64,000 bases of DNA from an uncultured Gammaproteobacteria bacterium (GTDB lineage Bacteria > Pseudomonadota > Gammaproteobacteria > Steroidobacterales > XN24): positions 1 through 64,000 of the forward strand of contig CAMYOC010000051.1 of assembly GCA_947259915.1 (NCBI GenBank), in the 5' to 3' direction. Below are positions 1 through 64,000 of this stretch, in pieces. The first letter of the stretch is position 1. Every line of letters starts with the position of its first letter. The notes beneath the pieces are model-generated. The model saw only the letters and a program-made list of their open reading frames with translations. It was not told the DNA's origin and made no database searches. Both the position numbers and the translations under genes were made by a program.

Positions 1-110
1 GAGACGACTCAACGAACGACCAAGAGAAACGCTAAACTTCGAAACACCAGCCGAGCGGTTTGGCCAATGTGTTGCATCGACCGATTGAATCCGCAGCCGA
101 TAGCAGACCT

Positions 111-632
111 TCAGGAACGCTCAGATTCGCTGTCCGGTTCCTGTACAGACACAACCCCAGCGTCCCGGACCTGATACGTACGCGCCAATTCGGCAAACTG
201 TTGGGCTAGCCTTTTCAGATGTTCATCCTTGTTCTGGTCCCCTCTGATGCTCGTTGGCAAATTTAGCGAAAGGCGCCTTTTATCCTGACCGATTGCGGCG
301 ACGACGGCCAAATCCTTGCCTCTCATTGGCACTCGTCTGGCTTCGTAGTCCTCGCCTGTCCGCACAAGCTGATAATCACCATGCTCGATCCGATCTAGCG
401 CCTGGCCAAGGGCGGCACGGATGATGTTTTCATTCGCGGCGAGGATTTCAGATTCTGTTTGCTGCTGAACTTCGGCAGTGAGATCGTCCCACCAAGCCGT
501 CTGCTTCCATGACACCAGTGTTTTCCGAGGTACCCCTGTAGCGTCTGCTACCCGTTGCATATTGCCGAGGACGCAGTAGTGGACTACCGCGGTTCGTCTG
601 TCTTCATCTGAATACCTTGAGCCCTGTGCCAT
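111..632 (-). CDS. phage terminase small subunit-like protein
   Basis: A 173-residue protein that starts with an ATG and looks like the DNA-recognition subunit of a phage packaging terminase. Residues about 10-45 form a helix-turn-helix (GNMQRVADATGVPRKTLVSW), followed by WWDDL. A helical region follows with the NIIRAALGQALDRIE pattern and then a MRGKDLAVVAAIGQDKRRL segment, which is the usual order in small terminase subunits that mark chromosome-embedded phage genes. No large terminase, portal or integrase lies beside it in this window, so it is either the edge of a prophage extending left of base 1 or a stranded remnant. Base composition looks less GC-rich than the downstream housekeeping genes. 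Assignment rests on pattern similarity only; a generic HTH protein is the alternative. Confidence 0.6.
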   Translation of the reverse strand: MAQGSRYSDEDRRTAVVHYCVLGNMQRVADATGVPRKTLVSWKQTAWWDDLTAEVQQQTESEILAANENIIRAALGQALDRIEHGDYQLVRTGEDYEARRVPMRGKDLAVVAAIGQDKRRLSLNLPTSIRGDQNKDEHLKRLAQQFAELARTYQVRDAGVVSVQEPDSESERS

Positions 633-988
633 TGGACGCCCCTTCTGGTGGGTGTGAACGAAGGTGACTAACTGGGCTAACTAGGGTTTGACTTGCTGGT
701 GCTTATTTTACCTCACGGCCTCCTGGGCTGACGGCAGCACCCTGCTTGAGCCGACTGTACTGAGACCATCGAGAACGCGGCTCCTGCCCGGATTGCCTGG
801 CTGAACTACTGCTGATGGTGGCGGAAGGGATGCGCCCGGAGTGGGTCGATCCAAGCTGATTCGGCTGATTTGGTGTCGGATCACTTTACAGTCCCGGTTT
901 TTGCCTTCGCCGTCTGCCAGCCGAATTAGTCTGAGCTAGTCCGGTTAGTGTGCGACGACACCACCTTGAATCTAGAAGGAACCACAAA
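633..988. other. intergenic region with cassette upstream repeat copy
   Basis: No convincing gene is seen here. Positions 795-890 are copy 1 of a roughly 90-base sequence that reappears at 1724-1807, ahead of the second PEP-CTERM gene. The rest shows no obvious promoter with both hexamers, though the repeat ends in a TTTACA element that could serve as a -35. Confidence 0.5.
795..890 (+). repeat. PEP-CTERM cassette upstream repeat, copy 1
   Basis: This copy aligns with 1724-1807 from GCCTGGCTGAACT through GGTGTCGGAT to ACTTTACA, with a few substitutions and small gaps (copy 2 is about a dozen bases shorter). The copies precede the two PEP-CTERM genes, which also share their 3' ends. This fits a duplicated cassette. 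Confidence 0.75.
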
Positions 989-1663
989 ATGCTGAAATCT
1001 CGCGTTCTCGAACGATTCGCAAGATCTCTCAAGCTGCTGGCAGCGCTTGCGCTACTTGCAGCCGGACCGACCGCCGCCCAGGCAGCACAAGTCTATGGTT
1101 TCTCGGGAACCCTCACACAGGTTCCCGAAGCCCCCTATCCCGGCCAAGTTGGAGACGAGTTTTGGGGATTCATGGTCTACACGCCAGAATCTGCCACAGA
1201 AGTAGGCGGTGGAACCTGGATAGACACAGCCTCGTACATTGTTATGGGAAACGCTGATTTCCTGCTTAGTACTGACGAGAACTGGAGAATAGACAGCTTC
1301 TTAAACCCTGGAAGTCTGCTCTTTCTAACCCAGGAAAATCCTCTGAATGGCTGGATAGCGGGATTTGAAGGGCGCGCGTACACTGACGAACTTTTTCTGT
1401 TTTTGGATGGCTATGAAGAGTATCCCGGTGACATGCTGCCTCCGAGTCTTCTCTCTGGAGCTGACTTCCTAGGTGGCTCCATGTCCACTGTCTGTCACGT
1501 GCAAGATGATTCGCCGGGACTCGATTTTAATGGCGCTTGTTCAATGTTTGGGACTATCGACTCGCTTACGTTGCTCTACGCTGATGCCCCCGAACCCACC
1601 ACGCTGGCCCTGCTCGGTCTCGGCCTGGTTGGCATGGGTCTGAGACGGCGCAAGGTTGCCTGA
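989..1663 (+). CDS. PEP-CTERM sorting domain protein (1)
   Basis: A secreted protein of 224 residues, probably processed by an exosortase and anchored to, or exported through, the outer envelope. The chosen ATG has AAGGA eight bases upstream; a start at 950 would add 13 residues in front of the signal peptide and lacks support. Residues 1-33 are a signal peptide (basic start, then LKLLAALALLAAG, cleavage after AQA). The middle is acidic and aromatic and not assignable to a known enzyme. The C-terminus has the complete sorting signal: PEPTTLALLGLGLVGMG followed by RRRK. The tail and the following bases are almost identical to those of the next gene. No exosortase gene is present in the window. 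Confidence 0.85.
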   Translation: MLKSRVLERFARSLKLLAALALLAAGPTAAQAAQVYGFSGTLTQVPEAPYPGQVGDEFWGFMVYTPESATEVGGGTWIDTASYIVMGNADFLLSTDENWRIDSFLNPGSLLFLTQENPLNGWIAGFEGRAYTDELFLFLDGYEEYPGDMLPPSLLSGADFLGGSMSTVCHVQDDSPGLDFNGACSMFGTIDSLTLLYADAPEPTTLALLGLGLVGMGLRRRKVA

Positions 1664-1929
1664 CAAGGCAACAACAAGAAGCAATTAGAACTGAGAGCCC
1701 CGCCTAGGGCACTTACCCAGAGTGCCTGGCTGAACTGCTGCTGATGGGGGGAAGGGATGCGGCAGGAATAGCCTGATTTGGCTCAATTGGTGTCGGATTA
1801 CTTTACAAATGCTGTAACGCCGCGTTTAGTGTGGCGCGCAAGCCATTGAAATTAATGCGGCTGCCGATTCTGGCGTGGATATTGCTTTGTTTTTATGTGA
1901 ATTTCTTTTTGCCCCGATGGAGCCGACCG
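1664..1929 (+). other. intergenic region with decayed terminator and repeat copy 2
   Basis: Bases after the stop match those after the second PEP-CTERM gene (CAACAACAAGAAG, then GAGAGCCCCGCC). The downstream half of the hairpin is absent here, so the terminator seen at 2549-2574 looks decayed in this copy. The upstream repeat copy 2 follows at 1724-1807. Confidence 0.55.
1724..1807 (+). repeat. PEP-CTERM cassette upstream repeat, copy 2
   Basis: Second copy of the sequence at 795-890. It keeps GCCTGGCTGAACT, GAAGGGATGCG, GGTGTCGGAT and CTTTACA at corresponding places. The two copies are about 930 bases apart. Confidence 0.75.
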
Positions 1930-2514
1930 ATGAAAACGAGAATGAAAGCCGTTTTGGTAGCAGGCTTGCTGATGATGCTGGGATCCACGGCCGCGAATGC
2001 AGCGCTCGTTACCGTGGACTTTGACGGGTTTGCAGACGGCACAATTTTGGCTGCCGGCACCGACTTGGGCGGGATCAGTTTCGACCAGGCCCTCGAGATT
2101 GATGACGGCGATATTACTGGGTTGCTTCCGGGTATGTCTCTGCCAAATTTCGCGTTGAACTTCGATGTCTTCGCCAGCAGCGTGTCCGGTTCATTCGCGG
2201 GAACGGTGGATTTCCTGTCGGTTCTTGCCGGCGACGTTGGCGGTGATATCGACACCATTAGACTTGATGCTTTTGACGCTGACGGGTTCTTAGTAGACAG
2301 CGCGATTTTCACGGGAGCAGCCGGTGAAACGCTGACTGTTTCCGGCTCCGGAATTGCGAGCTTTGCGCTCGTCGACGTGAACGATACTCTATTCATCTTC
2401 GACGATATTGTTTTTAACACTGAAGATGCCGTTGATACTCCCGAGCCCACCTCCCTCGCCCTACTCGGCCTTGGCCTGGTTGGCATGGGTCTGAGACGGC
2501 GCAAGGTTGCCTGA
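1930..2514 (+). CDS. PEP-CTERM sorting domain protein (2)
   Basis: A secreted protein of 194 residues carrying the same exosortase sorting signal as its neighbour. The ATG beginning MKTRMKAV is chosen because it has GGAG seven bases upstream and opens directly into a signal peptide (VLVAGLLMMLGSTAANA). Starting at 1831 would add a second hydrophobic stretch ahead of it. The mature part is rich in Asp, Gly, Phe and Val and begins VTVDFDGFADGT, resembling the beta-sandwich PEP-CTERM proteins of unknown role. The C-terminal 22 residues (PEPTSLALLGLGLVGMGLRR and on) match those of gene 1 except for one residue, although the rest of the two proteins is unrelated. A terminator follows at once. Confidence 0.85.
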   Translation: MKTRMKAVLVAGLLMMLGSTAANAALVTVDFDGFADGTILAAGTDLGGISFDQALEIDDGDITGLLPGMSLPNFALNFDVFASSVSGSFAGTVDFLSVLAGDVGGDIDTIRLDAFDADGFLVDSAIFTGAAGETLTVSGSGIASFALVDVNDTLFIFDDIVFNTEDAVDTPEPTSLALLGLGLVGMGLRRRKVA

Positions 2515-2548
2515 CAAGACAACAACAAGAAGAAGGTAGAATTGAGAG

Positions 2549-2574
2549 CCCCGCCAAGTGCGGGGTTTTCTTTT
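2549..2574 (+). terminator. rho-independent terminator after PEP-CTERM gene 2
   Basis: Stem CCCCGC (2549-2554), loop CAAGT, stem GCGGGG (2560-2565), then TTTTCTTTT. It lies 35 bases after the stop codon. Confidence 0.85.
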
Positions 2575-2710
2575 GTCCATCGCAACTGTCCGAACGCCGA
2601 TTGGCGCGCAGCGTTGATCTCTCGTGGCGGCTTGATGGAGGGTTTTTGGGTGGGTCTGACCTGCTCTGTAAGAATTGTCTTAATAGTTACAATATTTGAC
2701 AAAGATCACC

Positions 2711-2727
2711 GGCGGAGAGGGCGGGAT
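2711..2727 (-). repeat. 17-base copy of the tRNA-Ser 3' end
   Basis: GGCGGAGAGGGCGGGAT is identical to 2911-2927, the acceptor and T-arm end of tRNA-Ser, exactly 200 bases away. It lies downstream of the tRNA in the direction of transcription. Bases 2728-2865 between the copies contain hairpins (GGCCGAC-TTC-GTCGGCC) and two GGTTCGAACC T-loop-like palindromes. Confidence 0.8.
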
Positions 2728-2865
2728 GGATTCGTTTGCTCCGCAAACTTACCCCTGCGGGGCGGCGTCGCGTTGCTCCACCGTCTGTCGGCCGACTTCG
2801 TCGGCCTCGGTTCGAACCCTTGTTGTCTATGACCGCGGGTTCGAACCCCGCGCTTCAGCGGTATG
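2728..2865 (-). other. structured, gene-free tRNA-Ser downstream tail
   Basis: This gene-free stretch is dense in short inverted repeats: TTTGC/GCAAA, CCCC/GGGG, GGCCGAC/GTCGGCC and CGCGGGTTCGAACCCCGCG. Two elements mimic a tRNA T-arm. Reading frames here are spurious; they run through tRNA-like sequence and are not real proteins. It could be a decayed tRNA copy, a repeat family, or part of a longer processed transcript from the tRNA-Ser gene. Confidence 0.5.
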
Positions 2866-2904
2866 AAAAACAGAGAGGGGCCGCGTGGGCCCCTCTCTGT
2901 TTTT
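2866..2904. terminator. perfect bidirectional terminator after tRNA-Ser
   Basis: A perfect 17-base inverted repeat, AAAAACAGAGAGGGGCC (2866-2882), loop GCGTG, and its complement (2888-2904). A-tract and T-tract on either side let it stop transcription from both strands. It begins six bases after the encoded CCA of tRNA-Ser. Confidence 0.9.
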
Positions 2905-2909
2905 AGATC

Positions 2910-3000
<91 letters not shown>

Positions 3001-3018
3001 GGAAAATCAGGACCGCGA

Positions 3019-3047
3019 ACTGTAACCGAGGCCCGGCACCTCTGCAA
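3019..3047 (-). promoter_or_regulatory. tRNA-Ser promoter
   Basis: On the minus strand: TTGCAG, 17 bases, then TACAGT, followed by a GC-rich discriminator TCGCGG. The block GGTTACAGTTCGCG (3014-3027) is identical to one in the tRNA-Leu promoter at 54658-54671. Predicted start is about 12 bases before the tRNA. A GC-rich discriminator is typical of stringently controlled stable-RNA promoters. Confidence 0.65.
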
Positions 3048-3051
3048 CGCG

Positions 3052-3799
3052 TCAGAGGACGTCTAATATCCGCTCGCTGCGGATCTGCCATCCGGCGGCC
3101 CCACCCTCGGTCAACTCCATTTCCTTGAGCACCGAGCGGAAGTTCGGGGCCTGGCCGAAGCGCTGCACGAATTCGGCCTTGACGCTGCCGTCAGGCTGAG
3201 TCTCGACTTCCAGCGATGTCGATCTGGGTCTCGGCGGGAAACGTAAAGCGCTCGCGTTGTGTCGTCTGCCAGTCCGCATGGTCACTGTAGCCGGCCGGGG
3301 CAAAATCGCTGGTGTAGTACTGGAAGTAGCCATCCACGTTCCGTTCGGTCCAGATGGCTGCCCAGTCGACCAGCAGCTGCGCGATCTGGTTGGTCAGGAC
3401 CGATGCACCGGGAATCAGTACCGGCCCGGAACCGGATCCCGAACCGCTTGGCTGGCCGTCGCGCCAGGCCAGCGGAACGGGCTGCACCATCGCCAGCTGC
3501 GCGACCGGCAGCCCCTCCGGATTGGGCGCGCCTGGCTGCGCATAGTATCTCGGTGGCCGCTCGAGACAGATACCGTCACCGGCCTTGACCACCCCCTGCC
3601 GCGGGCCGACCGGCACCGGCACGGCCAGATCGGGGTCTGGTTCGTCCAGTCCCTCGGGCACCTTTAGCGGGCTGATGACCGTCGCCTCGAGATAGGCCGG
3701 ATTGATGCGGCAACTGGTCTTCTGGTCCCGAAACGGGTTGCAGCCCGTGATCAGCACCACGGCGCTACACCACAGCACCAGGGCACCAAATCGACTCAC
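3052..3799 (-). pseudogene. BamC-like lipoprotein with NTF2-like domain, frameshifted
   Basis: The gene starts with GTG at 3799, overlapping the dapA stop by four bases (GTGA), and opens with a lipoprotein signal ending LITGC. The next part (YLEATVISPLKVPEGLDEP) resembles the unstructured N-terminus of BamC, the Bam-complex lipoprotein encoded after dapA in E. coli. A GSGSGSG linker leads to an NTF2-like/Cds6-type domain (QIAQLLVDWAAIWTERNVDG). Near 3215-3230 the frame breaks: the first frame ends about 20 codons later at 3191, while the homologous sequence (SLEVETQPDGSV to SERILDVL) continues in the next frame to 3052. A one-base insertion or two-base deletion accounts for it. It is a sequencing error or a real pseudogene. 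The BamC identity is tentative. Confidence 0.6.
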
Positions 3800-4692
3800 C
3801 TTGGGCCTCCGGCCGCCACATCGACGCCGGCACCTGCCATGGCAGCGAGGACCGCGGGCCGATGCTCCAACGCGAGCTCGGTCAGCGGCAGCCGCAATGT
3901 CGGTCCGATTAGTCCCATCTGAGCCACGGCCCATTTGACCGGGATCGGGTTTCCTTCGAGAAACAAGGCCGCATGCAATCCTCTCAATGTGTCGTCGATG
4001 GCCACCGCCTCGTCCGCGTGCCCGGCCAGCGCCGCGCGGCTCAGCGCAGCCATAGGACCCGGCGCAACGTTCGCGCTGACCGAGACTACGCCCTGCCCGC
4101 CGCCCAGCATAAAGTCCCGCGCCGAGAGGTCATCACCACTAAGCAGACAAAAATCAGGCGGGCACAGTTCCCGCAGCCGCCGCAGCCGAGCCGGATCGGG
4201 TACCGCCTCCTTTAGCCCACAGATGTTCTCGATGCCGGCCAGCCGCGCCACCGTCTCCGGCAACAGGTCGCAAGCCGTGCGCCCTGGAACGTTGTACAGC
4301 AGCACAGGGATATCTGCCGCCGCGGCCACCGTCGCGTAATGGGCCTCGAGACCACTCTGGCTGGGCTTGTTGTAATACGGCGTAACCACCAGCGCCGCCG
4401 CCGCGCCGGCTCGTGCCACACGCCGGGTCAGATCCTCGGCCTCGCGCGTGTCGTTACTGCCACTGCCGCCGATGATCGGCAGCCTGCCTGCTGCCAGCTG
4501 CACCGCGGCGGCTACCAGCTCCTCTAGCTCGCCCGCGTCGATCGTCGGCGATTCTCCGGTCGTCCCGGCGATAACGATACCGTCCGTACCCGCGGCCACA
4601 TGGAACTCGAGCAGCCGTTCGAGAGCCGCGAAGTCCAGCTCCCGGTCCGCCTGCATAGGCGTGACCAGAGCGACAATACTGCCTCGGAACAT
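3796..4692 (-). CDS. dapA: 4-hydroxy-tetrahydrodipicolinate synthase
   Basis: Cytoplasmic enzyme condensing pyruvate with aspartate semialdehyde, the first committed step to diaminopimelate and lysine. The protein has 298 residues from the ATG at 4692 (MFRGSIVALVTPM), which aligns with the E. coli N-terminus; a reading frame to 4779 would add 29 residues not seen in the family. The TIM-barrel active-site set is complete: Thr44-Thr45 in GTTGES, Tyr133 and Arg138 in YNVPGR, and the Schiff-base lysine Lys161 in CGLKEA. It is translationally coupled to the BamC-like gene and divergent from gcvR, the E. coli arrangement. Confidence 0.95.
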   Translation of the reverse strand: MFRGSIVALVTPMQADRELDFAALERLLEFHVAAGTDGIVIAGTTGESPTIDAGELEELVAAAVQLAAGRLPIIGGSGSNDTREAEDLTRRVARAGAAAALVVTPYYNKPSQSGLEAHYATVAAAADIPVLLYNVPGRTACDLLPETVARLAGIENICGLKEAVPDPARLRRLRELCPPDFCLLSGDDLSARDFMLGGGQGVVSVSANVAPGPMAALSRAALAGHADEAVAIDDTLRGLHAALFLEGNPIPVKWAVAQMGLIGPTLRLPLTELALEHRPAVLAAMAGAGVDVAAGGPR

Positions 4693-4845
4693 GACGTCTG
4701 GAATCCCCGGAGAATGGCTCGGCATGGTACTTTCAGCCCCCAGTATTGGCAAGCGCGCCAACCCCGTTTCCCTGATCATGTAATGGCGTTAAACTCCGGC
4801 CATGAACACCCTTTGGGCGACCCCCGTCTACGCCCGCAGCCATCG

Positions 4846-5376
4846 ATGAACCAGCTTATCGTCATTACTGCCGTCGGCAGCGATCGGGCAGGCGTCGTCC
4901 ACGACCTCACCCGGGCAGTCCTGGACTGCGGCGGCAACATCGCCGAAAGCCGCATGACCGCCCTGGGGTCCGAATTCGCCATGCTGCTGATGGTGTCCGG
5001 GAACTGGCACACGCTGGCCCGGCTGGAGTCCGAACTCAAGAAGGTCGGCGAGGAAGGCCATCTGACCGTCACCGTGCGCCGCACCGAGTCCCGACCCCAG
5101 CGGGCCGATATGCTCCCCTATGCTGTGGACGTGATCTGCCTCGATCAGCCCGGTATCGTCTTCAATCTTGCAAGCTTCTTCGCCAGTCGTGATATCGACA
5201 TCGCGGAACTCAACACCCGCAGCTATGCGGCGGCCCACACCGGTGCGGCGATGTTCTCGGTCCAGATGACGGTCAATATCCCGGGCAATATGCAGATTGC
5301 CGGTCTGCGCGAAGAATTTATGGATTTTTGTGACCAGCTCAACCTCGACGCGATCATGGAGCCGGTCAAGAGCTGA
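4846..5376 (+). CDS. gcvR: glycine cleavage system regulator GcvR-type ACT protein
   Basis: A 176-residue cytoplasmic protein with two ACT domains (about residues 4-75 and 92-170). GcvR binds the activator GcvA and prevents activation of the glycine cleavage operon when glycine is scarce. The first domain begins LIVITAVGSDRAGVVHDLT, the second VDVICLDQPGIVFNLASFF. The start at 4846 is chosen by alignment with the ACT fold; an in-frame ATG at 4783 would add 21 low-complexity residues. The place between dapA (divergent) and bcp (26 bases before its GTG-adjacent start) matches E. coli. A more general ACT-domain regulator is possible. Confidence 0.85.
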   Translation: MNQLIVITAVGSDRAGVVHDLTRAVLDCGGNIAESRMTALGSEFAMLLMVSGNWHTLARLESELKKVGEEGHLTVTVRRTESRPQRADMLPYAVDVICLDQPGIVFNLASFFASRDIDIAELNTRSYAAAHTGAAMFSVQMTVNIPGNMQIAGLREEFMDFCDQLNLDAIMEPVKS

Positions 5377-5408
5377 CGATTTTTTTATCAAGAAACCACG
5401 GAGTGACG

Positions 5409-5876
5409 ATGAGCCAAGTGGAAACAGGCAAAAAAGTGCCCGATTTCTCCCTGCCAGCCAGCGGCGGCGAGACGTTCACGTTGAGCGCCCTGAAGAACAA
5501 GATACTGGTCATCTATTTTTACCCGAAGGACAACACCCCGGGCTGTACCAACGAAGCCCAGGATTTCCGCGATCTCTACCCCGAATTCTCCGGGGCCGGG
5601 GCCGAGGTAGTCGGCGTCTCGCGCGACAGCCAGAAGTCTCACGATAACTTTGTCGCCAAGCTGCATCTGCCGTTCAAGCTGCTCTCCGACAGCGACGAGA
5701 CCGTGTGCAAGCTGTTCGACGTGCTGAAACAAAAGATCATGTATGGCCGCAAGGTCTGGGGCATAGAGCGCAGCACCTTCGTTATCGACGAGAAGGGCAT
5801 CTTGCGACATGAGTGGCGCAAGGTCCGGGTCAAGGGCCACGCCGAAGAAGTCCTCGGACTGGTACGGGATCTTTGA
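5409..5876 (+). CDS. bcp: thioredoxin-dependent peroxiredoxin (Bcp/PrxQ)
   Basis: A 155-residue cytoplasmic peroxidase that reduces hydrogen peroxide and alkyl hydroperoxides. The ATG at 5409 has GGAG five bases upstream. The peroxidatic Cys46 is in the motif NTPGCTNEAQDF. The residue five places later, which is the resolving cysteine in E. coli Bcp, is Gln here. The only other cysteine is Cys100 in DETVCKLF, so the enzyme is either one-Cys or uses the more distant cysteine. It is likely cotranscribed with gcvR. Confidence 0.93.
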   Translation: MSQVETGKKVPDFSLPASGGETFTLSALKNKILVIYFYPKDNTPGCTNEAQDFRDLYPEFSGAGAEVVGVSRDSQKSHDNFVAKLHLPFKLLSDSDETVCKLFDVLKQKIMYGRKVWGIERSTFVIDEKGILRHEWRKVRVKGHAEEVLGLVRDL

Positions 5877-5935
5877 GCGCGCAGACTCTGTCGTCCCTCG
5901 AATCCAGATCCCGAACAAAAGGTAGCAAGCAAGCC

Positions 5936-7345
5936 GTGACCAAGGAGCCGCGCCGGCGGATCTTCGTGCTCGACACAAATGTCCTGATGCACGATCCGAC
6001 CGCCATCTTCCGTTTTGATGAACACGATGTCTTCCTGCCGATGATGGTGCTGGAGGAACTCGACGCCAACAAGAAGGGTATGTCGGAGGCGGCGCGCAAT
6101 GCCCGTCAGGTCAGCCGCTTTATCGATGAACTCATCCACCGCCTGAACAAACAGCAGATAGACGTCGGCATCGAGCTGCCCGGCGGGCATCGACTGAATG
6201 GCAACAGCAACCGTAAACCGGGGCGGATGTTCTTTCAGACCCGGCTGTCGCAGCCGCTGCTGCCGGACACCCTGCCCGGCCATCGGGCCGACAACACGAT
6301 CCTAGAATATTGCCTGTCGCTGCAGGAACAACATCCCGAATCCCGCGTGACACTGGTGTCGAAAGACATCAACCTGCGGATCAAGGCCACTATCGTCGGC
6401 GTCTACACCGAAGACTATTTCAACGACAAGACGCTGGATGACGCCGACCTCCTCTACACCGGCGCGACCGCATTGCCGGAGGATTTCTGGGATTCTCACA
6501 GCCAGTCCATGGACTCCTGGCAGGAACAGGGTCGCACCTTCTATCGCGTACAGGGGCCGCTGACCAAGGACTGGAGCACCAACGAGTTCTTGTTCACCGA
6601 GGACGGCAGCAATTTCGAAGCGGTGGTCCGCGAATCCGACGAAGAGAACTCGGTCATCGAGCTGGTGGAGAATTACTACAGCGACCATAACTCGGTCTGG
6701 GGCATCACCGCGCGCAACCGGGAGCAGAATTTCGCGCTCAATCTGCTGCTGAACGATGCCGTGGATTTCGTCAGCATCCTCGGTCCCGCCGGTACCGGCA
6801 AGACCCTGTTGGCGCTGGCCGCAGGGCTCGCCCAGACCCTCGACGTCAATCGTTTCCGCGAGATCATCATGACCCGGGTCACGGTCCCGCTGGGCGACGA
6901 TATCGGTTTTCTCCCTGGTACCGAAGAGGAGAAGATGGAGCCGTGGATGGGCGCGCTGATGGACAATCTCGAGGTGCTGACCCAGAGCGATGAAGGCGGC
7001 GATTGGGGACGCGCCGCGACCCGTGATCTGCTGCAAAGCCGGATCAAGATCCGTTCGCTGAACTTCATGCGAGGACGGACTTTCCTCAATAGATTCATCA
7101 TCCTGGACGAAGCTCAGAATCTGACATCGAAGCAGATGAAGGCGCTGATCACACGGGCCGGCCCCGGCACCAAGGTGGTATGCCTGGGCAACGTGTCCCA
7201 GATCGACACGCCCTATCTCACCGAAACCACCTCCGGTTTGACATATGTCGTGAATCGCTTCCGTGGCTGGCCCCATTCAGGCCATATCACGCTGATGCGC
7301 GGCGAGCGTTCGCGGCTGGCCGACCACGCGTCGGTCATTCTTTGA
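5936..7345 (+). CDS. PIN domain-PhoH family ATPase
   Basis: A 469-residue protein joining an N-terminal PIN ribonuclease-type domain (FVLDTNVLMHDP, acidic residues to about 180) to a C-terminal PhoH ATPase domain. The ATPase has a Walker A motif GPAGTGKT, the conserved MTRVTVPLGDDIGFLPGT stretch and Walker B FIILDEAQNLT. PhoH2-type proteins are thought to unwind and cleave RNA. The GTG at 5936 (VTKEPRRRIFVLD) is the chosen start because it abuts the PIN domain. A TTG at 5873 overlapping the bcp stop is an alternative that would add 21 residues. It may be cotranscribed with bcp. Confidence 0.85.
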   Translation: MTKEPRRRIFVLDTNVLMHDPTAIFRFDEHDVFLPMMVLEELDANKKGMSEAARNARQVSRFIDELIHRLNKQQIDVGIELPGGHRLNGNSNRKPGRMFFQTRLSQPLLPDTLPGHRADNTILEYCLSLQEQHPESRVTLVSKDINLRIKATIVGVYTEDYFNDKTLDDADLLYTGATALPEDFWDSHSQSMDSWQEQGRTFYRVQGPLTKDWSTNEFLFTEDGSNFEAVVRESDEENSVIELVENYYSDHNSVWGITARNREQNFALNLLLNDAVDFVSILGPAGTGKTLLALAAGLAQTLDVNRFREIIMTRVTVPLGDDIGFLPGTEEEKMEPWMGALMDNLEVLTQSDEGGDWGRAATRDLLQSRIKIRSLNFMRGRTFLNRFIILDEAQNLTSKQMKALITRAGPGTKVVCLGNVSQIDTPYLTETTSGLTYVVNRFRGWPHSGHITLMRGERSRLADHASVIL

Positions 7346-7441
7346 TCAATCGGGCTGTGCCGCGAGCCCCGAATCGGGCATCATATATCCGTCGCCGAAC
7401 TCGTCCGCTCCGGCCTGTCTAAACAACCGGCGACCCTAAAA

Positions 7442-8929
7442 ATGATCCGTAAACTCATCTTGTCTGCCGCCGCCGCATTGCTGGTGATCGGAGCTGCTCC
7501 GACACCGCCCGTCCATGCGGCCGGCGATGATCTCCCCGACATCGGCAGCCCGTCGGATGCGGTCCTGTCAAAAGGTCGGGCGACCCAGATCGGGCGCTCG
7601 GTGCTGATGCAGCTGCGTGCGGCCGATATGATCCTCGAGGATCCGGAGCTGGATGAATATGTGGATTCGCTCGGTCATCGCCTGAGCGCCCATGCCCAGG
7701 AGGGCAATCAGAACTTCGAGTTCTTTGTCGTCAACGACGGGGGGATCAACGCGTTCGCGCTCCCGGGCGGCTACATCGGCATCAACAGCGGACTGATCCT
7801 CGCGACCCAACGCGAGAGCGAGCTGGCGGGCGTGCTCGCCCACGAGATCGCCCATGTCACCCAAAAGCACATCGCCCGACGCGCGGCCGCACAGGGCAAG
7901 TCGAGCATGCTGGCTGGCGCCGCCGTGCTGGCCGCCATCCTGATGGGCGTCGCCGGAGGCGCCAACACCGATGTAGTGCAGGCGACCGCGATGAGCGCCC
8001 AGGCCCTCGCGGTACAACAGTCGATTAACTACACCCGCATCAACGAATACGAGGCAGACCGGGTCGGACTTATCATCCTCAACGATTCCGGATTCGATCC
8101 GAACGGGATGCCGGAGTTCTTCGAGACCATGAGCCGCCTGCAAGGCGCCTGGGCAAACCGGGTCCCTGAATTCCTGCTGACCCATCCGGTCAGCTCGACC
8201 CGAATCGCCGAGACCCGCAGCCGTGTCGAACAGCTCGAACCGCGTCCGTATCACGAGAGCCCGGAATACCTGATCATGCGTGCGCGCATGAAGGCGCTAA
8301 CCTACCCGACCGCAGACGGTGCAGTGACATTCTTCGCCGACCAACTGGAAAAGACGCCCGAGCAGTACGTGCACCTGCGCTACGGCCTCGCGGTGGCGCT
8401 GATCCGGGCCGGCAAAGCAGACAAAGCGGTGCCGATCCTCTATGCCCTGCGCGAGGAAGACGAATCGGTGATCACGTTCCATTCGACTCTGGGCGAGGCG
8501 CTGATGGCCGCACATCAGCCCGCCGAGAGCCTGCTGGTGTTCGAGCAGGCCATGGCGCTGTTCCCGCGCAACGTGCCGCTGACCATACGCTACGCCGAGT
8601 CGCTGATGTACGCCGACCAGTACGACAAGGCCCATGCAGTGCTGCTGGATCTGTTCAACGCCGTCTCGCCAACGCCCGTCCAGGTCAAGCTGATTGCCAA
8701 TGCTGCCGGTGCGTCGGGAGAGAAAGCCGAAGCCCATTACTATATGTCCGAGTACTATCTCCGTAGCGGCAACCTGGAGATGGGCATCGATCAGCTCAAC
8801 CTCGCGCTGGCCCAGCCGGATCTGAGCGAGATTCAACGCGCCCGGTTTATCGCCCGGCGCGATGAGCTGCTACCGTACTTGCCGGAAGGTACGCAGCCGC
8901 GCAACATCGAGCAGGCGCGTCGAGAATAA
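7442..8929 (+). CDS. bepA: periplasmic M48 metalloprotease BepA with TPR
   Basis: A 495-residue periplasmic chaperone and zinc protease that supports and monitors outer-membrane LptD and Bam-dependent assembly. It has a signal peptide (LILSAAAALLVIGAAPTPPVHA), zinc motif HEIAH at 134-138 and the distal ligand in YEADRVGL near 205. The C-terminal third, from about residue 280, forms TPR repeats, the BepA arrangement. Length is close to E. coli BepA (487). In this genome it sits just upstream of mlaA and near the BamC-like gene, an envelope-quality neighbourhood. Confidence 0.92.
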   Translation: MIRKLILSAAAALLVIGAAPTPPVHAAGDDLPDIGSPSDAVLSKGRATQIGRSVLMQLRAADMILEDPELDEYVDSLGHRLSAHAQEGNQNFEFFVVNDGGINAFALPGGYIGINSGLILATQRESELAGVLAHEIAHVTQKHIARRAAAQGKSSMLAGAAVLAAILMGVAGGANTDVVQATAMSAQALAVQQSINYTRINEYEADRVGLIILNDSGFDPNGMPEFFETMSRLQGAWANRVPEFLLTHPVSSTRIAETRSRVEQLEPRPYHESPEYLIMRARMKALTYPTADGAVTFFADQLEKTPEQYVHLRYGLAVALIRAGKADKAVPILYALREEDESVITFHSTLGEALMAAHQPAESLLVFEQAMALFPRNVPLTIRYAESLMYADQYDKAHAVLLDLFNAVSPTPVQVKLIANAAGASGEKAEAHYYMSEYYLRSGNLEMGIDQLNLALAQPDLSEIQRARFIARRDELLPYLPEGTQPRNIEQARRE

Positions 8930-8991
8930 CAAGTTGTAAGAACGTCGAGACGGTCCGGGCCGGCACCAGCGCGGATCGGAGGGGGGAGGCA

Positions 8992-9774
8992 ATGATCAGG
9001 CATGAAACGGGCCACGGGTCCGTGCGCTCGGTATTGACGGCCATCGTTCTGGCCTTTGGCTTGCTCGGCTGCGCCGCCAATCCGGAGCAGGTTCCAGAGG
9101 AAACCTACGATCCTCTGGAACCCATGAATCGGGGCATCTACGCGGTCAACAACACCCTCGATCGATTCATCCTGCGGCCGGTGGCGAAGGGTTATGACAC
9201 GGTCATACCGCGCTGGATAAAATTCGCGGTGACGAATTTCTTTTATAACCTGGAACAGCCGATCTACGTCGCCAATCATCTGTTGCAGGGCAAGTTCCTC
9301 GGTGCCGCCCGCCAGACCGGTCGTTTCGTCATCAACAGTACGCTGGGACTGGCCGGTGTCATCGACGCAGCCAAGGACGCCAATCTGCCGCGCGAGGCGG
9401 AAGACTTCGGTCAGACTCTGGCCGTCTGGGGAATCGGCGGCGGTCCGTATCTGATGTTGCCGGTACTCGGGCCGTCCAATTTCCGCGACGGCATCGGCAA
9501 GCTGGCAGACGCCCAGATCGATCCATTGATCAACTATCACGACAGGAGCCGGCGCGACAAGGCCATCATCCTCAAGATCATCGAGCGTCGAGCTGCGCTA
9601 TTGCCGCTCGACAAAGCGATCAAAGAGGCCGCCGATCCGTATATCTTTGTCCGCGAGGCGTATCTGCAGAACCGCCGTTACAACATCTATGATGGCGATC
9701 CGCCGGAAGAAAGCCTGGACGATTTTGAAGCGGAATTCGAGGCGTTTGAAGACGAGGACATGGACCTGGACTAA
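8992..9774 (+). CDS. mlaA: outer-membrane phospholipid lipoprotein MlaA
   Basis: MlaA removes mislocalised phospholipids from the outer leaflet of the outer membrane and hands them to MlaC. The 260-residue protein has a lipoprotein signal ending GLLGC, then DPLEPMNRGIYAVNN, the family signature. Helical segments with FVINSTLGLAG and GGPYLMLPVLGPSN motifs follow, and the end is acidic (EDEDMDLD). A strong GGAGG site precedes the ATG. It converges on mlaB and is outside the mlaFEDCB operon, 27 bases from it, so the full six-component system is in one place. Confidence 0.95.
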   Translation: MIRHETGHGSVRSVLTAIVLAFGLLGCAANPEQVPEETYDPLEPMNRGIYAVNNTLDRFILRPVAKGYDTVIPRWIKFAVTNFFYNLEQPIYVANHLLQGKFLGAARQTGRFVINSTLGLAGVIDAAKDANLPREAEDFGQTLAVWGIGGGPYLMLPVLGPSNFRDGIGKLADAQIDPLINYHDRSRRDKAIILKIIERRAALLPLDKAIKEAADPYIFVREAYLQNRRYNIYDGDPPEESLDDFEAEFEAFEDEDMDLD

Positions 9775-9801
9775 CGCCGGGCCGAGTCGGTCGGGCGTGA
9801 C

Positions 9802-10122
9802 TCAGATTACGCCGGTCCAGCGCTCACCCCGGGTCAGCATGGTGTCGACTTCGCTGATCTGGGCCATCGCGGTAATGTCATTGGGAACGTTGACGTAGCG
9901 GATCTCGCGGACAAAGTTCTTCGCCCAGTTGACCCATTCCAGCAGCAGGGCCAGACCGGCGCTGTCACCTTCGCCGATATCGGCGAGATCCACCTCGATG
10001 CTGGCATGGTCGGCAAACATCTCGCGGCTCAATTCCAGCGCCCGGCCCACGGTCTCGAAGGTGAGATCGCCGTGCACGGCAAACTTGCCGTTGCCCAGAT
10101 CCTCGATCTTGACCTGGCTCAC
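9802..10122 (-). CDS. mlaB: MlaB STAS-domain subunit
   Basis: A 106-residue cytoplasmic STAS protein that binds and stabilises the MlaF ATPase. It has the STAS pattern VHGDLTFETVGRAL, then VDLADIGEGDSAGLALLLEWV containing the conserved DSAG turn. The start overlaps the mlaC stop by four bases and it is the last gene of the operon. Length is typical for the family (about 97 in E. coli). Confidence 0.9.
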   Translation of the reverse strand: MSQVKIEDLGNGKFAVHGDLTFETVGRALELSREMFADHASIEVDLADIGEGDSAGLALLLEWVNWAKNFVREIRYVNVPNDITAMAQISEVDTMLTRGERWTGVI

Positions 10123-10769
10123 TGGCTCGCCGCGTTCGCGGTGGTGGCCCCGGCTGTCTCCGGCTCCTTGGCCGCCTTCGCCTCCAGTTCCTTGATCACG
10201 CCATCGATACCCTTGGCACGGAATTCGCTGGCGTACTGTTTGCGGTAGTTGGCCACATACGAAATCCCCTCTATGATCACATCGTAGGCCTTCCAGCCGT
10301 CATCGGTGAGCCGCATGCGGTAGTTGACCGGCGTCACGACTCCGGTATCCAGTGTCACCCGGGTCTCCACGATGACTTTGCCTTCGGCCAGTTCTGCCTC
10401 GGCTACCGGCAGGATCTGCAACTGGTCTCCGCGGTATTCGAGGATACCGCTGGCGTAGGTTTTGACCAGCGAACGGTACAACGCGAGGATAAATCGGTCG
10501 CGCTGTTCGGACGTCGCCTTGCGCCAGTACTTGCCCATCACCAGACCACCGGTGTAGCGCCGGTCGAATCGTGGCAACAGGATATCGTCGACGACTCTGT
10601 AGAGTTCATCGGGATCGGCCTTCAACTCGTCGCGTCGCGCGTTGACGGCATCCAGCACCTGGTCCGATGCCTGGCGTATCACCTCGTCCGGACCGACGTT
10701 GGCGTGGGCGAGTCCACCGCAGAGCAGCGAGACAACAACGACACCGGCCATAAATGAGTTTTTGTTCAT
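10119..10769 (-). CDS. mlaC: periplasmic phospholipid shuttle MlaC
   Basis: A 216-residue periplasmic protein carrying phospholipid between MlaA and the MlaFEDB complex. A signal peptide (MAGVVVVSLLCGGLAHA) is followed by the MlaC/Ttg2 domain, with DDILLPRFD, YWRKATSEQRDRF and DGWKAYDVIIEGISYVANYR near the end, all typical of the fold. GAGG seven bases before the ATG sets the start. The tail (AKEPETAGATTANAASQ) is a low-complexity extension. The gene lies 2 bases after mlaD. Confidence 0.92.
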   Translation of the reverse strand: MNKNSFMAGVVVVSLLCGGLAHANVGPDEVIRQASDQVLDAVNARRDELKADPDELYRVVDDILLPRFDRRYTGGLVMGKYWRKATSEQRDRFILALYRSLVKTYASGILEYRGDQLQILPVAEAELAEGKVIVETRVTLDTGVVTPVNYRMRLTDDGWKAYDVIIEGISYVANYRKQYASEFRAKGIDGVIKELEAKAAKEPETAGATTANAASQ

Positions 10770-10771
10770 GG

Positions 10772-11245
10772 TTATTCCTCGTCGGAATCCTCGGCCTTGC
10801 TAAACAGATATTTGCTGATCAACTGCTCCAGCACCAGAGCCGATTGAGTGAACTGTATCTCGTCGTTGTCGGTAAAGGCATCCGGCGAACCACCCGCCTC
10901 CAGACCGATGTACTGCCCTCCCAGGATACCCTGGGTCAGGATGCTGGCGTCGGAATCGTCCGGGATCTGGTCATAGACCGAGTTGATGCGCATGTGCACC
11001 ACCGCCTCCAGCTCCGAACCATCGAACTCGACGCTGGTCACGCGCCCGATAGTGACACCCGACATGGACACCGGCGAGCGCTCCTTGAGCGAGCCGACGT
11101 TGTCGAACCGGGCCATCAGCGTATAACCCTTTTCGCCTTCATAGGAGTCGAAATTGGTCACCCGTGTGGTCAGGAAAAACAGGGCCACGATGCCCATAAA
11201 CACGAACAACCCGGTTCCGAACTCCACTGCGCGCGTCTGTCGCAT
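10772..11245 (-). CDS. mlaD: MlaD MCE-domain subunit
   Basis: A 157-residue inner-membrane-anchored protein whose MCE domain forms a hexameric ring for lipid passage. One N-terminal membrane helix (GTGLFVFMGIVALFFLT) precedes the MCE domain (ARFDNVGSLKERSPVSMSGV), and the C-terminal helix VLEQLISKYLFSK ends in an acidic tail. GAGAGG before the ATG is a good ribosome site. Its length and order within mlaFEDCB match the family. Confidence 0.93.
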   Translation of the reverse strand: MRQTRAVEFGTGLFVFMGIVALFFLTTRVTNFDSYEGEKGYTLMARFDNVGSLKERSPVSMSGVTIGRVTSVEFDGSELEAVVHMRINSVYDQIPDDSDASILTQGILGGQYIGLEAGGSPDAFTDNDEIQFTQSALVLEQLISKYLFSKAEDSDEE

Positions 11246-11248
11246 GGT

Positions 11249-12031
11249 CTATACCTCTCCGATAAGCACGGCGGTGAGCATGAAATTGAGGATCAACACC
11301 GAGAGCGCGGTCAACACGACGGTACGCGTGGTCGCCCTGCTGACGCCCTCGGCGGTGGGGATGGAATTGTAGCCTTCGAACACCGCCAGCAGGCTGGCGG
11401 CGATACCGAAGACAAAGCTCTTGAGCACGCCCGAGAGGACGTCGTCCTTGTAGTCCACCTGATCACGCATACTGGACCAGAACGAGCCCTCGTCGACACC
11501 GAGCAGCACGACACCCACCAGCCACGCGCCGAGGATGCCCATGGCGCTGAAAATCGCGGCCAGCAACGGCATGCTGATAATGCCACCGAGGAAACGCGGC
11601 ACCACGACCCGCTTGATCGGATCGACCGCCATCATCTCCATGCCCGACAGCTGATCGGTGGCCCGCATCAGACCGATCTCCGATGCCAGCGCGGTGCCCG
11701 CGCGGCCGGCGAATAACAAGGCGGTGACGACGGGTCCGAGTTCACGCACCAGCGCCAGCGCCGCGACCACGCCCAGCGACTCGGTGGCGCCGAAACGTTC
11801 CAGCGAGTTGTAGCCCTGCAGCGCCAGTACCATGCCGACGAACAGACCCGAGATACCGATGATGGCCAGCGACAACACGCCGCTGGCATAGACCTGGCGC
11901 ACGATCAGGCCGGGCCGCAGCAACGCTCGCGGGCAGCCCGCCAGGATCCGCATCAGGAAGATCTGGCTGGCGCCAAAGGTCTCCAGCCATTCCTGGACTG
12001 CGTAAGCGACATCCACAAGGACTCTGCGCAC
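11249..12031 (-). CDS. mlaE: MlaE permease
   Basis: A 260-residue inner-membrane permease of the Mla ABC transporter, with about five membrane segments. The central region carries the conserved ELGPVVTALLFAGRAGTALA, followed by SEIGLMRATDQLSGMEMMAVDP, the interface with MlaF. The start is a GTG preceded by GGAGAG; the next gene mlaD begins 3 bases after the stop. Length matches E. coli MlaE (260). Confidence 0.95.
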   Translation of the reverse strand: MRRVLVDVAYAVQEWLETFGASQIFLMRILAGCPRALLRPGLIVRQVYASGVLSLAIIGISGLFVGMVLALQGYNSLERFGATESLGVVAALALVRELGPVVTALLFAGRAGTALASEIGLMRATDQLSGMEMMAVDPIKRVVVPRFLGGIISMPLLAAIFSAMGILGAWLVGVVLLGVDEGSFWSSMRDQVDYKDDVLSGVLKSFVFGIAASLLAVFEGYNSIPTAEGVSRATTRTVVLTALSVLILNFMLTAVLIGEV

Positions 12032-12040
12032 GCTGCTCTC

Positions 12041-12895
12041 CTATTCCTGCCCGCGCCGCAAGAGTTGCTCGCTGTAATCCGGCGCCGGATAGTGGAATGG
12101 CACCGGGCCATCCGCCATGCCGTTCATAAACTGCATCACTACCGCCGAACAATTTTCCTGCAGATCTTCCGGTGAACCGGAAGCGACGACCTTGCCATCA
12201 GACAACAGATAGGTGCGATCGGCAATGGAAGAGACCTCCTCGACATCGTGGGTGACCACGACACTGGTCAGACCCAGAGCGTCGTTCATACGCCGGATCA
12301 GGCGCACGATGACACCCATGGAGATCGGATCGAGACCGACAAACGGCTCGTCATAGAGGATCAGGTCCGGGTCCATCGCGATGGCGCGCGCCAGGGCGAC
12401 GCGTCGGGCCATGCCGCCGGACAACTCCGCCGGCATCAGTTCCGCGGCACCGCGCAAGCCAACGGCGTGCAGCTTGGTGAGGACGATGTGCCGGATCAGA
12501 CGCTCCGGCAGGCGCGTATGCTCGCGCAGCGGGAATGCGACATTCTCGTAGACACTGATGTCGGTCAGCAGCGCGCCGTTCTGGAACAGCATGCCGATAC
12601 GCTTGCGTGTGTCGTAGAGTTCGTTGCGGCCCATGCGGCAGACGTCACGGCCCTCGATCAGGATGCTGCCGTGGTTCGGCAAGATCTGGCCCGTGATCAG
12701 ACGCAGCAAGGTGGTCTTGCCGGTACCGCTGGGGCCCATGATGGCGGTCACGCGACCCCGCGGTACATCCAGATTAAGGCCGTCGAAGATCTTGCGATGA
12801 CCGCGGGAATAGTCCAGTTCGCGAATGATCGCGATGTTCTCGTCCCGACTGCCCTGGCCGCGGCCGCTTTTATCCGTTGTTGATTCTTCTGCCAC
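12041..12895 (-). CDS. mlaF: MlaF ATPase
   Basis: The ATP-binding subunit of the Mla transporter, 284 residues. Walker A is GPSGTGKT at 54-61, the signature is LSGGMARR, Walker B runs LILYDEPFVGLDP and the switch histidine is in VVTHD. The GTG at 12895 is chosen because GGAGG lies four bases upstream; a longer frame to 12970 starts with an implausible leader. It is the first gene of the five-gene operon; the upstream region to 13113 separates it from the divergent SUF operon. Confidence 0.94.
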   Translation of the reverse strand: MAEESTTDKSGRGQGSRDENIAIIRELDYSRGHRKIFDGLNLDVPRGRVTAIMGPSGTGKTTLLRLITGQILPNHGSILIEGRDVCRMGRNELYDTRKRIGMLFQNGALLTDISVYENVAFPLREHTRLPERLIRHIVLTKLHAVGLRGAAELMPAELSGGMARRVALARAIAMDPDLILYDEPFVGLDPISMGVIVRLIRRMNDALGLTSVVVTHDVEEVSSIADRTYLLSDGKVVASGSPEDLQENCSAVVMQFMNGMADGPVPFHYPAPDYSEQLLRRGQE

Positions 12896-13113
12896 ATTGC
12901 CTCCGACGCCACCGCTGATTGAAACAGCCTGGGGGCGCAGACCAACGGGCCTCAGCCACAATTCCCCCATGCCTGCGGCGGCGGCAAGGTTGGAATCCTA
13001 GCACAAGACCCGCGAATCCAAGCACCTGCGACAATACGAAATGAGCCCCGAGCCTTCCCTGGGGCGTCAAACCGGACTAAAATGGTCCACATTCTCCAGG
13101 AGGGTCAAAACCC
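12896..13113. promoter_or_regulatory. mlaF / SUF divergent intergenic region
   Basis: A 218-base region between the divergent Mla and SUF operons. No gene is supported here. The SUF-side operator and -10 are at 13072-13090. I do not see a clear -35/-10 pair for mlaF. Confidence 0.5.
13072..13090 (+). promoter_or_regulatory. candidate IscR-type operator overlapping -10
   Basis: CCGGACTAAAATGGTCCAC contains an imperfect inverted repeat, GGACT-AAAAT-GGTCC, that resembles the IscR type 1 site (half-sites around GACT and AGTC). The -10 hexamer TAAAAT (13078-13083) lies inside the dyad, so binding would block the promoter. It is 24 bases upstream of the Rrf2 regulator, consistent with autoregulation. 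Confidence 0.55.
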
Positions 13114-13599
13114 ATGCTGCGAATGAGCAAGCTGACCGACTACGCGACGCTGGTTCTGGCCGAACTGGCCAGGGTCGATGGCGCGATGTTGAGCTCCGCC
13201 GACGTGGCCGCCCGGACCGGGCTGACCGGCACCACGGTGAGCAAACTGTTGAAGTCACTGACCCGCGCCGGGCTGGTCAACTCCCAGCGCGGCGCTCAGG
13301 GGGGGTACCTGCTGGCGCGCAGCCCCGCACAGATTTCTGCCGCCGAAGTCATCGTCGCGCTGGAAGGTCCCGTCGCCATCACCGAATGCAGCACCGAACA
13401 CGGGAGCTGCGATCTGGAAGCGGTGTGTCGTGTCGGCGGCGCATGGCAACGTATCAACGTCGCGATCTACCAGGCGCTGGAAGAGATCAGCCTGGCAGAA
13501 CTGCTCAGCGGTCCTGGCGAAACGCTGACCTACATCGACCTCCGCTCCGTTACCACCCGATCCGTGAACACGGCGCAAACCGAACCCCGAGCCCGTTAG
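13114..13599 (+). CDS. SUF operon Rrf2/IscR-type regulator
   Basis: A 161-residue Rrf2-family transcription factor that is expected to sense Fe-S cluster status. The N-terminal winged helix is MSKLTDYATLVLAELA followed by the recognition helix around TGLTGTTVSKLLKSL. Three cysteines (Cys92, Cys99, Cys105 in ECSTEHGSCDLEAVC) are spaced for a 2Fe-2S cluster. AGGAGGG nine bases before the ATG at 13114 sets the start. It is the first gene of the SUF operon and fits the SUF-associated regulator subfamily. Confidence 0.92.
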   Translation: MLRMSKLTDYATLVLAELARVDGAMLSSADVAARTGLTGTTVSKLLKSLTRAGLVNSQRGAQGGYLLARSPAQISAAEVIVALEGPVAITECSTEHGSCDLEAVCRVGGAWQRINVAIYQALEEISLAELLSGPGETLTYIDLRSVTTRSVNTAQTEPRAR

Positions 13600-13623
13600 G
13601 GAAGAATAAGGACACTGGAAATC

Positions 13624-15072
13624 ATGGCCACTCATACACCGGAAGTCGAAGATTTTATCGGCAAGAAGTATAAGCATGGCTTCGTCACCGAGATCGATGC
13701 GGATACGGTCGCGCCGGGTCTGGACGAAGACGTGATCCGCTTTATATCGAGCAAGAAAGGCGAGCCGTCATTCCTGCTCGAGTGGCGGCTGCAGGCTTAT
13801 CGGCACTGGCTGACCATGACCGAACCCAAATGGGCCCATGTCCACCACCAGCCGATCGATTATCAGGCGATCTCCTATTATTCGGCGCCCAAGAGCAAGA
13901 AGGACGGCCCCAAGAGCCTGGACGAGGTCGACCCGAAGCTTCTCGAGACCTACGAAAAGCTGGGTATCCCGCTGCATGAACGCGCCATCCTCGCCGGTGT
14001 TGCGGTAGACGCGGTGTTCGACAGCGTGTCGGTCGCCACTACCTTCAAGGCGAAGCTGGCCGAGGCCGGCGTGATCTTCTGCTCGTTCTCTGAAGCGGTA
14101 AGAGACCACCCGGATTTGATCGAGCAATATCTCGGTACGGTGGTGCCCTACTCCGACAATTTCTTCGCCGCGCTGAATTCGGCTGTGTTCACTGACGGTT
14201 CCTTCGTCTTCGTACCCAAAGGCGTGCGCTGCCCGATGGAATTGTCCACCTATTTCCGTATCAACGCCGCCAACACCGGGCAGTTCGAGCGCACGCTGAT
14301 CGTCGCCGAGGAAAGCAGTCATGTCAGCTATCTGGAAGGCTGCACGGCGCCGATGCGTGACGAGAACCAGCTCCACGCAGCAGTCGTGGAACTGGTGGCG
14401 CTGGACGACGCCGAGATCAAATACTCGACAGTGCAGAACTGGTATCCCGGCGACGAGAACGGGATCGGTGGCATCTATAATTTCGTGACCAAGCGCGGCG
14501 ACTGTCGCGGCCATCGCTCCAAGATCTCCTGGACCCAGGTCGAGACCGGTTCGGCCATCACCTGGAAATACCCGAGCTGTGTGCTGCGCGGCGATCACTC
14601 GGTCGGCGAGTTCTACTCCGTGGCGGTGGCCAACAACTATCAACAGGCGGACACCGGCACGAAGATGATCCACATCGGTCGCGGCACGCGCAGCACCATC
14701 GTGTCCAAGGGCATCTCGGCAGGCAAGGCGCAGAACTCATATCGCGGTCTGGTCAAGATCCTGCCGAGCGCGGACGGCGCCCGCAACTACACACAATGCG
14801 ATTCGCTGCTGATGGGTGACCGTTGTGGCGCGCACACCTTCCCCTATATCGAGGCGAAGAACCCGACCGCGCATGTCGAACACGAGGCCACCACCTCGAA
14901 AATCGGTGAAGACCAGCTCTTCTATTGTCTGCAGCGCGGTCTGTCGGAGGAGGACGCGGTCAACATGATCGTAAACGGCTTCTGCAAGGACGTGTTCCGC
15001 GAGCTGCCGATGGAATTTGCGGTGGAAGCACAGAATCTGCTCAGCGTCAGCCTCGAAGGGGCGGTTGGCTGA
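13624..15072 (+). CDS. sufB: Fe-S scaffold subunit SufB
   Basis: A 482-residue scaffold that, with SufC and SufD, assembles Fe-S clusters in the cytoplasm. Family landmarks include [17 protein letters not shown], a beta-helix core with [12 protein letters not shown], and the [15 protein letters not shown] and [20 protein letters not shown] segments near the C-terminus, where the last Cys is the proposed sulfur-transfer residue. Length agrees with the family (about 480-495). It follows the regulator by 24 bases and leads sufC by 28. Confidence 0.97.
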
Positions 15073-15100
15073 GTTTTAAGCAATCAAGGAACAGACACCC

Positions 15101-15853
15101 ATGCTCAGCATCAACAATCTCCAGGCCAGCGTCGGCGGCAAACAGATCCTCAACGGGCTCGATCTCGAGGTGGAGGCCGGCCAGGTCCACGCCATCATGG
15201 GACCCAACGGCTCCGGCAAGAGCACGCTGGCTAACGTCCTCGCCGGCCGCGAGGGCTATGAGGTTACCGGCGGCTCCGTGGTCTACCGTGATCAGGACCT
15301 GCTTGAGCTGGCGCCGGAAGAACGGGCCCGCGAGGGCGTGTTCCTGGCGTTCCAGTACCCGGTGGAAATCCCGGGGGTAAATAACGCCTATCTGCTCAAA
15401 GCGGCGCTGAATGCACAACGCAAGCACCGCGGGGAGCCGGAGCTGGACGCGTTCGAGTTCCTGGCCCTGGTCAAGGACAGGATGAAGCTGATGGGTATGG
15501 ACGAGAGTTTTCTCAACCGTGGCGTCAACGAAGGCTTCTCGGGCGGCGAAAAGAAACGCAACGAGATCTTGCAGATGGCCGTACTGGAGCCGCGGCTGGC
15601 GGTGCTGGATGAGACGGACTCGGGGCTCGACATCGACGCACTGCGAATCGTGGCGGGCGGGGTCAACAGCCTGCGCAGCGCCGACCGGGCCATCGTACTC
15701 GTGACCCATTACCAGCGCCTGCTCGATTATATCGAGCCCGATTTTGTGCACGTGTTGTCCGGCGGACGCATCGTCAAGACCGGTGACAAGGATCTGGCGC
15801 TGGAACTCGAGTCCCGCGGCTATGACTGGACGCGCGAGGCCGCAAGCGCATGA
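15101..15853 (+). CDS. sufC: SUF complex ATPase SufC
   Basis: A 250-residue ABC-type ATPase driving conformational change of SufBCD. Walker A is GPNGSGKS near residue 36, the signature is FSGGEKKRNE and Walker B ends AVLDETDSGLDID, the SufC-specific form. It overlaps sufD by four bases (ATGA), so the two are translationally coupled. Confidence 0.97.
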   Translation: MLSINNLQASVGGKQILNGLDLEVEAGQVHAIMGPNGSGKSTLANVLAGREGYEVTGGSVVYRDQDLLELAPEERAREGVFLAFQYPVEIPGVNNAYLLKAALNAQRKHRGEPELDAFEFLALVKDRMKLMGMDESFLNRGVNEGFSGGEKKRNEILQMAVLEPRLAVLDETDSGLDIDALRIVAGGVNSLRSADRAIVLVTHYQRLLDYIEPDFVHVLSGGRIVKTGDKDLALELESRGYDWTREAASA

Positions 15854-17210
15854 GTCAGACGGCAGCCAACGACAACGGTGCTGCGGCCCTGTCCGCCGCC
15901 GAAACGGCCTTCCGGCAGAGTCTCGCCGGCCCGATGGTGGCGAACGCCACGGTCTCGGCGCTGCGCGCCGCGGGCAGAGCCGCGTTTGAAGCCACTGGTC
16001 TGCCGGGCATCCGCGACGAGGCCTGGAAGTACACAAATCTGCGCGCGCTGGCACGCCGCGCATTTGCTCACGGCGGCCCGGTCCCGGTGCCGGACGACGC
16101 CGCGGTCGAGAGTGCGGCAATCGGCGGCCTTGCGGGCCCGCGGCTCGTGTTTGTAAACGGCCACTATGTGGCGGAGCTGTCGGACCTGCCGACCGTGTCA
16201 GGGCTGGATATCGCGTCACTGGCCAGCCTGATCCAGGATCCGGAGGCAGAGCTGCCGGAGAATCTGTGCCGTCTTGCCGACCCCGGCCAGCATCCGTTCA
16301 GCGCGCTCAATCAGGGACTGCTGGAACACGGCGTGCTGCTGCGCACGCACACCGGCACTGTGATATCAGACCCGGTTTACCTGCTGTTTTTGTCGGTGCC
16401 GGGCGCCGAGCCTCAGACCTGCCACCCGCGGGTGTTTATCGACAGCGCGGTGGATTCGTCGCTGAGCGTGCTCGAGCACTATGTGAGCCTCGGATCCAGC
16501 CAAAATCTTACCAACGTGGTCACCGAGCTACAGCTGGACCGCGGCTCTCGTCTGCGCCACTACCGCGTCCAGGATGAAGCGACGACCGCCTTTCATGTCG
16601 GCGGCGTGTTCGCCCGCGTCGGCCGAGACGCGAGACTGGAGAGTCACAACCTGCATTTCGGTGCCGCTTTGGCGCGGCTGGATCTCGAAGTCGCGCTGAA
16701 CCAGCCGGGTGCCGAGGTCGAGATGAACGGACTCTACTGTCTCGGCGGCCGGCAGCATGTGGACAACCACACCCGGGTCGACCATTTCGCTCCGCACACA
16801 CGCAGCACAGAGGATTATCGCGGCGTGCTCAACGACCGGTCCCGTGGCGTGTTCAACGGCAAAGCGATCGTCCATGAAGACGCGCAGAAGATCGAGGCCC
16901 ATCAGTCCAACAGCAATCTGTTGTTGTCCGAGCAGGCTGAGGTGGATACAAAACCGGAACTCGAGATCTACGCGGATGATGTCAAGTGCAGCCATGGCGC
17001 GACCGTCGGCCAGCTCGACCAGACCGCATTGTTCTATTTGCGCAGCCGCGGCATCGACGCAGAAGCGGCCAGGGCGCTGCTGACCTTTGCGTTCGCGGAG
17101 GCGGTGGTAGGCCGCGTTGAGCTGGAACCGGTACGGCGCCGTCTCGAGACCGCCGTCGCCGGGGCGCTGCCCGACCGTAGCCTGATCGAGAATCTCATTG
17201 GAGCCGATGC

Positions 17211-17214
<4 letters not shown>
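15850..17214 (+). CDS. sufD: SUF complex subunit SufD
   Basis: A 454-residue paralogue of SufB, partner in the SufBC2D scaffold. The N-terminal region (GLPGIRDEAWKYTNLRAL) and the C-terminal beta-helix with HEDAQKIEAHQSNSNLLL and DDVKCSHGATVGQLD are diagnostic. The last motif carries the conserved His used in cluster assembly. Starts by ATGA overlap with sufC and ends by ATGA overlap with sufS. Confidence 0.97.
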
Positions 17215-18457
<1,243 letters not shown>

Positions 18458-18458
<1 letters not shown>

Positions 18459-18904
18459 TGGACCTGAAGGACCTGTACCGGGACGTGATCGTGGATCACA
18501 ATCGCTCGCCGCGGAACTTCCGCCAGATCGAGCCGCCGCGACATGATGCCGAAGGCTTCAATCCGCTATGCGGTGACAAGCTGCACGTCTATCTGCGACT
18601 CAAGGAAGGCGTCATCGAAGATATCAGCTTCGAAGGCTCGGGCTGCGCGATCTCCGTGGCGTCGGCCTCGCTGATGACCGAGGCGCTCAAGGGCAAGAGC
18701 GAAGCCGAAGCGCTGACGGTTTTCGAACGTATGCACGGACTGCTGGCGGGTAGCGATGACAATATCGGCGACCTGACCGAACTGGGTAAGCTGGCCGCCC
18801 TCGGTGGCGTCCGCGAGTACCCGACCCGGGTCAAGTGCGCCAGCCTGTGCTGGCACACCATGAAGTCCGCCCTCACCGGCACCGGCACCGCCACCACTGA
18901 ATGA
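18458..18904 (+). CDS. sufU: SufU zinc-type sulfur acceptor
   Basis: A 148-residue IscU-like protein of the SufU type, which in Bacillus accepts sulfur from SufS and carries it to SufB. The zinc ligands are conserved: Cys38 and Asp40 in PLCGDKL, Cys63 in GSGCAIS and Cys127 in RVKCASL. The long loop between Cys63 and Cys127 (about 18 residues beyond IscU) is characteristic of SufU. It replaces SufE and SufA, neither of which is present in this operon. Confidence 0.93.
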
Positions 18905-18919
18905 GCGAAAACAACAACG

Positions 18920-19471
18920 ATGTTTGGTAAGAACAGCGAGCCTGTACAACTATATCGGGACTGCCCCGCGGTACTGATCCCTGCCGGTGACGAGGTGATC
19001 CTGCGTCGCGGCGCGAATGCGTTTATCACCCAGGCCCTCGGCGGCAGCTTCACGATTTTTTTGGACGGCAATCTGTTCCGTATCGACGGACAGAACGCGG
19101 ACGCGCTGGGCAAGGATCCGGTGGAGCCGCCCACGCTCCCTCCGGACGCGTCCCGTGACGACGTGGAGCAGCTGGTCTGGGACCAGCTGCGCACGTGTTT
19201 CGATCCGGAGATTCCGCTGAATATCGTCGACCTGGGTCTGATCTATCGCTGTCAGCTACGTGCCGCCGAGGAAGGCTGGCGAGTGGACGTGGTCATGACC
19301 CTGACCGCGCCGGGCTGCGGTATGGGTGACATCCTGGTCCATGACGTGCGCAGCAAGCTGGAGATCATCCCCTCGGTAAAACGGGCCGATGTGGACCTTG
19401 TATTCGATCCACCGTGGAGCCAGGACATGATGTCCGAAGCCGCCCGGCTGCAGACCGGGATGATGTACTGA
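18920..19471 (+). CDS. sufT: SufT Fe-S maturation protein
   Basis: A 183-residue protein whose C-terminal half is a DUF59/MIP18 domain (CFDPEIPLNIVDLGLIY, then TLTAPGCGMGDI with the conserved Cys). The N-terminal half (CPAVLIPAGDEVILRRG, TQALGGSFTIFLDGNLFRI) is typical of SufT. SufT assists maturation of Fe-S enzymes. It follows sufU by 15 bases. Confidence 0.93.
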   Translation: MFGKNSEPVQLYRDCPAVLIPAGDEVILRRGANAFITQALGGSFTIFLDGNLFRIDGQNADALGKDPVEPPTLPPDASRDDVEQLVWDQLRTCFDPEIPLNIVDLGLIYRCQLRAAEEGWRVDVVMTLTAPGCGMGDILVHDVRSKLEIIPSVKRADVDLVFDPPWSQDMMSEAARLQTGMMY

Positions 19472-19487
19472 GTGGAGACCAACGCGG

Positions 19488-19808
19488 ATGGATGATCTGC
19501 AATGGCTTGATGTAACGCGTGAGGACGGCATCCCGCTCGGATCCTACGCCGAGCTGGAGACCGACGAACATCTGATCGCCGTGTTCAATATCGATGGCCA
19601 TCTCTACGCCATCGAAGACATTTGCACCCACGACGGCGCAGAGCTGGCGGGCGGCCCGATCCAGGGGGACCAGATCATGTGCCCCCGCCATGGCGCGCGC
19701 TTCTGTCTGCGCACCGGCAAGGCGCTGTCGGCGCCGGCCTACGAGGACATCTCGACCTTTGACGTCAGGATCCACGAGGGACGGATCCAGGTAGGCGTAC
19801 CTGCATGA
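19488..19808 (+). CDS. Rieske [2Fe-2S] ferredoxin-type protein
   Basis: A 106-residue soluble Rieske protein, probably an electron carrier. Cluster ligands are Cys46 and His48 in DICTHDGAELAGG and Cys65 and His68 in CPRHGARF. The closest family resemblance is to the ferredoxin subunit of non-heme iron oxygenases, but no oxygenase is nearby, and its place at the end of the SUF operon suggests an Fe-S assembly or quality-control link. It overlaps the next gene by four bases. Confidence 0.93.
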   Translation: MDDLQWLDVTREDGIPLGSYAELETDEHLIAVFNIDGHLYAIEDICTHDGAELAGGPIQGDQIMCPRHGARFCLRTGKALSAPAYEDISTFDVRIHEGRIQVGVPA

Positions 19809-20224
19809 ACAGCCGAAATATCAACCACTGTATGGCCCTGCTTGCGCTGGTGTGCCTGCTCTCGCCGCTAACCGGCGGCGCGGAACAAATGCTTGTCCCC
19901 GCAGAACGGGGCGCGATCGACTTTCTGCTCCAGCAGGTCGAGCAGTCTGACGCTGTGTTTATCCGCAACGGCAAAGACCATGACGGCACCGAGGCCGCCC
20001 GGCATATGCAGCGCAAGTTCAAACATTATCTGGACAAGGGCAAGGTGCATTCCGCCGAAGATTTTGTCCGGCTGGCCGGGACCGGCAGTCTGATCAGCGG
20101 TCGTCCCTATCGAATGCGTTTGACCGACGGCAGCGAAATCGAGACCGCCACCTGGCTGAATGACGCGCTGGCCGCATACCGCGCTGAACAGAACCGGCAG
20201 CGCGCGGCGCAGGCCTCGCCATGA
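19805..20224 (+). CDS. DUF5329 (YfeK-like) periplasmic protein
   Basis: A 139-residue exported protein with a signal peptide (ALLALVCLLSPLTGGA) and a compact domain: IDFLLQQVEQSDAVFIRNGKD, a helix with RHMQRKFKHYLDKGKV, and SAEDFVRLAGTGSLISGRPY. The pattern matches the DUF5329 family, which includes YfeK; function is unknown. It overlaps the Rieske gene (ATGA) and the next ORF (ATGA), so it is within the SUF transcription unit or a read-through extension of it. Confidence 0.8.
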   Translation: MNSRNINHCMALLALVCLLSPLTGGAEQMLVPAERGAIDFLLQQVEQSDAVFIRNGKDHDGTEAARHMQRKFKHYLDKGKVHSAEDFVRLAGTGSLISGRPYRMRLTDGSEIETATWLNDALAAYRAEQNRQRAAQASP

Positions 20225-21624
20225 AGCCAGGGCTCAGGCTGGTGTTCTTGACCCTGCTGTGGATGGGGGTCGGCGGCTGCGTTAGCCACAGACTGTCACC
20301 CGAGCCGCATCTGCGGGCCCATGAGGAGCCATGGCAGATCAGGCCGGCTTCGATGTCGACCCCGACGCTAAACGTGATGACCATCAATCTGGCTCACGGA
20401 CGCGGCAACGGTGTCCATCAGGCTTTGCAGGATGGCGACCGGGCCCGCGAGAACCTGGATGCCGTCGGTGCGCTGATCAGACGCGAAAAACCACAGATCG
20501 TGGCGCTGCAGGAAGCGGACGCTCCATCTGCCTGGAGCGGGTCCTTTGACCATGTCAGCTACCTGGCCGAGCGAACCGGCTTGTCGTGGAGCCTGCAGGT
20601 CGCCCATGCCGAGGGCGCCGGGCTGCGCTACGGGACCGGACTGATATCCGGGCTGCCGGTCGCCGACACCGGTGCTTACACCTTCGCGCCAGCGGCGGGC
20701 ACCCTGCCCAAGGGGTTCAGCCTGGTCACCGTGCGTTGGACCGATACCGGAGAGCTGGTAGACGTGGTCTCGGTCCATCTGGAGCCGCTGCGCGAGGCGG
20801 TGCGGCAGCAGCAGACGCAGCAATTCATCGCGGCCCTCGCAGACCGCGGTCGGCCGCTGGTGATCATGGGTGACTTCAACACCGAGTGGGGCCACGATGA
20901 CGGCGTCCTCGAGACCATCACCCGTGATCTTGGGCTGAGGGCGTTCGCGGCAACCGCGCCGGATCTTGAAACTTTCCCGCGCCTGGACCGCCGCCTGGAC
21001 TGGATCCTTGCCTCGGCGGATTTTGAGTTCGCCGATTATCGGGTGCTGCCCGATCCCGTCTCCGATCACCGCGTCGTGGTCGCGACGCTGCGAGGACGGC
21101 ATGTGAAGCGCCTGACCCTGTTACGGCACGCTAAATCCAGCTGGGATGATGCGGGTCTGGATGACTATGACAGACCGCTCAATCCGCGCGGTCGGCGGGA
21201 CGCACCGGAGATGGGGCGACGTCTGAAGGCAGCGGACCAGGTGCCGGACATGCTGATCTCCAGTCCGGCCATGCGCGCCGTGAGCACCGCGCGCATGGCG
21301 GCCCGCGAGATGGGCTTCCCTGAACATCGCATTATTGAAGATCGATCGCTCTATCATGCCAGCAACCGTGAGTTGTTCTCCGTACTGACATCGCTGGAAA
21401 CGCTCGCGGCACACCTGATGGTGGTCGGTCACAATCCGGGGCTCACCGACTTCGCCTCCAGCCTGAGCCCGGTGCGCATCGACAACCTGCCGACCGCGAG
21501 CCTGTTCTGCGTCGATCTGGATATAGAGGACTGGAACGAGCTTGCGCCCGGCAGCGGCCGCTTCGCATACTACGACTTTCCAAAAAACACCCGGGGCGCG
21601 GTGCTGACCGCCAGCGATCTTTGA
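20221..21624 (+). CDS. EEP-family hydrolase in frame with SixA-type phosphatase
   Basis: A single 467-codon frame with two domains. Residues 1-20 are a lipoprotein signal (MGVGGC). About 48-290 form an endonuclease/exonuclease/phosphatase domain (NVMTINLAHG, QIVALQEAD, IMGDFNTEW, DPVSDHRVVVA). From residue 295 there is a histidine phosphatase of the SixA type (LLRHAKSSWDD, His303; later VVGHNPGL). There is no stop codon between the domains, but a GTG at 21103 with GAGG seven bases upstream begins the SixA part exactly at its usual N-terminus. The ORF may thus yield a fusion and a separate SixA, or two genes that lost a stop between them. A lipoprotein-linked SixA domain would lie outside the cytoplasm, which is odd. 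Confidence 0.8.
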   Translation: MKPGLRLVFLTLLWMGVGGCVSHRLSPEPHLRAHEEPWQIRPASMSTPTLNVMTINLAHGRGNGVHQALQDGDRARENLDAVGALIRREKPQIVALQEADAPSAWSGSFDHVSYLAERTGLSWSLQVAHAEGAGLRYGTGLISGLPVADTGAYTFAPAAGTLPKGFSLVTVRWTDTGELVDVVSVHLEPLREAVRQQQTQQFIAALADRGRPLVIMGDFNTEWGHDDGVLETITRDLGLRAFAATAPDLETFPRLDRRLDWILASADFEFADYRVLPDPVSDHRVVVATLRGRHVKRLTLLRHAKSSWDDAGLDDYDRPLNPRGRRDAPEMGRRLKAADQVPDMLISSPAMRAVSTARMAAREMGFPEHRIIEDRSLYHASNRELFSVLTSLETLAAHLMVVGHNPGLTDFASSLSPVRIDNLPTASLFCVDLDIEDWNELAPGSGRFAYYDFPKNTRGAVLTASDL

Positions 21625-21672
21625 AGCGACGGTCGAGCGCGTTCGATCCAGTCACAACAGGAGCACAAGTCC

Positions 21673-22281
21673 ATGTCTTCGAGCCGTCAGGCCGATGTCG
21701 CCGAACCCATCCACGAACTGATCGCCAACCGCTGGAGTCCCCGCGCCATCGATCCCGATCGACCGGTCACGCGGGCCCAGATCACGTCTCTGCTCGAGGC
21801 GGCGCGCTGGGCACCTTCATGTTTTGGAGACGAGCCCTGGCGCTTCCTGGTCTACGATCGGGCCAGCGCCAGCGAAGACTGGGAGCGGGCCTTTGCCTGT
21901 CTTGTCGAGGGCAACCAGGCCTGGGTAAAAAACGCGCCGCTGCTCCTGGCCGCGGTGGCCGGCGCCCGCTTTCGCCATAACGACAAGCCCAACCGTTGGG
22001 CCCAATACGACACCGGCGCCGCCAGCGTGAGTCTGTGTCTGCAGGCGAGCGCGCTGGGGCTGGTGGCCCACCAGATGGGCGGATTCGACGGCGTGAGGCT
22101 GGCGAAGACATTCGACATACCCGAGGAGTACACACCGATGGCGATGATCGCCGTCGGTCATCCCGGCGATCCACAGCTGCTCCCAGAAGCGCTGCGGGAG
22201 AAGGAGTCAGCGCAACGCCAACGTCAACCGCTGGAGGTCATCGCCTTTGCCGGACGCTGGTCGGCGCCCTACCGGGCCTGA
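21673..22281 (+). CDS. nitroreductase-family protein
   Basis: A 202-residue FMN-dependent nitroreductase. The family opens with [16 protein letters not shown], then [15 protein letters not shown] (phosphate-binding segment) and [11 protein letters not shown]; the late motif [13 protein letters not shown] matches. Substrate is unknown, probably a quinone or nitro compound. It follows the EEP-SixA gene by 48 bases and converges on sdaA. Confidence 0.87.
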
Positions 22282-22331
22282 TGTCCCGCTGCGCAGAGCG
22301 CCCGCCCCGGCATGCATCTCGGCCTGCCGAC

Positions 22332-22349
22332 TGCTGAGCAGACTCAGCA
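22332..22349. other. hairpin at convergent nitroreductase/sdaA ends
   Basis: A perfect 7-base stem TGCTGAG, loop CAGA, CTCAGCA spans the end of sdaA between the convergent genes. No U-tract follows, so it is a weak terminator candidate only. Confidence 0.3.
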
Positions 22350-23699
22350 TTCGATGACGTTGACCGCTAATCCGCCCTGGGAGGTCTCTTTGTACACCTG
22401 CGACATGTCGTGTCCGGTCTGGCGCATGGTCTCGATGACCTGATCCAGACTGACCTTCTGTTTGCCGTCGCCGCGCATGGCCATGCGCGCCGCGTTGATC
22501 GCCTTGACTGCGCCCATGGCGTTGCGTTCGATACAGGGTATCTGCACCAGCCCGGCGATCGGGTCGCAGGTCAGCCCGAGGTTGTGCTCCATACCGATCT
22601 CGGCCGCGTTCTCCACCTGACCGTTGCTGCCGCCCAGGGCAGAGACCAGTCCGCCGGCGGCCATCGAGCAAGCCACCCCGACTTCGCCCTGACAGCCCAT
22701 CTCGGCGCCTGAGATCGAGGCGTTGGTCTTATAGAGGATGCCGATGGCGCCGGCGGTGAGCAGGAAACGCAGGATCCCGGCCTCGTCGGCCCCGGACACA
22801 AAGCGTCGATAGTAGTGCAGGACCGCCGGCACGATACCGGCCGCGCCGTTGGTCGGCGCCGTTACCACCTGACCGCCCGCCGCGTTCTCTTCGTTGACCG
22901 CGAGGGCATACGCATTGACCCAGTCCATAAAATCACCGGCCGCCCCATCGCCGCAAAGCTCCCGGTAAAGCTGCGGCGCGCGCCGTTTGACCTTGAGCAC
23001 GCCGGGCAGCAGCCCCTCGGCCTCAAAACCCCGGCGCACGCAGCGGCACATGACTTCCCAGATCGCCAGCAGCCGCGCCCGGGTCTCTGCCTTGGGACGC
23101 CAGGCGCCCTCGTTGCGCAACACCAGTCGATGGATCGACAGTTGCTCGCGTTCGCACAAAGCCAGCATCTCAGTCGCTGATTTGTACGGATAGCGCAGCG
23201 TCTCCATCCGCTCTTGCTGGTCTTCTTCGCCGGCGCGCAGGATGGCGCCGCCGCCGACCGAAAAAAACTCCTCGCTCAACAACGTCTGTCCGGCCGCATC
23301 GAGAGCGGTGAAACGCATGCCGTTGGGATGGCGCGGCAGGATCTGGTCGCGGTGGAACAGCAAATCCAGGTCTTCGTCAAAGTCGATTTCCGGCCCGTCG
23401 GCCAGCCGCATGCGGCCTTGCTCGCGGATCCGCGCCAGCCGCCCGGACACCCGTTCGCCGTCAAACTGCTCCGGATCCTCACCCTCCAGACCAACCAGCA
23501 CCGCCATGTCAGTGCAGTGGCCCTTGCCGGTCAGCGCCAGCGAGCCATAGAGCTGTGCGCCCACTCGCGCCACCTGGTCCAGCACGTTGCGTGCGCGCAG
23601 ATCGCTCACGAAACAGCCGGCCGCTCGCATCGGCCCCATGGTATGAGAACTCGACGGTCCGACGCCGAGCTTGAAGATATCGAAGACGCTGACCGACAT
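22344..23699 (-). CDS. sdaA: L-serine ammonia-lyase
   Basis: A 451-residue Fe-S dependent serine deaminase giving pyruvate and ammonia. N-terminal signature [19 protein letters not shown]; the cluster region includes [18 protein letters not shown] and [16 protein letters not shown], with the cysteines expected for the 4Fe-4S site. One-chain form as in E. coli SdaA. It is 15 bases after putA, suggesting shared transcription for amino-acid catabolism. Confidence 0.96.
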
Positions 23700-23714
23700 C
23701 AGCCGGTCTGCCTG

Positions 23715-26700
23715 CTAATCGTCATCGAGAGACAGCAGGCTGGCGTTGCCACCGACCGCTGCAGTATTGATGGTCAGCGTCCGCTCCACCGCGAAGCGGT
23801 GCAGATACCCCGGCCCCCCGGCTTTTGGTCCGGTTCCGGACAGACCGCGTCCGCCGAAGGGCTGCACGCCCACCGCCGCCCCAATCATATTGCGATTGAC
23901 GTAGGCGTTACCCACGCGGACGCTACGCGCGATCCGCATGGCCTGGGAATCGATCCGGCTGTGGATACCCAGGGTCAGCCCGTAGCCGGTGGCGTTGATC
24001 TGTTCGATCACCCGATCCAGATCCCGGGCCCGATAGCGGATCACGTGGAGTACGGGGCCGAATACCTCCCGATGAAGCTGATCGAGGCTGTCAATCTCGA
24101 CCGCCATCGGCGCGAAGAAATGGCCGTGTCCGGTGTCCTCACCGGGTTCGCAACGGTAGATCAGACGCCCCTCGCTGACGATGCGCTCGGCGTGCGCCTC
24201 GAGGATGCCCAGCGCATCGGCATCGATCACCGGACCGACGTCGGTCCGCAACAAGCCCGGATCACCGACGACCTGAAGCGCCATATAGCCCTTGAGCAAT
24301 TCGATCGTGCGATCGGCGATGTCTTCCTGCAGGAACAACGCGCGCAGCGCGGAACAACGCTGCCCGGCGCTGTTGAACGCAGAGTGCACCGCATCGACGA
24401 CCACCTGTTCCGGCAACGCGGAGCTGTCCACCAGCATCGCGTTTTGTCCGCCGGTCTCGGCGATCAGCGCAGCGATCGGTCCGCTCCTCGACGCCAGCGC
24501 CTTGTTGATGATCTGTGCGGTCTCGGTGGAGCCGGTAAACGCGACCCCGGCGATCCGCGGATCGGGCAGGATTGGCGCCGCCAGCTCCGGCCCCATGCCG
24601 GGCAGAAAGCCAAGGACCGCGGGCGGGATACCGGCTTCATGCAGCAGCTGCACCGCACGAAACGCGACCAGCGACGTCTGTTCGGCCGGTTTCGCGATCA
24701 CCGAATTGCCGGCCGCCAGCGCGGCAGCCACCTGACCGGCAAATATGGCCAGTGGGAAATTCCACGGACTGATGCAGAAAAATACGCCGCGACCATGCAG
24801 CGACAATTCGTTGCGCTCACCCGTGGGGCCGGGCATCAAACGCGGCGCGCCAAATTCTTCTTCGCAGCGTGCGGCGTAATAACGCAGAAAATCCACCGCC
24901 TCGCGGATCTCCGCCTGACTGTCAGGGATGCTCTTGCCGGCCTCGCGTACACACAGGGCCATCAGCTCGGGGCTGTTCGCCTCAAACAGGTCCGCCGCGT
25001 GGCTGAGGATATCGGCGCGCTCGGTAGCGGGCGTGGCATCCCAGGCCGGATAGGCGGCAGCCGCCACATCGACCGCGCTGCGCGCGGCGGCCTCATCGGC
25101 AAAGCGCACGGTGCCGACCACACGGCGGGTGTCCGCGGGGTCTGTCGACTGTACCTCGTGACCCCCGAGCAGCTTGCCGTCGACCAGTGGCCCGGCGATG
25201 CGGCTACCGGCCAGCGCGCGATGCATCGCGGTCTCCAGGTTCTCCAGTTGGAGCGGATCATCGAGCAGGATGCCGCGTGAGTTTTTGCGTTCTGCGCCGA
25301 AGATATCCTCCGGCTTGGGGATGCGCGGATGACGGATCGAGCTGAGCGCCAGGACCGTGTCCACCGGGTCCGCGACGATAGCGTCAATCGGCGCGTCCTC
25401 ATCCACGATCCGGTTGACAAACGAGGTGTTGGATCCGTTTTCCAGCAGGCGCCGGACCAGATAGGGCAGCAGGTCTTCGTGGTTGCCGACCGGGGCGTAG
25501 ACCCGACACGGCAGATTCATCTTGTCTTCGCCGATAACCTCATCGTAAAGCTCCTCGCCCATGCCGTGGAGACGCTGGAACTCGAAGCCTTTTTTGTCGC
25601 CGGCCAGGTGCACGATGCTGGCCAGGGTCTGCGCGTTATGGGTGGCGAACTGGCAATAGATCTGCGGCCGCGCCGCCAGCAGCTCCTTTGCGCAGGCGAG
25701 ATAACACACATCGGAATTGGGTTTGTGGGTGAAAACCGGATAATCGTCCAGCCCCTGCTCCTGGGCGTGTTTGATCTCGGCGTCCCAGTAGGCGCCCTTG
25801 ACCACGCGGACCTCGATAGTGCGGCCGACGTCTCTGGCCAGATCGACCAGCCAGCGCACCAGTGCCAGGGACCGCTTCTGATAGGTCTGGATGGCCAGAC
25901 CGAAGCCTGACCAGCCGTCCAGCAGCGGATCGCGATAGACCGATTCGAACAACTCCAGCGACAACGCCAGTCGGTTCATCTCCTCGGCGTCCACGGTCAG
26001 GCCGATGCCGACCTTTTTCGACAACAGCGCAAGCTCGAGCAACATCGGCCGCAGTTCGGCGATGACACGCTCCCGCTGCGCGTGTTCGTAGCGCGGATAC
26101 AGCGCCGACAATTTCACCGAGATACTCGGTGCCGCATAGACCGAGGCGGCCCTGAAACCGGTGGTGCCGATCGCCTCGATACCCTTGCAGTAGGCCTCGA
26201 AATAGTTACGCGAGTCCGGCATCGTCAGCGCCGCCTCGCCGAGCATGTCAAAGGTGTAGCGGTAGTTCGCGTTAGTGCCGCTTTGTGAGCGTTTGAGGGC
26301 CTCGGCGATGGTGCGCCCCATCACGAATTGATGACCCATGATCTTCATCGCCTGGCGCATGGCGCCGCGGATGACCGGCTCGCCGGCACGGGTCACCAGG
26401 CGCTTCATAAAGCGGCTGGGATGTTCGACCGTGTCCTGATCGAGGCGGATGATGCGTCCGGTCAGCATCAGGCCCCAGGTCGAAGCATTGACGAACGCAG
26501 ACTCGCTGGTGCCCAGATGCTCCCGCCAGTTGCCGGCCAGCAGCTTGTCGGCGATCAGCTTGTCGGCGGTCTCCTTGTCCGGCACGCGCAGCAACGCTTC
26601 CGCCAGACACATCAGCACCACGCCCTCCTGGGAGGACAGGTCGTACTTGCTCATAAACGCGTCCAACCCACCGGTCTTGCCGCGGTTGGCCCGCACCGCC

Positions 26701-26903
26701 CGGACCAGATCAATCGCGGTCTCACGTATCTTCGCCTTGCGCCCGGGTTCCACGGTCGCAATCGGCAATAATTCGCGGACGATGGTTTCCTCGTCAGCCA
26801 GATAGGCAGCGTTCAGCTCGCGGACCAGCGCCGGCTCCGGCATGGCGTTGTCGGCATTGACGATGGACAGGGGTTCGGGGGCGACGGGCGTGGTGGCATG
26901 CAC
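23715..26903 (-). CDS. putA: bifunctional proline dehydrogenase / P5C dehydrogenase
   Basis: A 1062-residue membrane-associated enzyme that oxidises proline to glutamate in two steps. The PRODH barrel spans roughly 130-520 (KLSALYPRYEHAQRERV, VKGAYWDAEIKHAQ). The aldehyde dehydrogenase spans about 570-1030 (FCISPWNFPLAIFAGQVAA, FTGSTETAQI, catalytic Cys in SAGQRCSALRA). The N-terminus lacks the ribbon-helix-helix DNA-binding domain present in E. coli PutA, and the length is shorter accordingly, so this is a non-regulatory PutA. Start GTG at 26903 has AGAGGA upstream. Confidence 0.95.
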   Translation of the reverse strand: MHATTPVAPEPLSIVNADNAMPEPALVRELNAAYLADEETIVRELLPIATVEPGRKAKIRETAIDLVRAVRANRGKTGGLDAFMSKYDLSSQEGVVLMCLAEALLRVPDKETADKLIADKLLAGNWREHLGTSESAFVNASTWGLMLTGRIIRLDQDTVEHPSRFMKRLVTRAGEPVIRGAMRQAMKIMGHQFVMGRTIAEALKRSQSGTNANYRYTFDMLGEAALTMPDSRNYFEAYCKGIEAIGTTGFRAASVYAAPSISVKLSALYPRYEHAQRERVIAELRPMLLELALLSKKVGIGLTVDAEEMNRLALSLELFESVYRDPLLDGWSGFGLAIQTYQKRSLALVRWLVDLARDVGRTIEVRVVKGAYWDAEIKHAQEQGLDDYPVFTHKPNSDVCYLACAKELLAARPQIYCQFATHNAQTLASIVHLAGDKKGFEFQRLHGMGEELYDEVIGEDKMNLPCRVYAPVGNHEDLLPYLVRRLLENGSNTSFVNRIVDEDAPIDAIVADPVDTVLALSSIRHPRIPKPEDIFGAERKNSRGILLDDPLQLENLETAMHRALAGSRIAGPLVDGKLLGGHEVQSTDPADTRRVVGTVRFADEAAARSAVDVAAAAYPAWDATPATERADILSHAADLFEANSPELMALCVREAGKSIPDSQAEIREAVDFLRYYAARCEEEFGAPRLMPGPTGERNELSLHGRGVFFCISPWNFPLAIFAGQVAAALAAGNSVIAKPAEQTSLVAFRAVQLLHEAGIPPAVLGFLPGMGPELAAPILPDPRIAGVAFTGSTETAQIINKALASRSGPIAALIAETGGQNAMLVDSSALPEQVVVDAVHSAFNSAGQRCSALRALFLQEDIADRTIELLKGYMALQVVGDPGLLRTDVGPVIDADALGILEAHAERIVSEGRLIYRCEPGEDTGHGHFFAPMAVEIDSLDQLHREVFGPVLHVIRYRARDLDRVIEQINATGYGLTLGIHSRIDSQAMRIARSVRVGNAYVNRNMIGAAVGVQPFGGRGLSGTGPKAGGPGYLHRFAVERTLTINTAAVGGNASLLSLDDD

Positions 26904-27031
26904 GGCTTGGATCCTCTTCGCGGTATGCCTGCCGTACCGCCCGGGTGCGAGCGCGTCGGCAAGGCGGATTCGATCAACAAATTATAGGAGATGCGGGCCT
27001 CCGTCGCACTGACGACGGACGCCAACCGTGC
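26904..27031 (-). promoter_or_regulatory. putA upstream region
   Basis: A minus-strand TATAAT (26981-26986) is a good -10 but has no clear -35. A hairpin CCGTCG-CACTGA-CGACGG lies at 27001-27018 with no U-tract. No gene is seen. Confidence 0.4.
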
Positions 27032-27445
27032 CTAGCGTTTCGCCCTCCACGCCCGATAATCGGCCAGGATCCGGGCATGGTCGAACACTAGCGGCGGCAA
27101 GGCATCGAGCGGGAACACGGCGGCCTCGGCGGCGTCATCCGCCCCGACCGGATGGCCGTCAGCACGGCCGACGAAAACCGCGCTTACGGTGTGACCGCGG
27201 GGATCCCGTCCCGGATCGGAATACACGCCCAGCAGTTCCAGCTGGCGCACATCCAGACCGGTTTCCTCCCTGGCTTCGCGCACCGCCGCCGCTTCGACAG
27301 TCTCGCCGACGTCCACAAAACCGCCGGGTAGCGCCCAGCCCATCGGCGGATTTGCGCGCCGGATCAGCACCACGGAGGGCGACTCGGCAGCAGCCGGTTC
27401 GATCACCACGTCGGCGGCCAGCAACGGCGTTCGCGGTCGCGTCAT
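27032..27445 (-). CDS. NUDIX hydrolase
   Basis: A 137-residue cytoplasmic NUDIX pyrophosphatase. The NUDIX box is complete: [20 protein letters not shown] followed by ETGL. Substrate is not evident; ADP-ribose or oxidised nucleotides are usual. Begins two bases after the hslR stop (TGAgcATG), so it is translated with hslR. Confidence 0.9.
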
Positions 27446-27447
27446 GC

Positions 27448-27846
27448 TCAGCCCTCGCGGCGCCGGGTGAAACGCACGATCTGACGTCGGGCGCGTTTGT
27501 CCGGCCGGGTTTCGGGGCCGGCGGTGATGCTGCGTTGCAGGGCGCGCTCCTCACGCAGCGCGTCCCTCGCCGCCCGGCTTTCGGCATGCTCCTCGTAGAG
27601 CGTGGCCGCCATGGTAGCGGAGCCCCGCCGCCGGGCCAGGGCGACGACCGTGAGATCAAAACGGTAAGGCCCCTTGGACACGCTGAGCTCGTCCCCGGTT
27701 TTGACGCCGTGCGACGGTTTGACCCGCTGGCCGTTGAGATGCACCCGGCCACCGCTGATGGCGGCCTGGGCCAGTCCGCGGGTCTTGAAAAAACGCGCGG
27801 CCCACAGCCACTTGTCCAGCCTCACCTGTGCCCGTTCCGTCTCCAT
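27448..27846 (-). CDS. hslR: heat-shock RNA-binding protein Hsp15
   Basis: A 132-residue S4-domain protein that rescues stalled 50S subunits carrying peptidyl-tRNA after heat shock. The S4 motif is [19 protein letters not shown] and [15 protein letters not shown]. The C-terminal tail is basic ([16 protein letters not shown]). The ATG at 27846 gives the usual Hsp15 length (133 in E. coli). It is divergent from kbl. Confidence 0.92.
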
Positions 27847-27911
27847 CGTGCTGCCGCCGGTTGCGCCCCTGTTTACCTGATGTCTGCGGAGTCTAACCCA
27901 GACACGGCTGC

Positions 27912-27917
27912 TATAAT
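27912..27917 (+). promoter_or_regulatory. kbl -10 element
   Basis: A consensus TATAAT 28 bases before the kbl start codon. The -35 17 bases upstream is not consensus, so the promoter may be activator dependent. Confidence 0.45.
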
Positions 27918-27945
27918 TCCTGCTCTTCCGGCGGAGTACCACAGC

Positions 27946-29145
27946 ATGAATCAGGCCTTCCTGGACACCCTGGCCCACGATACCGACGCGCTGCACAGCG
28001 CCGGCCTGTTCAAGGCCGAGCGCGTAATCACTACGCCCCAGGAGGCGTCGATCCGGGTCGCCGCCGACGGCGACACCGGCCGCGAAGTAATCAATCTCTG
28101 CGCCAACAACTATCTGGGACTGGCCAATCACCCCGCGCTGATCAAGGCCGCCCACGAAGCGCTGGATGAATATGGATACGGCATGGCCTCGGTGCGCTTT
28201 ATCTGCGGCACCCAGACCGTGCACAAGCAACTCGAGGATCGTATTAGTCGCTTCCTCGGCACCGAGGACACGATCCTCTATTCCTCCTGTTTCGATGCCA
28301 ACGGCGGCCTGTTCGAGACGATCCTCGGCGAGCAGGACGCGGTGATCAGCGACGCATTGAATCACGCAAGCATCATCGACGGTATCCGCCTGAGCAAGGC
28401 GCGCCGGCTGCGCTACCGCCACAACAACATGGATGATCTGCGCGACCGGCTGGCCGAGGCGACAGATTGCCGCGCGCGGCTGATCGCCACCGACGGTGTC
28501 TTCTCTATGGACGGCACCATTGCCGACCTGACGGGCATCTGCGACCTCGCAAAAGCCCACGATGCCATGGTCATGATCGACGACTGCCACGCCACGGGCT
28601 TTCTCGGCGACACGGGTCGCGGCACCCATGAACACTGCGGCGTCCTCGGCCGTGTCGACATCATCACCGGCACCCTGGGCAAGGCCCTGGGTGGCGCGTC
28701 CGGTGGCTATACCTCCGGCCGCAAGGAGATCATCGCCTGGCTGCGTCAGCGTTCCAGACCCTATCTGTTCTCCAACACCCTGGCGCCGGTCATCGCCGCC
28801 ACCTCGATCCGGGTCCTGGACATGCTCGAGGACGGCGCCGCCCTGCGCCAGCGGCTTTGGGACAATACCCGGTACTTCCGCGAGCAAATGACCGCGCTGG
28901 GATTCCAGCTGCTGCCGGGGGAGCATCCCATCATCCCGGTGATGCTGGGCGATGCGAAGCTGGCCACGGACATGGCCGACCGACTGCTGCAGGAGGGTGT
29001 CTATGTGATCGGTTTTTCCTTCCCGGTCGTGCCGCAGGGAAAGGCCCGGATCCGCACCCAGATGTCAGCGGGGCTGGAGCGCGCGCACCTGGACAAGGCC
29101 ATTGCGGCTTTCGCCAGGGTGGGGCGGGAATTGGACGTGATCTGA
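27946..29145 (+). CDS. kbl: glycine C-acetyltransferase (2-amino-3-ketobutyrate CoA ligase)
   Basis: A 399-residue PLP enzyme that cleaves 2-amino-3-ketobutyrate with CoA to glycine and acetyl-CoA, the second step of threonine breakdown. PLP-binding lysine in [24 protein letters not shown] and [17 protein letters not shown] are family landmarks. The ATG at 27946 is preceded by GGAG nine bases upstream. It is followed by tdh 21 bases on; together they form the threonine dehydrogenase operon. Confidence 0.96.
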
Positions 29146-29166
29146 GCGTTTTTGGAGAACAACATC

Positions 29167-30195
29167 ATGCGTGCACTGGTCAAGGAAAAAGCCGAGCCCG
29201 GCATCTGGCTGCGCGATATCAACGAACCCGAACCGGGGCACAACGACGTCCTCATCCGCGTGCGTAAGACTGCGATCTGCGGCACCGACATCCATATCTA
29301 TAACTGGGACGAATGGGCGGCCCGCACGATACCGGTGCCGATGGCCGTCGGTCATGAATTCTCCGGCGTCATCGAAGCCATCGGCAGTGAAGTGCAGGGA
29401 CTCAAAGCCGGCGACCGCGTCTCCGGCGAGGGCCACATCACCTGCGGGCACTGCCGCAACTGCAGGGCCGGCCGTCGTCATCTGTGCATGAACACGCGCG
29501 GCGTCGGCGTCAATCGCCAGGGCTGTTTCGCTGATTATCTGGTGATCCCGGCGAGCAATGTATTCAAGCTGCCGGATGCGGTCACCGATGACATCGCCTC
29601 GATCCTCGACCCGCTCGGCAACGCCACCCACACCGCCTTGTCCTTCGATCTGGTCGGCGAGGACGTACTGATCACCGGCGCCGGACCCATCGGCATCATG
29701 GCCGCCGCTATCTGCCGCCATGTGGGCGCGCGCCACGTGGTGATCACTGACGTCAACGACTACCGTCTGCAGCTGGCGGCGAAGATGGGCGCGAGCCGTA
29801 CCGTCAACGTATCCCGGCAGTCGATCGATGATGTGATGCAGGATCTGGAGATGGAGGAAGGCTTCGACGTCGGTCTGGAAATGTCCGGCAACGCGAGCGC
29901 GTTCCGCGACATGCTGCGCACCATGCATCATGGCGGCAAGGTGGCCCTGCTCGGCATCCCGCCAGACGATACCGCCATCGACTGGAATCAGGTCATCTTC
30001 AAGGGCCTGTTCATCAAGGGTGTCTACGGCCGCGAGATGTTCGAGACCTGGTACAAGATGGCCAGCATGCTGCAGAGCGGTCTCGACGTGACGCCGGTGA
30101 TCACGCATCACTTCGGCATCGAGGACTACCAGCAGGGTTTTGACATCATGAACTCCGGCCAATCGGGCAAGGTCATCCTCGACTGGCGGGGATAA
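29167..30195 (+). CDS. tdh: L-threonine 3-dehydrogenase
   Basis: A 342-residue zinc- and NAD-dependent alcohol dehydrogenase family enzyme acting on threonine. Catalytic zinc region [15 protein letters not shown]; structural zinc cysteines in [17 protein letters not shown]; Rossmann motif GAGPIGIMA. The ATG at 29167 ([12 protein letters not shown]) has GGAG nine bases upstream; an upstream in-frame start adds five residues. Converges on sppA with 11 bases between. Confidence 0.96.
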
Positions 30196-30206
30196 TGGCG
30201 CCGGGC

Positions 30207-32045
30207 TCAGCGCAGCTGGCAGAAACAGTGGTAATAAACCTGACGCGGATCCTGCAGCTGCAGCAGTCCGCCGAGTTCCCGGTCCATGCTCCGGGTCATG
30301 CGCTCGAACCATGCGGCGATCCGTGGTTGCGCCGACAATCCTGTAGTCCTGATAAAGCTGGTCAGCAGTTCGAGCGCCAATGACTCCTCGATGCTCAGTT
30401 CCTGCTCGAGGAAGTTGATCCGGTATTCATCGCCCAGACCGCCGCGGGCGGCTGCCGCGGCCACCACCGCATCCAGATCACCGAGCTGGTCCACCAGACC
30501 GAGCCGCTGCGCATCGCGACCGGTCCAGATGCGACCGCCTGCCACTGCTTCCACATCGCTGACGGAAAGCTCGCGGGCCTGAGCTACCTGCTGGATGAAA
30601 TGGCGGTAGCTGCTGTCGACCGAGACCGTCAGGATCTCTGCCGCCTCTGGTGAGAGACTGCGCAACGGGCTCAGATCGCCGCTGTATCGGGTGGTACCCA
30701 CCCCGTCGATATTGACCCCCAAACGGGCCAGCGCACGATCCACGGTCGGCAACATCGCGGTCACGCCGATCGAGCCGGTGAGCGTATCGGGACGCGCCCA
30801 CACTTCGTCGGCCGCAATGGACAAGAGATACGCCCCGGAGGCCGCCAGATCTCCCATGGAGGTGAGCACGGGTTTGCCCGACTCGCGCAGCATCCGCAGC
30901 TCCTCGTAGATCAGATCCGAAGCAAACTGACTACCGCCACCCGAGTCGATGCGCAGCACCACCGCCGCCACCTGGTCCCGGTCGCGTGCCGCGCGGATCA
31001 GCTCGACAAAGGTCTCGGCACCGACGCTGCCTGGCGGTTGATCACCGGGCAGGATATTGCCGCTGGCGACGATCACCGCCACTTCGCGGCGATCCCGACC
31101 CCGCTCAGCGCTCTGCCCCAGTGCGGCCAGATAAGTGCGGTGATCGATGTGGCTGTAACTACCGGAATCCGGGTCCTCGCCGACGATGTCGATCATGCGG
31201 CGCTCGAGTTCGGGCAGGGTCAGCAACTCATCCACCAGTCCGGACTCGCGGGCCAGCGCCGCCATGTCCCCGTCTTCCTGGCGCAGCTGATCCAGATAGT
31301 CATCCGCCATGCTCTGCAGCTCTTCCGCTGCGATGCCGCGGGCGGCGCCCACCGACTCCCGATAGGAGCGCCACAGCTGATCCAGCACCACGCGGATCTC
31401 CTGTTTCTCCGCATCGGACATGTCGCGTCGGGTCAGATAGTCGTGATAAGACTTGTGCTCGCCGGTGCGAAAGACGTTGAAGTCGATCGACAAGTCCTCG
31501 GCCGCCTCGCCGAAGTAAGCCCGATAAAAACCGAAGCCCTGCAGGAATACCGACCCCAGCGGATGCATATAGATCTCATCGGCCTGGGCGGCTAGGAAAT
31601 ACCGGGCCTGATCGAAGCCGCTGCCGTAAGCGACCACGCGCTTGCCAGATCGCCGGAAGGTGGCCAGCGCTTCCGCCACCGCCTGCAGCTTGATCAAACC
31701 GCCGCCGTTCATCTGGTCCAGATCCAGCACCAGGGCCTGGATACGACGGTCATCGGCAGCATGGAGGATCGCCTTGGCCAGATCCCGCACCAGGGTCTGG
31801 GTCTCGCCGTCGCCGCTGGCTTCGTTCAAAGCCCGATCGATTGGGCGGCCCTCGAGCTGCTCGACCAGTTCACCCGTAGGCTTCACCACCAGCGCTGCAG
31901 TCCGGGGCACGATGACCGGCGTGTCCGAGAACAGCGCAAAGATGACGACGAGCACCAGCAGCATCAGCAGCAGGTGCACCAGCCGTCGGATGAAATCCAG
32001 GGAGCGCCAGCCGAAACGGAGAACGCGGGTCAAGGGATTAGCCAT
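30207..32045 (-). CDS. sppA: signal peptide peptidase SppA (protease IV)
   Basis: A 612-residue inner-membrane serine protease that clears cleaved signal peptides, of the double-domain long form. A membrane anchor is at 22-40 (LVHLLLMLLVLVVIFALF). The catalytic lysine is Lys198 in EHKSYHDYLTRRDMS and the nucleophile Ser403 in MGDLAASGAYLLS, matching E. coli Lys209 and Ser409. The C-terminal 30 residues are an extension of no clear function. Confidence 0.94.
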   Translation of the reverse strand: MANPLTRVLRFGWRSLDFIRRLVHLLLMLLVLVVIFALFSDTPVIVPRTAALVVKPTGELVEQLEGRPIDRALNEASGDGETQTLVRDLAKAILHAADDRRIQALVLDLDQMNGGGLIKLQAVAEALATFRRSGKRVVAYGSGFDQARYFLAAQADEIYMHPLGSVFLQGFGFYRAYFGEAAEDLSIDFNVFRTGEHKSYHDYLTRRDMSDAEKQEIRVVLDQLWRSYRESVGAARGIAAEELQSMADDYLDQLRQEDGDMAALARESGLVDELLTLPELERRMIDIVGEDPDSGSYSHIDHRTYLAALGQSAERGRDRREVAVIVASGNILPGDQPPGSVGAETFVELIRAARDRDQVAAVVLRIDSGGGSQFASDLIYEELRMLRESGKPVLTSMGDLAASGAYLLSIAADEVWARPDTLTGSIGVTAMLPTVDRALARLGVNIDGVGTTRYSGDLSPLRSLSPEAAEILTVSVDSSYRHFIQQVAQARELSVSDVEAVAGGRIWTGRDAQRLGLVDQLGDLDAVVAAAAARGGLGDEYRINFLEQELSIEESLALELLTSFIRTTGLSAQPRIAAWFERMTRSMDRELGGLLQLQDPRQVYYHCFCQLR

Positions 32046-32059
32046 GCGCAGAGGCTACC

Positions 32060-33193
32060 TCAAGCCTGATCAGCCGTATACGTGATGCGGAAAATGCGCC
32101 CACCCTTGTCGTCAGACACCAGCATGGAGCCGTCGGGCAGCAGCAACAGATCCACCGGGCGGCCCCAGGACTCTCCATCCTGCAGCCAACCGTCGGCGAA
32201 GGTCTCATAGGACACCGCCTGACCGTCGACCATCCGCACCAGGGTGATGCGATAACCGATCGGATCGCTGCGGTTCCATGAACCATGTTCAGCGATAAAC
32301 AACTGCTTGTGATAAGACGCCGGGAACATCGTGCCGGTGTAGAACTTGAGACCGAGCGGTGCCACATGAGGACCCAGAGCCTGCGCCGGTGGTGTGAACT
32401 CGCTGCACGCCATACCGGCAGAAAAATCCGGGTCAGGGATGTCGCCGCCATGGCAATGGGGAAAGCCGAAATGCATGCCCGCGCGGGGTGCATGGTTCAG
32501 CTCGCAGGGGGGCATGTCGTCGCCCATCCGGTCGCGACCGTTATCGGTAAACCACATCTCGCCGGTATCCGGATGCCAGGTGAAACCGACCGTGTTGCGC
32601 ACACCCTCGGCGAAGACTTCCCGTTCGCTGCCGTCCGGATTCATGCGTGTGATCACCGCGAATCCGTCCTGATCGCAGACATTACACGGCGCGCCAACAG
32701 GTATATAGAGCTTGCCGTCCGGACCGAATGCGATGTACTTCCAGCCATGGTGTCGCACCGAGGGATAATCATCGCGAATCACGTCGAATTGCGGATCTTC
32801 GAGGCGATTCTCGATGTCATCGAAGCGCAGGATGCGGCTGACTTCGGCCACGTAGAGCGCACCGTCCCGGTAAGCGACACCATTAGGCCTGTTCAGGCCG
32901 CTGGCGAGCGTGCGGCGCTCACCAGCGCGCAGCACACCGTCCGCATCGGCCTCGAGCGGGATAGCGTAGACCTCGCCTTCATTGCGGGTGCCGACAAACA
33001 GGGTGTTGGCATCGCCCAGGGCCAGCGAGCGGGCGTTCGGCACATCGGCGGCGAACAGTTCGATCTCAAAGCCGTCCGGCAGCCGGATCGACTGCAGTGG
33101 TGTCTCATTGTTGTTGGTCGCCACCAGTGCCGTCGCCAGACCAAGAAGCAAGACACTTGCTGCGATGACGCGGCCACGCGAGAAAACCCTCAT
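32060..33193 (-). CDS. periplasmic PQQ-type sugar/sorbosone dehydrogenase
   Basis: An exported beta-propeller of 377 residues in the glucose/sorbosone dehydrogenase family, which oxidises sugars with PQQ. It has a signal peptide (VIAASVLLLGLATALVA), then LPDGFEIELFAADVPNARSL and repeated DGxLYV blade motifs, with HHGWKYIAFGPDGKLYIPVGAP containing the catalytic-site His. Cysteines PCNVCDQDG are unusual but seen in the family. A GTG at 33199 is an alternative start. It is 15 bases upstream of sppA on the same strand and follows the TRAP genes; a role in processing the transported compound is a guess. Confidence 0.83.
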   Translation of the reverse strand: MRVFSRGRVIAASVLLLGLATALVATNNNETPLQSIRLPDGFEIELFAADVPNARSLALGDANTLFVGTRNEGEVYAIPLEADADGVLRAGERRTLASGLNRPNGVAYRDGALYVAEVSRILRFDDIENRLEDPQFDVIRDDYPSVRHHGWKYIAFGPDGKLYIPVGAPCNVCDQDGFAVITRMNPDGSEREVFAEGVRNTVGFTWHPDTGEMWFTDNGRDRMGDDMPPCELNHAPRAGMHFGFPHCHGGDIPDPDFSAGMACSEFTPPAQALGPHVAPLGLKFYTGTMFPASYHKQLFIAEHGSWNRSDPIGYRITLVRMVDGQAVSYETFADGWLQDGESWGRPVDLLLLPDGSMLVSDDKGGRIFRITYTADQA

Positions 33194-33252
33194 GTCCACC
33201 TACTCCATCAATCCGTCGGCGCCGGTTACGGCCTGAGCACCATCAGCCCGTC

Positions 33253-34506
33253 TCAACCCAGCAGCGCCAGACTGAGACCCGGCCAGAACGTGATGACGAC
33301 CACCGCCGCCAGCAGTATCAGCAGGAACGGCATTGTCGCCATATAGATCTGGGTGATGCTCTTGTCAAAGCGATAGCTCGCGATAAACAGGTTCAGGCCC
33401 ACCGGCGGCGTCAGATAACCCAGCTGCATCGCCGCCAGGAAAACGATGCCCAGATGCACCGGGTCGATTCCGTATTGCGCCGCCACCGGCAGCAACAACG
33501 GGACCACCAGCACTATGGCGGAAAAGATATCGAGGATCGCGCCCAGCACCAGCAGGAAAGCCAGTAGCAGCCAGAGGAAGGTAGTGGGGCCGGAAACCAG
33601 TTCGCTCACGGTTGCAAACAGCAACTGTGGCACGCCGGCATCGATCATGTAGTTGGTAGAAGCCAGCGACACGCCGAGGATGAGCAGGATCCCGCCCACC
33701 AATACCATCGACTCGCGCATCACCGCCGGCAGCCGGCGCCAGCGGATCTCGCGCAGCACCAGCATCTCAACCACCAGCACGTAAAGAGCAGTCACCGCGG
33801 CCGCCTCGGAGACCGCGAAGTAGCCGCTGTAGATGCCTCCAAGCACCACGATAGGCAGCGGGATCTCCCAACGCGACGCCCACAGCGCGGATCTTGCCTC
33901 GGACCAGGAGAAGTGGCCGCGTGGCTGCCGGCTGCCGCGGTTGACCCAGAAGCTCCACAGCGCCAGCAACACCAGCATCAAGGTGCCCGGCAGGATGCCG
34001 GCCACGAACAGGTCGTCGATAGAGACCTTGGCCACGACGCCATAGAGGATCAGCGGCAGCGACGGCGCGAACAACAGCCCGAGGCTGCCCGACGTGGTGA
34101 CCAGACCGAGATTGAAGTTTTCCGGATAACCGGCCTGACGCAGCGCCGGGTAGAGCAGCGCGCCTAGCGCGATGATGGTCACGCCAGACGCCCCGGTAAA
34201 TGCGGTAAACACAGCGCAGGCCGCCAGAGAGATCACCGCCAGACCGCCGGGTAGCCAGCCGAGCAGGACCTGACTGACGCGCACCAGCCGCGCCGGGGCG
34301 CCGCCCTCGCTGATCAGATAGCCGGCAAACGTGAACAGTGGAATCGCTGCCAGGATCGGCATCTCGGCCACGCCGAAAATCTCGATGGCGATGGCCTGCA
34401 GATCGATACCGGACTGATGATATCCCCACAACGCGCCGATCGCGATGACGACAAACAAGGGCACGCCGAGCAGCGCGAGCAGACCGAGGATCAGCGTCGC
34501 GGTCAT
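33253..34506 (-). CDS. dctM: TRAP transporter large permease (DctM type)
   Basis: A 417-residue inner-membrane protein with about 12 membrane segments that carries the substrate and sodium path. Family motifs include IPLFTFAGYLISEGG, then FAPSLPLILYGVVAKV and AMQLGYLTPPVGLNLFIA near the end. It overlaps the dctQ stop by four bases. Confidence 0.93.
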   Translation of the reverse strand: MTATLILGLLALLGVPLFVVIAIGALWGYHQSGIDLQAIAIEIFGVAEMPILAAIPLFTFAGYLISEGGAPARLVRVSQVLLGWLPGGLAVISLAACAVFTAFTGASGVTIIALGALLYPALRQAGYPENFNLGLVTTSGSLGLLFAPSLPLILYGVVAKVSIDDLFVAGILPGTLMLVLLALWSFWVNRGSRQPRGHFSWSEARSALWASRWEIPLPIVVLGGIYSGYFAVSEAAAVTALYVLVVEMLVLREIRWRRLPAVMRESMVLVGGILLILGVSLASTNYMIDAGVPQLLFATVSELVSGPTTFLWLLLAFLLVLGAILDIFSAIVLVVPLLLPVAAQYGIDPVHLGIVFLAAMQLGYLTPPVGLNLFIASYRFDKSITQIYMATMPFLLILLAAVVVITFWPGLSLALLG

Positions 34507-35021
34507 GACCCAGGCACTGACGACTGTCGTCGCCCCATCAATCCGGCGACGGCGGCGATAAGGTGACGCAACGCGATCACGATAAACGCCAGCGGGATCA
34601 CGCCCTGAACCAGCCAGGCAGGAATGCCGCCCACCAGCTCGTCGCCAAACGCATGGCTGTCGCGCACGAACGCCAGCGCGTACCAGCCGACCACGCCGGA
34701 AACCGCCGCAGTCAGCAGATCGGCAAAGGATTCGATGATGCGACGGGAGTAGCCGCGCATATAGCGCGAGACAAGATCGATACGCAGCTGGCGGCCGTCA
34801 CGACTCGCCGCCATGGCCCCGAGCAGACCGATCCACAGGACCAGAAGGCGCTGCGACTCGTCTGCCCAACCGAGCCCTTCACCGAGGACATTGCGCATAA
34901 AGATCTGGCTGGCTCCGATCAGGATCATCGCGCCGAGCAGCGTGATAAGGAGCGTGTCCTCGGCCGCGTGGATGACCCGCTCAGCCCGTCTGAGCCAGCC
35001 GCTACCGGTATCGGGCATCAA
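34503..35021 (-). CDS. dctQ: TRAP transporter small permease (DctQ type)
   Basis: A 172-residue inner-membrane protein with four membrane segments, partner of DctM. The first membrane segment is LLITLLGAMILIGASQIFMR, followed by GLGWADESQRLLVLWIGLLGA, a family signature, and REDGRQLR-like DGRQLRIDLVS. It overlaps dctP by four bases. Confidence 0.92.
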   Translation of the reverse strand: MMPDTGSGWLRRAERVIHAAEDTLLITLLGAMILIGASQIFMRNVLGEGLGWADESQRLLVLWIGLLGAMAASRDGRQLRIDLVSRYMRGYSRRIIESFADLLTAAVSGVVGWYALAFVRDSHAFGDELVGGIPAWLVQGVIPLAFIVIALRHLIAAVAGLMGRRQSSVPGS

Positions 35022-36043
35022 TCAGCGCCGTCGGCGGCAGCCTGGGCCGCGGCGGCGGCACGGTAATCGCTGATGTGGGCACTCAGCTCCTCGAACATGC
35101 TCTTCGAGAGCATGCCCTCCTCGACCTGAGCCAGATTGGTCGCGATCACGCGATCGCGCCAGCTCGCGATCGCACCGGTGTCCGGCTGCACGAAATCGAT
35201 GCCGTTGGCGACCATGGCTTCCCTGGCGCTGGCATTCTCGAGCCGGCTCTCCTGGTCAAATTTCTTGTAGATCCGGTTCATCACTTCATCGACCACGGTC
35301 CGGTCCTCCCGGCTCAGGCGGTCCATGATCTTCTTCTCGACCACCAGCGCTGCGTAGGAATAGACGATCGGGAAGTCGGTGACGTAATCCACCTTGGTGT
35401 ACCACTGCAGCGCGATCGCGCCGACCGGCGGCGTGCCGATGATGTCGATCAGACCGGTCTGCAAACCGGTGAGCACATCGGTGATCGGCAGCACGACCGG
35501 CGAGAGATCCAGACTCCTCATCGCTTCGAACGTCATCAGATCGCCCTCCGGGACCCACATCTTGCGGCCCTTGAGGTCCTCGTATCGGGTCACCGGCTGC
35601 TGCGACATGATCAGCGCAAAACCACCACCGGCAATGCCAAAGCCGACCAGATCCGCCGCATCGAGGACCGCCATCACCTGGGCATCCATGCGCTCCCGTA
35701 CGAAAGCCACTTCTTCGAGAGAATCGAAGGTCAGCACCTGGCCATAGATACCGAAGTCCGGACAACGCTCGTTGAGACCACTGGGGGTGAAGCTGCCGCC
35801 ATGCAGCTGGCCGATACGCATCTTGCGCAACACCTTCTTGTCGTTGCCCATGACGCCACCGCCATAGAACTTGAGCTGCACGCGCTGCTCTGTGCGCTCG
35901 GCGATCTCCTTGGCGCCGGCGCGCATCTCGCGCATCCAGCTGGAGTTCTCCGGTGCCAGCGTCGCCAGTTTTATCTGCGTCGGCGCAGCACCTGCCGCCA
36001 ATGGCGCGAGGAGGAGAATCAGGGGCAGGATTCGTTTCAGCAT
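35018..36043 (-). CDS. dctP: TRAP transporter substrate-binding protein (DctP type)
   Basis: A 341-residue periplasmic binding protein with signal peptide (ILPLILLLAPLAAGA). The mature chain begins IKLATLAPENSSWMREM, a DctP opening, and carries KMWVPEGDLMTFEAMRSLDL in the ligand-binding region. The MLKR start at 36043 is chosen because a TTG upstream would overlap the TatT stop and add eight odd residues. Substrate is not apparent, probably a small carboxylate. Confidence 0.92.
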   Translation of the reverse strand: MLKRILPLILLLAPLAAGAAPTQIKLATLAPENSSWMREMRAGAKEIAERTEQRVQLKFYGGGVMGNDKKVLRKMRIGQLHGGSFTPSGLNERCPDFGIYGQVLTFDSLEEVAFVRERMDAQVMAVLDAADLVGFGIAGGGFALIMSQQPVTRYEDLKGRKMWVPEGDLMTFEAMRSLDLSPVVLPITDVLTGLQTGLIDIIGTPPVGAIALQWYTKVDYVTDFPIVYSYAALVVEKKIMDRLSREDRTVVDEVMNRIYKKFDQESRLENASAREAMVANGIDFVQPDTGAIASWRDRVIATNLAQVEEGMLSKSMFEELSAHISDYRAAAAAQAAADGAD

Positions 36044-36063
36044 GGGGGGCTCGCTATAGCGCT

Positions 36064-36921
36064 TCAAAAATATTCGTCTGCCGATGCCAGCAGCTCCCGG
36101 GCCTGTTGCTGAGCCAGCGTATTAGTCAGCGTCAGTCGGGGTTGGTCCGGGTCGGCCTCGATTACTTCGGTCAGCAGACGGTCGTGAAGTTCCCGTTCGT
36201 AGAGTAGCCGGGCGTAGCCCCGAGCATATTCCACCTTGATGCTTAAGTCCTTGCCGCCGGCCAATTCGTCAGCGCGCAGGAAGTTCGCGCGGGCCGCTTC
36301 GGGTTGGCCGCCCAATGCAGGCGGGCGCAGGGTCTGCAGGATGCCGAGGTAGAGATGGGCGCTGCCACGCTCGTAGGTCTCTTCGAGGATGATGATCCGC
36401 TCCAGCAGCGCCTCGACCTTGGGCAGATCCGCGATCGCGTTCCAGTCATCCGAGTGGGTGCGGATATAAACCAGCCAAGCGACACCGTAGGCGTACAGCG
36501 CGGGGACGTCGCGCTGGTCGAAAGACTCCAGCCTGTCTGCCACTTCATCGAAGTTGAGCTGGTCAAAGTCGCAGCCACGCGGATCGGTCAGACACAGGCC
36601 CCGAGACGCATAACGTCGGGCGCGCGCGGCCAGGCGGGCAGCCCGTACCGGATCCTCGACAAACACCGCGGCGTAGGCAGCATAGAGCCCTGACGCTGCA
36701 GCGAGTATCTCCGGGTCCGGCGAGGGCCCCTCGACCAGACTGTCCATCAACAACAGATAGGCCGGCGCGCCGTCACGCACCGTTTCCGGATCGTCCTGAT
36801 TGAGGATGGCCGCACTCAGATTATCCGAAGCGCGGTCGACCGCCGGCTGGATAAACAAAGAACAACCGCCCTGCGTCAGCAGGGCGGCGATAAACAGCAA
36901 AATCGACCGAGAGCGCCTCAT
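36064..36921 (-). CDS. TRAP-associated TatT family lipoprotein
   Basis: A 285-residue lipoprotein (signal ending TQGGC) of the TatT family, TPR-like trimers that bind beside some TRAP binding proteins. Motifs: ASDNLSAAILNQDDPETVRDGAPAY in short form, and YAYGVAWLVYIRTHSDDWNAI, which are typical. It leads the dctP-dctQ-dctM operon, the order normally seen with TatT. It may help deliver hydrophobic substrate to DctP. Confidence 0.88.
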   Translation of the reverse strand: MRRSRSILLFIAALLTQGGCSLFIQPAVDRASDNLSAAILNQDDPETVRDGAPAYLLLMDSLVEGPSPDPEILAAASGLYAAYAAVFVEDPVRAARLAARARRYASRGLCLTDPRGCDFDQLNFDEVADRLESFDQRDVPALYAYGVAWLVYIRTHSDDWNAIADLPKVEALLERIIILEETYERGSAHLYLGILQTLRPPALGGQPEAARANFLRADELAGGKDLSIKVEYARGYARLLYERELHDRLLTEVIEADPDQPRLTLTNTLAQQQARELLASADEYF

Positions 36922-36968
36922 GGAGCGGTTATCGCCCGCGTCCGTTCGCGCTGTGGCGCGGCACCCGT

Positions 36969-37313
36969 TCAGACCTTTTCCTTGATCCTCGCTGCCTTGC
37001 CGGTCAGCTTGCGCAGGTAGTACAGCTTGGCCCGGCGGACATCACCACGGCGCTTAACCTTGATGTCGCTGATAGCGGGGCTGTAGGTCTGGAACACGCG
37101 CTCGACACCCTCGCCGTGCGACATCTTGCGCACGGTAAAGGCCGAATTAAGGCCGCGGTTGCGCTTGGCGATGACCACGCCCTCAAACGCCTGCAGACGT
37201 TCACGCTCGCCTTCCTTGACCTTGACGCTGACGACGACCGTGTCTCCGGGTCCGAAATCCGGTACCTCACGGGTCATCTGCTCGCTTTCCAATTCACTGA
37301 TAATGTTGCTCAT
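36969..37313 (-). CDS. rplS: 50S ribosomal protein L19
   Basis: A 114-residue ribosomal protein at the 30S-50S interface. Sequence [19 protein letters not shown] then [20 protein letters not shown] and the L19 signature [24 protein letters not shown] before the ATG at 37313 supports the start. Last gene of the rpsP-rimM-trmD-rplS operon. Confidence 0.98.
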
Positions 37314-37334
37314 GACACCCACCTGATAACAGGG

Positions 37335-38102
37335 TTACTCCTGTCGATTCCCGTGTCCTCCACTGCCCTGATGGGCGGCGATGAACTCGTTCAATAAACT
37401 CTCGTCTTCCTCACTCAACTGCAGCCGGGCCAACAGGTCCGGCCGCCGCTGCCAGGTCCGCCCCAGCGCCTGCTGGCGGCGCCAGCGTCCGATCGCCGCA
37501 TGGTCTCCCGACGTCAGCACCGGCGGCACCGGCATTCCCGCAACCTGCTCGGGCCGGGTGTAGTGCGGACAATCCAGCAGGCCCTCTTCAAACGAGTCCT
37601 GCGTGGCCGAATCCGCGTCGCCCAGCACACCATCCACGCGCCTCGCCACCGCATCCGCCAGCACCAGCGCCGGCAGTTCACCGCCGCTCAACACGTAGTC
37701 TCCGATGGAGACCTCGTAGTCGGCTTCCAGCGTGATCACACGCTCGTCGATGCCTTCGTAGCGCCCCGCCACCAGCAGCAGCCCCGGCGCCCGGGCCAGC
37801 TCGTTAACCAGACCCTGCTCCAGCAGTCGCCCCTGCGGACTCAGCACAACGCAGGGGCTCGCGTCCGGCAGGCGTTGTCTCGCCGCATCGATGGCCGCCC
37901 GCAGCGGCGCCACCGTCATCACCATCCCCGGGCCGCCGCCGTAAGGCCGGTCGTCCACCGTGCGATGCGCATCGGTGGCAAATTCCCGCGGATCCACCGT
38001 GCCTAACTCCAGCAGGCCGCGCTCCACCGCCCGACCGACGACGCCGAAATCAGCCAGCATCTCGACCTGGCGAGGAAACAGGGTGACAAACTCGATGCGC
38101 AT
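37335..38102 (-). CDS. trmD: tRNA (guanine-N1)-methyltransferase TrmD
   Basis: A 255-residue SPOUT methyltransferase making m1G37 in tRNAs. It has the trefoil-knot motifs [22 protein letters not shown] and [20 protein letters not shown]. Length equals E. coli TrmD. It lies between rimM and rplS as in most gammaproteobacteria. Confidence 0.98.
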
Positions 38103-38133
38103 GGCCTGTTACCTTCGCCCTGGAACCGGCTGT

Positions 38134-38661
38134 CTAGTAGTCCGGTTCCCAGTCCACCACAATCGTCCCCGCGACCAGATCGACCTGTTTGACGATCGGT
38201 CCGCGGGCGAACGGAATCAGCCGCTCCCTGTCTCCTTTCACCACCAGCACGTCATTGGCGCCGGTTTCAAGCAGTCGTTCTACCCGGCCGAAGCTTTCGC
38301 CCTGCGTATTCACCACCGCAAGACCCATCAGATCGACCCAGTACACCTCATCTGCCGCGGCCTCCGGCAGCTGGGACCGCAGTACCGCCAGTTCCAGCCC
38401 TACCAGACCGGCGGCCTGATCGCGATCCGTGATGTCCTCAAAGCGACCGACCAGACCCTTGCCATGCACCCTGCCTTCGGCCAGCTTCACCGGCCGCCAG
38501 GCCTCGTCCTTGCCCAGCATCAGCGGCTCGTATTCCAGCAGACGGTCGCGCGGCTCGGTGAATGAGTAGAGCTTCACCCAGCCCTGTACGCCATAAAGCC
38601 CGGACACCCGACCGACCTCAATGCGCCGGTCCGCTCTCCCGGCCTGCGCCGGTGCGGTCAC
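38134..38661 (-). CDS. rimM: 16S rRNA processing protein RimM
   Basis: A 175-residue assembly factor for the 30S head, which binds S19. N-terminal RimM domain (EVGRVSGLYGVQGWVKLYSF) and C-terminal PRC barrel (VYWVDLMGLAVVNTQGESFG). It is 7 bases after rpsP. Confidence 0.97.
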   Translation of the reverse strand: MTAPAQAGRADRRIEVGRVSGLYGVQGWVKLYSFTEPRDRLLEYEPLMLGKDEAWRPVKLAEGRVHGKGLVGRFEDITDRDQAAGLVGLELAVLRSQLPEAAADEVYWVDLMGLAVVNTQGESFGRVERLLETGANDVLVVKGDRERLIPFARGPIVKQVDLVAGTIVVDWEPDY

Positions 38662-38668
38662 GAGGCCT

Positions 38669-38977
38669 TCAGGCAGCCTGCTCGGCCTCGCCGCCTGCGG
38701 TCTTGCCGGCGGGCTTACCTCCGGACATACCTCCGGACTTACGATAGGACTTCACCAGCTGCGCCACGCGATCGCTGGTTTGTGCGCCCTGCCCGGTCCA
38801 GTGGTCGACCCGCTCAAGGTCGATCGACAGGCTCTGCTCCTTGCCCTTGGCGACCGGGTTGAAGAACCCGAGCCGCTCGATATAGCGGCCATCGCGGCGG
38901 TTGCGGCTGTCGGTAACGACGATGTGGTAGAAGGGCCGCTTCTTAGCGCCGCCCCGAGTCAGACGAATGGTCACCAT
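38669..38977 (-). CDS. rpsP: 30S ribosomal protein S16
   Basis: A 102-residue protein opening [20 protein letters not shown], followed by [19 protein letters not shown], the S16 signature. The tail from about residue 82 is a Gly/Lys-rich extension ([20 protein letters not shown]). First gene of the ribosomal operon. Confidence 0.98.
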
Positions 38978-39078
38978 GCTGGCATGTCCTCAGAAAACTA
39001 AAGCCGGACAAGCGGGAAGCTGGCCGGCGAGCTAAACCGGAAATTTTACTTGAATTTCCGAAAATTGGAAGGCCTGGG

Positions 39079-40431
39079 CTAGCGGCCCAGACCCGGCGGA
39101 AGGCGCCCCTGCATGGCCTTCATCATGCGGCCCATACCGCCTCTACCCATTTTTTTCATCATCTTCTGCATCTGGTTGTGCTGTTTCAGCAAGCGGTTCA
39201 CGTCCTGGACCTGGACGCCGGCACCCCGGGCGATACGGCGTTTGCGGGAATTGTCGATCAATTTCGGGAAGCGTCGCTCGCGCGGAGTCATCGAGTCGAT
39301 CACCGCCATCTGGCGGCGCAGCTGGCGCTCGCCGAGGGCCGCGTCCACGCCCTTGGGCACGCTCATCGGCAACTTGTCCATCAGCGCGCCCAGCCCCCCA
39401 AGCTGCTCCATTTGCGCCAACTGATCGCGCAGATCGGCCAGATCGAAGCCTTTGCCCTTACGCAGCTTGCGCGCCAGCTTGCCGGCCTCCTCCCGGTCGA
39501 CCTTGCGCTCGACCTCCTCCACCAGGCTCACCACGTCTCCCATGCCGAGGATCCGCGAAGCGACCCGCTCCGGGTGGAATGGCTCCAGCGCATCGATCTT
39601 CTCGCCGGCGCCAAGGAACTTGATCGGCTTGCCGGTCACCTGGCGCACCGACAACGCGACACCACCACGGGCGTCTCCGTCGGTTTTGGTGACGATGACG
39701 CCGGTCAGGGGCAGGGCCTGGTCGAAGGCCCGGGCCGCATTGACGGCGTCCTGCCCGGCCATGCTGTCGACCACGAACAGGGTCTCCACCGCGCCGGCGC
39801 TGCGGTGTACCCGCTGCACCTCAGCCATCATGTCCTCGTCGACGTGCAGACGGCCCGCCGTGTCGAGGATCAGGACGTCGAACCCCTGGCGTCTGGCCGT
39901 CGCCAGCGCCCGTTCGGTGATCGCCACCGGATCCTCACCGGCATCGGCGGGCTCGAAACCGGCATCGATCTCATCGGCCAGGCGCTGCAGCTGCAGGATT
40001 GCCGCCGGGCGGTGGATGTCGACGCTGGCAAGCAGGACCTTTTTGCGGTCGCGCTCCTGCAACAGGCGCGCCAGCTTGGCCGCGGTCGTGGTCTTGCCGG
40101 CGCCCTGCAATCCGGCGAGCAGGACCACTGCCGGTGGCTGGGCGTTCAGCTTGAGACCCTCGTTGGCCGCGCCCATGATCTCCACCAGCTGATCGTGGAT
40201 GATCTTGATCAAGGCCTGGCCGGGCGTCAGGCTGCGCGTGACCTGGGTGCCGACAGCGCGCTCACGGACACGATCGATAAATTCGCGAACCACCGGCAGG
40301 GCGACATCGGCCTCGAGCAGGGCCATGCGCACCTGACGCATGGTATCGGCGATATTTTCCTCGGTCAGCCGACCCTTGCCGCGCAGGTTTTGTGTGGCTC
40401 GGGACAGACGATCGCTGAGTCCTTCGAACAT
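39079..40431 (-). CDS. ffh: signal recognition particle protein Ffh
   Basis: A 450-residue GTPase that targets nascent membrane proteins with 4.5S RNA. NG domain: GLQGAGKTTTAAKLA, LDTAGRLHVDEDMM and VTKTDGDARGG. The M domain follows with IDSMTPRERRFPKLI, and ends in a Met/Gly-rich tail (MQKMMKKMGRGGMGRMMKAM). Divergent from ypjD. Confidence 0.98.
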   Translation of the reverse strand: MFEGLSDRLSRATQNLRGKGRLTEENIADTMRQVRMALLEADVALPVVREFIDRVRERAVGTQVTRSLTPGQALIKIIHDQLVEIMGAANEGLKLNAQPPAVVLLAGLQGAGKTTTAAKLARLLQERDRKKVLLASVDIHRPAAILQLQRLADEIDAGFEPADAGEDPVAITERALATARRQGFDVLILDTAGRLHVDEDMMAEVQRVHRSAGAVETLFVVDSMAGQDAVNAARAFDQALPLTGVIVTKTDGDARGGVALSVRQVTGKPIKFLGAGEKIDALEPFHPERVASRILGMGDVVSLVEEVERKVDREEAGKLARKLRKGKGFDLADLRDQLAQMEQLGGLGALMDKLPMSVPKGVDAALGERQLRRQMAVIDSMTPRERRFPKLIDNSRKRRIARGAGVQVQDVNRLLKQHNQMQKMMKKMGRGGMGRMMKAMQGRLPPGLGR

Positions 40432-40485
40432 GGGCCTGTGGATCTCCGCTTGCGTTGGTAGCGCCGCGGGTCGCGACGCGGCGAC

Positions 40486-40522
40486 ATTATAACCGGCGAC
40501 GCCTACGCGTCGGCCTTATAAT
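40486..40522. promoter_or_regulatory. divergent ffh / ypjD promoter region
   Basis: A minus-strand TATAAT (40486-40491) for ffh and a plus-strand TATAAT (40517-40522) for ypjD lie 25 bases apart. The plus one sits in the dyad CGGCC-TTATAAT-GGCCG (40511-40527), and CGACGC-CTAC-GCGTCG (40497-40512) lies between. Neither -35 is consensus. Confidence 0.5.
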
Positions 40523-40574
40523 GGCCGTGTTGTTGTGACATCATCCGTTCCGTACCCGGCCTGGCCCAACCTCT

Positions 40575-41335
40575 ATGATCCTGCTGCGATTCGCCGTACT
40601 TATCCTCTATCTGCTCGCGGCCTGGCTGTTGATCTCGGTGCGTTATTCAGACCTGGATCAGCGTCGCGCACAATCGGCCGCGCCGGCTCTGTTGATCGGA
40701 TTATCAGGGTTGCTCCTGCACGGCCTGCTGCTGTACCAGACGGTGATGATCCCTGACGGACCCGATCTCAGCGTGACCAATGTGTCCTCGCTGGTAGGCA
40801 TGCAGATCGCGATCATCGGCCTGCTCGCAGCCCTGGCGCCGAGATTTCGCGGTCTGTGCGCGACCCTGCTGCCAATCGCCGCCATCGCCGCGTTGGCCAC
40901 CGGCGCCGGCAAATTTCCGTCATCGCCTACACGCTGCTCAGTATCGGCGCGTTTATCGCCATTCTGATCTGGCTCCAGGACCGTGCCCTGCGTAACCGGC
41001 GGCCCGAGTCCTGGGTCCGGGTGTTGCCTGCCCTGGAGACCATGGAGCAGGTCCTGTTTATGACCATCCATGGCGGCGTGGTCCTGTTGACGCTGTCGGT
41101 ATTCAGCGGCCTGATCTTTGTCGACAACTTCTTCGCGCAACACCTGCTGCATAAGGCCGTGCTCTCGATCGTCGCTCTGGTGGTCTTCGCCATCCTGTTG
41201 ATCGGACGCTGGCGCATGGGGTGGCGCGGCCGCAAGGCGATCCATTGGACGCTCGCCGGCTATGGCGTCCTCGCCCTGGCTTATTTCGGCAGTCGCCTGA
41301 TCCTGGAACTCATGCTCGGCCGCCAATGGGGCTGA
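40575..41335 (+). pseudogene. ypjD: inner-membrane YpjD/CcsA-like protein, disrupted
   Basis: In E. coli ypjD (corE) lies between ffh and corC, and this stretch has that place. Frame one (40575-40967) begins MILLRFAVLILYLLAAWLL and holds the N-terminal membrane segments up to ALATGAGK. The remainder (ISVIAYTLLSIGAF, then EQVLFMTIHGGVVLLTLSVF and MGWRGRKAIHWTLAGYGVLA) is in another frame (to 41335). About 20-25 residues expected between the halves are missing, so the break at about 40905-40930 is a deletion with a frameshift, not just an indel. The protein is probably non-functional, or the assembly is wrong here. Confidence 0.8.
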
Positions 41336-41411
41336 CGGGCCCCGGATTTGACACCCCGGAAGAGCCTGCACCACACTGAAGCCCTCTTTGTCCCTCAGGT
41401 AACGAACCGAC

Positions 41412-42689
41412 TTGAACGAGGTTTCGCTAGAAGCGCTGTTGAGCGTCCTCGGCCTGCTGCTCGTTCTCTCCGCGTTTTTTTCCAGCACGGAGACCGCCCT
41501 GATGAGCATCAACCGCTACCGGCTGCGGCACCGGGCGCGGGAAGGTCATCGCGGAGCGATCCTGGCTGAGCGTCTGCTAAAAAGGCCGGATCGCCTGATC
41601 GGCCTGATCCTGTTGGGCAACAATTTCGTCAATATCTTCGCCTCCTCCCTGGTCACGGTGATCGCGCTGCGGGTCGGCGGCGAAGGCGCGGTGGCAGCCG
41701 GCGCCGGCATTCTGACTCTGGTCATCCTGATCTTCGCCGAGGTGGCGCCAAAGACCCTCGCCGCGCTGCGGCCCGAGCGGCTGGCGTACCCGGCCGCGCT
41801 GATCTACTACCCCTTGCTCAAGGTGACCTACCCCGTCGTGTGGCTGGTCAACCTGATCGCCAACGGCCTGCTGCGGCTGCTCGGCGTGGATGTGGCGCTG
41901 AGCGGCGGCGACGCCATGAGCCGCGAAGAACTGCGTACGGTGGTGGCTGAAGCCGGGGCGCTGCTGCCGGGCCGCAACCGTGAAATGCTGGTCAGCGTGC
42001 TGGACCTGGAGAAGGTCACCGTCGATGACATCATGGTGCCGCGTAACGAGATCGTCGGCATCGATCTGGAGGACGACTGGGACGATGTCCTCGAGCAGAT
42101 CGAGACCAGTCGCCACACCCGGCTGATCGTCTATCGGGACGAACTCGACAACACCATCGGCATTCTGCATCTGCGCTCGATCCTCGCCGATCTGGCCACG
42201 GAAGCCCTGACGCCCGAAGCCGTAGAATCACATGTGCGCGACGCCTATTTCGTGCCTGAAGGCACTCCCCTGCATCGCCAGCTGGTCAACTTCCAGCGTG
42301 CCAGGCGCCGTGTCGCGCTGGTGGTGGATGAATACGGCGATATCCAGGGTCTGGTGACCATGGACGATATCCTCGAAGAGATCGTCGGCGAGTTCACTAC
42401 GGACCCCGCCGAACTCTACCGGGACATCCAGCCGACTGATGACGGCAGCTACGTGGTCCAGGGCAGCGCCAATATCCGTGAACTCAATCGAACCATGGGC
42501 TGGAGCCTGCCCACCGAGGGACCGAAGACGGTCAACGGCCTGATCCTGGAGCAGCTCGAGACTATACCGGACGCCGGCGCGAGCCTGGTGGTGGAGGGCT
42601 TCGACATGAAGATCCTGCAGGCCTCCGGCAACGCGATCAAAGCCGTGCGGGTCTATCCGGCGGCGGAGCGCCCGCACTCGTCGTCGTAG
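41412..42689 (+). CDS. CorC/HlyC family transporter (CNNM/YfjD type)
   Basis: A 425-residue inner-membrane protein with a CNNM transmembrane domain (residues 1-200, FFSSTETALMSINRYRLRH), a CBS pair at about 205-330 and a CorC_HlyC domain at the end (GSYVVQGSANIRELNRTMG). It is implicated in magnesium or cobalt efflux. The start is a TTG at 41412 with AGGTAA upstream. It keeps the E. coli order ypjD-yfjD beside ffh and converges on radA. Confidence 0.93.
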   Translation: MNEVSLEALLSVLGLLLVLSAFFSSTETALMSINRYRLRHRAREGHRGAILAERLLKRPDRLIGLILLGNNFVNIFASSLVTVIALRVGGEGAVAAGAGILTLVILIFAEVAPKTLAALRPERLAYPAALIYYPLLKVTYPVVWLVNLIANGLLRLLGVDVALSGGDAMSREELRTVVAEAGALLPGRNREMLVSVLDLEKVTVDDIMVPRNEIVGIDLEDDWDDVLEQIETSRHTRLIVYRDELDNTIGILHLRSILADLATEALTPEAVESHVRDAYFVPEGTPLHRQLVNFQRARRRVALVVDEYGDIQGLVTMDDILEEIVGEFTTDPAELYRDIQPTDDGSYVVQGSANIRELNRTMGWSLPTEGPKTVNGLILEQLETIPDAGASLVVEGFDMKILQASGNAIKAVRVYPAAERPHSSS

Positions 42690-42692
42690 ACC

Positions 42693-44057
42693 CTAGGTAC
42701 CGGCCTCGAACATGGCCTCGATGGCGTCCTGCAGACGAGCGACCGGCACCACCTCGAGACCCTTTATCGCCTGTCGCGGCGCGTTCGCCGTTGGCACAAA
42801 AACGCGGCGGAAACCCTGTTTAGCCGCCTCGCGCAGACGTTCCTCACCAAACGGTACCGGGCGGATTTCTCCGGCCAGGCCTACCTCGCCGAAAGCCGCC
42901 ACGTCGCGCGGTACCGCGCGGTCACGCAGACTGGCCAGCGCGGCAACCAGCACCGGCAGATCCGACGCGGTCTCCACCACGCGGACACCACCGACCACGC
43001 TGACAAACACATCCTGATCCTGCATGGCGATCCCGGCGTGGCGATGAAGCACCGCCAACAGCAAAGCCAGACGGCCCTGGTCCAGCCCTACTGCGACCCG
43101 CTTTGGGCTGCCGCCGAAACTGCTGTCCACCAGGGCCTGGACCTCCAGCAGCAGCGGGCGGCTGCCCTCGCGCGCAACCATCACCACGCTGCCCGAGACC
43201 GGGCCGGTGTGGCCCGAGAGGAAGATGGCCGAGGGATTGCGCACCTCGCGCAGACCATCCTCGGTCATGGCGAATACACCGATCTCGTTGGCCGCGCCAA
43301 AACGGTTCTTGACCGCGCGGACGATGCGCAGTCGGCTGCCAGGATCGCTCTCAAAATAGAGTACGGTGTCGACCATATGCTCGAGCACCCGAGGTCCCGC
43401 GATCACACCCTCCTTGGTGACATGACCGACGAGGAAGACGGAGACACCCGTCTGTTTGGCGAAGCGCACCAGGCGGGCGGTACATTCGCGTAGCTGGCCT
43501 ACCGCCCCGGGCGCCGAATCGATCGCCTCGCTATAAACGGTCTGTATGGAATCCACGATCATCACGCCTGGACGCAGGCTGTCCGCCCGCTCCAGCAGGG
43601 TCTCCAGACAGGTCTCAGAGAGCACCTTCAGGCTCCGGCCATCCAGACCGAGACGCCGCGCGCGCAGCGCCACCTGGCGCAGCGATTCCTCGCCCGTCAC
43701 GTAGAGCGCCTGCACCTGCTCGGCCAGCCGGGCCGCCGCTTGCAGCAACAGGGTCGATTTTCCGATGCCGGGATCACCGCCCAACAACACGACGGAGCCC
43801 GCCACAAGACCACCGCCCAGCACCCGATCCAGCTCGTGGACACCGATCAGAATACGATCCTCCTGATCGTCCTGACCGATCTCGCCAAGCAGCCGCGGCG
43901 CCTCCCCGGCGTAGCCGCCACGCCGGGCCGGTGCGCTGGCAGCGGTGGCGCTCTGCTCCAGCGTGTTCCAGGCATCGCAGCCCGGGCACTGACCCTGCCA
44001 GCGCGGGACCTGGGCGCCGCAGTCACGGCACACGAACACTGAGCGTTGCTTGGCCAT
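42693..44057 (-). CDS. radA: DNA repair protein RadA
   Basis: A 454-residue helicase-like repair protein that aids branch migration in recombination. It has the zinc finger Cys10, Cys13, Cys24, Cys27 (CRDCGAQVPRWQGQCPGC), Walker A GGDPGIGKST, the RadA-specific KNRFGAANEIG and a Lon-like C-terminal domain. Length is near E. coli (460). Confidence 0.97.
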   Translation of the reverse strand: MAKQRSVFVCRDCGAQVPRWQGQCPGCDAWNTLEQSATAASAPARRGGYAGEAPRLLGEIGQDDQEDRILIGVHELDRVLGGGLVAGSVVLLGGDPGIGKSTLLLQAAARLAEQVQALYVTGEESLRQVALRARRLGLDGRSLKVLSETCLETLLERADSLRPGVMIVDSIQTVYSEAIDSAPGAVGQLRECTARLVRFAKQTGVSVFLVGHVTKEGVIAGPRVLEHMVDTVLYFESDPGSRLRIVRAVKNRFGAANEIGVFAMTEDGLREVRNPSAIFLSGHTGPVSGSVVMVAREGSRPLLLEVQALVDSSFGGSPKRVAVGLDQGRLALLLAVLHRHAGIAMQDQDVFVSVVGGVRVVETASDLPVLVAALASLRDRAVPRDVAAFGEVGLAGEIRPVPFGEERLREAAKQGFRRVFVPTANAPRQAIKGLEVVPVARLQDAIEAMFEAGT

Positions 44058-44221
44058 TCTGGTACCTGGATCACGGACAGGGAATTGCCCGGCAAGGCAA
44101 CTTTACCGTTGGAGCACAGTGCTGTCTGCCTGTATTCGGGCGGACGGCTCGCGCGCACGCTGCTAAATCACGGCGGCAAGAAGCGCGCTCCGGGATTGTT
44201 GCTGGCCACGGGAAACATCAC

Positions 44222-45046
44222 ATGTACGGCGACTTTGAAGTCATCGAGGAGATCGGCAAGGCCCCGGCGGGCAACCTGTATCTCGCCCAGCGCGGTGCTG
44301 ACGGCCTTGCTGCCGTGATCAAGACCGTGCGGCTGCTGGACGACTTTGCCCCGCGCGATCAGGACGAGGCACGTAAACAGTTCTTCCGCGAGGTGGAGAC
44401 GGCCTCGAAACTGCACCACCCCTGCATCCGCAAGATCCTCGGTTCCGGTGAGACTCAGGGTGTTGCCTGGCTGGCCATGGAGCAGCTCAGTGGTCGGCCG
44501 CTGGAGGATTTTGTTCCGGGTCCGCCTCGGCTGGAGGTCGACGAGGCGATCGAGCAGATTGCTTTCGCGGCGGACGCCCTGGCCTACGCCCATGGTCGTG
44601 GCGTAGTACACCGGGACATCTGTCCGGCAAAGATCATCTATGACCGGGACCGGGGCCGCATCAAGATCACCGACTTCGGTTTCGCTCGCCTGGCGCAATC
44701 AGGCCATACCACGGTGCGTCTGCTGCATGGCAAGCTCTCATTCAAATCGCCGGAAGATCTGGCCGGACAACCGGTAACTTTCGCTTCAGACCTGTTCTGT
44801 CTTGGTGTTACCCTATATCACCTGTTGACTGGCCAGCTGCCGTTCCAAGGAGACTCAATGGTGGGGCTCATGCAGAACATCCTGCACGAAGCGCACGAAG
44901 CGCCCTCCAGTCATCGGCCGGATTTGACACCGGCCCTCGACGCTATCGTCGAGCGGGCCTTGCACAAGGATCCTTCTGCCAGATTTAGCGGCGGCGCGGA
45001 AATGGCCGAAGCCCTGCGGGCGTGCGCTAGCGCCGAGGCGGCATGA
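44222..45046 (+). CDS. atypical Hanks-type serine/threonine kinase
   Basis: A 274-residue cytosolic kinase-fold protein with no membrane segment. The VAIK lysine is Lys34 (AAVIKTVRLL), the alpha-C glutamate is near 57, the catalytic Asp132 is in HRD, and DFG is at 151-153 (ITDFGFAR), with SPE in place of APE. The glycine loop is weak (IGKAPAGNLY). The catalytic loop is HRDICPAK: the lysine two residues after Asp132 is Cys134 and the metal-binding asparagine is Lys137. Activity is uncertain, so it may be a pseudokinase. It overlaps the PP2C gene by four bases (ATGA). Confidence 0.88.
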   Translation: MYGDFEVIEEIGKAPAGNLYLAQRGADGLAAVIKTVRLLDDFAPRDQDEARKQFFREVETASKLHHPCIRKILGSGETQGVAWLAMEQLSGRPLEDFVPGPPRLEVDEAIEQIAFAADALAYAHGRGVVHRDICPAKIIYDRDRGRIKITDFGFARLAQSGHTTVRLLHGKLSFKSPEDLAGQPVTFASDLFCLGVTLYHLLTGQLPFQGDSMVGLMQNILHEAHEAPSSHRPDLTPALDAIVERALHKDPSARFSGGAEMAEALRACASAEAA

Positions 45047-45900
45047 GCGGTCCAGACGGCAAAACAACGCGATTCCCGAGCCTCAAGGGCAAGATAAAGG
45101 TCGTACGTTGCAGCGACACTGGACGCGTGCGCGATCACAACGAAGATGCGGTGATCTCGGACATGGATATCGGCCTGCTGGCGCTGGCGGATGGAATGGG
45201 CGGCTATAACGCCGGTGAGGTGGCCGCAGAACTTGCGGCCAACGTAGTCACCAAGCTCATGCGCGAGGCCTCGGTGCGCAATAATCGCGGGGAGACAGAC
45301 AGCGAGAGCGGGCTGATGCGCCAGACCATCGCGCTGCGCGACGCTGTTGCGCGAGCCAACAAGATCATATGGCAGACGGCGCAAACCCAGGCCAACTGTC
45401 AGGGCATGGGGACGACCCTTGCCACCTGCATGTTTTTTGACGACCGGGTGTCGATCGCGCATGTGGGCGACTCCCGGGTCTACCGCCTGCGCAACGACCG
45501 TTTCGAGCAGCTGACGCTTGACCACTCCCTGCTCCAGGAACTGGTGGACCGGGGTTTCTACTCACGCGAGGAAGCGCAGCGGTCTACCAACAAGAATTAT
45601 GTTACAAGGGCGCTGGGCGTCGAGGCTTCGGTGGACGTCGAAGTCCAGGAAGAGTCGGTGGAGCCCGGTGACATCTATCTGCTTTGCTCAGATGGCCTGA
45701 CGGATATGGTCGAAGATGAAGATATTCATTTAACTATCAGTACTTTTAGTGCTAATCTTCAGACCGTTGCTGAGCAGCTGATCGAGCTGGCAAACGAAAA
45801 TGGAGGCCGAGATAATGTCTCGGTCGCGCTGGCGGAGGTATCGACCTCGTTCGCGGTGCACAACGGATTTATCGGTCGCTTGAAGTCCTGGCTCGGTTAG
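45043..45900 (+). CDS. PP2C-family serine/threonine phosphatase
   Basis: A 285-residue metal-dependent phosphatase with the complete motif set: RVRDHNEDAV, ADGMGGYNAGEVAA, GMGTTLATC, AHVGDSRVYRL, SDGLTD and GGRDNVSVALAE. The aspartates for the Mn/Mg pair are present. The chain extends about 20 residues past the domain. Coupled to the kinase, it is the expected partner, and an FHA protein follows. Confidence 0.95.
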   Translation: MSGPDGKTTRFPSLKGKIKVVRCSDTGRVRDHNEDAVISDMDIGLLALADGMGGYNAGEVAAELAANVVTKLMREASVRNNRGETDSESGLMRQTIALRDAVARANKIIWQTAQTQANCQGMGTTLATCMFFDDRVSIAHVGDSRVYRLRNDRFEQLTLDHSLLQELVDRGFYSREEAQRSTNKNYVTRALGVEASVDVEVQEESVEPGDIYLLCSDGLTDMVEDEDIHLTISTFSANLQTVAEQLIELANENGGRDNVSVALAEVSTSFAVHNGFIGRLKSWLG

Positions 45901-45938
45901 CAGGGCGGACGGCACAAGCAGCAGGAACGGAAAGACCC

Positions 45939-46643
45939 ATGGCAAGACTCGTACTCAGCCTCGACGGCCAGGTGCTCGCCGAATACAACATGAGCAAGGA
46001 GCGCTACACCGTTGGCAGGCTTCCGGACAACGATGTGCGTATCGATAATCCCGCGGTCAGCGGTCATCACTCGCTGATCATCAACATCCTCAACGACTCC
46101 TTTCTCGAGGATCTGAACAGCACCAACGGCACCTACGTCAACGGCAAGCTGATCAAGAAACACGCGCTGCAAAACGGCGACCTGGTCACTATCGGCCACC
46201 ACCAGCTGCGCTTCGTAGATCAGCAGGTAGACGACGTCGATCAGGACGAGTTCGAAAAGACCATGGTGATCAATCCGCGCTCCCAGGACCGGGCAGCGCT
46301 GGAACAGGTCAAGCAGGCGGTGAACGCGGTCTCCGGCGGCGACAATGTCGCCAGCCTGCGCGGTACGCTGCCGACCGCGAAGCTGCAGGTGTTGACCGGT
46401 CAGTTCGCCGGACGTGAGTTGAACCTGGTCAAGGCGCTGACGACGCTGGGCCAGACCGGCGGCCACGTCATCGCGGTAACCCGACGTCCTGACGGCTACT
46501 ACGTGGTGCGTGTTGCCGGCGCAGACGACAGCGACAGCACGCCGCAGGTCAATGGACGCGAAGTCGGCGCCAAGGCCCAGCTGCTGGAAGACAGCGATGT
46601 GATCGAGCTGGCGGGCGTCAAGATGGGCTTCTTCGCCACCTGA
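45939..46643 (+). CDS. double FHA-domain protein
   Basis: A 234-residue phosphothreonine-binding protein. The first FHA domain is complete (GRLPDNDVRI, SGHHS, STNGTYVNG) at about 20-90. The second, about 125-232, keeps QVNGREVG but has lost the GR and SxxH motifs. It is likely the substrate or reader for the kinase/phosphatase pair. In type VI secretion a similar trio occurs, but no T6SS gene is near. Confidence 0.9.
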   Translation: MARLVLSLDGQVLAEYNMSKERYTVGRLPDNDVRIDNPAVSGHHSLIINILNDSFLEDLNSTNGTYVNGKLIKKHALQNGDLVTIGHHQLRFVDQQVDDVDQDEFEKTMVINPRSQDRAALEQVKQAVNAVSGGDNVASLRGTLPTAKLQVLTGQFAGRELNLVKALTTLGQTGGHVIAVTRRPDGYYVVRVAGADDSDSTPQVNGREVGAKAQLLEDSDVIELAGVKMGFFAT

Positions 46644-46672
46644 GGTCCCGGGCCAGGCGGCACCGGGCGCGA

Positions 46673-47746
46673 TCAGACGACGCGCATCGCGACGCGGCGC
46701 GTGACGCCGCACAACAGCTCGTAGGGAATGGTGCCGGCCAGGCGAGCCAGCGTCTCGACCGGAAGTCCGTCCCCCCAAAGCATGACTTCGTCGCCGACCT
46801 TGGCGTCCGGCGCATCCTCCAGGTCGATGGTGATCATATCCATGGAAATCCGCCCGGCGATGCGGCCGGTCGCAGCGCCGAGCCGCACCGGGGTACCGCT
46901 GCCCAGATGCCGGGGATAGCCGTCGCCGTAGCCGACGGCGGCGACACCGATACGGGTTGGGTGGCTTGCGGTCCATGCCCCGCCATAGCCGACGCGGCCG
47001 CCGGCCGCCACAGTCTTCACCGCGATCAGCTCGCTGACCAGCGTCATCACCGGCCGCAGGCCAAGATCGGTGCCGTTCTTGCTGGCAAAGGGCGAGACCC
47101 CGTAGAGCCCGATACCGGGTCTGACCCAGTCGGCACAGGATTCGGGCCAGGCCAGCATGCCCGCGGTGTTGGCGATAGTGCGCTCGCCGGGCAGGTCGCC
47201 GACAGCATCGCTGAACAGTTCGACTTGGCGGGCCGTTGTGGCATCGTCCGGGTCGTCGGCGTTGGCCAGATGGGTCATCAACTGGATCGGCCCCTGTACC
47301 GCGCCGCAAGCGCTTAACCGTCGTACCAGCCCGGCTGCGGCGCCGGGCTCAAAACCCAGCCGGTTCATGCCGGTATCCAGCTTGAGCCACACCGGATAGC
47401 GATGGCTTTGGGTCAGTGACTCCAGCATCTGCAGCTGTTGTGGCGCGTGGACCACCAGCTCCAGGCCGAGCTGCGCGGCCAGCGCGAGTTGCTCGGCGTG
47501 GAACAAGCCCTCGAGCAGGATGATCCGGTTGTGCATGCCCGCTTCGCGGATTGACAGCGCCTCTTCCAGACGCGCGACCGCAAAGGCGTCTGCATCGGCC
47601 AGGGCCCGGGCCACCGGCACGATGCCATGGCCATAGCCGTCAGCCTTGATCACGGCCATGATGCGGGCATCGCAAGCCCCACGCAGGGTGCGCAGATTGG
47701 CCCGCAGGGCCGAGCTGTCAATGGTCGCCCGTGCGGCCCGATTCAC
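46673..47746 (-). CDS. alr: alanine racemase
   Basis: A 357-residue PLP enzyme giving D-alanine for peptidoglycan. PLP lysine in AVIKADGYGHGIV, the base tyrosine in GRVGYGGAW, then VAAVGYGDGYPR. Overlaps the dnaB stop by four bases. Converges on the FHA gene. Confidence 0.96.
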   Translation of the reverse strand: MNRAARATIDSSALRANLRTLRGACDARIMAVIKADGYGHGIVPVARALADADAFAVARLEEALSIREAGMHNRIILLEGLFHAEQLALAAQLGLELVVHAPQQLQMLESLTQSHRYPVWLKLDTGMNRLGFEPGAAAGLVRRLSACGAVQGPIQLMTHLANADDPDDATTARQVELFSDAVGDLPGERTIANTAGMLAWPESCADWVRPGIGLYGVSPFASKNGTDLGLRPVMTLVSELIAVKTVAAGGRVGYGGAWTASHPTRIGVAAVGYGDGYPRHLGSGTPVRLGAATGRIAGRISMDMITIDLEDAPDAKVGDEVMLWGDGLPVETLARLAGTIPYELLCGVTRRVAMRVV

Positions 47747-49140
47747 CCGTAGGCCTCATCCCCGAAATTTTCCGGCAGGTAGTTCTCGAACTTGGTGTAC
47801 TCACCAAGGAAGGTCAGGTGGATCTCGCCGATGGGGCCGTTACGCTGCTTGGCGACGATGATATCGGCGATGCCCTTGCGCATGGTCTCTTTGTTGTAGA
47901 CCTCGTCGCGATAGATAAAGGCAATCAGATCGGCATCCTGCTCGATGGCACCGGACTCTCTGAGATCAGACATCACGGGTCTCTTGTCGGTGCGCTGTTC
48001 GACACTGCGGTTGAGCTGGGACAGCGCGACGACCGGGACCCGCAGCTCCTTGGCCAGCGCCTTCAGGGAACGCGATATCTGCGACAGCTCGGTGGCACGG
48101 TTCTCGGTGTTGCCCGCGACCTGCATCAACTGAATGTAGTCCAGCACGATCAATCCAAGACCGTGCTCGCGGGCCAGACGCCGGCACCGGGCCCGAATCT
48201 CGGTCGGATTCATCGCCGGCGTATCGTCGATAAAGATCTTCGACTCGGACATGATCGTCACCGCCGCGTTGATGCGATGCCAATCCTCGTCGGTGAAATT
48301 GCCAGTGCGCAGATGTGACTGGTTGACCCGGCCCAGCGAAGAGATCATGCGGAACGACAATTGCTCCGCCGACATCTCCATGGAGAAGATCGCCACCGGC
48401 TTCTTGCCGCTGATCGCGGCATGCTCGGCGATGTTCATGGCGAAGCTGGTCTTGCCCATGGAGGGACGGCCGGCGACGATCACCAGGTCACCCGGCTGGA
48501 GTCCCGCGGTCATCTTGTCCAGATCGTCAAAGCCGGTCGGGGTCCCGGTTATGTGCCCTTCCGATGTGTAGAGCTCATCGAGGCGGTCTATCGTTCCCGG
48601 GAGTATCTTGCGCAGCTCGACAAAACCGGAGCCCCGTCGCTGGCCGCGCTCGGCGATCTCGAATACACGGCGCTCGGCCTCGTCGATCAGATCAGTGGCG
48701 TCGCGGCCGTCCGCGCTGGCCGCGCTGGTGGCGATTTCGCCGCCGACGCTGATCAATTCCCGCAGCATCGCCCGCTCGCGGACGATATTGCCGTAGGCGA
48801 CGATGTTGGCAGCGCTGGGAGTATCCTTGGCCAGCTGGCCCAGGTAGGCGAGCCCCCCTGCCGCGTCGAGTTCGCCGCGTCGGGTGAGAAACTCCGACAC
48901 GGTGACCGCGTCGCAGGGCTGGCTGTGTTCGGCCAGCTCGCCGATGGCGTTAAAAATCAGGCGATGGTCGCGACGATAAAAGTCATCGGCGGCGACGACG
49001 TCGGCGATACGGTCCCAGGCGGCGTTGTCAATCATCAGGCCGCCGATCACCGACTGCTCTGCCTCAAGCGAATGAGGCGGAACCCGGATAGATTCGGTGC
49101 CCTGGAAGGGTGTTTCCTGTGTTGTCGCTACGCCGGCCAA
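47743..49140 (-). CDS. dnaB: replicative DNA helicase DnaB
   Basis: A 465-residue hexameric helicase. N-terminal domain PPHSLEAEQSVIGGLMID; RecA domain with Walker A AGRPSMGKTSFA, Walker B GLIVLDYIQLM and the arginine finger region SRSLKALAKEL. The start is TTG at 49140, which has GGAG seven bases upstream; a GTG at 49173 lacks such a site. No intein is present. Confidence 0.96.
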   Translation of the reverse strand: MAGVATTQETPFQGTESIRVPPHSLEAEQSVIGGLMIDNAAWDRIADVVAADDFYRRDHRLIFNAIGELAEHSQPCDAVTVSEFLTRRGELDAAGGLAYLGQLAKDTPSAANIVAYGNIVRERAMLRELISVGGEIATSAASADGRDATDLIDEAERRVFEIAERGQRRGSGFVELRKILPGTIDRLDELYTSEGHITGTPTGFDDLDKMTAGLQPGDLVIVAGRPSMGKTSFAMNIAEHAAISGKKPVAIFSMEMSAEQLSFRMISSLGRVNQSHLRTGNFTDEDWHRINAAVTIMSESKIFIDDTPAMNPTEIRARCRRLAREHGLGLIVLDYIQLMQVAGNTENRATELSQISRSLKALAKELRVPVVALSQLNRSVEQRTDKRPVMSDLRESGAIEQDADLIAFIYRDEVYNKETMRKGIADIIVAKQRNGPIGEIHLTFLGEYTKFENYLPENFGDEAYG

Positions 49141-49209
49141 TAGCTGCTCCCAAGCGAACCCCGACGATAACACAGGCCGGGCCGACGCGAGGCCGGCCCG
49201 GTGTGACCC

Positions 49210-49677
49210 CTAGTCCTGATCCGTCGCTGTCTCTTCAGCAGCCACCACGATCGGCAGTTGGACCGAAACATCCGCATGCAGATGGACCTCGACGACGTGC
49301 TCACCCAGAACACGCAGCGGGCCCTCGGCGAGGCGTACCTCGCTGCGTTCGAGCTCGACCCCGGCCGCGGTGGCGGCCTCGGCGATATCCACGGTGCCCA
49401 CCGAACCGAACAGCTTGCCTTCCTCGCCGGCCTTGGCCTGGATCACCAGCTTGAGTTCGCGCACCTTCTCGGCTCGCGCCTGGGCTGCGCTCAGCTCCTC
49501 AGCGGCCTTGGCTTCCAGCTCCGTCCGGCGCGCCTCGAACGCGGCCAGATGCGCTTCGGTCGCGGCGGTAGCCTTACCTTGCGGGATCAGGTAGTTGCGA
49601 CCATAGCCCGGACGCACCTTTACCTTGTCACCGATGCCGCCGAGATTCTCGACTTTCTCCAGCAGAATCACTTCCAT
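49210..49677 (-). CDS. rplI: 50S ribosomal protein L9
   Basis: A 155-residue protein with the L9 start [19 protein letters not shown] and [16 protein letters not shown], a central helix and the C-terminal RNA-binding domain ([16 protein letters not shown]). Slightly long C-terminus (EETATDQD). Confidence 0.97.
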
Positions 49678-49727
49678 CTGTCGTATCCCGGATCATCGAC
49701 CCGGACCTCCGTCTTGCCAAATCCCTG

Positions 49728-50600
49728 TCACGCGCCGTTACGGCCGCGACCCCTGAAATTAACCCAGTTGTCCGTTACGCCGATCGCCGCCAGCAGCGGT
49801 GCGGCGATGCCCATCATAAAAATCAGCAGCAGATAGACCACGCCGATCACACCTTGCGGCCAGCGCCGCCGCGCCGCGGTATCGTGTATCGCGGCCAGAC
49901 CCTGCAACGCCAGTCCCGCCGTCATCACCGCCAGCAGGCTGCCGAACAACAGCTGTCCCGTCGCCAGCAGGGCGAGCAGGCAGGCCAGCGTCAGGCCTGC
50001 CAGGACCCGTCCCAGCCGCAGACCCCGGAACGCGGCACCGAACGCGCCGGGTCGGCCCAGAGACGCATGCAGGCTCATACCGACGAACAATGCCAACAGC
50101 GCGGCGATCATCAACGATCCGGCCAGCGCGCCGGGCAGAATCCCCAGCATCACACGGAACAGCTCGTCGCCGGCCCCTGTGTCGGCCATCAACGGCCGCA
50201 ATTCCCCGATCAGCCGGCCTGCCCATCCGGCGTTGCCCTGGCCGATACTCACCATCAACATACCGGCGAGCAGCAAGCCACCGACGACCGCGACCTGGAC
50301 GCAAAGGCTGAGTGAGCCCGAGCGCCGCAGCAGTCCCGCCAGCGCCAGCGCAGGCGCCCACAGCACCAGCGCAGCGAACAGGGCCGTGCCAGGCGGTGAA
50401 CCGCCTAGCCAGCCGGCCAGCAACAACACCAGCAAGCCCATCGCCGCAGCGTTCCAGCCAGCGGCGCTGCCGCGCTTCAGCGCGGCGAGCACCAGCACAC
50501 CGGACCCGAGGATGCCCAGCAGCGGGATCAGGGCCAGCGCACCGGCCACAAGCCCGGCACGGTAGCCTCTCCCGATGACCCATTCGGCAAACTGCTTCAT
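49728..50600 (-). CDS. DUF2232 membrane protein
   Basis: A 290-residue protein with about eight membrane segments and Ala/Leu-rich composition. Its place between rpsR and rplI matches the DUF2232 (YybS-like) family in gammaproteobacteria. Function unknown. The last 15 residues are charged (WVNFRGRGRNG). Confidence 0.8.
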   Translation of the reverse strand: MKQFAEWVIGRGYRAGLVAGALALIPLLGILGSGVLVLAALKRGSAAGWNAAAMGLLVLLLAGWLGGSPPGTALFAALVLWAPALALAGLLRRSGSLSLCVQVAVVGGLLLAGMLMVSIGQGNAGWAGRLIGELRPLMADTGAGDELFRVMLGILPGALAGSLMIAALLALFVGMSLHASLGRPGAFGAAFRGLRLGRVLAGLTLACLLALLATGQLLFGSLLAVMTAGLALQGLAAIHDTAARRRWPQGVIGVVYLLLIFMMGIAAPLLAAIGVTDNWVNFRGRGRNGA

Positions 50601-50629
50601 GGGGCCGGCAGCCGCATCAGCACCAGTCG

Positions 50630-50854
50630 TCAGTGACGGTCGGTATAGGGCAGCAGCGCCAGATAGCGCGCGCGCTTGACCGCGGTCGCCAGCTGTCTCT
50701 GATAGTTGGACTTGGTACCGGTGATCCTGCTGGGCACGATCTTGCCGGTCTCGGTCACGTAATTCTTAAGAGTGGCGAGATCCTTGTAGTCGATCTCCTT
50801 CACCCCTTCGGCGGTAAAGCGGCAGAACTTTCTGCGGCGGAAATAGCGAGCCAT
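50630..50854 (-). CDS. rpsR: 30S ribosomal protein S18
   Basis: A 74-residue protein, [20 protein letters not shown], followed by [20 protein letters not shown] and [19 protein letters not shown], the S18 signature. The ATG at 50854 gives the standard length; longer frames upstream are spurious. Confidence 0.98.
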
Positions 50855-50891
50855 GTTGGTTGTCCTTTGCGTTCTGTTAGGGGGACCGGCG

Positions 50892-51443
50892 TCAGGCCGA
50901 TGCGGCCTTGTCGGCCGCGTCATCTTCGCTCCCGGATTCATCCGGGTCCGTAGCCGTCTCGCCCTCATCCGCAGCGGCGGCGGTCCGCGGGCTATCTTCG
51001 CGAGCGGGGCGGTCGCGGCCGGCCTCATCCGCAGCGGCGGCGGTCGGCCGGTTATCTTCGCGAGCGGGTCTGTCGCGGTCGTCGTCATCGTCGCGGCGGC
51101 GCGACCCGGCGCGCTCCTCTGACTCACCGCTCTTGGCCATCGGCGACGCTTCGGTGACCGCCTCGTCGCGATGGATCACCAGGTGACGCAGCACTGCATC
51201 GTTGAATCGGAACGTCCCCAGCAGCTCATCGAGCGCAGTCTTGCTGCACTCCACGTTGAACAGCACATAGTGCGCTTTGTGGATCTTGTTGATCGGAAAG
51301 GCGAGCTGGCGTCGGCCCCAGTCTTCCTGACGGTGGATGGCGCCGCCGTCGGCTTCGATGATGCCGCGATAGCGCTCGACCATCGCCGGGACCTGCTCAC
51401 TCTGGTCCGGATGGACCAGGAATACGATTTCGTAATGACGCAT
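50892..51443 (-). CDS. rpsF: 30S ribosomal protein S6 with acidic repeat tail
   Basis: Residues 1-100 are a standard S6 ([38 protein letters not shown]). The chain continues to 183 residues, well beyond the usual 100-135, with a Glu/Asp/Ala-rich tail. The tail contains a 20-residue unit repeated twice (DRPARED followed by TAAAADE). S6 is modified by RimK in E. coli at its C-terminal glutamates; an acidic tail here could be the encoded analogue, which is a guess. Confidence 0.97.
50961..51080 (-). repeat. tandem 60-bp repeat in rpsF
   Basis: Units 50961-51020 and 51021-51080 align over 60 bases with seven mismatches by eye. They keep the frame, coding for 20-residue units in the S6 tail. Confidence 0.9.
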
Positions 51444-51580
51444 GATTTCCCCTTTCGGTTTGTAGCTACCCGCTGGCGTCGGCCGCGGTGCAGCAAGGAG
51501 TCAAATTGTTGTACTGCCCGGGCGAAGCCCGGTTCAGAGCCGCGAGATGGTACTGGAGCCGGGCCTTTCAGGCAAGGGCG

Positions 51581-52360
51581 CTATCCGCTGCGAGCCCGGG
51601 AGGCCAGCGCGAAATACAGGCACACGCCGGTTGCCACCGAGACGTTAAGACTGGACACGCTGCCTGCCATGGGCAGGTGCAGCAGCAGGTCGCAGTGCTC
51701 TCGGGTGAGCCGGCGCAGACCCCTCCCCTCCGAGCCCATGATCAGGGCCAGCGGCCCGGACAGATCGGCCTCGAACAGGCCCAGCGGCGCCTCGCCGTCG
51801 GTGCCCACGCGCTGGATGCCCCGGTCGGCCAGCATGCGCAGGGTCCGGGCCAGATTGGTCACCTGGACAAACGGCACCGTCTCGGCAGCACCGCTGGAGA
51901 CCTTGCGCGTCGTGGCGGTGAGACCGGAGGCACGGTCCCGGGGCGCGATCACCGCATGCACGCCCGTGGCGTCGGCGGTGCGCAGGCAGGCGCCCAGGTT
52001 GTGGGGGTCCTGGACCCCGTCGAGAATCAACAGCAGCGGCGATCGGCCCGCCGCTTCGAGTCCATCGAGCAACGCGTCCAGCTCCCGCTCGCCGGCGGCG
52101 GGACGCGGCCGGATCCGGGCCATGGCGCCCTGATGCGCGGCGCCGTCGCTGGCCTGATCGAGCACCCGCCGCTCGACGGCCTGCGGCTTTACGCCGGCCA
52201 CCGCAGCGAGATCGACAATTTCCTGCAGCCGCTGGTCATGGCGGTCCCGGGCGAGTTTCAATTCCAAAACCCGCTCCGGCGCAGTGCGCAACATCTGCGT
52301 CACCGCGTGCAGCCCGAACACCAGGGACTGGTCGTCGCCCCGTTTTTGTCCGCGACCCAT
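51581..52360 (-). CDS. rlmB: 23S rRNA (guanosine-2'-O)-methyltransferase RlmB
   Basis: A 259-residue SpoU-family enzyme that methylates G2251 of 23S rRNA. N-terminal substrate-binding domain (LVFGLHAVTQML), then NLGACLRTADATGVHAVI and LIMGSEGRGLRRL, the SPOUT motifs. It lies three bases after rnr. Confidence 0.95.
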   Translation of the reverse strand: MGRGQKRGDDQSLVFGLHAVTQMLRTAPERVLELKLARDRHDQRLQEIVDLAAVAGVKPQAVERRVLDQASDGAAHQGAMARIRPRPAAGERELDALLDGLEAAGRSPLLLILDGVQDPHNLGACLRTADATGVHAVIAPRDRASGLTATTRKVSSGAAETVPFVQVTNLARTLRMLADRGIQRVGTDGEAPLGLFEADLSGPLALIMGSEGRGLRRLTREHCDLLLHLPMAGSVSSLNVSVATGVCLYFALASRARSG

Positions 52361-52363
52361 GTC

Positions 52364-54595
52364 TCAGCGCTTGCGGCGCCGCTTCCCGCGCCGCCCGCTC
52401 GTCTCATCCGCCGGCGTCGCCGGCTCAAAGTCGATCTTGCGGCTCTCCAGATCGACCCGCGCCACCCGCACACGAACCGTGTCCGACAGCTGCCAGGCCT
52501 GCCCGCTGCGTTCGCCGGTCAGCGAGCGCCGCACCGGGTCGCGGCGGAAATAATCAGCACCCAGCGAACTGACATGAACCAGGCCTTCGATCTGCAACTC
52601 GGGGATCTGCACAAAGAGACCGAAGTCCATCACGCCAGTGACCAGCGCATCGAATTCCTCGCCGATTTTCGACTGCATGAATTCACACTTCAGCCAGTCC
52701 AGCGCTTCCCGGGTCGCGTCATCAGCGCGGCGCTCGGTGGTCGAACAATGGGCACCGAGCCGTTCCATTTCTGGCTTGTTGTAATCAAAGCCGCCGCTGC
52801 CCCGCCCACGCAGCGCGTGGCGGATCGCGCGATGGACCATCAGGTCCGGATAGCGCCGGATCGGCGATGTGAAATGCGCGTATTGGTCCAGCGCCAGACC
52901 AAAATGTCCCTTGCAGTCGGGCGTGTAGACGGCCCGCGACAGCGAACGCAGCAGCACGGTTTCGATCAGGCTCTCGTCGGGTCGACCGCGCACCTGGTCG
53001 ACGATCTGGCTGTAGTGTTTCGGTTCCAGGCGATCGCGGCGGGGCATCTTGACGCCATAGGCGGCCAGGAACGCCGCCAGATCCTCCAGCCCCTCCTCCT
53101 CGGGACCCGTGTGGACCCGGAACAAAGTGGGCAGGCGGCGTTTGTGCAGGAATCGCGCCGCCTCGACATTGGCGGCGATCATGCACTCCTCGATCACCCG
53201 ATGCGCGTCGTTACGGTGCCGCGGCACGACCCGCGCGATCCGGCCCTTGCGGTCGAAAGCGAACGTCACCTCGGGCAGATCGAAATCGATCGCCCCGCGC
53301 CGGCGGCGGGCCGCGGCCAGGCTGCGATAGACCTCGAACAGATGTTCGAGCTGCGACATCAATTTCCCGATCCGGCCGCGAGCACCCGCGTCTCCCTCGA
53401 CCACTGCCGCCGCCACTTCGTCATAGGTAAGACGCGCATGCGAGCGCATCAGCCCTTCGAAAAACCGTGACACCGTCACCCGGCCCGCGTCATCGACGTG
53501 CATTTCGCAGACCATGCACAGCCGGTCCACCTTGGGGTTGAGCGAACACAAGCCGTTGGACAGCGATTCGGGCAGCATCGGCACCACCCGGCGCGGGAAG
53601 TACACCGATGTGCCGCGTTCGCGCGCCTCCTGATCCAGCGCCGAGGCCGGCGCCACATAATGGGACACATCGGCGATGGCAACGAGCAGACGCCAGCCCT
53701 GCCCTTTACGCTCGCAGAACACCGCGTCGTCGAAATCCTTGGCGTCGGCGCCATCGATGGTGACCAGCGGCAGCGACCGCAGGTCCTCGCGTGCTTGCTT
53801 GTCCGCGGTCAGCACACGACTGCCCAGCGCCTCCGCTTCGGCCACCGCGGCCTCCGGCCAGCGGAACGGGATGTCGTGGGCGCGGATCGCGGTCTCGGTC
53901 TCGATGCCGGGCGCGTCGGCTGCGCCGAGGACCTCTGTGATCTGCCCCACCGGCTGCGCGCCCTTGCGCGGCTGCTCGATGATCTCCGCGACCACGATCT
54001 CGCCCGGCTTTGCGCCCGCTGTGCGTCTCGGCGCGATCGCCACCATGTGGGTCACGCGCGGATTGTCCGGCACCACGAAGCCCACGCCCGATTCCCGGGC
54101 GTAACGGCCGACGACTTCCCGGGTGTTCCGTTCCAGCACCTCGACCAGCGAGCCCTCGGGGCGTCCACGGTTATCGTGCCCCTTGACCCGCACAGCCACC
54201 CGGTCCCCATGCATCACTTCGCGCATCTGCCGGGGAGACAGATAGAGGTCGTCGCCACCGTCGTCCGGGACCACGAAACCGTAGCCGTCGCGATGACCGA
54301 TGACCCGGCCGACGATCACATCGAGCCGGTCCAGCAGACAGTAATCGTTGCCCCGATTGAGGATAATCTGGCCGTCACGGACCATCGCGCGGAGACGATT
54401 ATCCATCGCCTCCTGTTGCTTGCGGGACGGCAGCCCGAGGGCCTCCATCAAGTGCTTGCGCGGCACTGGGCGGGCCCGCTCGCGAAGAATCTCCAGCACC
54501 GCTTCCCGCGACGGGATCGGAATCCGATGGCGCTCTGCCGGGGCGTCTTCTGACGGCCGACGACCGCTGCGCTGGCGGGGCTTTTTGCTGCTCAT
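52364..54595 (-). CDS. rnr: ribonuclease R
   Basis: A 743-residue 3'-5' exoribonuclease that degrades structured RNA. Order: N-terminal winged helix (PSREAVLEILRERARPVP), cold-shock domain, RNB catalytic domain (IDGADAKDFDDAV with the metal aspartates), S1 domain and a basic C-terminal tail (GRRGKRRRKR). Shorter than E. coli (813) mainly at the tail. The start is right after a Ser/Lys/Arg-rich head. Confidence 0.96.
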   Translation of the reverse strand: MSSKKPRQRSGRRPSEDAPAERHRIPIPSREAVLEILRERARPVPRKHLMEALGLPSRKQQEAMDNRLRAMVRDGQIILNRGNDYCLLDRLDVIVGRVIGHRDGYGFVVPDDGGDDLYLSPRQMREVMHGDRVAVRVKGHDNRGRPEGSLVEVLERNTREVVGRYARESGVGFVVPDNPRVTHMVAIAPRRTAGAKPGEIVVAEIIEQPRKGAQPVGQITEVLGAADAPGIETETAIRAHDIPFRWPEAAVAEAEALGSRVLTADKQAREDLRSLPLVTIDGADAKDFDDAVFCERKGQGWRLLVAIADVSHYVAPASALDQEARERGTSVYFPRRVVPMLPESLSNGLCSLNPKVDRLCMVCEMHVDDAGRVTVSRFFEGLMRSHARLTYDEVAAAVVEGDAGARGRIGKLMSQLEHLFEVYRSLAAARRRRGAIDFDLPEVTFAFDRKGRIARVVPRHRNDAHRVIEECMIAANVEAARFLHKRRLPTLFRVHTGPEEEGLEDLAAFLAAYGVKMPRRDRLEPKHYSQIVDQVRGRPDESLIETVLLRSLSRAVYTPDCKGHFGLALDQYAHFTSPIRRYPDLMVHRAIRHALRGRGSGGFDYNKPEMERLGAHCSTTERRADDATREALDWLKCEFMQSKIGEEFDALVTGVMDFGLFVQIPELQIEGLVHVSSLGADYFRRDPVRRSLTGERSGQAWQLSDTVRVRVARVDLESRKIDFEPATPADETSGRRGKRRRKR

Positions 54596-54637
54596 TGACT
54601 CTCCGTTTTTTTGTATCGATTGCAGGGTTTCCCCCGT

Positions 54638-54666
54638 TTGACAAGGATAACCGCTGTGGTTACAGT
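54638..54666 (+). promoter_or_regulatory. tRNA-Leu operon promoter
   Basis: Consensus -35 TTGACA (54638-54643), 17-base spacer and -10 TACAGT (54661-54666), then a GC-rich discriminator TCGCGCC. The block GGTTACAGTTCGCG (54658-54671) is identical to that of the tRNA-Ser promoter. Predicted start is about 54673. Confidence 0.85.
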
Positions 54667-54708
54667 TCGCGCCTCATTTCGCGGCGCCGTCCTGGCGTCA
54701 TGCCTCAG

Positions 54709-54775
54709 GCCGAGGTGGCGGAATTGGTAGACGCGCTGGCTTCGGGTGCTGCTGAGGCCAAGTGGGTAGATGTAA
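54709..54775 (+). pseudogene. broken tRNA-Leu (anticodon CGG) 5' portion
   Basis: GCCGAGGTGGCGGAATTGGT and the following bases match a tRNA-Leu from the 5' end through the D-arm and an anticodon loop TTCGGGT (anticodon CGG). The anticodon stem (CTGGC/GCTGC) is mismatched, the variable arm is altered and no T-arm or 3' acceptor strand follows. The first 38 or so bases closely match the intact gene at 54895. Confidence 0.75.
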
Positions 54776-54894
54776 GAATAAGGCGTATAATCGCGTGGTT
54801 ACAGACGGCGGGTGACCTGAGGTTTGATAACCCCCATCGTTGTTGCAGTAATCGCAGGTACGCATCAGTTTTCTGATCGATGCGCGTAAGGATT

Positions 54895-54981
54895 GCCCAG
54901 GTGGCGGAATTGGTAGACGCGCCAGCTTCAGGTGCTGGTCTACGTAAGTAGGTGGAGGTTCAAGTCCTCTCCTGGGCACCA
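54895..54981 (+). tRNA. tRNA-Leu (anticodon CAG)
   Basis: Acceptor GCCCAGG pairs with CCTGGGC, discriminator A and encoded CCA. Anticodon stem CCAGC/GCTGG with loop TTCAGGT (anticodon CAG), a long class II variable arm (TCTACGTAAGTAGG region) and T-loop GGTTCAAGTCC. Reads CUG codons. It is 87 bases including CCA. Confidence 0.95.
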
Positions 54982-55149
54982 CATCCACCCGGATCAGGCT
55001 GATCTCTGCTGACCTTCGGAACACGGTTCGTCGACCGTCGTTCGTTGCTGCCTGTATTGCCTGCCCCGTCACCCAGTGCGTCCGCGAATCGAGCCGGATC
55101 TGATGATCGACTGCTTTACAGGCGGCTGACCCACGGTGAAGATACCGCC
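54982..55149. other. region between tRNA-Leu and the hydrolase gene
   Basis: No terminator hairpin with a T-run and no gene are visible here. The upstream gene's transcript may read through into the hydrolase operon. Confidence 0.35.
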
Positions 55150-56619
55150 ATGAGCGACCCCGCCCAGGCATTGATCCGCACCACAATCTGCCTGCTGAGT
55201 GTGATCGCGGCAACCGCCGCAAGCGGGGCCGGCACCGAGTTGGCAGATTGTCTGCTGGAAGATGCGAGCGGCCGGCGCGCAGTGGCGGCCCGATGTGGCG
55301 TGCAGTCCGTCCCGGAAGATCCGGCAGCGCCGGATGGCGCGCAGATCAGATTACGGATCGCGGTGATCCCGGCCTTGAACGGCTCCGCCAAAGGCGACGC
55401 CTTCACGGTACTGGCCGGCGGACCCGGCGCCGCGGCAACCGAGTTCTATGCCGCCTACGCCCAGGCTTTTAGCTTTATCCATCGCGACATGGATATCATG
55501 CTCGTCGATCAGCGCGGCACCGGCAGCTCGGCGGCACTGGCGTGTCCGGCAACCTCGGCTCTCGATCTGGATGCTGATCCGGCCCGGATCGGGACCCTTA
55601 GCCAGGCCTGTCTCGACGCTCTGGACCGCAGCCCGGCGCCATTTACCACCTCACTGGCCGTGAGCGATCTGGACTCGGTCCGAGCCGCGCTGGCTTACCC
55701 GGGGCTGCATATCTACGGGGGCTCATACGGCAGCCGCGTCGCCCAACACTATCTGCGTCGTTTCCCGGATCACACCCGCAGCCTGATCCTGGACGGCGTG
55801 GTGCCCCCGGGGCTGGCCCTCGGACCGGATGTAGCGATCAATGCACAACATGCGCTAAACCAGCTGTTCGAACGCTGTGCGACCGATGCCGGATGCGCGC
55901 GTCAGTTTCCACGGCTGGCCGAGCGTTTCGAGACGCTACGTGGACGTCTCAACCGACAACCGGAAATGATCAGGCTGCCCCACCCGGTCAGCGGTGACAT
56001 CACCGAACTCGAGTTCGGTGAGCCGGCACTCGCCACCGCGGTCCGGCTGCTCTCATACAACGATCATGGCGCCTCGTTGTTGCCACTGTTGCTCGACAGC
56101 GCCGCGGATGGCCGGTCTGCTCCGCTCGCCGCCCAGACGCTGATGGCGATCGAGAGTCTCGACCAGGCGCTGAGCGCCGGTATGCACAACACCGTGGTCT
56201 GTAGCGAGGATCTGCCGTTTGTCGAGATGACGCCGGCGCGCTGGCGGGCGCTGGACGACACCTATCTCGGTCGCGCCTCGATGGAAGGTCTGCAGGCCAT
56301 CTGCAGCGTCTGGCCGACCGGCCCGGTGGATGCGGATTTTCATCATCCCCTGGTGTCGGATCATCCGGTGCTGCTGTTATCGGGCAGCGAAGATCCGGCC
56401 ACACCGCCGCATTATGCGGAGCAGCTGGCCGAAGGACTGGGCCGATCCCGGCATCTGGTGGTGGCAGGTCAGGGTCACGGGGTAGCCGCGCTGGGCTGTC
56501 TGCCACGGCTGCTCGCCGAATTCGTGCGCAGCGGTGACCCCGCCTCCATCGACGCCAGCTGTGTGGCGCGCATTGCGCCGGCGCCATTGTTCCTCGACTT
56601 TAGCGGGCCGGGGCCATGA
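55150..56619 (+). CDS. exported alpha/beta hydrolase with TAP-like C-terminal domain
   Basis: A 489-residue secreted serine hydrolase in the family of tripeptidyl/prolyl aminopeptidases. It has a signal peptide (TTICLLSVIAATAASGAG), oxyanion region TVLAGGPGAAATEFY, nucleophile Ser in GGSYGSRVAQHYL, then a TAP-like C-terminal part with GSEDPATPPHYAEQL (Asp) and VAGQGHGVAALG (His). The ATG at 55150 is chosen over an upstream frame with a low-complexity leader. Followed by ABC genes in ATGA overlaps. Confidence 0.87.
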   Translation: MSDPAQALIRTTICLLSVIAATAASGAGTELADCLLEDASGRRAVAARCGVQSVPEDPAAPDGAQIRLRIAVIPALNGSAKGDAFTVLAGGPGAAATEFYAAYAQAFSFIHRDMDIMLVDQRGTGSSAALACPATSALDLDADPARIGTLSQACLDALDRSPAPFTTSLAVSDLDSVRAALAYPGLHIYGGSYGSRVAQHYLRRFPDHTRSLILDGVVPPGLALGPDVAINAQHALNQLFERCATDAGCARQFPRLAERFETLRGRLNRQPEMIRLPHPVSGDITELEFGEPALATAVRLLSYNDHGASLLPLLLDSAADGRSAPLAAQTLMAIESLDQALSAGMHNTVVCSEDLPFVEMTPARWRALDDTYLGRASMEGLQAICSVWPTGPVDADFHHPLVSDHPVLLLSGSEDPATPPHYAEQLAEGLGRSRHLVVAGQGHGVAALGCLPRLLAEFVRSGDPASIDASCVARIAPAPLFLDFSGPGP

Positions 56620-57347
56620 TCGAGGCCCACGGATTGTTCAAACATTTCGGATCGGTACGCGCGGTAGACGGCGTCTCGCTGCGCGCCGCCGACGGGTGCA
56701 TCACCGGCCTGCTCGGACCCAACGGCGCGGGCAAGTCGACCACGTTGCGGCTGCTTTCGTCGATGTTGCAGCCCGACCAGGGCAGCGCGGTCATCGACGG
56801 CATCGATCTGGCCACCGACCCGATGACCGCACGACGCACGCTCGGCGTGTTGCCCCATGATGCCGGCCTGTATCCGCACCTGAGCGGGCGCGAGAACATC
56901 GCCTACTTCGGCAAACTCTGTGGCTTGAGCAGGGAACGGGTGCAAGCCCGGGTAGCTGAATTGATCGACGATTTCGCGCTCGGGGAATTCGCCGACCGGC
57001 CCGCCAAAGGCTATTCGCAGGGCCAGCGCACGCGCATCGCGCTGGCTCGCGCCATCGTTCATCGGCCGCGCAATCTGTTGCTGGACGAGCCGACCGCAGG
57101 TCTGGACGTGATGGCCACACGCGGCTTGCGCGAACAGGTCAGACAGCTGCGGGACACGGGGCGCTGCGTGTTGCTGTCGAGTCACGTGATGCAGGAAGTG
57201 ACCAACCTGTGCGATCACATCGTCATCATCGCTCAGGGTCGGGTAGTCGCGGCGGGAAGCCCGGACCAGATCCGCAGTCAGGCAGGCCAGGAAGATCTCG
57301 AGGAAGCCTTTGTCAGCATCATCGGCAGCACCGAGGGCCTCGAATGA
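56616..57347 (+). CDS. ABC transporter ATP-binding protein (NatA-type)
   Basis: A 243-residue ATPase. Walker A GPNGAGKST near residue 37, signature YSQGQRTRIALARAIV, Walker B NLLLDEPTAGLD and VLLSSHVMQEV. NatA-type because it pairs with the long permease that follows. Overlaps the permease by four bases. Confidence 0.93.
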   Translation: MIEAHGLFKHFGSVRAVDGVSLRAADGCITGLLGPNGAGKSTTLRLLSSMLQPDQGSAVIDGIDLATDPMTARRTLGVLPHDAGLYPHLSGRENIAYFGKLCGLSRERVQARVAELIDDFALGEFADRPAKGYSQGQRTRIALARAIVHRPRNLLLDEPTAGLDVMATRGLREQVRQLRDTGRCVLLSSHVMQEVTNLCDHIVIIAQGRVVAAGSPDQIRSQAGQEDLEEAFVSIIGSTEGLE

Positions 57348-58525
57348 ACAGCCCGCTGTGGATCGTCGCGGCAAAAGAAGTGCTGGAGAATATCCGCGAC
57401 CGGCGTACCGTGCTCACCGCGTTGTTGTTCGGACCCCTGTTCGGCCCGGTGCTGTTCGCCGGCATGCTGGGGTTCAGCGTCGATCGCGCCCTCGATGACG
57501 ACACCTCGGTGCTGACCCTGCACGCTGCAGGCGCTGGGCAGGCGCCGAATCTCAGCGCCTTCCTGACTGCACAGGGCATCGAAATTCAGCCGCTGGAGAC
57601 CGATCTCGCTGGCGCGCGGGCAGCGGTCGCCAACGGTGAACGTGAGCGGATATTGTTCATACCCGGCGGCTACGCCGAGGCAGTCCGGTCCGGGCGCATC
57701 GCCCGCGTGCAGCTGGTGGCGGACAGCTCGGATCAAACCGGCAACCGCGATACCGACCGGGTCCGGCGTGCCCTCACCGCCTATGGCAACCGCACCGGTC
57801 TGTTGCGCCTGCAGGCCCGGGGCGTGGATCCGGCCATCCTGCAGCCGCTGGCGGTGGACGAAATCGACATCTCCACACCGGCCGGCCGTTCGGTTCTGTT
57901 GTTGGGGATGGTCAGCTATTTCCTGCTGTTCGCGGTGCTGATGGGCGGTTTTTATCTGGCCATCGACACCACCGCAGGCGAACGGGAGCGGCACAGCCTC
58001 GAGCCGTTGCTGGGGCTGCCGGTGCCGCGCTGGCAGATTGTCGGTGGCAAGATCCTGGCGACCTGGCTGTTTATGATGCTGTCGCTGATCATCGCGCTGG
58101 CCGCGTTTGCGGTGAGTCTGCAGCTGGTGCCCTTTGAGGAGCTGGGCATGCGCTCGAACTTCGGTTTCGGCGTCGCGGTGAGTATCTTTCTGGCGCTGAC
58201 ACCGTTCGCGGTGTTTGCCGCCGGCCTGCTGACACTTGTGGCCAGCTTCACGCGTAGCTATCGCGAGGCACAAAGCTATCTGACCGTGGTGCTGCTGGTG
58301 CCGACTGTGCCGATTATTTTTGCCAATTTCAGCGGCGTGCGGCCAGATCTTCTGACCATGGCCGTACCGAGCCTGTCACAACATCTGTTGATCACGCAGC
58401 TGTTGAAAGCCGAGCCGCTCTCCGCGCTGCAGGCGACGATCAGCGGGGTGGTCACCACCGGTCTGGGCCTGGTGCTGATCTGGCTGGTCGCACGGCTTTA
58501 CCGGCGCGAGTCGATCCTCGGTTGA
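57344..58525 (+). CDS. ABC transporter permease (NatB-type)
   Basis: A 393-residue membrane protein with one N-terminal helix, a large extracytoplasmic segment (about 40-170) and five to six C-terminal membrane segments. Family signature: WIVAAKEVLENIRDRRTVLT at the start and ERERHSLEPLLGLPVPRWQI in the middle, as in ABC-2 type NatB. Exports or uses sodium in B. subtilis; substrate here is unknown. Confidence 0.92.
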   Translation: MNSPLWIVAAKEVLENIRDRRTVLTALLFGPLFGPVLFAGMLGFSVDRALDDDTSVLTLHAAGAGQAPNLSAFLTAQGIEIQPLETDLAGARAAVANGERERILFIPGGYAEAVRSGRIARVQLVADSSDQTGNRDTDRVRRALTAYGNRTGLLRLQARGVDPAILQPLAVDEIDISTPAGRSVLLLGMVSYFLLFAVLMGGFYLAIDTTAGERERHSLEPLLGLPVPRWQIVGGKILATWLFMMLSLIIALAAFAVSLQLVPFEELGMRSNFGFGVAVSIFLALTPFAVFAAGLLTLVASFTRSYREAQSYLTVVLLVPTVPIIFANFSGVRPDLLTMAVPSLSQHLLITQLLKAEPLSALQATISGVVTTGLGLVLIWLVARLYRRESILG

Positions 58526-58606
58526 CCTCAGCGGCAGGTGAAGACGGGCTGACCGGTAGCTTTTCGCCAATGACGTGACGCACCGACAACGGGCAGTGCC
58601 GCAAAT

Positions 58607-59977
58607 TCAGGCGAGCTGGCTGACGAACACCGCGCCTACCGCCAGCGGCGCCACGAAGCGGGTCAACACTCGCCACAGCCGGAACCAGCCCTCACTCATG
58701 CCGAGTTCGTCGCGGGCGGCCGGCGCCGAGACCTTCCAGCCCGCAAACAGCGCAAACAACATGCCACCGGCCGGCAACATAAAGTTGGTCACCAGGTTGT
58801 CGAGGAAATCAAAAATGGAGCGGTCGCCGATCAGCGGCACACCGGGCAACAGACGCACGTCCTCCCACCAGCTAAAAGAGCCTACGGTCAGCAAACCCAT
58901 CAGGAACACGGCGAGGCCGAGCAAAGGCGCCACCCGGCGCCGGGGCCAGCGGGCGCTCTCCTCGGCGCGCGACACCATCATCTCCAGCATCGCAATCGAC
59001 GAGGTCAGCGCAGCTACGAACACGAACAGAAAGAACAGGGTTCCGAACCATGTGCCGCCCTGCATCTGGCCAAATGCCGAAGACAATGTCACGAACAACA
59101 AGCCCGGCCCGGCCGCGGGATCGAGCCCGTTGGCAAAGACGATAGGGAAGATGGCGAGGCCCGCCAGCAGGGCCACCGCAGTATCGCCCATACAGATGAT
59201 CAGTGCAGAGCGTGGCAGATTGACGTGCGCGGGCAGATAGGCCGAATAAGTCAGTACAGCACCAAGGCCGACGTTGACCGAGAAGAATGCCTGACCCACT
59301 GCGGCGAGGACCACGCTGGGCGTCAGCAGCGAGAAGTCCGGCACGAACAGAAAATGCAGTGCCTCGCCTGCGGCGGCGGTACTCAACGCATACCCGACCA
59401 GGCCGATCAGCATAAGGAACAGACCCGGCATCAGCACATTCATCGCTTTCTCGATGCCGGAATTGATGCCGCGCGAGACGATCAACACGGTGATCGCAAT
59501 AAACACGAAATGCCAGAATGCGGTCTGGCCCGGCTGATGGAGAAAAGCATCGAACAACGCGCCTGCCTGACCCGGGCTGAGGCCTTCGAGCTGCCCGCTC
59601 GCGGTCTTGATCACGTAGGCCATGGACCAGCCTGCGACGACGCTGAAAAAACTGAAGACCAGGAACACGGCCAGCAGACCCATCCAGCCGAGGCCCTGCC
59701 AGGCGGGTGCGGCGCCATTCTCGGCTGCGAGCTTGCGCATGGTATTCGGTGCGCTCATGCGGCCGCGGCGACCGAGCACCATCTCGCCCATCATGATCGG
59801 CATCGCGACCACGAACACCGCGATCAGATAGACCACGACAAACGCGCTGCCGCCGGCCGACCCCAGCGTGTACGGGAACTTCCAGATATTACCCAGACCC
59901 ACCGCGGCGCCGATGGACGCCATCAGGAAGGCCAGTCGGGATGACCAGTTCTCGTGCTGTGAAGAAGACACCTGCAC
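58607..59977 (-). CDS. sodium-dependent neurotransmitter-symporter family transporter
   Basis: A 456-residue inner-membrane protein with 11 or so membrane segments of the NSS (LeuT) family. The signature IGAAVGLGNIWKFPYTLG marks TM1, with the sodium site, then GWSMAYVIKTASG and VFVAALTSSIAMLEMM. The start is GTG at 59977. Substrate probably an amino acid. Confidence 0.93.
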   Translation of the reverse strand: MQVSSSQHENWSSRLAFLMASIGAAVGLGNIWKFPYTLGSAGGSAFVVVYLIAVFVVAMPIMMGEMVLGRRGRMSAPNTMRKLAAENGAAPAWQGLGWMGLLAVFLVFSFFSVVAGWSMAYVIKTASGQLEGLSPGQAGALFDAFLHQPGQTAFWHFVFIAITVLIVSRGINSGIEKAMNVLMPGLFLMLIGLVGYALSTAAAGEALHFLFVPDFSLLTPSVVLAAVGQAFFSVNVGLGAVLTYSAYLPAHVNLPRSALIICMGDTAVALLAGLAIFPIVFANGLDPAAGPGLLFVTLSSAFGQMQGGTWFGTLFFLFVFVAALTSSIAMLEMMVSRAEESARWPRRRVAPLLGLAVFLMGLLTVGSFSWWEDVRLLPGVPLIGDRSIFDFLDNLVTNFMLPAGGMLFALFAGWKVSAPAARDELGMSEGWFRLWRVLTRFVAPLAVGAVFVSQLA

Positions 59978-60039
59978 GGCCGCCCCCCTTCTTGTTATTT
60001 ATCCACGGGTCTGGCGCCGCATCTTAAACCAAGCCGTGC

Positions 60040-60798
60040 TCAGGCCAAACGCCGACTCGCCAGGCTGATCAGCAGAGCCACGCCAGCCAGGGCCCAGACA
60101 ACCACCGCGCCGCTGGGCAGATCGAACAGAGCCGAAAGAGCCAGACCCATGGCATAGCCGGCCGCACCACCGGCATACGCCGCTGCCAGAGCCCGGCCGA
60201 AGGCCAGTTTTCGCGTCGCCAACGCCGGCAGGATCAGGCTCGCGAACACCAGATAGATCCCCACCAGCTGCACCGACGCGGTGACGCTGAACGCAAACAA
60301 CACATAGAACATACCGCGCCCAAGGTGCCGCCGGGCCGGCACCCAGATCAGCAACACAACGGTGGCGATCGCCAGCGCCGGTATCAGCTGAGCGTAGCCG
60401 ACCCACAGGATCTGGCCCACCAGCAGATCGCGCAGGGCCTCGCCACCATGCGGATCGTTGGCCAGAAGGATCAATCCTGCGGTGGCGGCAAGGATGAACA
60501 TGCAGCCGATGATCGCCTCCTGGACCGGCTCGAAATGCCGCTCGGTCCAGGTCAGGAACGCGCCCGCAAGCAGCGCCGCGCCGACGGCGGCCACCTGCGC
60601 ACCGAGACCGTGTGGATCCCATCCTGCCGCGCCGGCGGCGATGACGCCGATACCCGCAACCTGCGCGATAGCAAGATCGATAAAGCTGATGCCGCGTTTG
60701 AGCACCTCTCGACTCAATGGAACGTGGGTGGCCAGTCCGAGCAACCCGGCGAGGAAGCCCGGCAGCAGGATGTCCGGATCGAGCGCGGTCAGATTCAC
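60040..60798 (-). CDS. znuB: ZnuB-type metal ABC permease
   Basis: A 252-residue permease with about eight membrane segments. Motifs: LLGLATHVPLSREVLKRGISF, then GVIAAG and VLFAFSVTASVQLVGIYLVF near the C-terminus, the ZnuB/MntB type. It overlaps the substrate-binding gene by four bases. No ATPase gene is adjacent, so the energising subunit must be elsewhere. Confidence 0.9.
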   Translation of the reverse strand: MNLTALDPDILLPGFLAGLLGLATHVPLSREVLKRGISFIDLAIAQVAGIGVIAAGAAGWDPHGLGAQVAAVGAALLAGAFLTWTERHFEPVQEAIIGCMFILAATAGLILLANDPHGGEALRDLLVGQILWVGYAQLIPALAIATVVLLIWVPARRHLGRGMFYVLFAFSVTASVQLVGIYLVFASLILPALATRKLAFGRALAAAYAGGAAGYAMGLALSALFDLPSGAVVVWALAGVALLISLASRRLA

Positions 60799-61709
60799 GG
60801 CCCGGTCGCTCCCAGACGCTCGAGGACGGTGTCGAACCAGCTAAACAGATCGTCGGCGCCGGACACCGCGCCGACGGTCTGCGGCACCACGACGGCCGGC
60901 GCGCCGGTCCGACTCGCCAGCCAATTCGAGGCGCGGTCGCTCTGATACGCGGAGCGGATGATCAGCTTCAGATCCTCACCCTCAAGCCCGGCCAGCAACT
61001 CCGCCAGATAACTGGCGCTGGGGTCGCTCCCGGGTTTCGGCTCGAGGCTGCCGAGTTCATCAAGACCCAGCCATTGCTCCAGGTACACCCAGCTCCGATG
61101 GTGGACCACGATACCCGTGCCCGACAACGCGGCACCGCGCGCCTCCCAGTCAACAATCGCCGCTTGCCAGCGGCTCTCGAAATCCCGCAAACGCGGCTCG
61201 TAATGATCGCGCCCGGCCGCATCGATCTCGATCAGACGTGTCCCCAGTGCTTTGGCGACGTGGGTGATGTTGTGCGGATCGAGCTGGATGTGCGGGTTGC
61301 CATAGGGATGGATATCGCCGCCGGCCCGGTCGACGCTGACCGGCACCTCGAGCATCGGCACGAATTCGGCCGCGAGCAATAGACCAGGTTGCCCCTGCGC
61401 CACACGGCGGTTGCCGGCCTGACGCGCGAGCAGGGGTAGCCAGCCGGCCTCCAGATCGGCGCCGGTGCAGATCACCAGATCGGCCTGGCGATATCGCGCG
61501 ATCAGGCTCGGTCGCGCCTGGATATAGTGCACATCCTGTTGTCCTGTGGTCGCGGCGAAAACCTCCACCCGGTCGCCGCCGATCTCCTCGGCCAGCGCGG
61601 CCCACTCGGGCTCGCAGGCGAACACGCGCACCCGGTCCTCCGCCCGCCCCGCGCCAGGCGTCGCGACGTACAGCAGACAGGCGAACAAAAACAGCTTGAC
61701 TTGATTCAT
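60795..61709 (-). CDS. znuA: ZnuA-type metal-binding periplasmic protein
   Basis: A 304-residue A-I type binding protein with a signal peptide (LFLFACLLYVATPGAGRA). Zinc or manganese ligands appear as His in QDVHYIQARPS, in HPYGNPHIQLDP and in IVVHHRSWVYLE. The His-rich acidic loop seen in E. coli ZnuA is short here. Chosen start (MNQVKLF) follows GAGG. Confidence 0.9.
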   Translation of the reverse strand: MNQVKLFLFACLLYVATPGAGRAEDRVRVFACEPEWAALAEEIGGDRVEVFAATTGQQDVHYIQARPSLIARYRQADLVICTGADLEAGWLPLLARQAGNRRVAQGQPGLLLAAEFVPMLEVPVSVDRAGGDIHPYGNPHIQLDPHNITHVAKALGTRLIEIDAAGRDHYEPRLRDFESRWQAAIVDWEARGAALSGTGIVVHHRSWVYLEQWLGLDELGSLEPKPGSDPSASYLAELLAGLEGEDLKLIIRSAYQSDRASNWLASRTGAPAVVVPQTVGAVSGADDLFSWFDTVLERLGATGP

Positions 61710-61719
61710 CGCTCCATCC

Positions 61720-62916
61720 TCAAAACTGGTGCGCACCGTGCGCGCCGATGCTGAGCACGTATTGGAGTATCAGCTGATTGTCCGCATCCGATGACGATTC
61801 ATCGCGGGCGAACTGCAGCCGCAGGCGGCTGAACTCGCTGCGTGAGTAATCGGTCATCAAGGTGTAGCGCCTGGGATCACGACCGTCATCATCCAGCGGA
61901 TTGGGTACCGTGATGCCGGCGAGGGTGTTATCCGCCGACAACCAGTCGTAGCGCACGCCCAGACGCCAGCGCGGGCGGAACTGATAAACGGCTTGGGCAT
62001 AGAAGCCTCTCTGGTCGAGATCATAGCGCCCGTTCTCGGTTAGCGTGGGAGTCTCGGCCTCGGTGCGACCACTCTCGTCCCGGTAAAAATACTCGGTCTG
62101 GAATTTGAAATTGCGCTGTCGCAGGTTGCCGCCGGGCGCCCACTTCCAGACAAACTCACCGATGTAGATGTTGTTGCCGTCACCATCGAACACCATCCGG
62201 CCATCTTCGATCGGTGAGTCACGTCCGTCTACGTCGTAGCGGTACCACGAGAATCCGGTTTTCCAGCTATTGCTCTGATTGAGGTCACCGCCCAATTTGA
62301 CGAAGGCAGTACCGGCCCCGACACCATCGTTGGCGCCGCCGGCAGCGGGGAAGCTGTCGCCTTTCATGGCTTCGGCGCCGAGTTCGACAAACAGATCCAG
62401 CGGCGCGACCCAGCGCAGCTGGGCGCCCTTATCGGTCAGCGCCTTGCCAAACATGGCGCGATAGACCAGAGGTTCGTCGGCGAAGTCCCAACTGTGCGGA
62501 TGAAAGCGGTTGTTGTAGCCCACCGCCGACAGGAATTTGCCGCCCTTCAGGGTAAAGCCGCCGGGCAGGGACAGCGTCTCGAAGTAAGCCTCTTCCAGCT
62601 CCACCTCGGTCTCGCCCTCCTCGTCTTTGAACACGACGTCGGCATAACCGTAGAACCAGTCATCGGCGTTGCCGCTGACCACCAGCTCGCTCTCATCCAG
62701 GGAGAACCCCTCGGAGGTTAGCCCGGCCTCATCATCGAGCAAAAAGCCCGACATAGCGTAGTCGTCGGGATCATTAGAATAGCTGGAGAACTGGCCGTCC
62801 AGGATCAGACTGATGGACGGATTGAATTCGTTACCACTGAACAAGCCCTGGGCGGCGCCCACGGTCGGCAGCAGAACAATCAGTGGGATCACCCAAAATA
62901 CGGTCAGCAATCGCAT
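61720..62916 (-). CDS. outer-membrane beta-barrel (porin-like) protein
   Basis: A 398-residue exported protein with a signal peptide (LLTVFWVIPLIVLLPTVGA), a long alternating beta pattern and aromatic-ended strands (FYAQAVYQFRPRWRLGVRYD, LQFARDESSSDADNQLILQYV) ending in a short sequence. The ATG at 62916 has GAGG seven bases upstream. The length of the upstream frame (63210) is not supported. Located before znuA-znuB, it may be a zinc-related outer-membrane channel; the substrate is a guess. Confidence 0.8.
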   Translation of the reverse strand: MRLLTVFWVIPLIVLLPTVGAAQGLFSGNEFNPSISLILDGQFSSYSNDPDDYAMSGFLLDDEAGLTSEGFSLDESELVVSGNADDWFYGYADVVFKDEEGETEVELEEAYFETLSLPGGFTLKGGKFLSAVGYNNRFHPHSWDFADEPLVYRAMFGKALTDKGAQLRWVAPLDLFVELGAEAMKGDSFPAAGGANDGVGAGTAFVKLGGDLNQSNSWKTGFSWYRYDVDGRDSPIEDGRMVFDGDGNNIYIGEFVWKWAPGGNLRQRNFKFQTEYFYRDESGRTEAETPTLTENGRYDLDQRGFYAQAVYQFRPRWRLGVRYDWLSADNTLAGITVPNPLDDDGRDPRRYTLMTDYSRSEFSRLRLQFARDESSSDADNQLILQYVLSIGAHGAHQF

Positions 62917-62989
62917 TCGCATCACCTCGCAAGAATCCGGTGCAGAGCCGGGACGCAAGCGCCCCGCGTTGGTACCAAAGCACAAGGAA

Positions 62990-63289
62990 TCAGACGAGGG
63001 CGGGCGGACCTCTTGCCGACTGCAGAGGGTAGGTTTCAGCGCCGGACAAAACGCCCGCTGACGCCTGCGGGGTATCGATCGCGGCGGGCAGTATCTGCAT
63101 GGCGTCCGGACTTCCGGGGCTGATCGGTTGATCGCCCAACACACAGAGCACACAGGGAACGTCTGCGGGCTGAGCATCGTGGTATGCAGTGTGCAGCAGC
63201 AGGCAGGCATAGCTGCAAAGGACGGCGAGCGCGACGCTCGCCACCCGGCGCCGCGTCAACAATCCTCCACTCGTTGAGGAGCCGCTCAT
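62990..63289 (-). CDS. DUF2946-like small membrane protein
   Basis: A 99-residue protein with an N-terminal hydrophobic segment (VASVALAVLCSYACLLLH), a Cys pair in VPCVLCVLG and a C-terminal ARGPP tail, the DUF2946 pattern. Such small proteins sit beside copper/zinc transport genes. It leads the zinc operon and overlaps nothing. Weak family assignment. Confidence 0.6.
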   Translation of the reverse strand: MSGSSTSGGLLTRRRVASVALAVLCSYACLLLHTAYHDAQPADVPCVLCVLGDQPISPGSPDAMQILPAAIDTPQASAGVLSGAETYPLQSARGPPALV

Positions 63290-63335
63290 GGAGTCAAAAT
63301 CGTTCCGTTGAAGGCCTTCAGAATCTGCCTGGCAC

Positions 63336-63363
63336 AGAATAGCATGCCCATGCGGTCGGGCAA
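63336..63363 (-). promoter_or_regulatory. zinc-operon promoter candidate
   Basis: On the minus strand TTGCCC, 16 bases, TATTCT, ahead of the DUF2946-like gene by about 45 bases. No Zur-like inverted repeat was seen nearby. Confidence 0.4.
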
Positions 63364-63435
63364 TCGTCGCCCCGCACGTGCTGCATTGTCACCCGGGTCT
63401 GGTAAGCTCCTTCCTCGACGGATGCAGCGCCGCCC

Positions 63436-64000
63436 ATGCCCAAACCCGAAATGCCCACCGCAGCCATGACCCGCGCTATCGCGCTGTTCCGCGCCGGCAA
63501 ACCCGGGGCAGCTGGCGCCGCCTGTCGCGAAGTGCTCGCCGAGGATACCGACCATCCTACTGCGCTGGAATTGCTCGGTCTGATCGAGGGTATGCAGGGC
63601 GATGTCGACGAAGCGCGGACGCTGCTCGAACGCGCCAACGAGCTGCGACCCGATCGACCGGAGCTGCTCAACAATCTGGCCATCGCCTGCCGCAAAAGCA
63701 GCGACCCGGCGGCTGCGATCCGCTACCTGCGGCGAGCACTCAAACGCCATCCCACCTTCGCCCCGGCCTGGCACACGCTGGCGCTGACCCAGCAACAGAT
63801 GGGCGATTATCAGGGCGCGCTGGAAAGCCAGGAGCGGGTGACGTCACTGGAACCGGAACAGGCCGAAGCCTGGTCAAACCTGGCGCAGATCCGCGAGGCC
63901 CTGAACCAGCCGGTCGCGGCAGCGGAAGCCGCTGAGCGGGCCCTGGCACTGGAGGCGGACAATGTGCTGTCCAATATGGTGTTGGCCCGGGTCGAGATCC
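63436..64000 (+). CDS. TPR-repeat protein, cut by window end
   Basis: An open frame from the ATG at 63436 to the last base without a stop, so only the first 188 codons are seen. It opens MPKPEMPTAAMTRAIALFRA, followed by tetratricopeptide repeats (AREVLAEDTDHPTALELLG-like units, LLNNLAIACRKSSDPAAAIR and AWSNLAQIREALNQPVAAAE). No signal peptide is apparent. Some proteins with this opening continue into a sulfotransferase domain, which cannot be told here. It is divergent from the zinc operon. Confidence 0.75.
   Translation, partial: MPKPEMPTAAMTRAIALFRAGKPGAAGAACREVLAEDTDHPTALELLGLIEGMQGDVDEARTLLERANELRPDRPELLNNLAIACRKSSDPAAAIRYLRRALKRHPTFAPAWHTLALTQQQMGDYQGALESQERVTSLEPEQAEAWSNLAQIREALNQPVAAAEAAERALALEADNVLSNMVLARVEI

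Follow-up and report, generated by a model that had tools for sequence, protein, structure and literature searches.

The first gene of a kinase-PP2C-FHA module in the window (the whole 64,000-nucleotide stretch of DNA that was analysed) encodes a Hanks-type kinase that is predicted to be unable to transfer phosphate. The reading that we prefer, and that we regard as moderately probable, is that it is a lineage-specific kinase that has kept its fold and that its present role is most likely that of a non-catalytic binding partner.

Residues of the kinase and of its partner genes

The kinase ORF is translated as MYGDFEVIEEIGKAPAGNLYLAQ...AVIKTV...HRDICPAKIIYD...ITDFGFAR, and its Pfam match is Pkinase PF00069 (130 bits, E 1.2e-37). 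In residues 130-137 it has HRDICPAK in place of HRDxKPxN, with Cys at the Lys position and Lys at the Asn position, as a preliminary description had stated. This was confirmed. It is not a chance difference: in an alignment of 104 orthologs, 102 from outside the family and 2 from the sister genus, HRD[IV]KP[ASG]N was found in 102/102 of the former and 2/2 of the latter, K134 and N137 are invariant, and there was no intermediate or HRDICPAK-like loop among the 104. A conserved alternative catalytic loop was therefore rejected; because all relatives have the standard loop (104/104), the altered one is private to the window lineage. The HRD Asp, DFG and VAIK lysine had been described as retained, and they are indeed present as Asp132, Asp151 and Lys34, alongside Glu57. 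The preliminary description was right about the catalytic loop but had omitted the change of Gly14 to Ala (G14A) in the glycine loop and the changes in the activation/P+1 segment, which reads TTVRLLHGKLSFKSPE in the window versus T[RK]TGIxLGTPSYMSPE in the family, so that GTP has become GKL. Thr163 in this segment is an invariant position that is kept, and in the alignment it corresponds to Thr171 of PknB. Together the catalytic and activation changes amount to at least 10 base changes over approximately 115 nt, all in frame. Since K134C alone replaces all three bases of its codon (AAG to TGT), the loss of catalysis would not be very recent.

Among the features of active Hanks-type kinases, the window kinase has the bilobal fold (PF00069), the VAIK Lys, the HRD Asp and the DFG Asp, and it lacks the catalytic-loop Lys and Asn (C134, K137), the P+1 Thr (T171K) and the second glycine-loop Gly. 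Since the catalytic loop has lost both its Lys and its Asn, and the activation segment the P+1 Thr and a second Thr, normal Ser/Thr phosphotransfer is unlikely, and the additional activation/P+1 losses speak against Ser/Thr kinase activity of any kind. The retained Lys34, Glu57 and Asp151 may still allow nucleotide binding, and with Asp132 also in place these residues would be compatible with either nucleotide binding or weak activity. The AlphaFold2 model, built with 27 sequences, has a pLDDT of 87.8 and a pTM of 0.87, and very low confidence is confined to activation-loop residues 158-169. The solved structures nearest to it are PknB kinase domains (TM ~0.83). Judged from this model, the kinase fold appears intact and PknB-like.

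An intact fold with the VAIK Lys, alpha-C Glu, HRD Asp and DFG Asp kept, and with a new Lys three residues from the lost one, would also be expected if the kinase were active with a rearranged site in which Lys137 or another residue replaces the catalytic-loop lysine and the metal is held by the DFG Asp alone. Some so-called pseudokinases are active, Arabidopsis ILK1 being an example (PMC9403797). We nevertheless consider this highly improbable, because the damage extends to the P+1 Gly-Thr-Pro, an activation-loop Thr and the glycine loop, the change occurs in a single genome, and no relative has an intermediate loop. Thus, of the two proposals in the preliminary description, that the kinase uses a non-standard mechanism or that it only binds substrates, the former is unlikely and the latter survives.

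The PP2C ORF scores 245.9 with the NCBIfam Stp1/IreP PP2C model versus a curated cut-off of 230. In the FHA protein Pfam finds a single FHA domain (residues 23-86, 76.7 bits) with its pThr-binding motifs intact, and it gives no call for a second FHA domain in the C-terminal half. That half (46374-46640) is conserved and FHA-like below Pfam detection, and the Gly-Arg of its orthologs is Gly-Gln in the window (LGRPG...VNG...DVIELAG versus LGQTGG); by eye it is plausibly a divergent second FHA domain. The partners are therefore intact as had been claimed, and of the double FHA that had been described the N-terminal domain is firm and the C-terminal one is FHA-like by eye.

Table 1. Positions of the kinase, its altered and retained motifs and its partner genes in the window
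Feature	Position	Strand	Evidence
Intergenic region between divergent radA and kinase; outgroups have the CHASE2 sensor and TPR-like kinase part here	44058..44221	+	Locus comparison
Hanks-type kinase ORF, 274 aa, sensor-less, predicted catalytically dead	44222..45046	+	Pfam PF00069, ortholog alignment, AF2
Glycine-rich loop GKAPAG (family GxGAMG; GKGAMG to GKAPAG), second Gly lost	44255..44272	+	Ortholog alignment
VAIK lysine K34, kept	44321..44323	+	Invariant 102/102
Alpha-C glutamate E57, kept	44390..44392	+	Invariant 102/102
Catalytic loop HRDICPAK (K134C, N137K)	44609..44632	+	HRD[IV]KP[ASG]N in 104/104 orthologs
DFG, kept	44672..44680	+	Ortholog alignment
Activation/P+1 segment TTVRLLHGKLSFKSPE; T163 kept; T165V, G166R, L169H, T171K, P172L	44708..44755	+	Alignment; AF2 low confidence at 158-169
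ATGA overlap of kinase stop and PP2C start; possible translational coupling	45043..45046	+	Sequence
PP2C Ser/Thr phosphatase (Stp1/IreP type), motifs intact	45043..45900	+	Pfam, NCBIfam, motif comparison
FHA protein: N-terminal FHA with GR / SxxH / NG motifs; C-terminal FHA-like half	45939..46643	+	Pfam, motif comparison

The locus in related genomes

The genomes of the order that were compared share a conserved arrangement of the locus, Ffh-CcsA-CorB-(RadA), then kinase-PP2C-FHA, then (Alr)-(DnaB), and the window matches it with radA, kinase-PP2C-FHA and alr-dnaB. The neighbours in the window are housekeeping and metabolic genes (PutA, a TRAP transporter, an RNase R-type exonuclease and others), and the earlier statement that no secretion system is nearby holds for the window proteins scanned, which are part of its ORFs. 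A literature search on the CHASE2 kinase-PP2C-FHA module found nothing relevant. The usual kinase of the locus is 800-900 aa long, and the one that was examined in full length consists of an N-terminal CHASE2 sensor and a kinase. Compared with the CHASE2-sensor kinase of the same order (L088, 848 aa; its sensor-less sister form is L031, genome CP070833.1), the window copy occupies the same position between radA and PP2C-FHA and its kinase domain is ~40-55% identical, but it has neither the CHASE2/TPR part nor the catalytic-loop and P+1 residues. Its ATG lies 164 bp downstream of the RadA start. Thus, it belongs to the locus by synteny and lacks the N-terminal CHASE2 sensor. The sister genus (g4, 2 genomes) has a kinase of 273-274 aa, also without the sensor, with a GKAPLG glycine loop and with HRDIKP[AS]N, so the second Gly of the glycine loop is lost both there and in the window. 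A scan of the collection for close relatives gave a sister-genus genome that was already known and distant kinases only.

The kinase descends from a CHASE2-sensor Ser/Thr kinase of the membrane, the kind that usually stands first in the module, and it was dismantled in two steps. By the time the window genus and the sister genus separated, the CHASE2/TPR half had gone and the glycine loop had degraded. The branch that leads to the window alone then lost the Lys and Asn of the catalytic loop, the second Thr of the activation loop and Gly-Thr-Pro at P+1.

In 246 genomes drawn from the order, a close kinase match (E <= 1e-48) was found in 150 and the FHA protein (E <= 1e-45) in 191. At these thresholds 45 genomes have FHA and no close kinase, which is an upper figure because in some of them the kinase is more divergent or the locus runs into a contig end. 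Within the window's family, four other genomes lack the kinase and keep PP2C-FHA; in the genera g2 and g3 of this family PP2C directly follows radA. At least five genera of family f11 (L179-L182, L184, L186-L188) have likewise lost the kinase and retained PP2C-FHA. The preliminary description had taken the intact partners as a sign of a working signalling circuit that includes the kinase. That conclusion is not warranted, since many genomes without a kinase at the locus still have PP2C and FHA. These observations suggest that the module has a durable part, the PP2C-FHA pair, and a local kinase that is dispensable or replaceable. A single locus would thus display the stepwise dismantling of a kinase, from sensor kinase to sensor-less kinase to a predicted dead kinase to none, with the phosphatase and the reader kept throughout. 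In one genome (G178, L190) both kinase and PP2C are missing and the FHA gene stands alone beside radA and alr. In another, from a different family (G077, L183, ~2438-3491), there is a kinase relic in which the sensor and N-lobe are gone, HRDIKPAN is readable in the C-lobe, and PP2C-FHA is intact.

Rate and pattern of change on the window's branch

In a species tree of five flanking proteins the window joins the sister genus with a support of 100. The window kinase branch is 0.74 versus 0.18 for the five flanking proteins, an acceleration of about fourfold, and Tajima tests went in the same direction (p 0.005-0.15 by outgroup). The sister kinase branches are 0.195 and 0.215 versus 0.164 and 0.141, respectively, for the flanking proteins, and the PP2C (0.23) and FHA (0.25) branches of the window are near the expectation from the flanking proteins.

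An error of assembly or base calling could be suspected, because the window's genome (G000) is a 54-contig draft and a nearby gene is frameshifted. It is hardly credible as the source of dispersed in-frame substitutions, several of which need two or three base changes and none of which is an indel, and the divergence spans the whole kinase, which is 54% identical to the same relatives to which FHA and PP2C are 69-75% identical. The preliminary description had held that relatives with the standard loop would make the change either a sequence error or a dying gene. The relatives do have that loop, and the at least 10 in-frame base changes argue against the former, so that the latter is the rival to be weighed. 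The frameshifted neighbour is a CcsA/YpjD-like gene (40575-41335, between Ffh and CorB) that is split over two frames with ~52 nt missing near 40913 compared with the sister genus; it is either a real pseudogene or an assembly fault.

If the gene is dying, the kinase is dispensable in the family, its function was lost recently, and the open frame is a leftover that was perhaps coupled to PP2C for a time. This is possible, though we consider it unlikely. It agrees with the outright loss of the gene in the sister genera and in family f11 described above, which makes decay in progress a live rival, with the G077 relic that decays without an N-lobe, with the acceleration of the window kinase branch and with the frameshift of the CcsA-like neighbour in the same genome. 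Translational coupling through the ATGA overlap could also keep the frame open without function. On the other hand, the kinase has no stop or frameshift and its K134C is a change of three bases, and the G077 relic has the opposite pattern, a standard loop with the N-lobe gone. Moreover, neutrality over the whole branch was rejected (lnL -5272.8 versus -5256.5, 2 x delta lnL ~33). Six changes would hardly accumulate in a short neutral period, and over a long one stops would be expected. The dN/dS of the window branch was not separable from background because synonymous sites were saturated.

The position of the changes also argues against decay. Of the columns that are invariant in all orthologs, the window differs at 5/17 in residues 130-178 (K134C, N137K, G166R, T171K and P172L) and at 0/19 elsewhere, where the structural invariants lie (Fisher p 0.016), and at columns conserved at 97% radical changes number 5/19 within residues 130-178 and 0/38 outside (p 0.003), these being tests for which the sites were chosen after being seen. 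The four changes at 97% columns outside this segment are all conservative. The probability of obtaining all six replacements together with an ORF free of stops, computed for sites chosen in the same way, peaks at ~1e-12 under pure decay versus 1e-8 to 1e-9 if the ORF is held open. With the window's genus represented by one genome, retention of the fold is favoured over decay and not proven.

Class and possible role of the kinase

The best solved-structure match to the window kinase in both sequence and fold is the kinase domain of M. tuberculosis PknB, which, unlike the window kinase, belongs to the membrane PASTA kinases, is active, and has a standard loop and an activation loop phosphorylated at TxT. 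PknB works with a PP2C (PstP) and with FHA proteins. In CASK-like unusual kinases the catalytic-loop Asn is replaced and HRD is kept, as in the window kinase, whereas CASK has lost the DFG Asp and kept the loop Lys.

By the strict definition of bacterial pseudokinases, which is loss of the VAIK Lys, HRD Asp or DFG Asp (PMC12599244), the window kinase is not one since it keeps all three residues. By the broad definition of PMC4718504, under which at least one highly conserved motif for catalysis or for binding nucleotides is absent, it is one because of K134C, N137K and others. It does not fall in the GLW class, in which GLW replaces HRD (PMC12599244), because HRD is present; nor in the ActPs3/MviN class, which has degraded VAIK, HRD and DFG and a fusion to MviN, because it keeps the three residues and stands alone with 274 aa. 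Cys at the loop-Lys position has a precedent in the Leptospira CP1 pseudokinase, which has Hkslcpgn (Table 1 of PMC12599244). The window kinase is new as an example and of an already known kind. Surveys that use VAIK, HRD and DFG only miss kinases that have lost other catalytic residues.

What the predicted dead kinase may do is suggested by analogy. In M. tuberculosis, phosphorylation of the MviN pseudokinase domain by PknB leads it to recruit the FhaA FHA domain (PMC12599244). The likeness to MviN-FhaA (ActPs3 family) is that of an inactive kinase fold serving an FHA protein, which for the window kinase would be by putative docking. MviN differs in having lost all three canonical residues and in being part of a larger membrane protein and of a conserved family. 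Under the preferred reading of a fold-retaining dead kinase, PP2C and FHA have stayed under normal constraint and probably act on phosphoproteins made by other kinases of the genome. The dead kinase would be a soluble binding partner that possibly docks the FHA protein and/or PP2C, for example via the retained Thr163, were another kinase to phosphorylate it. The fuller form of this proposal, a phospho-regulated docking platform in which Thr163, phosphorylated by another kinase, would bind FHA and the operon's PP2C would release it, is speculative and we think it quite doubtful. If true, the protein would be analogous to MviN-FhaA with an independent origin, and it would pass the three-residue screen that is usual for pseudokinases.

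The other kinases in the window's genome include six with the catalytic-loop Lys and Asn, which can provide the PP2C and FHA proteins with phosphoproteins. A compensating second copy was not found in this genome, where the nearest paralog has a standard loop and 31% identity. At another place in the genome (G000:C28:10308-11827) a second small kinase, of 276 aa and with an HCDIKPEN loop, is directly followed by another PP2C-like gene.
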